Virus record (IMG/VR): IMGVR_UViG_3300009158_000247
Span: 1 to 20,613 of that record
Source of the DNA: a virus
Direction: 5' to 3' (one strand)
Length of the DNA stretch: 20,613 bases
Below the pieces are notes generated by a model, which did no database searches, had not been told where the DNA came from, and worked only from the letters and a program-made list of their open reading frames with translations. Positions 1 to 20,613 of this stretch are shown piece by piece. Made by a program: the position numbers and the translations under genes. The number at the start of each line of letters is the position of its first letter. The first letter of the stretch is position 1.

Positions 1-67
1 GGGAGAATGTATTTCTTGGCTTGGGAAACGAAAGGCCATGCCGGATAGATGGAATGACGGATGTCAT
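1..67 (-). CDS. Start of an unidentified gene, cut by window edge
   Basis: An ATG at 67 overlaps the stop of the upstream gene in an ATGA junction, the same coupling used repeatedly in this cluster. The frame stays open to the window edge for 22 codons, beginning MTSVIPSIRHGLSF. Only the N-terminus is present, so no function can be assigned. The overlap and the continuous leftward gene order suggest a real gene that continues beyond position 1. Confidence 0.5.
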   Translation of the reverse strand, partial: MTSVIPSIRHGLSFPKPRNTFS

Positions 68-291
68 TTAGTAGCGTCACGAGTTGCCCTATATCGTGTG
101 ATAACTGAACCAGACAACGAGATTTTTCTAGCCTGCAAAGCACGAATGATTTGTGCAGGTCGCACAGTTGGATCGTTTAGGGCTTCAATTAAATCTTTGC
201 CATCGGCTTCACCAAGTTCGGCAACGATTTGGTCTATGCGATTACTTTGACCTGCTCGCTGTCCTTTTATTTCTGACAGGAATTTGCCCAC
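64..291 (-). CDS. Small helix-turn-helix-like protein
   Basis: A 75-residue charged soluble protein. I chose the GTG at 291 rather than the longer frame to 342 because AAGGGGG lies six bases upstream of it, whereas the longer start has no such site and would lie deep inside the preceding gene. The C-terminal half (DPTVRPAQIIRALQARKISL, then a short basic tail) has the spacing of a helix-turn-helix: small residues, a turn, then a recognition-like helix ending in Arg-Tyr-Arg. It resembles small HTH-like proteins found near actinobacteriophage lysis genes, but that is recollection rather than a search result. It overlaps the upstream DUF2746-like gene by 50 bases and the next gene by four. It could be a late regulator or a small terminase-like DNA-binding protein. 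The function is unproven. Confidence 0.6.
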   Translation of the reverse strand: MGKFLSEIKGQRAGQSNRIDQIVAELGEADGKDLIEALNDPTVRPAQIIRALQARKISLSGSVITRYRATRDATK

Positions 292-490
292 TAGATGCCC
301 CCTTGAGATGCCAATCGATGTGTGCATCCAACTTACTATCAATCTTCTCTACTTTTCCACCGACACTCCGCAAGATTTCCATGACGCTTGCATGGTCTTT
401 GGTGTTCTCGTTCTTCACTTTCAGCAGAAGCGTAGTAATGATTCCGCCAACTGCGGTGACCAACGCTGCGATGACGATGCCCCAATCCAC
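242..490 (-). CDS. DUF2746-like membrane protein of the lysis region
   Basis: An 82-residue protein with one N-terminal membrane segment (about residues 4-24, IVIAALVTAVGGIITTLLL). A charged helix follows, with the pattern ENTKDH...KVEKIDSKLDAHIDWHL, and then a basic tail. This layout matches the DUF2746-type proteins of mycobacteriophages and other actinobacteriophages, which commonly sit beside endolysin genes and are sometimes proposed as holin-like or spanin-like. The start is a GTG at 490, just after the endolysin TGA; its only upstream signal is a weak AAAGGC, so it probably depends on coupling. Topology predicts a membrane-anchored protein with an exposed coiled-coil stalk. The family match is by remembered pattern, and the lysis role is inferred from position. 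Confidence 0.65.
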   Translation of the reverse strand: MDWGIVIAALVTAVGGIITTLLLKVKNENTKDHASVMEILRSVGGKVEKIDSKLDAHIDWHLKGASSGQIPVRNKRTASRSK

Positions 491-491
491 A

Positions 492-1034
492 TCAAGCCTT
501 TACGCCTGTGTACCGAATGTGCCAAGGCTCAGCACCTTTACCGTTAGCGTCACCCAGAACCTCATGGCTGAAACCAAATCGGACTTCGTTGGCAAGTAAC
601 CATTGAAGGGTTGCACCATGCGCGTCTTTGATGTCGATAGCGATGCCGTATAGATGGCGTGAGCCACGCGCTTTGTCGTTTGCTGGGTCATCGTATGGGG
701 TGGCAAGCATTGCCATCCCAGGCTTGAGATAGTAAGTCTCGTTGTTCCAATGCTTTGTGGAGGCTCCGGCAATCGGTGCCTTTTGATAGCGCTGTAAGAA
801 TCCTGCGGTTTGCTGAGCTATTGAACGCAACGTGTCACCAGCTGATGTGGCCTTTAAGATGATGCCGTCAGCCTTCGCAGCGGTAGCCATCTCCTCAAAT
901 GCAGCAGCAGCACATTTTTCCAACTTGCCACCAGCAGACACAGCAACCACCATGTCAGGTGTTATCTGTGAAGGTTTCTTACCTTTGAGATGCTCGCACC
1001 AATGGATGTCCCGAACAGGCCAGTTCGGTTTCAT
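492..1034 (-). CDS. Endolysin, M15-family D-Ala-D-Ala/L-Ala-D-Glu peptidase
   Basis: A 180-residue protein with the zinc-peptidase signature of the M15/VanY group. SRHLYGIAIDI supplies the first zinc ligands His127 and Asp134 (S-x-H-x6-D), and EPWHIRY supplies catalytic Glu169 and the third ligand His172. It would cut peptide cross-links of host peptidoglycan at the end of infection. There is no signal peptide and no separate wall-binding domain, so export would depend on the adjacent holin candidates. Residues 1-60 form a separate N-terminal segment of unknown role. The ATG at 1034 overlaps the holin stop in ATGA, which points to coupled translation in a lysis cassette. Annotation as an M15 endolysin is secure from the motifs; the exact bond cleaved is not known. 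Confidence 0.88.
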   Translation of the reverse strand: MKPNWPVRDIHWCEHLKGKKPSQITPDMVVAVSAGGKLEKCAAAAFEEMATAAKADGIILKATSAGDTLRSIAQQTAGFLQRYQKAPIAGASTKHWNNETYYLKPGMAMLATPYDDPANDKARGSRHLYGIAIDIKDAHGATLQWLLANEVRFGFSHEVLGDANGKGAEPWHIRYTGVKA

Positions 1035-1267
1035 GCTTTAGGTTTTGCGCCGAATGCTTCGTTGATTTCAGCAACAGTCAACTGACCGTCAAGGCTGGCT
1101 TGAGCGAGGCGTTGGATAACGGTTGCCACAGCTGCGAATCCGGCAAGGATTGCACTCTTGTATATAGGCAAGTCTGGGGCGATGACGGCACTACCGCCGA
1201 TGATGGCTAGCGCTGACGATAGGAATACTGCGACGATTCGTCCTGCGATGTCTTGAACCTTTTTCAT
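1031..1267 (-). CDS. Putative holin, two membrane segments
   Basis: A 78-residue protein starting at the ATG at 1267, preceded by the purine-rich AAAGAAAGAAG. A longer frame to 1396 is open, but its extra 43 residues are the out-of-frame shadow of the 54-residue gene upstream. Two hydrophobic stretches (about residues 10-30 and 35-55) flank a short Pro-containing turn (APDLPIYKS). The charged C-terminus DGQLTVAEINEAFGAKPKA follows. Size, topology and position directly before the endolysin fit a class II holin of the r1t type. The start overlaps the upstream TGA and the stop overlaps the endolysin ATG, both as ATGA. The holin role is inferred from context and topology, with no decisive motif. 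Confidence 0.7.
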   Translation of the reverse strand: MKKVQDIAGRIVAVFLSSALAIIGGSAVIAPDLPIYKSAILAGFAAVATVIQRLAQASLDGQLTVAEINEAFGAKPKA

Positions 1268-1428
1268 TCTGTGTCTTCTTTCTTTAACGCGCCGATGAAG
1301 TGAAGAACGAGAGCTGCAATGGTGAGCCAGATCACGATCTTTTGAAGCCCACCAGATAGCGTCAAGATTGTTGTGACAGATGCAGCGATAGTCCAAATCA
1401 ACGCATGGAACTCACCCCAAAACTTCAT
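1264..1428 (-). CDS. 54-residue membrane protein, possible second holin or antiholin
   Basis: A short gene reading MKFWGEFHALIWTIAASV at its start. It has two predicted membrane segments (about residues 10-26 and 30-47) joined by the loop SGGLQK, and a charged tail KKEDTE. The ATG at 1428 overlaps the stop of the Thr-rich gene (ATGA), with AAGGAA just upstream. Its TGA overlaps the holin ATG in the same way. Being tightly coupled on both sides, it belongs to the lysis cassette. A pair of adjacent small membrane proteins is a usual holin/antiholin or pinholin arrangement. There is nothing here to say which of the two proteins forms the lesion. Confidence 0.65.
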   Translation of the reverse strand: MKFWGEFHALIWTIAASVTTILTLSGGLQKIVIWLTIAALVLHFIGALKKEDTE

Positions 1429-2795
1429 CACTTATTCCTTCGACTAGGTGCAGGGGCTACGGTCAAGAATACAGCAGATAGCGCAATCAACGCACGACGA
1501 GTTTTCACCGGCACCGTTGAGTTGAGTGGGACATAGGAGTCAGCGAAACCTTGAAAGATATTGAGTACAGATTCGAACGCTTTACGCACAGACGAAGGTG
1601 CCGATTGCACAGCTTCAACCACAGCCTCAGCCTCAGCCGGACTCAACTCCGTTGGACTGATTTCTTCAAACAATGCCACAGCCTGCTCACTCGTCACGCT
1701 GGCAAGAACTGTTGGGCTGGATACGAGTGAGGCTGCTTGGCTGGTATCCAAATCCTTTTCCAACACCTGTGTAACTAATGCTTGCACCTCAGCCTTGTCA
1801 GCCGTTCCCAGCGCGTCTAGGACGGCTACTAGCTCTTGGTTGCTGAGTGCAGGTTTAGCCTCGTCTGGGGGGCTTAGGACGCTTGTGGTGGGGTTCTCTG
1901 GGATGGTTGTGGGGGTAGGCTGTTCCGATGTTGTGGTCACATTCTCGGTCGTTGTGGTCACTTCTGCAACTGTCGTGGTTGTGGTTGACTGAGGCTCCGG
2001 TATGGGTTCTGTTGTCGTTGTTGACGGTTCGGTTGTTGTGGTTGGCGGTATATAAAGCGTCACAGGCACAGTCGAGGTCGTGGTCGTCGTCGTTGAGGTT
2101 GTGGTAGTAGATGTCGTTGTCGTTGAAGTCGTTGTTGAGGAGCTGGTAGTTGATGCGATATTTTCTTGGACTGTTGTTGTTGTTTGTAGTTCTCCCATTG
2201 TGGTTGATGGGGAGAGAGTAGATGTGGTGGACTCTGGCATCGTGGTCGTTAGGGCTGCTGCTGATTGTTGTTGTGTTGTTGTCGTAACAGACTGAACCCA
2301 CAACGACACATTCGTTATCGTCAGATTCCCTGGCTGACAACACGTATCAACCGAATACTGACGGAACGTAAACACATCCCCTTCAACCACCGGCACCGAT
2401 TTAGAACCAGCATCATTGTTCAACATCGTCAACTGGATGTAGTTCCCATTCACCGCATACTGAGGCGGGTCATACCAAGCACCATCATTAGTTTGATAAG
2501 CCCAATCAAAATCAACCGTGTTAACACCAGCAGGAATCGTGGCCTCAATCTTCACCCAATGAGACTGACCAGAACACCCACCATTATCAGCACCATGCAA
2601 CACCACCCCATTAGCAATAGTTTCAACAGACCCAGAAGCAGCACAAGACTGACTATAAACCCAACCACCAAAACCGTCAGCCTCAGCCGAAGGAACGAAA
2701 CTGAATAGCGAAACTAAAAGTGCTGGGGCTGCAATCAGCCAACGACTATGAAGTAATGATTTCAGGCGCAACGAAGGAATCCGAAACCTCGTCAT
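1428..2795 (-). CDS. Secreted, Thr-rich, host-like surface protein
   Basis: A 455-residue protein when started at the ATG at 2795. This start gives a textbook signal peptide: basic MTRFRIPSLRLKS, hydrophobic WLIAAPALLVSLFSFV, and cleavage near SAEA-D at about residue 39. An N-terminal beta-type domain follows (about 40-168) with Cys residues in SQSC, NGGC and DTCC. It resembles the jelly-roll-like domains of bacterial secreted proteins. Next comes a Thr/Ser/Pro linker of about 135 residues (171-305). A helical C-terminal domain (about 315-425) carries VLASVTSEQAVALFEEI and AVVEAVQSAPSSVRKAFE. The protein ends with a short hydrophobic segment (about 434-447) and basic APSRRNK. I associate this architecture with Acidimicrobiia surface proteins, not phage virion proteins. 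It overlaps the preceding gene by 50 bases and the next by four. The role is unknown: surface modification, exclusion or envelope disruption are all possible. Confidence 0.75.
   Translation of the reverse strand: MTRFRIPSLRLKSLLHSRWLIAAPALLVSLFSFVPSAEADGFGGWVYSQSCAASGSVETIANGVVLHGADNGGCSGQSHWVKIEATIPAGVNTVDFDWAYQTNDGAWYDPPQYAVNGNYIQLTMLNNDAGSKSVPVVEGDVFTFRQYSVDTCCQPGNLTITNVSLWVQSVTTTTQQQSAAALTTTMPESTTSTLSPSTTMGELQTTTTVQENIASTTSSSTTTSTTTTSTTTTSTTTTTTSTVPVTLYIPPTTTTEPSTTTTEPIPEPQSTTTTTVAEVTTTTENVTTTSEQPTPTTIPENPTTSVLSPPDEAKPALSNQELVAVLDALGTADKAEVQALVTQVLEKDLDTSQAASLVSSPTVLASVTSEQAVALFEEISPTELSPAEAEAVVEAVQSAPSSVRKAFESVLNIFQGFADSYVPLNSTVPVKTRRALIALSAVFLTVAPAPSRRNK
1884..2285 (-). repeat. Low-complexity Thr-codon tract (Thr-rich linker)
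   Basis: On the coding strand this is a run of ACN codons, densest at about 2060-2155, where units of TTTTS recur. It encodes the Thr/Ser/Pro linker of the secreted protein. Such tracts expand and contract by slippage, and in secreted actinobacterial proteins they are potential O-glycosylation sites. Confidence 0.85.
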
Positions 2796-2997
2796 AAATA
2801 TAACCAATACCGGCATAAATTTCGCGGAAGTTTCCGTTGTACGAAGTTTGCAACCATTGGCCTTCAATGCCAAGCGATGCTATAAAGGCTTGTCCTACTG
2901 GTTCGCTTTCTGGGAATGGCAGATTATCTATGTCATCGTTAGATACAACAATTACTTGTTGGACTTTGTTGTTTTTGATTTGTGCAAAGTGTGCCAT
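2746..2997 (-). CDS. Small tail-fibre-associated protein (MAHFA family), short form
   Basis: An 83-residue protein from the ATG at 2997, eight bases after the stop of the adhesin gene (GGAAGG upstream). It begins MAHFAQIKNNKVQQVIVVSN and contains WLQTSYNGNFREIYAGIGY followed by YDEVSDSFVAPE. This is the signature of a small protein widespread in marine and freshwater phages (MAHFAK...WKQTSYN...NYAGIGYTYD), usually beside tail-fibre genes and of undetermined function. Remembered homologues continue past the FIPPKP-like segment with about 20-40 more residues, whereas this one stops at PEIITS. The last 50 bases are shared with the signal-peptide region of the next gene. Family recognition is good; the role as a tail-tip or fibre accessory is inferred from position. 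Confidence 0.7.
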   Translation of the reverse strand: MAHFAQIKNNKVQQVIVVSNDDIDNLPFPESEPVGQAFIASLGIEGQWLQTSYNGNFREIYAGIGYIYDEVSDSFVAPEIITS

Positions 2998-2999
2998 GT

Positions 3000-4205
3000 T
3001 TAGGCCTTCCATCTAATATAAGCGACGCCTGATCCACCAGCACCAGCGTTGTTTGCACCTTGCGCACCGCCACCGCCTGAGCCTGTGTTCGCTGCAGCTG
3101 CGGTTCCAGTTGTTGTTCCACCAGCACCGCCGACAGATGATCCGCCTGCACCGCCTGACGCGCTACCTGCGCCGCCACCACCGCCACCCTTAAACAGCGA
3201 TGAACCGCCGATAAATGTGTTGACCTGCAACCCTGCTCCACCTGCACCACCGTTTGACGATGTGGCGTTAGATCCGACAACTGTTGTGCCACCGCCACCG
3301 CCACCAGCAGTTGTTGCTGTTGTTCCGCTGAACCCTGTCCCACCATTAAAGCCGAACAATGTTGAAATCGTTGTAAACAAACCGACGCCAGCTGTGGAAA
3401 CAAGGCCACCGCCACCGCCACATGTTCCTGGATACGCAATCAATGTTGTGTTGACGTCACCAGTACTTGCTCCACCCATGCCACCAGGAATAATGGTTTG
3501 AGGTTCTGCAGCTGTGGTTGCCATTGCCGAGGCCGATCCTTTGCCACCTGCAACACCATTTGTTGTTGAACCTGCACCACCAGCGCCAATTGTGATTGTT
3601 GTATTAGCAGTCAAATATGTTTCTACAAATTGCCAACCGCCAGCGCCACCGCCGCCACCGCCATAACCTGTTGCGTCGCCTCGACCTCCGCCACCGCCAC
3701 CAGCCCAAAGATATATTTCAAACAATCCTGCTTTGGTAACTGTCAATGTTCCTGTTGCGTTAAATTGCAAATACTGGTAATTCGTTCCGCTAATAGTTAC
3801 AGAGGTTGGTGCACCAATTCCGCCTGTAGCGGTTCCGTAACTTACACCACCTGAGGGAAAAAATATGGAGGCTGAGGCCGACGTGAAATAAAGTGTGCCG
3901 CCTCCCCACTGCCCCAAAGCAAGACTTCCTGAAGTAGTAACTGTGCAAGTACCAGCAGTAACTGTGCAAGTTCCTGTACCAATATTGATGATTTGTAAAG
4001 TATCGCCAGCCGTAAATAGTGATGTGTTCACAGTGATTGTTGTGTTTGATGCAGAGTTCATCACAACTCTGGTTCCCTTATCGGCAGCCACCAAAACATA
4101 TGAAGCAGTCTGTGTAGAAACAGTCCAGTTGTAATCGTTGGCCTGCAATGAGGTCATTTGAGCTGCGGTGAGCGTCTGACCAGTAGTGAATGTCTGAATC
4201 GCCAT
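3000..4205 (-). CDS. Glycine-rich tail fibre / adhesin
   Basis: A 401-residue protein. Residues 1-120 (MAIQTFTTGQTLTAAQM, then ASYVLVAADKGTRVVMNSAS and a Thr-rich beta segment) resemble the N-terminal module of tail-fibre-like proteins from freshwater phages. It probably attaches the protein to the tail. A short beta domain (about 130-167) ends in LFEIYLWAGG. From residue 168 almost to the end the protein is glycine-dominated, with runs of four to seven Gly and patches of Thr, Ala and Ser. It ends in the conserved-looking SGVAYIRWKA. Such Gly-rich regions occur in phage adhesins built as polyglycine-II sandwiches, for example T-even gp38-type proteins, where loops between Gly strands bind receptors. 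Receptor binding is inferred from the architecture and from its place after the baseplate genes. Confidence 0.75.
   Translation of the reverse strand: MAIQTFTTGQTLTAAQMTSLQANDYNWTVSTQTASYVLVAADKGTRVVMNSASNTTITVNTSLFTAGDTLQIINIGTGTCTVTAGTCTVTTSGSLALGQWGGGTLYFTSASASIFFPSGGVSYGTATGGIGAPTSVTISGTNYQYLQFNATGTLTVTKAGLFEIYLWAGGGGGGRGDATGYGGGGGGAGGWQFVETYLTANTTITIGAGGAGSTTNGVAGGKGSASAMATTAAEPQTIIPGGMGGASTGDVNTTLIAYPGTCGGGGGLVSTAGVGLFTTISTLFGFNGGTGFSGTTATTAGGGGGGTTVVGSNATSSNGGAGGAGLQVNTFIGGSSLFKGGGGGGAGSASGGAGGSSVGGAGGTTTGTAAAANTGSGGGGAQGANNAGAGGSGVAYIRWKA
3004..3704 (-). repeat. Gly-codon-rich low-complexity tract
   Basis: GGN-rich sequence on the coding strand (seen as ccaccgccacc-type runs on the plus strand) encoding the glycine-rich half of the adhesin. 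The repeats are imperfect and in frame. Recombination between such units is a known way for adhesin genes to vary. Confidence 0.8.
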
Positions 4206-4216
4206 AGTCCTCTACT

Positions 4217-4816
4217 CTAGCCTAAAGCTTTCGCTTGGTCATCTAACGCATCAGTACCCAAAATAAAATAGGTATAGATACGCGCTGGGTTCGTGTACAG
4301 GGTGACGATGTGACGGTCTGGGCTGATGTCATGGCTGATCCCTTCCAAAGCCATCAACTGTGTCACCGTCGACGGGGTGGACTTAGGGAACGTTTTTGTT
4401 ACCGAAATCTGCGACCCAATATCAAGGTTCGTGATCGTGGTTCGTTGCGCGTCAGTCAACCCGTTCATAATGATTCGGATATTGCCGAACCAAAATTTTG
4501 GTACAGGTTGAATAATAAACGATGATAAATCTCTAGCATCATCCAATGTTTCAAGAATCGTTACAACGACTGTTGTGGATTGGGTTCCAAATTGAGATAT
4601 AGATTCGGCTGCGATTGATTGTGCAGCTTGGATTGTGGTGTTGAGATTGCCTGCTGTTGGTGCTGGTGGGGCGATGGCAACTATGGCTTTATTGATAACT
4701 GATGAGTTTGTTGTGGTGATGTCGTTGGAGCGTTGGTAAGACGGTGCTGCAACCGAGTCAGCGAGTTGTCCTATACCAATAAAATCTAAGAATTTATCAA
4801 AATAGATACCAGGCAT
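4217..4816 (-). CDS. Tail protein, C-terminal-half-like fragment or separate gene
   Basis: A 199-residue protein that starts one base after the stop of the preceding tail gene, with no recognisable ribosome binding site. Residues 70-199 resemble the C-terminal part of minor tail / baseplate proteins of actinobacteria phages: an AESISQFGTQS-like segment, then FGNIRIIMNGLTDAQRTTI, then LDIGSQISVTKTF and EGISHDISPDRHIVTLYT. In the homologues I recall, this is continuous with a domain like the one encoded just upstream (4818-5618). The first 65 or so residues (MPGIYFDKFLDFIGIGQLAD onward, with a Pro/Ala/Thr stretch) match nothing I recognise. It is either the second half of a split tail protein or a gene that depends on termination-reinitiation at the upstream stop. 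Tail location is likely; a genuine split is less sure. Confidence 0.6.
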   Translation of the reverse strand: MPGIYFDKFLDFIGIGQLADSVAAPSYQRSNDITTTNSSVINKAIVAIAPPAPTAGNLNTTIQAAQSIAAESISQFGTQSTTVVVTILETLDDARDLSSFIIQPVPKFWFGNIRIIMNGLTDAQRTTITNLDIGSQISVTKTFPKSTPSTVTQLMALEGISHDISPDRHIVTLYTNPARIYTYFILGTDALDDQAKALG

Positions 4817-4817
4817 A

Positions 4818-5618
4818 TCAGCTGTTCACAATTTCAAATTCGGTAAATGGGATAGCAGTTCCGCCAGTATCAGCAAGTGTTGCTTCAATTGCTTGATAGT
4901 CACCGGTTAGACGGCGATCAAATGCGAATGCACCGTTTGCTTTAATAAATATGCGTCCCATTTCTGCAACATTTATTCGTTGTAGATATTCAAGTACTGT
5001 AGCTGATTGGTCAATCGGTGCGGTTCCAAGTTTCGCAATACCAGTATCAATATCTCGATCGCCTGCTTGAGCAAATAAACCAGCATTATTCAAAACTGTT
5101 CCGATTCGAGCACCAGAGTATTGAACTGCAGGCGTGAAGTTTGTGACAACAATGTTATTCATTGTGAATAGTTTGTCTGAGCAAGTAACTGTGACTACTG
5201 ATCGGTTTGGCTTTTCAATGGCCTGATTATATTGAGAAATAATACCTACGAAAAGATATGTTCCATTACGACTAACACGCACGTTTGAATTCAATTCAAA
5301 TCCAAGTCGTCCTTGCGTTGAATTGTAATACGGTGATGCAGTATTCACTAAAGAAAAATACCAGTCACGATCTTCTAAAACAATTGTTGCATTACTAGCC
5401 TGACCACTAATTTCACGATATTTATTTTGACGACCACGATCAATAGAAACAGATTTCACGTACGATGTCACATCAACAAATAAAGGTGATCCACCAAGCA
5501 CATACAGCGTTGAACCTAATACGCCAGCAGCTGCATCATCTAAACGAAATGCGTTTGTCGTCGCACCATAGTCCATCTCAACCATGTACGTTCCGCAGTT
5601 AGGGACAACAACAGCCAC
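4818..5618 (-). CDS. Minor tail / distal tail protein, N-terminal portion
   Basis: A 266-residue protein directly after the tape measure gene, the usual place for distal tail and baseplate hub proteins. It contains a short beta segment (TNAFRLDDAAAGVLGS), then FVDVTSYVKSVSIDRGRQNK, a pattern seen at the start of minor tail proteins (VDVTxYVxSxxIxRGR). The LEDRDWYFSLVNTASPYYN segment follows. The middle has TVTCSDKLFTMNN and a LEYLQRINVAEMGRIFIK segment typical of the hub domain. It ends abruptly at FTEFEIVNS, where related proteins as I recall them continue with a further domain that here lies in another frame. The start is a GTG at 5618, with AGGA about 11 bases upstream and two bases after the tape measure stop. 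Confidence 0.7.
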   Translation of the reverse strand: MAVVVPNCGTYMVEMDYGATTNAFRLDDAAAGVLGSTLYVLGGSPLFVDVTSYVKSVSIDRGRQNKYREISGQASNATIVLEDRDWYFSLVNTASPYYNSTQGRLGFELNSNVRVSRNGTYLFVGIISQYNQAIEKPNRSVVTVTCSDKLFTMNNIVVTNFTPAVQYSGARIGTVLNNAGLFAQAGDRDIDTGIAKLGTAPIDQSATVLEYLQRINVAEMGRIFIKANGAFAFDRRLTGDYQAIEATLADTGGTAIPFTEFEIVNS

Positions 5619-5620
5619 AA

Positions 5621-7768
5621 CTATTTTGTCCTAACTGGAATCGTTCCAACCGTAGCGTTGTATTGCTTCAAATAATCCACAATCAACGCTGGTACACCAG
5701 CATCGGCTATCGCAGCGTTAATGATGATTGTTGGTGCTGACTGTGAAGAAACCTTATTTGCACCGGCACCAAGGTTGTATCGAGGGTCGTTAGGTTGAAT
5801 GAACTCTGGCATACCAGCAGAAGCAGATGTCCCAGAATAAGCAGAACGCGCACCATAAAAGGCTTCTTGTGCAGTCTTCAAATTCTGTAAAGCCTCAGCC
5901 TCATTCTCCAACGCTGTAGTCACAGCATCAATCGCCTCAGCCTGACGCTCCTTAGCCGTTGTCAACGCATCCTGATACTCCGTATAGATCGCTGAACCAA
6001 TAGTCGCACCATAAATCGTGTCATTCAAAATCTGTTGCTGATCGTTCAAATCCTTGGTTGAAGAAGTCTGTGCATCGGTAGCATCAACTACCGACAACTT
6101 TGCCTCAGCCAAATTCAACTCTGCTCGACGAACATCCATAGGTGACGACTCAGGGTCTTTACGAACCGTCATCAAATTCATCTCAGCATCAGCAACAGAA
6201 TAGATCGCTTCTTCAACTGCATACGTTGCCCGTTCCTGGTCACGCTTAGCTTTATCTAAAGCCTTCTGAGCTGCAATAGCCTCTGGTGAACCAGCACCAT
6301 AACCCTGCGAAATCTTGTCAAACTTCGCTTGAGCCTCAGCCAACGCAGCATCAGCCTCATTCCTAGACTTCTTTGCAGACGTTGATGATTTAGTTGCAGA
6401 GTCAAGCGACTTCTGTGCAGAAGTAGCAGACTTCAATGAATCACTATATTCCTTCATATTGTCGGTTGCTTTTTTAATTGCATCATCAGCTTTTTTGACA
6501 CCTCCACCAAGATTGATGGCTTTTGGAATTAACCCTGTTGCTGCCAAAGAAGCTGAACGAGTTGACTGGCTCATACGGTCAAGAGAGTCAGAAATGTCTT
6601 TTGGTGGTTTACCAAAATTGGCCAATTCGACTGAAGCCAAATAAACTTGCCGTCTAAATCCATCAAACATTGCTCCAGCATTAGCCAAAGCATCCTCAGT
6701 AGCGAACTGGATTTCCTTCATTGCAACGGCAACAGCTAAAGATTTTGCAGCACCAACTAGGTTCCCCTTCAAACCATAAGCAAGAGCAGCACCGTCAGCA
6801 ATAATACGAACAGTTTTAGCAATCTCATGTGTAAATGAAACAAGCGACAAATATGCGGATTCAATAACATTGATTGCTGTTATTCCAAATTCCCCCATTT
6901 GTGCTGTTGCCATAGCTAACGCGCCAGAGATGCCTTTTTCTTTTACATTCTCAGCAAATATTTTGATTGCTGGAACCACAGTTTGATTCATTGTTGAAAC
7001 AAAGTTTTTGAAGTATGGAAGAAGAACTAAACCTATTTCAGTTGCAGCGTCACTCAACGATGCTTTGAGAATACGCATCTGGTTGGCGAAACCACCAGAG
7101 GTTCTTTCAAAGTCGCCTTGAGCTAACGCAGTATCTTTAAGGATAAGGGCATACGATGCTTGCGTTTTGGCAGTAATGTCCAATGCGCCTTTGCCGTCGT
7201 ATAGGCCAAGGTTCATCGCTTCCTGCTTGAGTCGAACATCGTTGATGGCGACACCAAACCGCTTCAAAGGTTCAGCTTCTCCAGATAAGCCGGAGCGTAA
7301 TGCTTGGATTGCTTCTTCAATATTTGTGTTATTGAATGAAGCCAAGTCTGCAGCCAAACCAAGCAATGTTGTGCTCATCTCAGCAGCTTGACCTTTGCCA
7401 ATACCAAAAGCTTGAATTAAGTTACCAAAAGTTCCAGCAGCTTCTAAAGCGGATTGTTTGGTGATACCAAATGAAACAGCAGATTGCTTAGCGAAATCGT
7501 TGACAACCTTTGCCGAAGCACCAAAAACTGTATTTACTTTAGATTGGGATTCTTCCAAATTGGAAGCCATATCAACAAGTTTGATTGAACTAGCAGCAAT
7601 AGCACCGAACGCTGCGGTACCGGCTACAGCAAGGGTGCGGAAGGATGGGACAAGGGTTTTAAGTTTTCCACCTATGCCGTTTACATCATCGCTGACTTTC
7701 TTGATTCCTTTGTTGAATCCAAGTGTGTCAGAAATGAATTTAACAACGAACGTGCGCTCACCAGCCAT
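5621..7768 (-). CDS. Tape measure protein
   Basis: At 715 residues this is the longest gene in the window. The N-terminal region (KFISDTLGFNKGIKKVSDDV, then an Ala/Gly-rich hydrophobic segment at about 44-65) and the region ASNLEESQSKVNTVFGAS...LRSGLSGEAEPLKRFGVA match the phage tape measure (TP901-type) pattern. Residues of about 430-670 are Ala/Lys/Glu/Ser-rich helices with long coiled-coil character (KSLDSATKSSTSAKKSRNEA, then AQAKFDKISQ, then AVEEAIYSVADAEMNL). It sets tail length during assembly and is likely ejected with the DNA. At roughly 0.15 nm per residue it would specify a tail of about 100 nm, an estimate only. No Shine-Dalgarno site precedes the ATG, which lies nine bases after the primase-like stop, so coupling is probable. 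Confidence 0.9.
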   Translation of the reverse strand: MAGERTFVVKFISDTLGFNKGIKKVSDDVNGIGGKLKTLVPSFRTLAVAGTAAFGAIAASSIKLVDMASNLEESQSKVNTVFGASAKVVNDFAKQSAVSFGITKQSALEAAGTFGNLIQAFGIGKGQAAEMSTTLLGLAADLASFNNTNIEEAIQALRSGLSGEAEPLKRFGVAINDVRLKQEAMNLGLYDGKGALDITAKTQASYALILKDTALAQGDFERTSGGFANQMRILKASLSDAATEIGLVLLPYFKNFVSTMNQTVVPAIKIFAENVKEKGISGALAMATAQMGEFGITAINVIESAYLSLVSFTHEIAKTVRIIADGAALAYGLKGNLVGAAKSLAVAVAMKEIQFATEDALANAGAMFDGFRRQVYLASVELANFGKPPKDISDSLDRMSQSTRSASLAATGLIPKAINLGGGVKKADDAIKKATDNMKEYSDSLKSATSAQKSLDSATKSSTSAKKSRNEADAALAEAQAKFDKISQGYGAGSPEAIAAQKALDKAKRDQERATYAVEEAIYSVADAEMNLMTVRKDPESSPMDVRRAELNLAEAKLSVVDATDAQTSSTKDLNDQQQILNDTIYGATIGSAIYTEYQDALTTAKERQAEAIDAVTTALENEAEALQNLKTAQEAFYGARSAYSGTSASAGMPEFIQPNDPRYNLGAGANKVSSQSAPTIIINAAIADAGVPALIVDYLKQYNATVGTIPVRTK

Positions 7769-7777
7769 GCGCCGATT

Positions 7778-8488
7778 CTACTCAATAACCGACAACCCAT
7801 TTCGCAAAGCCCTGAACTCTTTCAACATTGCTGAATATAAGTCTTTCCCTGATAGACCATCCCAGCGAGAAATATCTACAGGAGCATTCCACCAAGCCTC
7901 ACTCAATATCTCTGCACCAGCACGATGCTGACGTGGCTGACGTGCTTGCTTTGCGCGTGGTGCTACAGGATTAGAAGCAACCTGGACATCGAGTGTGAAT
8001 GATGAATCCAACAACTCACCGTGACCTTCATGGAACTCAAACGGCTGATCTGGTGCGTGTTGAGGGAGATAGAAAATTCGTGCAGGGTCTTTAGTCTGAG
8101 GGTCACCAACCAAACCGATACGCTCATGCAACTCAGCCCACACCACCCGCCACAACGACGCAGGCACCTTCTCCGCTAACGGCAAGACCAGGTGATAGTG
8201 AGGATCATCCAAGCGATGCGAATACGTCGAATAAGCGAACCATTCCAAACCCTCTAGTTGAGCATTGTCAAAGGCTTCGCTGTCCATGTCCACAACTAAC
8301 GCCTCAACAAAGCGAACATTACGGTTGCCTCTAGTCGTTCCAGCGTCATACTCAACAGGCGACCACAACGACCCAGAAGCCTTCTCAGCGTTCTCCTCAT
8401 GGAATGACAACAACTCCTTGAGTTGCAGCCACGACGAAGCCAAAGGCTTCGGATAAATAGACTTCACATCCTTAAATAGAACAGCCAT
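7778..8488 (-). CDS. Stand-alone primase-polymerase (AEP)-like protein
   Basis: A 236-residue soluble protein unlike its structural neighbours. It shows archaeo-eukaryotic primase features. VEALVVDMDS (61-70) gives the metal-binding D67-x-D69. FAYSTYSHR...DPHYHLVLPL (84-104) is the His-containing second motif. A WAELHERIGLVGDPQTKDPARIFYLP segment (about 117-142) has the Asp and Arg expected of the third. These are the hallmarks of plasmid and phage replicases that make primers, yet no helicase or PriCT domain follows. The rest is a basic linker (PRAKQARQPRQHR) and a short helical tail. It has the best ribosome binding site in the window (AGGAGGAGGGG) and a possible promoter upstream. It sits between gp10-like and tape measure genes, an odd place for a replication gene. 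Primase activity is inferred; DNA binding without catalysis is an alternative. Confidence 0.65.
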   Translation of the reverse strand: MAVLFKDVKSIYPKPLASSWLQLKELLSFHEENAEKASGSLWSPVEYDAGTTRGNRNVRFVEALVVDMDSEAFDNAQLEGLEWFAYSTYSHRLDDPHYHLVLPLAEKVPASLWRVVWAELHERIGLVGDPQTKDPARIFYLPQHAPDQPFEFHEGHGELLDSSFTLDVQVASNPVAPRAKQARQPRQHRAGAEILSEAWWNAPVDISRWDGLSGKDLYSAMLKEFRALRNGLSVIE

Positions 8489-8490
8489 AA

Positions 8491-8501
8491 CCCCTCCTCC
8501 T
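8491..8501 (-). promoter_or_regulatory. Strong Shine-Dalgarno of the PrimPol-like gene
   Basis: On the minus strand this reads AGGAGGAGGGG, two overlapping copies of the anti-16S match, ending two bases before the ATG at 8488. Most neighbours rely on coupling or a four- to six-base match, so this gene looks built for independent, efficient translation. Confidence 0.75.
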
Positions 8502-8504
8502 AGA

Positions 8505-8532
8505 AGGGTACAGGAACCTCAGCCAAAGTCAA
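8505..8532 (-). promoter_or_regulatory. Possible promoter ahead of the PrimPol-like gene
   Basis: In the 60-base gap after the gp10-like gene the minus strand has TTGACT (8532-8527), a 16-base spacer and TACCCT (8510-8505). These fit TTGACN and the loose TANNNT of actinobacterial housekeeping promoters. Against it, the predicted transcript start (about 8498) falls at or inside the ribosome binding site, giving an unusually short leader. It is therefore only a candidate. Confidence 0.3.
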
Positions 8533-8548
8533 GCATTATCTTTTAAGG

Positions 8549-9175
8549 CTAATCTTTGACGAAAACCAAGCCCTTGTCAGTCATGTTGTAAACACCGCCA
8601 GCCTCAGTACGGGCTTTAGTAGCAGCAGCTTTGTCATCAGACAATTTGGCTAAAACTCGGTCAATGGCATTGAGATATTCGTTAGCAATATTTTGTTTTT
8701 CTTTACGGACAGTAGGCCAAAAGAAATAACCGGAACGACCACGATGCCTTAAAAATTGTTTGGTTGTTGGTCTAGATCCACCACCAAATTCGGCACCAAA
8801 AAATACATCACCTCTGGTGACTTTACGCTTGACTCTTCGCTTTGTTTTGATGTTGTATGAAGAAGAGAATTTGCTTGATTTTGATTGGAATGGAGAGTTT
8901 TCTTTAAGCTTGATAGTCGGGATGCGATCTCGGCTTGCGCTCATGCCCTTCATAACTTCAACAGCCTGACGGCTACGAGTCACAGTCCCAGCTTCTGCTT
9001 TAGCTTTATCCAACAAATTCTGTGCCACTTGTTCAGCAGCCTTACGCATTTCATTATTGAAATCAGGATAAGCCTTTGAAGCATCACGCAAAAATTCTGC
9101 AATACCAATGATTTGTACAGAATCGTTTCCAGCAGTAATGCTGACCTGTCCTGCTCTACCAAATGCTTGCGCCAT
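8549..9175 (-). CDS. HK97-gp10-like head-tail / tail protein
   Basis: A 208-residue basic protein. It has an N-terminal helical segment (LRDASKAYPDFNNEMRKAAE, then QVAQNLLDKAKAEA), a middle with many Lys/Arg (KTKRRVKRKVTRGDVFFGAE), and FGGGSRPTTKQFLRHRGRSG followed by YFFWPTVRKEKQNI. That last block is the signature of gp10-like proteins in actinobacteria phages. Family members help join head and tail or finish the tail tube. Here it lies after the tail assembly chaperones rather than before the major tail protein, a slight reordering. It starts nine bases after the stop of the frameshift extension, without a clear ribosome binding site. The family assignment is fairly confident; its exact place in the virion is not known. 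Confidence 0.72.
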   Translation of the reverse strand: MAQAFGRAGQVSITAGNDSVQIIGIAEFLRDASKAYPDFNNEMRKAAEQVAQNLLDKAKAEAGTVTRSRQAVEVMKGMSASRDRIPTIKLKENSPFQSKSSKFSSSYNIKTKRRVKRKVTRGDVFFGAEFGGGSRPTTKQFLRHRGRSGYFFWPTVRKEKQNIANEYLNAIDRVLAKLSDDKAAATKARTEAGGVYNMTDKGLVFVKD

Positions 9176-9184
9176 ACTGCAAGA

Positions 9185-9328
9185 CTACTTGCCTAGATGA
9201 ATTGCTCTCCAACGCAAATAAGCGAACATCGTGAAAATCATTCGAGGGTCTTCTGCCAGCAACACCGAAGGTGCAATACCTGTCTCAACAGACAAGTAAG
9301 CAATCATCCAATGGGCTGACTGATCTCC
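9185..9328 (-). CDS. Tail assembly chaperone T segment, made by -1 frameshift
   Basis: This frame overlaps the end of gene G in the -1 register and has no stop from the slippery site at 9328-9334 to TAG at 9185. The shifted product would read ...VIVPL then GDQSAHWMIAYLSVETGIAP, continuing through LAEDPRMIFTMFAYLRWRAI to the end. The AHW(M/L)IA.L.VETGI pattern is what G-T extensions of actinobacteria phage tail chaperones look like, as I recall them. Crucially, the GDQSAHW part lies upstream of the only ATG (9307), so initiation there would lose recognisable sequence. The fusion would be 136 residues, against 96 for G alone. G and G-T guide the tail tube around the tape measure protein and are absent from the mature virion. 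A 40-residue product from the ATG at 9307 (ATGA overlap) is the alternative. Confidence 0.75.
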   Translation of the reverse strand, partial: GDQSAHWMIAYLSVETGIAPSVLLAEDPRMIFTMFAYLRWRAIHLGK

Positions 9329-9594
9329 AAAGGGACGATCACGGCATCAGCCTGGTTACCCAACTCCAAAGCCTCAATCTCGTTAATCCACGAATCAAAA
9401 TCTAAACCAGTACGTTTCGTGCGATGCTCAGAATGCCAAGCCAAGAAACCTAAATCGGTGAGCGTCAGTTCAGCCTCAAACTTCGCAACGCTTTTACTGA
9501 ACTTTTGTTCAAAGGCGATGAAGTCTGGGAACGCAGCAATGATGGTGCGCTTTGATTGATCTAACGATGACGTTACTTCTAACGCTATTTTCAT
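9304..9594 (-). CDS. Tail assembly chaperone G
   Basis: A 96-residue acidic protein between the major tail protein and the rest of the tail cluster. The segment TDLGFLAWHSEHRTKRTGLD, then DSWINEIEALE, follows the typical chaperone pattern (a helix with LAWH..HR, then F/W.W....E.LE). It acts in the cytoplasm during tail assembly, binding tape measure and tail tube protein. GGAGGAC lies five bases before the ATG, a strong site that suits the high level of G needed relative to G-T. Its last codons contain the CCCTTTG slippery site, and the frame ends at TGA (9306-9304), overlapping the ATG of the shifted frame. Identification rests on position, size, motif and the frameshift arrangement. Confidence 0.82.
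   Translation of the reverse strand: MKIALEVTSSLDQSKRTIIAAFPDFIAFEQKFSKSVAKFEAELTLTDLGFLAWHSEHRTKRTGLDFDSWINEIEALELGNQADAVIVPLEISQPIG
9328..9334 (-). promoter_or_regulatory. Programmed -1 ribosomal frameshift site CCCTTTG
   Basis: The coding strand reads GT C-CCT-TTG in the zero frame of gene G, an exact X-XXY-YYZ heptamer with X=C, Y=T and Z=G. Slippage by one base lets both tRNAs re-pair (CCC, TTT) and continues as GGA GAT CAG, directly into the conserved-looking T sequence. The site lies eight codons before the G stop, as in lambda-type G/GT genes. I did not find a strong pseudoknot downstream by eye. Confidence 0.75.
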
Positions 9595-9629
9595 TTGTCC
9601 TCCGCAGGGTTAAGGGTTTGTTAGAAAAC

Positions 9630-10055
9630 TTACGCGCCAGTACCAGTCTTAACAACTGCACCGTCAACAGGGAAGGTGACATCAAAAGTGGCAAGGTCGC
9701 CTACAGCACCGTTGACTGGTGTGTAGCCAACTGGCAACACGTTGAACGAATACTGTGGTTGAGCCGAACCGGCAGTAGCAGTACCGTTTGGCTTAATCAC
9801 CATTGGTACAGCAGTTCCGTTGTTGAACGCATCATAAAACAACTTTTCAATCGTTGGATAATCCTGGTGCATTGACAAGGTGACGCTGTGGTCACGCAAG
9901 CCTTGGATGCGGGTAACAGCGTTTGCTGTACCGAACGCGGTAGTTGTGACTTCGGCTGCGGAGAGCGTCAAGGCCACAGATGCTACGTAACTAGAAATAT
10001 CTGTATTCGCAGTACCGAAGGTTACGTTTACGTTTGTGAGAACTTGCTTTGCCAT
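9630..10055 (-). CDS. Major tail (tube) protein
   Basis: A 141-residue protein beginning MAKQVLTNVNVTFGTANTDI. It is rich in Thr, Val and Ala with alternating beta-strand patterns and the segment LRDHSVTLSMHQDY...FNNGTAVPMVIKPNG. It ends in beta strands around TFDVTFPVDGA. Size, composition and position directly before the tail chaperone fit a siphovirus tail tube protein, which polymerises in rings around the tape measure. A good ribosome binding site (CAGGAGT, eight bases before the ATG) lies in the 74-base gap from the previous gene, as expected for an abundant virion protein. Its many Thr/Ser residues would be possible targets of the glycosyltransferases encoded nearby. That link is speculative. 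Confidence 0.82.
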   Translation of the reverse strand: MAKQVLTNVNVTFGTANTDISSYVASVALTLSAAEVTTTAFGTANAVTRIQGLRDHSVTLSMHQDYPTIEKLFYDAFNNGTAVPMVIKPNGTATAGSAQPQYSFNVLPVGYTPVNGAVGDLATFDVTFPVDGAVVKTGTGA

Positions 10056-10129
10056 GTTGATTACTCCTGCCTTCCGGCACTCGAAGATTTACTAATGAAA
10101 CTCTACACGCTCGCAGGAATGCGTATCAA

Positions 10130-10543
10130 CTAAGCGTACACCACCACACGGAAGTCAACCATCAGATAGGTCGCATCGTTACCATCCAGCGTCGAGATGT
10201 TGGATGCTGACTCAACTAACAAGTCCTGTACCACCCCGCCCAACGTGCGATCCGATTCCAACGCCTGACGAACCGATGAGGTTCCCCGATACGACAAGAA
10301 GCCGTCCAACGCTATCTGAGCTGTGCGTTCAGCCGAACGACCGACCACCACAGACACATTGAAAATGTGGGTTAGCAAACCCCCACCCATAGCCCCGTTG
10401 TAGGTGATTGAATCCAACATAGGCCACGCAAACGGAGCGTTCACATTGTCAGGCTGCTGAGCGTAAGCACGAAGCCCTGAGATGGTTCTCAGCGCGGTAG
10501 CAATACCTTCTTTGATTTCGGTGACGGTTGTTGTTGCGCTCAT
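10130..10543 (-). CDS. Tail completion / tail terminator protein
   Basis: A 137-residue protein. The beginning TVTEIKEGIATALRTISGLR then AYAQQPDNVNAPFAWPML matches the pattern of small phage neck/tail-terminator proteins: an amphipathic helix, then a short Pro-rich hinge followed by a beta sheet. The middle LTHIFNVSVVVGRSAERTAQ and the ending YLMVDFRVVVYA are also typical. It probably caps the tail tube and docks it to the connector. It overlaps the connector gene by four bases (ATGA) and precedes the major tail gene. This order (connector, terminator, tube, chaperone) supports the assignment. Confidence 0.7.
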   Translation of the reverse strand: MSATTTVTEIKEGIATALRTISGLRAYAQQPDNVNAPFAWPMLDSITYNGAMGGGLLTHIFNVSVVVGRSAERTAQIALDGFLSYRGTSSVRQALESDRTLGGVVQDLLVESASNISTLDGNDATYLMVDFRVVVYA

Positions 10544-11166
10544 GCGTAAATCCGCATACGACGATACGGTTCAACCAGCTGAGCCATATCAGGGTCAAGG
10601 TATCGAGATACACGAATGGCACCCAAGTCACCAAACCCAGCCACCCCAAGCGGTGAGTCGTAACGTTTGAAGATGCGTGAAGCCTGAATGATCGTTGCCT
10701 GAGTTACAGGCTCAGGGATCGCAGGCCAACCGAACACAGCAGTCACCTGAACCAAAGCCTGCTCACCATAGTTAGCGTTTACCGTTGGGAACAGATAATC
10801 ACCAACAGCACGAATCTTGTCGTAACTCCAAGTCAACCCGTCAAGGTTTCCGTTCAACGGTTCCAACTGGTAATCGGAACGAGTCCACGTCACATCAAAG
10901 TTGCCATCAGCAAACGAAGAAGTTTTCAACGTGATAGCAGTACCAGCAATATCGTCAATCGAGCAGTAAAACGAATCCTCTGCCTGGAACACGCGAGCCT
11001 CAGCCGTGCCACTCTGCCAGAAGCGACGGTTGCAATAACCATCAATCAGACGTGATGCTGCACCAACACAGTTATCAATCAGGTCGTCATCAATGGTGTC
11101 AGCTGTGCCGATACGCAAAGCAGCCTTAACTTGGTTGCGTGTGGCATACCCATTCGTAATGGTCAT
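10540..11166 (-). CDS. Head-tail connector (gp6-like adaptor)
   Basis: A 208-residue protein. Its N-terminal helices (YATRNQVKAALRIGTADTID, then DDLIDNCVGAASRLIDGYCN) are the classic start of phage gp6/gp15-type head-tail adaptors. A beta region with TSSFADGNFDVTWTRSDYQL follows, then a helical C-terminus (VTQATIIQASRIFKRYDSPL, then YRRMRI). It forms a ring under the portal. AGGAC lies just before the ATG at 11166 (12 bases after the MptE-like gene), and its stop overlaps the next start. In most phages this gene follows the capsid gene directly; here three glycan genes lie between. Confidence 0.8.
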   Translation of the reverse strand: MTITNGYATRNQVKAALRIGTADTIDDDLIDNCVGAASRLIDGYCNRRFWQSGTAEARVFQAEDSFYCSIDDIAGTAITLKTSSFADGNFDVTWTRSDYQLEPLNGNLDGLTWSYDKIRAVGDYLFPTVNANYGEQALVQVTAVFGWPAIPEPVTQATIIQASRIFKRYDSPLGVAGFGDLGAIRVSRYLDPDMAQLVEPYRRMRIYA

Positions 11167-11178
11167 AGTGTCCTGATT

Positions 11179-11826
11179 CTAGTTGATTGACGCAGCACCA
11201 CGATACTGCACACCTTCAAGCGAATAGTTCACAAATGGGTTCAACGAATACACCTGACACGAATACACATCCCACAACCGTTGCTTCATATCTCGAAGAT
11301 GACGCTCATACAAAGCCCAATGAGTATCCCCAGCAACATACCCATCAACCCTGTCCTTGCCGTTCAACTGACCACAATCAGCCCCAACTAACACAATGAA
11401 CTTCGCCCCCATATACGCTGCAAGGTGCATCGCCCCATGAATGCTCGATGACCCGATAGTCAACTGGTCATACTCAACAGGCCAATCCTTGTCATGTGGA
11501 TTGAACGACACACCAGGTCTGCCGGTGCGGGTATGGAATGTCACGATCTTTGGCATGAAGCCTTGGAACTCTGCATCAGTTCCATGCTCACGCAATGGGG
11601 TAAAGACTGCGATTGACTCATCACGTCGAGCTTCTTGAATTGCGTCAGAGTGATAATGGCTGAAGCAGTAATAGTTTTTCATCCCGAAAACTGACCCAGA
11701 GAAATTGACTGCGATACTCAGTTTGTCGTCAAAGAAATCTGGTGACAAATAATCTAATGTCGCACCTGACCCGATGACATAAATTGTTTCTCCCTCATGC
11801 AAAAGGTTGTAATCCTCTAATCCCAT
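11179..11826 (-). CDS. DUF115 / MptE-like sugar-modification protein
   Basis: A 215-residue protein from the ATG at 11826, preceded by AAGGGA seven bases upstream. The longer frame to 11886 only repeats sequence inside the GT2 gene. It opens with a nucleotide-binding-like motif ETIYVIGSGATLDYLSPDFF (V-I-G-S-G-x-T/S-L-D). CFSHYHSDAIQEA and TIGSSSIHGAMHLAAYMGAK then FIVLVGADCG follow. This arrangement is that of the DUF115 / 6-hydroxymethylpterin pyrophosphokinase MptE-like fold, also found in bacterial motility-accessory and sialyltransferase-like proteins that work with nonulosonic acids. It overlaps the upstream GT2 gene by ten bases. With two glycosyltransferases beside it, a role in sugar transfer or activation is the best guess. 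The donor and acceptor are unknown. Confidence 0.6.
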   Translation of the reverse strand: MGLEDYNLLHEGETIYVIGSGATLDYLSPDFFDDKLSIAVNFSGSVFGMKNYYCFSHYHSDAIQEARRDESIAVFTPLREHGTDAEFQGFMPKIVTFHTRTGRPGVSFNPHDKDWPVEYDQLTIGSSSIHGAMHLAAYMGAKFIVLVGADCGQLNGKDRVDGYVAGDTHWALYERHLRDMKQRLWDVYSCQVYSLNPFVNYSLEGVQYRGAASIN

Positions 11827-12482
11827 CCCAAATCCCTTCGTCGTGTTAAATCCCAATGACCCGCTTCTGGTAAACCTGACTGCCAACGCATCGCATGTAA
11901 AGCCCCATTCGCAGCAAAACTGCGACGATTCTTTTCGGCTAGTTCTGGTGCCGATGAAATCGTTGACGAGTTGTCATGAACGATCCCAGCATTAGAAGTA
12001 AAAATCTCTATGTTCAAACGTGTTGCACGATCCTGAAAATCTGTGTCCTCAAAATATGCTGGCACATAACACTCTGAGAACAATCCAACCTTTGCCACTA
12101 CATTCGCACCAACCCACGCGCACGACCAACCAGGCATCGCCTCAGTCAACGTGATTGATTCAGGGTTGCAGTCCTTGTAGAAAACTTCTAGTTGTCCTGG
12201 CTCAAAGAACGCATCCGAGTTGAGGATCATCCAGCCGTCAGCGTGAGGAGTTGCTTTGATACCAATGTTCCAAGATGGTGCTACACCGAGGTTAGTTGGC
12301 ATTGACCAGACGTGATAGTTCTTGACATGGCGACGGTCAATCACCCAAGGCCAGTCATGCAGGGTGGACTGTCCACCATTGTCAATGATGATGAGTGTCT
12401 CCACGTCATAGTCAATCGACTGGAGGCACCTGTCTAGTAGGTCGTAACGATTTAAGACGGGGACGATGATGACTGGCACCAT
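11817..12482 (-). CDS. GT2-type glycosyltransferase
   Basis: A 221-residue protein. I chose the ATG at 12482 because AAGGAG lies eight bases upstream and because the conserved fold begins at once with PVIIVPVLNRYDLLDRCLQS. The nucleotide-sugar-binding strand ends in IIIDNGGQST, MPTNLGVAPSWNIGI is typical of GT-A enzymes, and MILNSDAFFEPG (about 85-96) holds the metal-binding N-S-D equivalent of DxD. A late YFEDTDFQDRATRLN carries the E-D-x-D catalytic-base region. It overlaps the GT4 gene (31 bases) and the DUF115-like gene (10 bases), so the three form one translational unit. It would transfer a single sugar from a nucleotide-sugar donor. Whether the target is a virion protein, DNA or the host envelope is not visible. 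Confidence 0.82.
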   Translation of the reverse strand: MVPVIIVPVLNRYDLLDRCLQSIDYDVETLIIIDNGGQSTLHDWPWVIDRRHVKNYHVWSMPTNLGVAPSWNIGIKATPHADGWMILNSDAFFEPGQLEVFYKDCNPESITLTEAMPGWSCAWVGANVVAKVGLFSECYVPAYFEDTDFQDRATRLNIEIFTSNAGIVHDNSSTISSAPELAEKNRRSFAANGALHAMRWQSGLPEAGHWDLTRRRDLGWD

Positions 12483-13765
12483 GCTGACAACTCCTTCATC
12501 ACAGGCTTCCACGATTGCTCATAAACGAGGTCTGCGTCATATTGGCTGGCAAAGGCCACAGCATCCTTATCCACGCCTCTGGGGGCTTCGTAGGAGGCTT
12601 TCAGGGCATCCACGATGGAAGACACAACAGGGGTGCAGAACCATGACCTTTGATGCGCATCCCAGAATGGCTGAATGTCCACAGCCCACCCAGACCCAAC
12701 CAACTCAGGCTGTGCCGTGTAGTTAGACACGATGACCCGTGTACCGCAAGCCTGAGCCTCGATGACCGGAACCCCGAAGCCCTCACCCATCGAGCAAGCC
12801 AACAGCACATCAGCTGCGGAATACAACGCAGCCAAAGCCTGCTGAGGGAAACCAGTCCGATAAACATACGGGTCACAAATCTTGTACTGCTCAGGCTTCA
12901 CACCACAAGCCTCCAAAAGATGCACCAAATTGATACCACCCATCGCACCATCACGTTCCGTGTGTAGATACAACATTGCGTCAGGATGATCTTGAGCAAA
13001 AATTGCGAACGCCAAAATGTTTTCAGCAAACGATTTACGCGAAGGGTTCGCACCCTTATTCGCAGCGTTCATCATGACAACAAACTTGTCGTCAGGAATC
13101 TCCATCAAATCACGACCCGTAACATCACCCTTCGGTGAAACAATTTTTGCTGTTGGCTTGAAAACTTTTTCTATCGCATGAGGAACATACATCGCATCTA
13201 CGCCAGCGTTCTGCAACATTTGTAAACCAAACTTTGACATCGCAATCGGTTTCACATTGTCACGCTTACACCAAGCCAAAACATTCGGAGGAATAGGAGC
13301 ATGGTCAATAGGTACCCAAGATGCAATGTTTGGTACCTGATCCAATGAGCCTGATTGCAACACCCAAACATCAAACAATGTAATCATCATTGCTTGCATA
13401 TCAAGATTGCCGTTAGCCCAATCCATCCAATGCGCAACCATGATGTCATCGCTATACGCAGACATTCCACGCGGATAAAGTTTTACACCATTCCACATTG
13501 AAGAAATACCTTCAATGCCATACATCGCATGGATCGCTACTTCGTGTTGGTCTTGGATGAGCCTTGTGACGACTTGCGCTGTTTGGGTGCCGTAGCCCGT
13601 TGGGGCGAAAGGGGCGTTGGAATACCAGAGGATTCGTAGCGCGTCGGAATTGGCAAATCTGCCAGCTCTGGCAAGTGCGCTATTCCCCTGCGGAGCAATA
13701 TCTCCGCCTCTAGGTCTGGTAACTCGACCGGTGTGTTCTTGACGATTACGAGCATTTCCCACCAT
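12452..13765 (-). CDS. GT4-type (GT-B fold) glycosyltransferase
   Basis: A 437-residue protein. The N-terminal Rossmann half begins at about residue 43 with LRILWYSNAPFAPTGYGTQT, including the Gly-rich donor/acceptor loop. The C-terminal half holds MGEGFGVPVIEAQACGTRVI (about 326-345), the E-x7-E motif of GT4 retaining enzymes (Glu328, Glu336). GAMGGINLVHLLEACGVKPE is typical of the linker. The ATG at 13765 has AAGGAG four bases upstream. The first 42 residues are low-complexity and basic and match nothing, and they coincide with another plausible reading frame. No later ATG, GTG or TTG precedes the conserved fold. The gene follows the post-capsid terminator and begins the glycan cassette, so its product may modify capsid or tail proteins, as reported for some mycobacteriophages. 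Confidence 0.82.
   Translation of the reverse strand: MVGNARNRQEHTGRVTRPRGGDIAPQGNSALARAGRFANSDALRILWYSNAPFAPTGYGTQTAQVVTRLIQDQHEVAIHAMYGIEGISSMWNGVKLYPRGMSAYSDDIMVAHWMDWANGNLDMQAMMITLFDVWVLQSGSLDQVPNIASWVPIDHAPIPPNVLAWCKRDNVKPIAMSKFGLQMLQNAGVDAMYVPHAIEKVFKPTAKIVSPKGDVTGRDLMEIPDDKFVVMMNAANKGANPSRKSFAENILAFAIFAQDHPDAMLYLHTERDGAMGGINLVHLLEACGVKPEQYKICDPYVYRTGFPQQALAALYSAADVLLACSMGEGFGVPVIEAQACGTRVIVSNYTAQPELVGSGWAVDIQPFWDAHQRSWFCTPVVSSIVDALKASYEAPRGVDKDAVAFASQYDADLVYEQSWKPVMKELSAWCQSSSSPS
13537..13755 (-). CDS. Small ORF overlapping the GT4 N-terminus, possible gene
   Basis: A 72-residue frame starting MLVIVKNTPVELPDLEAEIL and continuing LRRGIAHLPELADLPI. It looks like the small proteins phages often carry just after the capsid gene: a beta strand, then 'LxxLEAELLLxRGIA'. 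It then runs into a low-complexity basic tail over the conserved GT4 fold. Its ATG is ten bases inside GT4, with only GGTGGGAA upstream. It may be a genuine ancestral gene partly overrun by GT4, or chance. The evidence is protein character only. Confidence 0.35.
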   Translation of the reverse strand: MLVIVKNTPVELPDLEAEILLRRGIAHLPELADLPIPTRYESSGIPTPLSPQRATAPKQRKSSQGSSKTNTK

Positions 13766-13791
13766 TCTCTCCTTCGCAGGTCGCAGGGTAT

Positions 13792-13837
13792 AAAAAGAAA
13801 TGAGGGTAGGTCGCCCTGCGTGTTCGACCTACCCTCA
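13792..13837 (-). terminator. Intrinsic terminator after the major capsid gene
   Basis: The minus strand has a perfect 13-bp inverted repeat (TGAGGGTAGGTCG at 13837-13825, its complement at 13813-13801) around an 11-base loop, followed at once by TTTCTTTTT (13800-13792). This is a strong Rho-independent terminator, 40 bases after the capsid stop. It would cut or stabilise the 3' end of the capsid messenger and lower expression of the glycan and connector genes downstream, unless they have their own promoter or antitermination. Confidence 0.9.
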
Positions 13838-13877
13838 AACTTACACCGATATTGCTATCGGTTGCACTACCTTCAAC

Positions 13878-15059
13878 TTATGGTTGGAGGAGGTGCTTAA
13901 TGTGGCTAACTTGTGGAAGATTTCCGTCAACTCTGTATGTGCTGCGGAAAGTCACTAAGCCCGTGTTGAATGCGAAGTCATCGCTGCGCTCCAACTTGAT
14001 TCCACCAACTGTGCGTACATAGTACGAAGGTAGGTGACCAACAATGACGGACTTGGTTCCAGTTGCTACGTCGACCATTGAAGGGTTTTCGTAGATTGGC
14101 TTGCCAAGAAGCATGTCTGGTGATTCCATTGAAAGAGCTGGCTGGAATACATAATTTCCAGCTGTGTCCTTCAACTTGCGAACTGCACCAATTGACTTGC
14201 CGTTCATCATCCAACCAACACCAGGAAGGTTACGTGCTGCGCCATCAAGGCTGTATAGCAAGTCAATCAAGTTGTCTGCGGTGAATGCGGTAGCAGTTCC
14301 AGCCGTGCCGCCTACTGCGCTCGCTGTCACGATGCCCTTTGGCTGGTTGGTTCCTGAACCGACTGTCAAAGCCGAACCTACTGCGTAACCAAGAGCGTTA
14401 CCAGTTTGTTCTGCCAAGAAGCCGAGGATGTCAACACCAGAGTCTTCGATAAGTTCCGTTGTCAACTGCGTCAAGAATGAGTACTTGTAAGCACCCAAGG
14501 TAACGAAGCTGTTGAACTGTGGATCGGATTCTGGAATTGCGGTTCCTTCACCTGGCAGAGTAGCTGTTGACCAGCTGAACTGCGAAGGGATTTGAAGGTT
14601 CTCGCCACCAGCGGTGTTCAAAATCGTTGCTACTTGCAAGATCGGTGCAACAAGACGAGCCTGTGCAATTACTTGGTTGTAGAACGAGGTTGGTACAGGT
14701 GCGCCTGCTGAACCCTTGGTGATGTCACGACGTTCAAATGTGTGTGAACGCTTTTCGCCCATAACAAGTGAACGCAAGAACGAAGCATCATCTGCAACTG
14801 GTGCAGCTGATTCCTGTGGACGTGCCTGTGAAGCGATGTCACGGGTTGCTGCATCGAGGCGAAGTTCGCGAGCTTCGTCTTCACGAAGTTTTGCGATGGT
14901 CTGTCCACGCTCGTCCAGTTCCTTAGAGATGCGCTCATAGGTTTGGTTTTCTTCTGCTGAGAGGTCACGCTTTTCTGCGGTGGCTTTGTCCAAGATTGAC
15001 TTGGCTTCTTCCCATGCACGATTGCGAATCTCAACCTGACGGTCAATATATTCTTTCAT
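13878..15059 (-). CDS. HK97-fold major capsid protein
   Basis: A 393-residue protein. Residues 1 to about 95 form a charged helical delta (scaffold) domain (EIRNRAWEEAKSILDKATAE, then SKELDERGQTIAKLRED). The linker FLRSLVMGEKRSHTFERRDI is the likely region cut by the prohead protease. The mature fold begins around KGSAGAPVPTSFYNQVIAQA, with an E-loop-like LQIPSQFSWSTATLPGEG and the A-domain helix SFLTQLTTELIEDSGVDILG. GWMMNGKSIGAVRKLKD, then YENPSMVDVA and a beta-rich end, complete the pattern. GAGAAGGA precedes the ATG by nine bases. It follows the protease with a 134-base gap and is followed by a strong terminator, matching the need for very high expression. Confidence 0.93.
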   Translation of the reverse strand: MKEYIDRQVEIRNRAWEEAKSILDKATAEKRDLSAEENQTYERISKELDERGQTIAKLREDEARELRLDAATRDIASQARPQESAAPVADDASFLRSLVMGEKRSHTFERRDITKGSAGAPVPTSFYNQVIAQARLVAPILQVATILNTAGGENLQIPSQFSWSTATLPGEGTAIPESDPQFNSFVTLGAYKYSFLTQLTTELIEDSGVDILGFLAEQTGNALGYAVGSALTVGSGTNQPKGIVTASAVGGTAGTATAFTADNLIDLLYSLDGAARNLPGVGWMMNGKSIGAVRKLKDTAGNYVFQPALSMESPDMLLGKPIYENPSMVDVATGTKSVIVGHLPSYYVRTVGGIKLERSDDFAFNTGLVTFRSTYRVDGNLPQVSHIKHLLQP

Positions 15060-15193
15060 GATGTTTTCCTTCTCCCGTTAGGGATGAATGTTGAGTGTTT
15101 GGATACGCAGGGATTTAACTTAAACCTGGTACGGCTCCGTACACAGCAACATCCAAGGAGGCTCCTCGCGTTGGACGCAGTACTAAAACAGTA
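15060..15193 (-). other. Protease-capsid intergenic leader
   Basis: This 134-base gap holds the capsid ribosome binding site (about 15069-15075), a tiny open frame (15152-15120, MLLCTEPYQV) with GAGGAG nine bases upstream, and a small hairpin TACGG-AG-CCGTA (15141-15130). No convincing -35/-10 pair was found. It may be a translational leader of the capsid gene; this is weakly supported. Confidence 0.35.
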
Positions 15194-15196
15194 CTA
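15178..15196. repeat. Tandem 8-bp direct repeat, 11-bp period
   Basis: CAGTACTA occurs twice, at 15178-15185 and 15189-15196, separated by AAA. Each copy contains the palindrome AGTACT. The period of about one helical turn would place two sites on the same face of the helix. It covers the stop codon of the protease gene, upstream of the capsid gene. Confidence 0.6.
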
Positions 15197-16858
15197 GAAA
15201 TTCTTGATTAGTTCAAGATGCTTGGCCATCAGGCCAAGAGTCGCAGGTGGTTCAGTTGGTGTTGGCTCCAACTTCGCAACAGTTTCACGCAACAACGCAC
15301 CCTGATCGGATGACAAAGTTTTCCCTGATTCCAGAACCAAGATTGCGTCAGCAAGACGATCAGCATCAACACCAGTACGAGTAGCAAGCGCATCAAAGCT
15401 GCGAACCTGTGCAGATGTTGCTGAATACGCTGGGAACCCTGTCACAACAGAAACTTCAAATAGTTTGATTTGACGGAGTTCACGGTTCATTCCGTCTTCA
15501 GACCAACGGTCACCACCAGAAGGAACAGTAAACCCGAACGACATCGAGGTCACGTCACCACGCTTCATCAAAATTGATAGGTCTTTACCCACAGAAGTTT
15601 CAGGCAAATCAGCCGAAGCCAACAAACCCTTTGAATCTTCTTGCAGGCGCAAAGTCTTTGCGCGGGTCGTAGCCAACAACATTGATGAGTCATGATTCAT
15701 GTACATCCGAATATTATTTCGTGCCTTCAACGAACGTGCGAATGCACCAGGCGCAATAGTTTCAATGAATGGCAATGGTTCAGATGGTGAGTTGAATACA
15801 GCTGCATAACCTGTGAACGACATACCGTCACCGGACTCGTTAGCGCGTAACTCAAAATCGGATACGGTAACTCTGCGTGTTTCAACCTGTTCAGTCATAT
15901 AAGAAACATTACCAAAGTCCTGTTCACGCTGACGATGGAACGCTGGTGCTTCACGCAAGACAGGCATATCACCAGATTTGATTCGCTTTGGGTCAAGAGT
16001 TTTGATACCTAAATCAAAATATGCTCGACGTGCAGCAGGGTCATTATCTATCGCTAGAACCACAGTCTGCTCAGACAGAATGTCCGCAGCCTTGTTGCCT
16101 TTGTATTCAGGCGTTGGGATGCTCAAGTCTTCGTTGAACTCAATGTCATCGTATTTAACTCCGGCATCAGCCAACTCTGCAACAGTCTTATCTTCTTCGT
16201 CTTCGCCACGACCAGTCACAATATAGATAAAGAACTTCTCATAAAGAGCGTTCACATAGTCAATGTTTTTTTGAATGCCCTCACCGCCAGCAAGCAATGT
16301 TCCATCAATATCAACGATGACCACATCTTGAGCATTGGCAGTTCGTTGCGAACCAGTCTGATCGTCTTTTATGGCCTGTGCTTTACGAGCAAACCAAGTC
16401 ATCGCAGGTTCAGGGTCAAGTGGATCAATTCCCCAAAGATAGAACGCGACAGCACCAGCACCAGGGAAACCCTCATCATCAGCCTCAGAGTTCTGTGAAG
16501 CATCCAAATCAACTAGATGACGTTGACCCCAAGCGTTTGCTCGAATCACCTTGTCCTCAGTAATTTGACCGTCAGCCATCTGGCGAGCCTCACGAATAGT
16601 GCGCTCCACCAAACCATCACCACCCAAACCTTGAACGTTATATTCCAAACCTTTAGCAGCTGCATCTTGAATATATGAAGGCAGATTCAAATCAACTGCA
16701 CGTTCCCCACCAGGAGCCATATCCTCAGCCAACGAAACTGCAACCATCTGATCTATCGCATCCTGTTTTGATTGGTGGCATCCCATGACTTCGCCATCTT
16801 CCTTTTCAACAGCCCAACCTGAACAATCAGGATTCTTATCTGAAATAAAATATGGCAT
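15194..16858 (-). CDS. Prohead protease fused to an internal HAD phosphatase domain
   Basis: A 554-residue protein from the ATG at 16858 (TAATG overlap with the upstream stop). It has three parts. Residues 1 to about 165: a short head-gene domain starting MPYFISDKNPDCSGWAVEKE, then GEVMGCHQSKQDAIDQMVAV, a motif known from phage portal/protease-region proteins, followed by a helical region. About 178-290: a HAD-type phosphatase with all four motifs, namely VVIVDIDGTLLAG (Asp183, Asp185), YIVTGRGE (Thr215), YKGNKA (Lys253/Lys256) and VVLAIDNDPAARRAYFD (Asp271, Asp273). About 325-554: an HK97/S78 prohead protease with SFTGYAAVFNSPSEP, His389 in MYMNHDSS, Ser440 in TSMSFGF and FEVSVVTGFPAY. The protease matures the capsid. 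Most S78 proteases are near 200 residues, so this is greatly extended. The job of the phosphatase is unknown. Confidence 0.88.
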   Translation of the reverse strand: MPYFISDKNPDCSGWAVEKEDGEVMGCHQSKQDAIDQMVAVSLAEDMAPGGERAVDLNLPSYIQDAAAKGLEYNVQGLGGDGLVERTIREARQMADGQITEDKVIRANAWGQRHLVDLDASQNSEADDEGFPGAGAVAFYLWGIDPLDPEPAMTWFARKAQAIKDDQTGSQRTANAQDVVIVDIDGTLLAGGEGIQKNIDYVNALYEKFFIYIVTGRGEDEEDKTVAELADAGVKYDDIEFNEDLSIPTPEYKGNKAADILSEQTVVLAIDNDPAARRAYFDLGIKTLDPKRIKSGDMPVLREAPAFHRQREQDFGNVSYMTEQVETRRVTVSDFELRANESGDGMSFTGYAAVFNSPSEPLPFIETIAPGAFARSLKARNNIRMYMNHDSSMLLATTRAKTLRLQEDSKGLLASADLPETSVGKDLSILMKRGDVTSMSFGFTVPSGGDRWSEDGMNRELRQIKLFEVSVVTGFPAYSATSAQVRSFDALATRTGVDADRLADAILVLESGKTLSSDQGALLRETVAKLEPTPTEPPATLGLMAKHLELIKNF

Positions 16859-17124
16859 TAGAACGGCTGCACAATCAGAGAACAAGTAAGCGAACTTCCA
16901 GCAATTCCAAAGAGCTGTTCGGTGGTATTCAAAACAAAATACAAAGTTGCTTCAGGATCAAGATGTAAACCAGTTGAAGTTGTAACAGCAGAACCACCCA
17001 AATAAATAACCGAGTTCGCCTGATGGTTATTGTTATGAATTGTCACCTTCACAGGATTGATAGGTGCATCAGCCAGCAACACAGGCGTTGTGTTCACCGT
17101 GTAAACATAAGAACTCAAAGTCAT
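16858..17124 (-). CDS. Small head-region protein, unknown function
   Basis: An 88-residue protein rich in Thr, Val and Asn, with beta-strand alternation (TLSSYVYTVNTTPVLLADAP, then VIYLGGSAVTTSTGLHLDPE, then NTTEQLFGIAGSSLTCSLIV). No membrane segment is evident. It overlaps the portal stop by four bases (ATGA) and the protease start by one, so it belongs to the head operon. Small beta proteins at this location occur in other actinobacteria phages and could be decoration or head accessory proteins. I do not recognise a named family. The coding status is well supported by the overlaps. Confidence 0.7.
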   Translation of the reverse strand: MTLSSYVYTVNTTPVLLADAPINPVKVTIHNNNHQANSVIYLGGSAVTTSTGLHLDPEATLYFVLNTTEQLFGIAGSSLTCSLIVQPF

Positions 17125-18470
17125 GTCACCTCATAAGCAGACGGAGGATCATCAGGTGCCACAGTTGAAATCTGTTGCAACTGACTCGAAGGCAAACCAG
17201 TATGAGCCACAGCTGGTAAACCAACCATCGCCAAAACCTCAGCCGGATCAAAGCCAGTCAAAATCAACCGTTGCGCAATCTCAGCCTTGGACTGCATCTC
17301 AGCCAAGTTCGCAGCATTCACATCCACATTGGCAAGCGAAACTCTATAACCATCGCCACCCTCAACAGGAGCCATATCCTCAAGACGATGAACATCATTG
17401 ATTGATAAGAAGCCTGACTGAAGGCCTGTTGAGAACGCTGTGTAACGCGAAGCCTGATCGCCACGAAGCAGGCCGTCCACGTTGAACTTCATGAATGCTC
17501 GACCAGCAAGCAAGCGTGAATAGCCTTCCTCAATTTTTTCTATGTACGGACGCAAAGTGTGAGTCACATACTGGATGCCGTTCTGTTCAACGGAGGCATA
17601 CGACATCGCACCAGGCGTAGTCACACCCAGCATTGATGGAGGCACACGGAAGATACGGGCAATCTCCTCAACAGCGAAACGACGTGACTCCAAGAACTGT
17701 GCAGAATCATTGTCCACAGTTGTCTTCGTGAACTTAGCCCCACCGAACAACACACCAGGACGATGCGAACGACGCAAACCCTTGTGGCCTTCCTCGAACC
17801 CTGACACCAAATCCTTAGCCTGTTCACGGGTCAGGTTGCCAGGGAACTCGATGATGCCAGAAGCTGAAGAACCTTGACCGAAGAATCGTGCAGCGAACTC
17901 CTCCAACGCTTTAGCCAACCCCAAGTTTTCTTTGATGAGTTCAATGCGTGAGCGTCCACGCAAATCACCAGGCAAACGAAGTTCGGTGATATGAATCATG
18001 TTGTCAGCTGTGATTACATCACGGCCTTCATAAATGTAAATCGGACGACGAGTCTCACGGTCACGACTGCACTCAACACGCTCAGGGTTCAAAACAACCA
18101 AACCAGCAATACCTTGATCGTCGCGCAAGATGCGGGTGAACGAGTTGCCGTTCAACATCAACGAAACAAGAACCTGTTGGAAATGCTCGATGCGGGTCAC
18201 ACCAGATTCAGGGTTATCCAACCAGTCTGGTCGTGGACGGAACGGACGACGAGTTCCATCAAGACGTAAGAATGTGTCAACAGGAAGAGTTGAAATTGAA
18301 TCTGAAATCATGCGCACACACGCATAGACCGCTTCAATTTTTAGTGAGTCTTGTTGCGTGACTGTTGTGCCTGATGCGGTAGTGAAACTGAACGTGTCAC
18401 CTGAAGCAAACAAATTTTGGAACGAAACCGCACGTTCCTCGTTGCCACCACCCAACAGCCTTGACAACAT
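17121..18470 (-). CDS. Portal protein, HK97 type
   Basis: A 449-residue protein with the portal hallmarks. LKIEAVYACVRMISDSISTL, then PVDTFLRLDG, forms the N-terminal wing. A middle with SLMLNGNSFTRILRDDQGIA and LVVLNPERVECSRDR is the conserved 'G(N/D)xYxxxxR..G...L..L.P..v' block. The GFEEGHKGLRRSHRPGVLFG and RIFRVPPSMLGV segments lie in the stem/crown part. It makes the dodecameric ring through which DNA enters and leaves the capsid. AAAGG lies eight bases before the ATG, which overlaps the stop of the 49-residue gene as TAATG. Length and position between terminase and protease are standard. Confidence 0.92.
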   Translation of the reverse strand: MLSRLLGGGNEERAVSFQNLFASGDTFSFTTASGTTVTQQDSLKIEAVYACVRMISDSISTLPVDTFLRLDGTRRPFRPRPDWLDNPESGVTRIEHFQQVLVSLMLNGNSFTRILRDDQGIAGLVVLNPERVECSRDRETRRPIYIYEGRDVITADNMIHITELRLPGDLRGRSRIELIKENLGLAKALEEFAARFFGQGSSASGIIEFPGNLTREQAKDLVSGFEEGHKGLRRSHRPGVLFGGAKFTKTTVDNDSAQFLESRRFAVEEIARIFRVPPSMLGVTTPGAMSYASVEQNGIQYVTHTLRPYIEKIEEGYSRLLAGRAFMKFNVDGLLRGDQASRYTAFSTGLQSGFLSINDVHRLEDMAPVEGGDGYRVSLANVDVNAANLAEMQSKAEIAQRLILTGFDPAEVLAMVGLPAVAHTGLPSSQLQQISTVAPDDPPSAYEVT

Positions 18471-18619
18471 TATTTAGCCTTTCCGCGACCACGCTCGTAG
18501 GCAGCCGTGAACAATAGAACTGACAGGCCAACAAAAATTAGCCCTAATGGAATTGATAACAAGAATAGTCCAGATGCGATGAGCAAGATGGATAAAAGTT
18601 CTAGCAGGATGATAGGCAT
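18470..18619 (-). CDS. 49-residue membrane protein between terminase and portal
   Basis: A short gene missed by length cut-offs. It begins MPIILLELLSILLIASGLFL and has a second hydrophobic stretch around PLGLIFVGLSVLLFTAA. Its basic tail is YERGRGKAK. Two membrane segments joined by a Ser-Ile-Pro turn predict a small inner-membrane hairpin. It starts four bases after the terminase stop, with only weak TAGAGA upstream, and its TAA overlaps the portal ATG by one base. Similar small membrane proteins sit at this place in other actinobacteria phages, and their role is not known. The tight fit between two certain genes supports it as a real gene. Confidence 0.7.
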   Translation of the reverse strand: MPIILLELLSILLIASGLFLLSIPLGLIFVGLSVLLFTAAYERGRGKAK

Positions 18620-18623
18620 ATCT

Positions 18624-20090
18624 CTAGACTACAAAGAACCCAGGCACAGGTGCGACTTCTTCACGTCGAGTCGCACGATCCACAGCCATACTCAACGCAA
18701 TAGCAGCGTCAATCTTGCGACGCGACTTACCCTTAGACAGTCGAAGACCAGCATCAGTTTGACGTGGCACAGCAGACAACACCTGATCCGTGAACATCGG
18801 ATCGCCATCATGAGCCAACTGCTGATTCACAATGCACTCATACAGCGTTCCGATAGCAGGCACCATACGTTGCGCGGACTGCGGGAACTCAACCATCGGC
18901 AACCCGTCATCAGCTAAAGCCTCAGCTGAACGCTGGAAGAATGCTGGGTCATAAGCAAACTCACGCACATTGAACTGACGATGTAACTCTCGAAGGTGAT
19001 GTTCAACTGCTGCGATGTCAGTCATCGCCCCATCAGGAATCCAAATCTTCGCTCGCACCACCAACCTGCGACCCTGCGGTTGACACAACACCACAGCAAT
19101 CGAGTCATGCTTCAATGCCATGTCAATCCCCACAAACATCGGCAAGTCAGGATCAAGTTGTAGATCAGACTGGCATTGCTCCCACCCGCCAGCTGGAAGC
19201 CAGGGCGAGTCCTCTTGCCTGACCCATTGGTTCAGGCGATATCTACGAAATGGAATCTCAGCCGTCTGATTCATGCTGACCTCCATGTCTTCCATGTCCA
19301 GCAAACCTTCAGCCAAGTTTGGGTTAGACAAAGCCCACGCATCTCGGTCATGAATCGCACAAGCCTCAGGTGCCTCCCACCAAAAGAAACCAAACCGTTC
19401 ATCGTCACGCTCACCAGAGATAACTTGCTTGCCGTAGTTGTACAACCGTCCGCAGATTGTGTCCAAGTCAAAGCCTGCTGTAGTGATTGCAACAATCATC
19501 GGGTCTTTACGCGCACCCGAACCCAACGTCAAAGCATCCCAAAGTTCTGAGTCGCGCTGAACGTGCAACTCGTCAAATACCACACACGACGGGTTTAGAC
19601 CTTGCTGAAGTTTTGCGTCACTTGATAGCACTCGATAGATAGCACCAGTAGACGGAACCTCAATCACATCCCGATACACCTTGCATACACCTGACAAGGC
19701 TGGCGACTGAGTGATCTGCCACTTAGCCTCATTGAACACAACCCGTGCCTGCTGGCGGTCACCTGCTGCGGAATACACTTCGGCACCTGGCTCACCTTCA
19801 ATCAAATTGTAAAGAGCAATCAGCGAACCAAGAAGTGACTTGCCGTTCTTACGCGCAAGCCCGACTAATGCCCGTCGGTAACGAAGGAGGCCATCAGCAC
19901 GACGCTCAAAAAGATTATCCAATAAATCAGACTGCCAACCAGTAAGCACCAATGGCTCACCCGCACGAACACCCTTCGACACATGAAGAAAAGTTCGTGC
20001 AAAATCGGTGACCTGCGCACCATCAGACTTCGGATACAACCTCTGCGTCGACCACGTTGGCCTTGCGTTGTCTGAATTGGTCAAGCTCAT
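18624..20090 (-). CDS. terL: Terminase large subunit
   Basis: A 488-residue ATPase-nuclease that packages DNA. In the ATPase domain, GLARKNGKSLLG (77-88) is the Walker A (RKNGKS), CVVFDELH (169-176) the Walker B with catalytic Glu, and ITTAGFD (202-208) the coupling motif. In the nuclease domain, FVGIDMALKHDS supplies Asp323, EFAYDPAFF supplies Asp381, and RKIDAAIALSMA supplies Asp461. This matches the Terminase_1 family of siphoviruses. The ATG at 20090 has AAGGG seven bases upstream and lies inside the small-subunit gene (68-base overlap). The sequence conserved in large terminases begins soon after it, so the overlap seems real. All key residues are present, so the enzyme should be active. 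Confidence 0.95.
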   Translation of the reverse strand: MSLTNSDNARPTWSTQRLYPKSDGAQVTDFARTFLHVSKGVRAGEPLVLTGWQSDLLDNLFERRADGLLRYRRALVGLARKNGKSLLGSLIALYNLIEGEPGAEVYSAAGDRQQARVVFNEAKWQITQSPALSGVCKVYRDVIEVPSTGAIYRVLSSDAKLQQGLNPSCVVFDELHVQRDSELWDALTLGSGARKDPMIVAITTAGFDLDTICGRLYNYGKQVISGERDDERFGFFWWEAPEACAIHDRDAWALSNPNLAEGLLDMEDMEVSMNQTAEIPFRRYRLNQWVRQEDSPWLPAGGWEQCQSDLQLDPDLPMFVGIDMALKHDSIAVVLCQPQGRRLVVRAKIWIPDGAMTDIAAVEHHLRELHRQFNVREFAYDPAFFQRSAEALADDGLPMVEFPQSAQRMVPAIGTLYECIVNQQLAHDGDPMFTDQVLSAVPRQTDAGLRLSKGKSRRKIDAAIALSMAVDRATRREEVAPVPGFFVV

Positions 20091-20565
20091 TTGCCACCCT
20101 TATCTCTGCCAGACCAAGACGCGCACGATCCGAAGGCGTGAAACCCAGCAAACTCATCCAAGCCGTGTTCTGTGCATCCATCTGATCTATCTGCTTCACC
20201 GCTGGATGGGTCACGATCTGACCGTTCGGACTGGTATACCAACGACGCTCGACATCCGACCCCAACCAAAGTTCTAGTTCTGCGATGGTGTCGAAGTTTG
20301 AACACAACCTGGTCATGAGTGGTGTGTCGTGCAACTCGCTCAGATGCCTCCGACCAGCAGTCCAATAAATTCCCCAATACGCCGAACCAACCACCCCCAA
20401 AGTTTTCGGTGCCTCTGGAATTATTGACAAATCCACCAAAGCCAACGCGGACTCCGGCATCGGTTGAGCTGCTAAACCATTCCGAACCCGTGCGCCTCTC
20501 GCACGTTTGCGTTCCAACGGTTCGGCCTTGTTGCCCCGTCCAACTCCAGTTGACACTTTTGGCAT
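20023..20565 (-). CDS. terS: Terminase small subunit, P27/Terminase_4-like
   Basis: A 180-residue protein immediately before the large subunit. A basic N-terminus (MPKVSTGVGRGNKAEPLERK, then RARGARVRNGL) is followed by the helical core WGIYWTAGRRHLSELHDTPL with MTRLC. Then SPNGQIVTHPAVKQIDQMDA and LGFTPSDRARLGLAEI follow, the ending typical of P27-type small terminases. It recognises the packaging start site and loads the large subunit. There is no strong Shine-Dalgarno, only GGGG upstream of the ATG, perhaps because it is read at low level. Its last 68 bases overlap the next gene. Alternative starts inside are less likely because of the conserved basic beginning. Confidence 0.82.
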   Translation of the reverse strand: MPKVSTGVGRGNKAEPLERKRARGARVRNGLAAQPMPESALALVDLSIIPEAPKTLGVVGSAYWGIYWTAGRRHLSELHDTPLMTRLCSNFDTIAELELWLGSDVERRWYTSPNGQIVTHPAVKQIDQMDAQNTAWMSLLGFTPSDRARLGLAEIRVANELDQFRQRKANVVDAEVVSEV

Positions 20566-20579
20566 GACCCCAGTGTAGG

Positions 20580-20595
20580 CGGTAGGGGACTACCG
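20580..20595. repeat. Short inverted repeat upstream of the terminase genes
   Basis: CGGTAG-GGGA-CTACCG, a 6-bp perfect stem with a 4-base loop, lies 15 bases before the small-terminase ATG in the only non-coding stretch at the right edge. No U-tract follows on either strand, so it is not a typical terminator. It could be an operator or part of a packaging (cos/pac) site, which is often near terS. Confidence 0.4.
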
Positions 20596-20613
20596 ACCAC
20601 AAGACTTTTGCCC

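Follow-up and report, generated by a model that had tools for sequence, protein, structure and literature searches.

The window, by which is meant here the whole 20,613-nucleotide stretch that was analysed, is a 20.6-kb viral record (IMG/VR IMGVR_UViG_3300009158_000247) whose minus strand carries the head and tail genes in a cluster of standard siphophage type. Along that strand the genes run in the order TerS, TerL, portal, a small gene, the polyprotein gene that is the subject of this study, the major capsid protein (MCP) and three glycosyltransferase or MptE-like genes, after which come the neck and tail genes. The polyprotein ORF starts at the ATG at 16858, which overlaps the stop of the upstream gene (TAATG), and runs down to 15194. 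The features discussed below, listed in the direction of transcription, are as follows:

17121..18470, minus strand: portal protein (PF04860, E=5e-81)
15194..16858, minus strand: complete polyprotein ORF of 554 aa, built as module A - module B - HAD - S78 protease
16703..16858, minus strand: module A (aa 1-52), the constant N-terminal module (local HMM in 143 loci)
16700..16702, minus strand: Arg53 codon, putative A/B processing site (PGGER/AVDL)
16361..16690, minus strand: module B (aa 57-166), predicted as all helix (pLDDT 93.5) and in relatives similar to phrog_2859
16343..16345, minus strand: Arg172 codon, putative B/HAD processing site (GSQR/TANA)
15980..16333, minus strand: the capless, PNKP-like phosphatase module HAD (aa 176-293), with D183, D185, T215, R217, K253 and D271
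15932..15934, minus strand: Arg309 codon, putative HAD/S78 processing site (AFHR/QREQ), the Arg before the internal Met
15906..15911, minus strand: TAATGT, resembling a -10 element (a TANNNT at -13 relative to the internal ATG, with TGg in front of it)
15896..15898, minus strand: Met321 codon, the internal ATG and putative leaderless start codon for a protease of 234 aa
15389..15874, minus strand: S78 prohead protease domain (aa 329-490), with H389 and S440 (profile matches; Foldseek to T4 gp21, 5jbl)
13878..15059, minus strand: MCP with delta domain (PF05065 from aa 119)
14727..14729, minus strand: MCP Arg111 codon (FERR/DITKGS), predicted delta-domain cleavage site

Some other parts of the window deserve brief mention. 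Between the MCP and neck genes lie two glycosyltransferases and an MptE-like protein (11179-13765, minus strand), and the same place is occupied by glycosyltransferases in Pontimonas phage phiPsal1 and most relatives, which suggests glycosylation of virion or DNA. A 236-aa ORF with no Pfam match (7778-8488, minus strand) has a primase- or VirE-like look (VVDMDSEAFD...YHLVLPL) and is flanked by tail genes and by the tape measure gene, which is an unusual setting for a replication-type protein; close to the end of the tail cluster the ORF at 1428-2873 (minus strand) is surface-like and contains long Thr-rich repeats (STTTTSTTTT).

That the polyprotein contains an intact S78 protease with His389 and Ser440, as had been proposed, is borne out by matches to PF04586 over aa 334-488 (E=1e-43; 149.5 bits against a cut-off of 21) and to the NCBIfam model proheadase_HK97 (TIGR01543; E=9e-34; 116.6 bits against a cut-off of 59). 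The T4 protease gp21 (5jbl) is a Foldseek match for this domain, and its position between the portal and MCP genes follows the HK97-type order. AlphaFold2, run with an alignment of homologues, gives pLDDT values mostly of 84-95 for S78 and low ones for the linkers, confidence in the full-length model being low also in module B and around aa 475-490. Module A is modelled as strand-strand-strand-helix and has a weak DUF2188 match in the relatives L038 and L042. No PDB match was found for the fold of module B, an all-helical domain by confident prediction (pLDDT 93.5), which has invariant R64-H65, G86 and W93-G94 (numbering of alignment A4) and is found outside proteases too.

Ahead of the protease the polyprotein carries an intact HAD phosphatase domain, about which very little doubt is left. 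The original prediction was that all four HAD motifs occur in order, and so they do (DIDGT at aa 183-187, VTGRG at 214-218, K253 and K256, AIDNDP at 269-274), the assignment being confirmed by profile and structure comparisons: phrog_415 ('polynucleotide kinase') matches aa 176-292 at E=4e-13, the best solved relative when the HAD family profile is compared with the PDB is clostridial Pnkp1 (4xrp, E=1.5e-6), and a Foldseek comparison of the AlphaFold2 model of this region (pLDDT about 89-98) with HAD structures gives E about 1e-4 and a Rossmann-like core fold. It had also been described as lying inside the protease polypeptide, which is correct in that both share one ORF but not if taken to mean within the protease fold; profile matches and AlphaFold2 alike put the HAD ahead of S78, joined to it by a linker, and thereby rule out an insertion into the S78 fold.

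Conservation of the motifs was assessed over 107 aligned homologues. Motif I (DxDxT; D183, D185, T187) is present in 105, the other two being truncated fragments, and at motif II (T215) 106 have T or S; R217 of the (S/T)GR sequence is invariant. For motif III, K253 is found in 100/107, and five apparent exceptions merely have the Lys shifted in the alignment, while at motif IV D271 is D in 97 and E in 9 and is followed by an invariant Asn, so that the motif reads (D/E)N(D/N), i.e. one acid plus D273, rather than DD. Pairwise dN/dS values for the HAD, which is thus under purifying selection, are 0.02-0.11, about as low as for the rest of the protein, and the catalytic residues are kept down to 35% identity, also in stand-alone versions. 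The claim that the domain is no decayed relic thus holds up well, with motifs I and II retained in 105-106 of the 107 homologues.

As to what kind of phosphatase this might be, the domain shares with the PNKP-type 3'-phosphatases (T4 Pnk/PseT, clostridial Pnkp1, PF25109) the DxDGT and (S/T)GR motifs, the Lys and the first Asp of motif IV; it differs in having no kinase domain and none of the T4 insertions, in its size (about 116 aa, capless), in its fusion to a head protease and in having DN at motif IV where PNKP has DD. T4 Pnkp 3'-phosphatase (5uj0) is among the best Foldseek matches (target TM 0.66), but in fold the LNS2 HADs of lipin and Nir2 match about equally well. When the window protein was searched alone no Pfam model exceeded its cut-off over the HAD; in particular Pfam HAD_PNKP (PF25109) did not match it, although 6 of 14 relatives did at E<=0.01 (best 9e-6). 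Among the matches listed for isolate phages, HAD queries found polynucleotide kinase or similar phosphatase genes only, and a scan of 84,980 genomes for cellular homologues gave just one partial match. On its sequence characters the domain would not be filed as a PNKP member, since it fails the Pfam PNKP model, lacks a kinase and lacks DD. Because the fold is capless, it is most likely a phosphohydrolase acting on a large or exposed substrate, and on the strength of the PNKP resemblance our best guess at a leading candidate would be nucleic-acid 3' ends. That a nucleic-acid 3'-phosphatase activity should be its main role is nonetheless a tentative proposal, falling well short of an even chance.

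More than 100 related proteins were found in public viral contigs, and local profile HMMs built for each segment were mapped over 189 loci, which had been fetched by likeness to the window's protein so that counts among them are not frequencies in nature. Between A and S78 there is a set of about seven modules: C (with HiPIP-like Cys), TUD (PF11160), B, HAD, G (PF19141), C2 (Cys) and DPS (ferritin, PF00210). The 113 distinct ORFs show 20 complete module orders, 16 of which include HAD. In five cases identical S78 domains are preceded by different module orders, pairs on identical S78 including A-B-HAD with A-C-B-HAD, A-B-HAD with A-C-B-G-HAD, and A-C-B-G with A-HAD-B-G; in the HAD tree, too, HADs group across architectures. 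It is thus very probable that the region is a modular cassette in which HAD is one of several interchangeable modules placed ahead of S78, and the modules are, to judge by these comparisons, swapped at a high rate between closely related phages. The original prediction had taken the HAD-protease fusion to be something for which no standard head module is known. Unusual it certainly is, there being no fusion of this kind in 50,697 isolate phage records and no isolate protein covered beyond about 60% by full-length queries, but it is not a one-off, being one cassette in a shuffled set; the proposed search of viral contigs found HAD-S78 fusions in dozens of independent contigs. As for the literature, where subscription papers were searched incompletely, no description was found of a prohead protease that carries a fused HAD or Dps.

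It might be supposed that an accidental fusion of two genes had arisen as an assembly artefact, or that the insert is decaying. Nothing was found in favour of this and its probability is negligible, as such fusions recur in independent contigs from many samples, with the low dN/dS and intact motifs already described, and both possibilities can be regarded as ruled out.

The HAD also occurs outside the fusion. In L134 and L136-L138 it is fused, together with module B, after the portal domain rather than to the protease; in L143, L144, L151 and L152 it is a separate gene between S78 and MCP; in L092, L097, L120 and L130 it shares with other modules a gene that immediately precedes a separate S78; and in L165, L177, L183 and L187 a stand-alone HAD gene stands beside a DPS gene. 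Of 120 loci, 61 have the HAD somewhere between the portal and MCP genes, and many of the remainder are truncated contigs. In L104 (1355-3433), L150, L170, L173, L174 and L181 the fusion includes a Dps/ferritin domain (PF00210), placed between HAD and protease. On the evidence of gene content the predicted Dps and HAD functions travel together across relatives, and the head appears as the common denominator of the HAD contexts, with Dps as the recurring partner.

These contexts bear on two other views of what the N-terminal modules are for. One is that they form a scaffolding or targeting arm that is cut away with the delta domains and leaves the head, any HAD activity being incidental or confined to the period before assembly. 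The acidic linkers and helical module B do resemble scaffold-like material, and propeptides cut by prohead proteases are generally expected to exit the head (PMC10052503), but a mere arm would hardly account for catalytic residues kept to such low identity and in stand-alone HADs, nor for a Dps/ferritin domain among the other modules; furthermore, many relatives lack HAD or lack B, so no single module is obligatory. We regard this view as unlikely, though it deserves to be kept in mind. The other is that the HAD is freed before or outside assembly to act in the cytoplasm on nucleotides, RNA or host phosphoproteins, the fusion serving to ensure late expression. Stand-alone HAD genes in other phages would fit, as would the action of several HAD-III relatives on small or lipid substrates; against it, HADs recur in association with head proteins (protease, portal, or the gap between protease and MCP) and not with metabolism genes, and the Arg sites now to be described suit the head protease rather than a cytoplasmic one. 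It too seems rather improbable.

The module junctions are marked by arginine. Against a background Arg frequency of 6.3%, an Arg stands at a fixed register before module B in 67/67 cases and before module C in 10/10, and lies 12 aa before the internal Met, ahead of S78, in 57/57; an Arg 11 aa before the HAD nucleophile occurs in 45 of 48 protease-fused HADs as compared with 4 of 27 that are stand-alone or N-terminal. At the register of the junction between delta domain and mature MCP it is found in 55 of 58 MCPs. The codons used are mixed (CGT, CGC, CGA, CGG, AGA and AGG), and it follows that the junction Arg is selected as protein and not as DNA; a role for it as a DNA recombination motif is accordingly disfavoured. 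In the fused portals the Arg before the HAD is absent (3/3), so release of the HAD is not needed everywhere.

A junction Arg agrees with the known basic P1 preference of an HK97-type protease: in the HK97-like phage phi12, cleavage of the capsid protein takes place after R128 and that of the related Ccm after K87, although for Ccm the authors note that another protease might be the cutter (PMC8569155). It therefore seems fairly likely that the S78 protease would cut its own N-terminal string after Arg residues, as it would the capsid protein, although part of the Arg invariance may reflect recent common ancestry of the linkers. The earlier suggestion that the HAD is released by self-cleavage is in this sense plausible, the support being the invariance of Arg at the module boundaries as read from sequences.

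A second signal lies within the coding sequence. In 52 of 53 distinct sequences a TANNNT element begins at exactly -13 relative to the internal ATG, as against 2 of 842 other in-frame ATGs in the same genes, and over 5000 synonymous recodings of 51 sequences it appeared at -13 in 19.7 of them on average and never in more than 32, the observed figure being 50/51. Although the codons whose third base falls at -13 specify Gly, Ala, Val, Thr or Asp, this base is T in 51/51, and most sequences have TG ahead of the element (T at -16 and G at -15, each in 82%). Extended -10 promoters are likewise preceded by TG. An SD-like tetramer precedes the internal start in only 1 of 56 members of the window's clade, which rules out a Shine-Dalgarno-driven start there; SD-like sites do precede the internal Met in other clades (L100, L140, L149, L157, L160, L164, L167, L178, L180), and for MCP, portal and TerL most relatives have an SD. 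In 64% of relatives the start of TerS, the likely head of the operon, has a TANNNT at -12, and an SD is almost absent there; upstream of TerS, at about 20566-20580 of the window, there is likely to be a leaderless late promoter. A TANNNT about 12 bp before the start is known to mark bacterial leaderless genes, the degenerate form TAnnnT being typical of Actinobacteria (PMC3160421).

In split relatives (L097, L120, L130) the separate S78 gene begins at the equivalent Met. An internal start is not universal, as the DPS-containing fusions and phiPsal1 have no internal Met before S78, but in this gene it is probably used, judging from these sequence signals, so that a 234-aa protease would be made besides the long form. 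If the protease has its own start in this way, a one-to-one ratio of phosphatase to protease, which had been assumed at the outset, no longer follows and must be considered unlikely.

An explanation at the level of DNA would treat the Arg codons and TANNNT as recombination joints, or as relics of gene starts kept by module exchange. Exchange does occur at these boundaries, and the internal Met is indeed where separate S78 genes start in split relatives. With six Arg codons in use, however, it is not the DNA that is conserved; TANNNT is fixed at one offset far beyond synonymous expectation while its flanks and encoded residues vary; and the MCP, which is outside the shuffling, has the same Arg. 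This explanation strikes us as highly improbable.

The reading we prefer, to which as a whole we give a little more than even credence, is that the gene encodes a self-processing cargo polyprotein together with a separately started protease, packaging, cleavage and the phosphatase substrate being what we infer. A constant N-terminal module would be followed by a changeable cargo string (here B and HAD) and then by the S78 protease, through which the full-length product would be built into the prohead; the protease would then cut after Arg residues and so free the HAD and other modules within the head, while the internal start would supply a larger amount of protease alone. In the last and least certain step the freed HAD would remove phosphates from nucleic-acid ends, either the 3'-phosphates of packaged or incoming DNA, or those of RNA after infection. 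Considered by itself, the proposition that the HAD is carried in or into the prohead also seems slightly favoured. Somewhat short of an even chance is the broader proposal that uncultured, probably actinobacterial phages may use their capsid protease as a plug-in carrier, whose interchangeable enzymes, set apart by Arg cleavage sites resembling that of the capsid protein, would be cut out in the prohead and delivered with the DNA and whose protease would come also from a nested leaderless transcript; the plug-in modules, on the same tentative footing, would comprise the HAD phosphatase, Dps/ferritin, Cys-rich and Tudor-like modules and others of no assigned function.

Were this correct, the small siphophage-type head, classically thought to hold little but DNA, would gain an evolvable route for loading enzymes, which would be fused to the very maturation protease that then cuts them out. 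Puzzling N-terminal domains on head maturation proteases would be explained, a list of candidate packaged proteins would become available for phages of uncultured aquatic bacteria, and a PNKP-like phosphatase and a Dps-like protein would be linked to packaged or incoming DNA. Capsids could also be loaded with protein cargo after a natural model, and a promoter hidden in coding sequence is predicted.

Among known systems, the HK97-family prohead proteases (PF04586, MEROPS S78, TIGR01543, PHROG 80) share with the window the protease domain with its catalytic His and Ser, the order portal-protease-MCP and an MCP with a delta domain; to these the window's clade adds exchangeable enzyme modules and Arg-marked junctions. 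PHROG 80 ('head maturation protease') already covers module A plus protease, and phiPsal1 (MG835450), the nearest isolate, matches positions 1-431 of its 607. That phage has the order A-C-B-S78 and the same gene neighbourhood, glycosyltransferases included, but its protease has no HAD, and the leaderless-type internal start of the window's clade is absent from it. In T4 and SPN3US the prohead protease trims internal head (ejection) proteins that are packaged with the DNA (PMC10052503); in those phages each cargo protein has a gene of its own and a propeptide, whereas here cargo and protease share one polypeptide. The polyvalent proteins of Iyer et al. 2017 (PMC5512222) are likewise shuffled multidomain proteins among late head genes, and the present family resembles them in that its members combine several unrelated domains in varying ways and have their genes among those for the virion. 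The text of that paper contains no 'phosphatase', 'polynucleotide kinase', 'Dps' or 'Tudor', and has 'prohead protease' in its reference list only. In polyvalent proteins a peptidase is predicted to release packaged effectors, and that peptidase is mainly zincin-like (PMC5512222), whereas here the processing enzyme would be the capsid protease itself.
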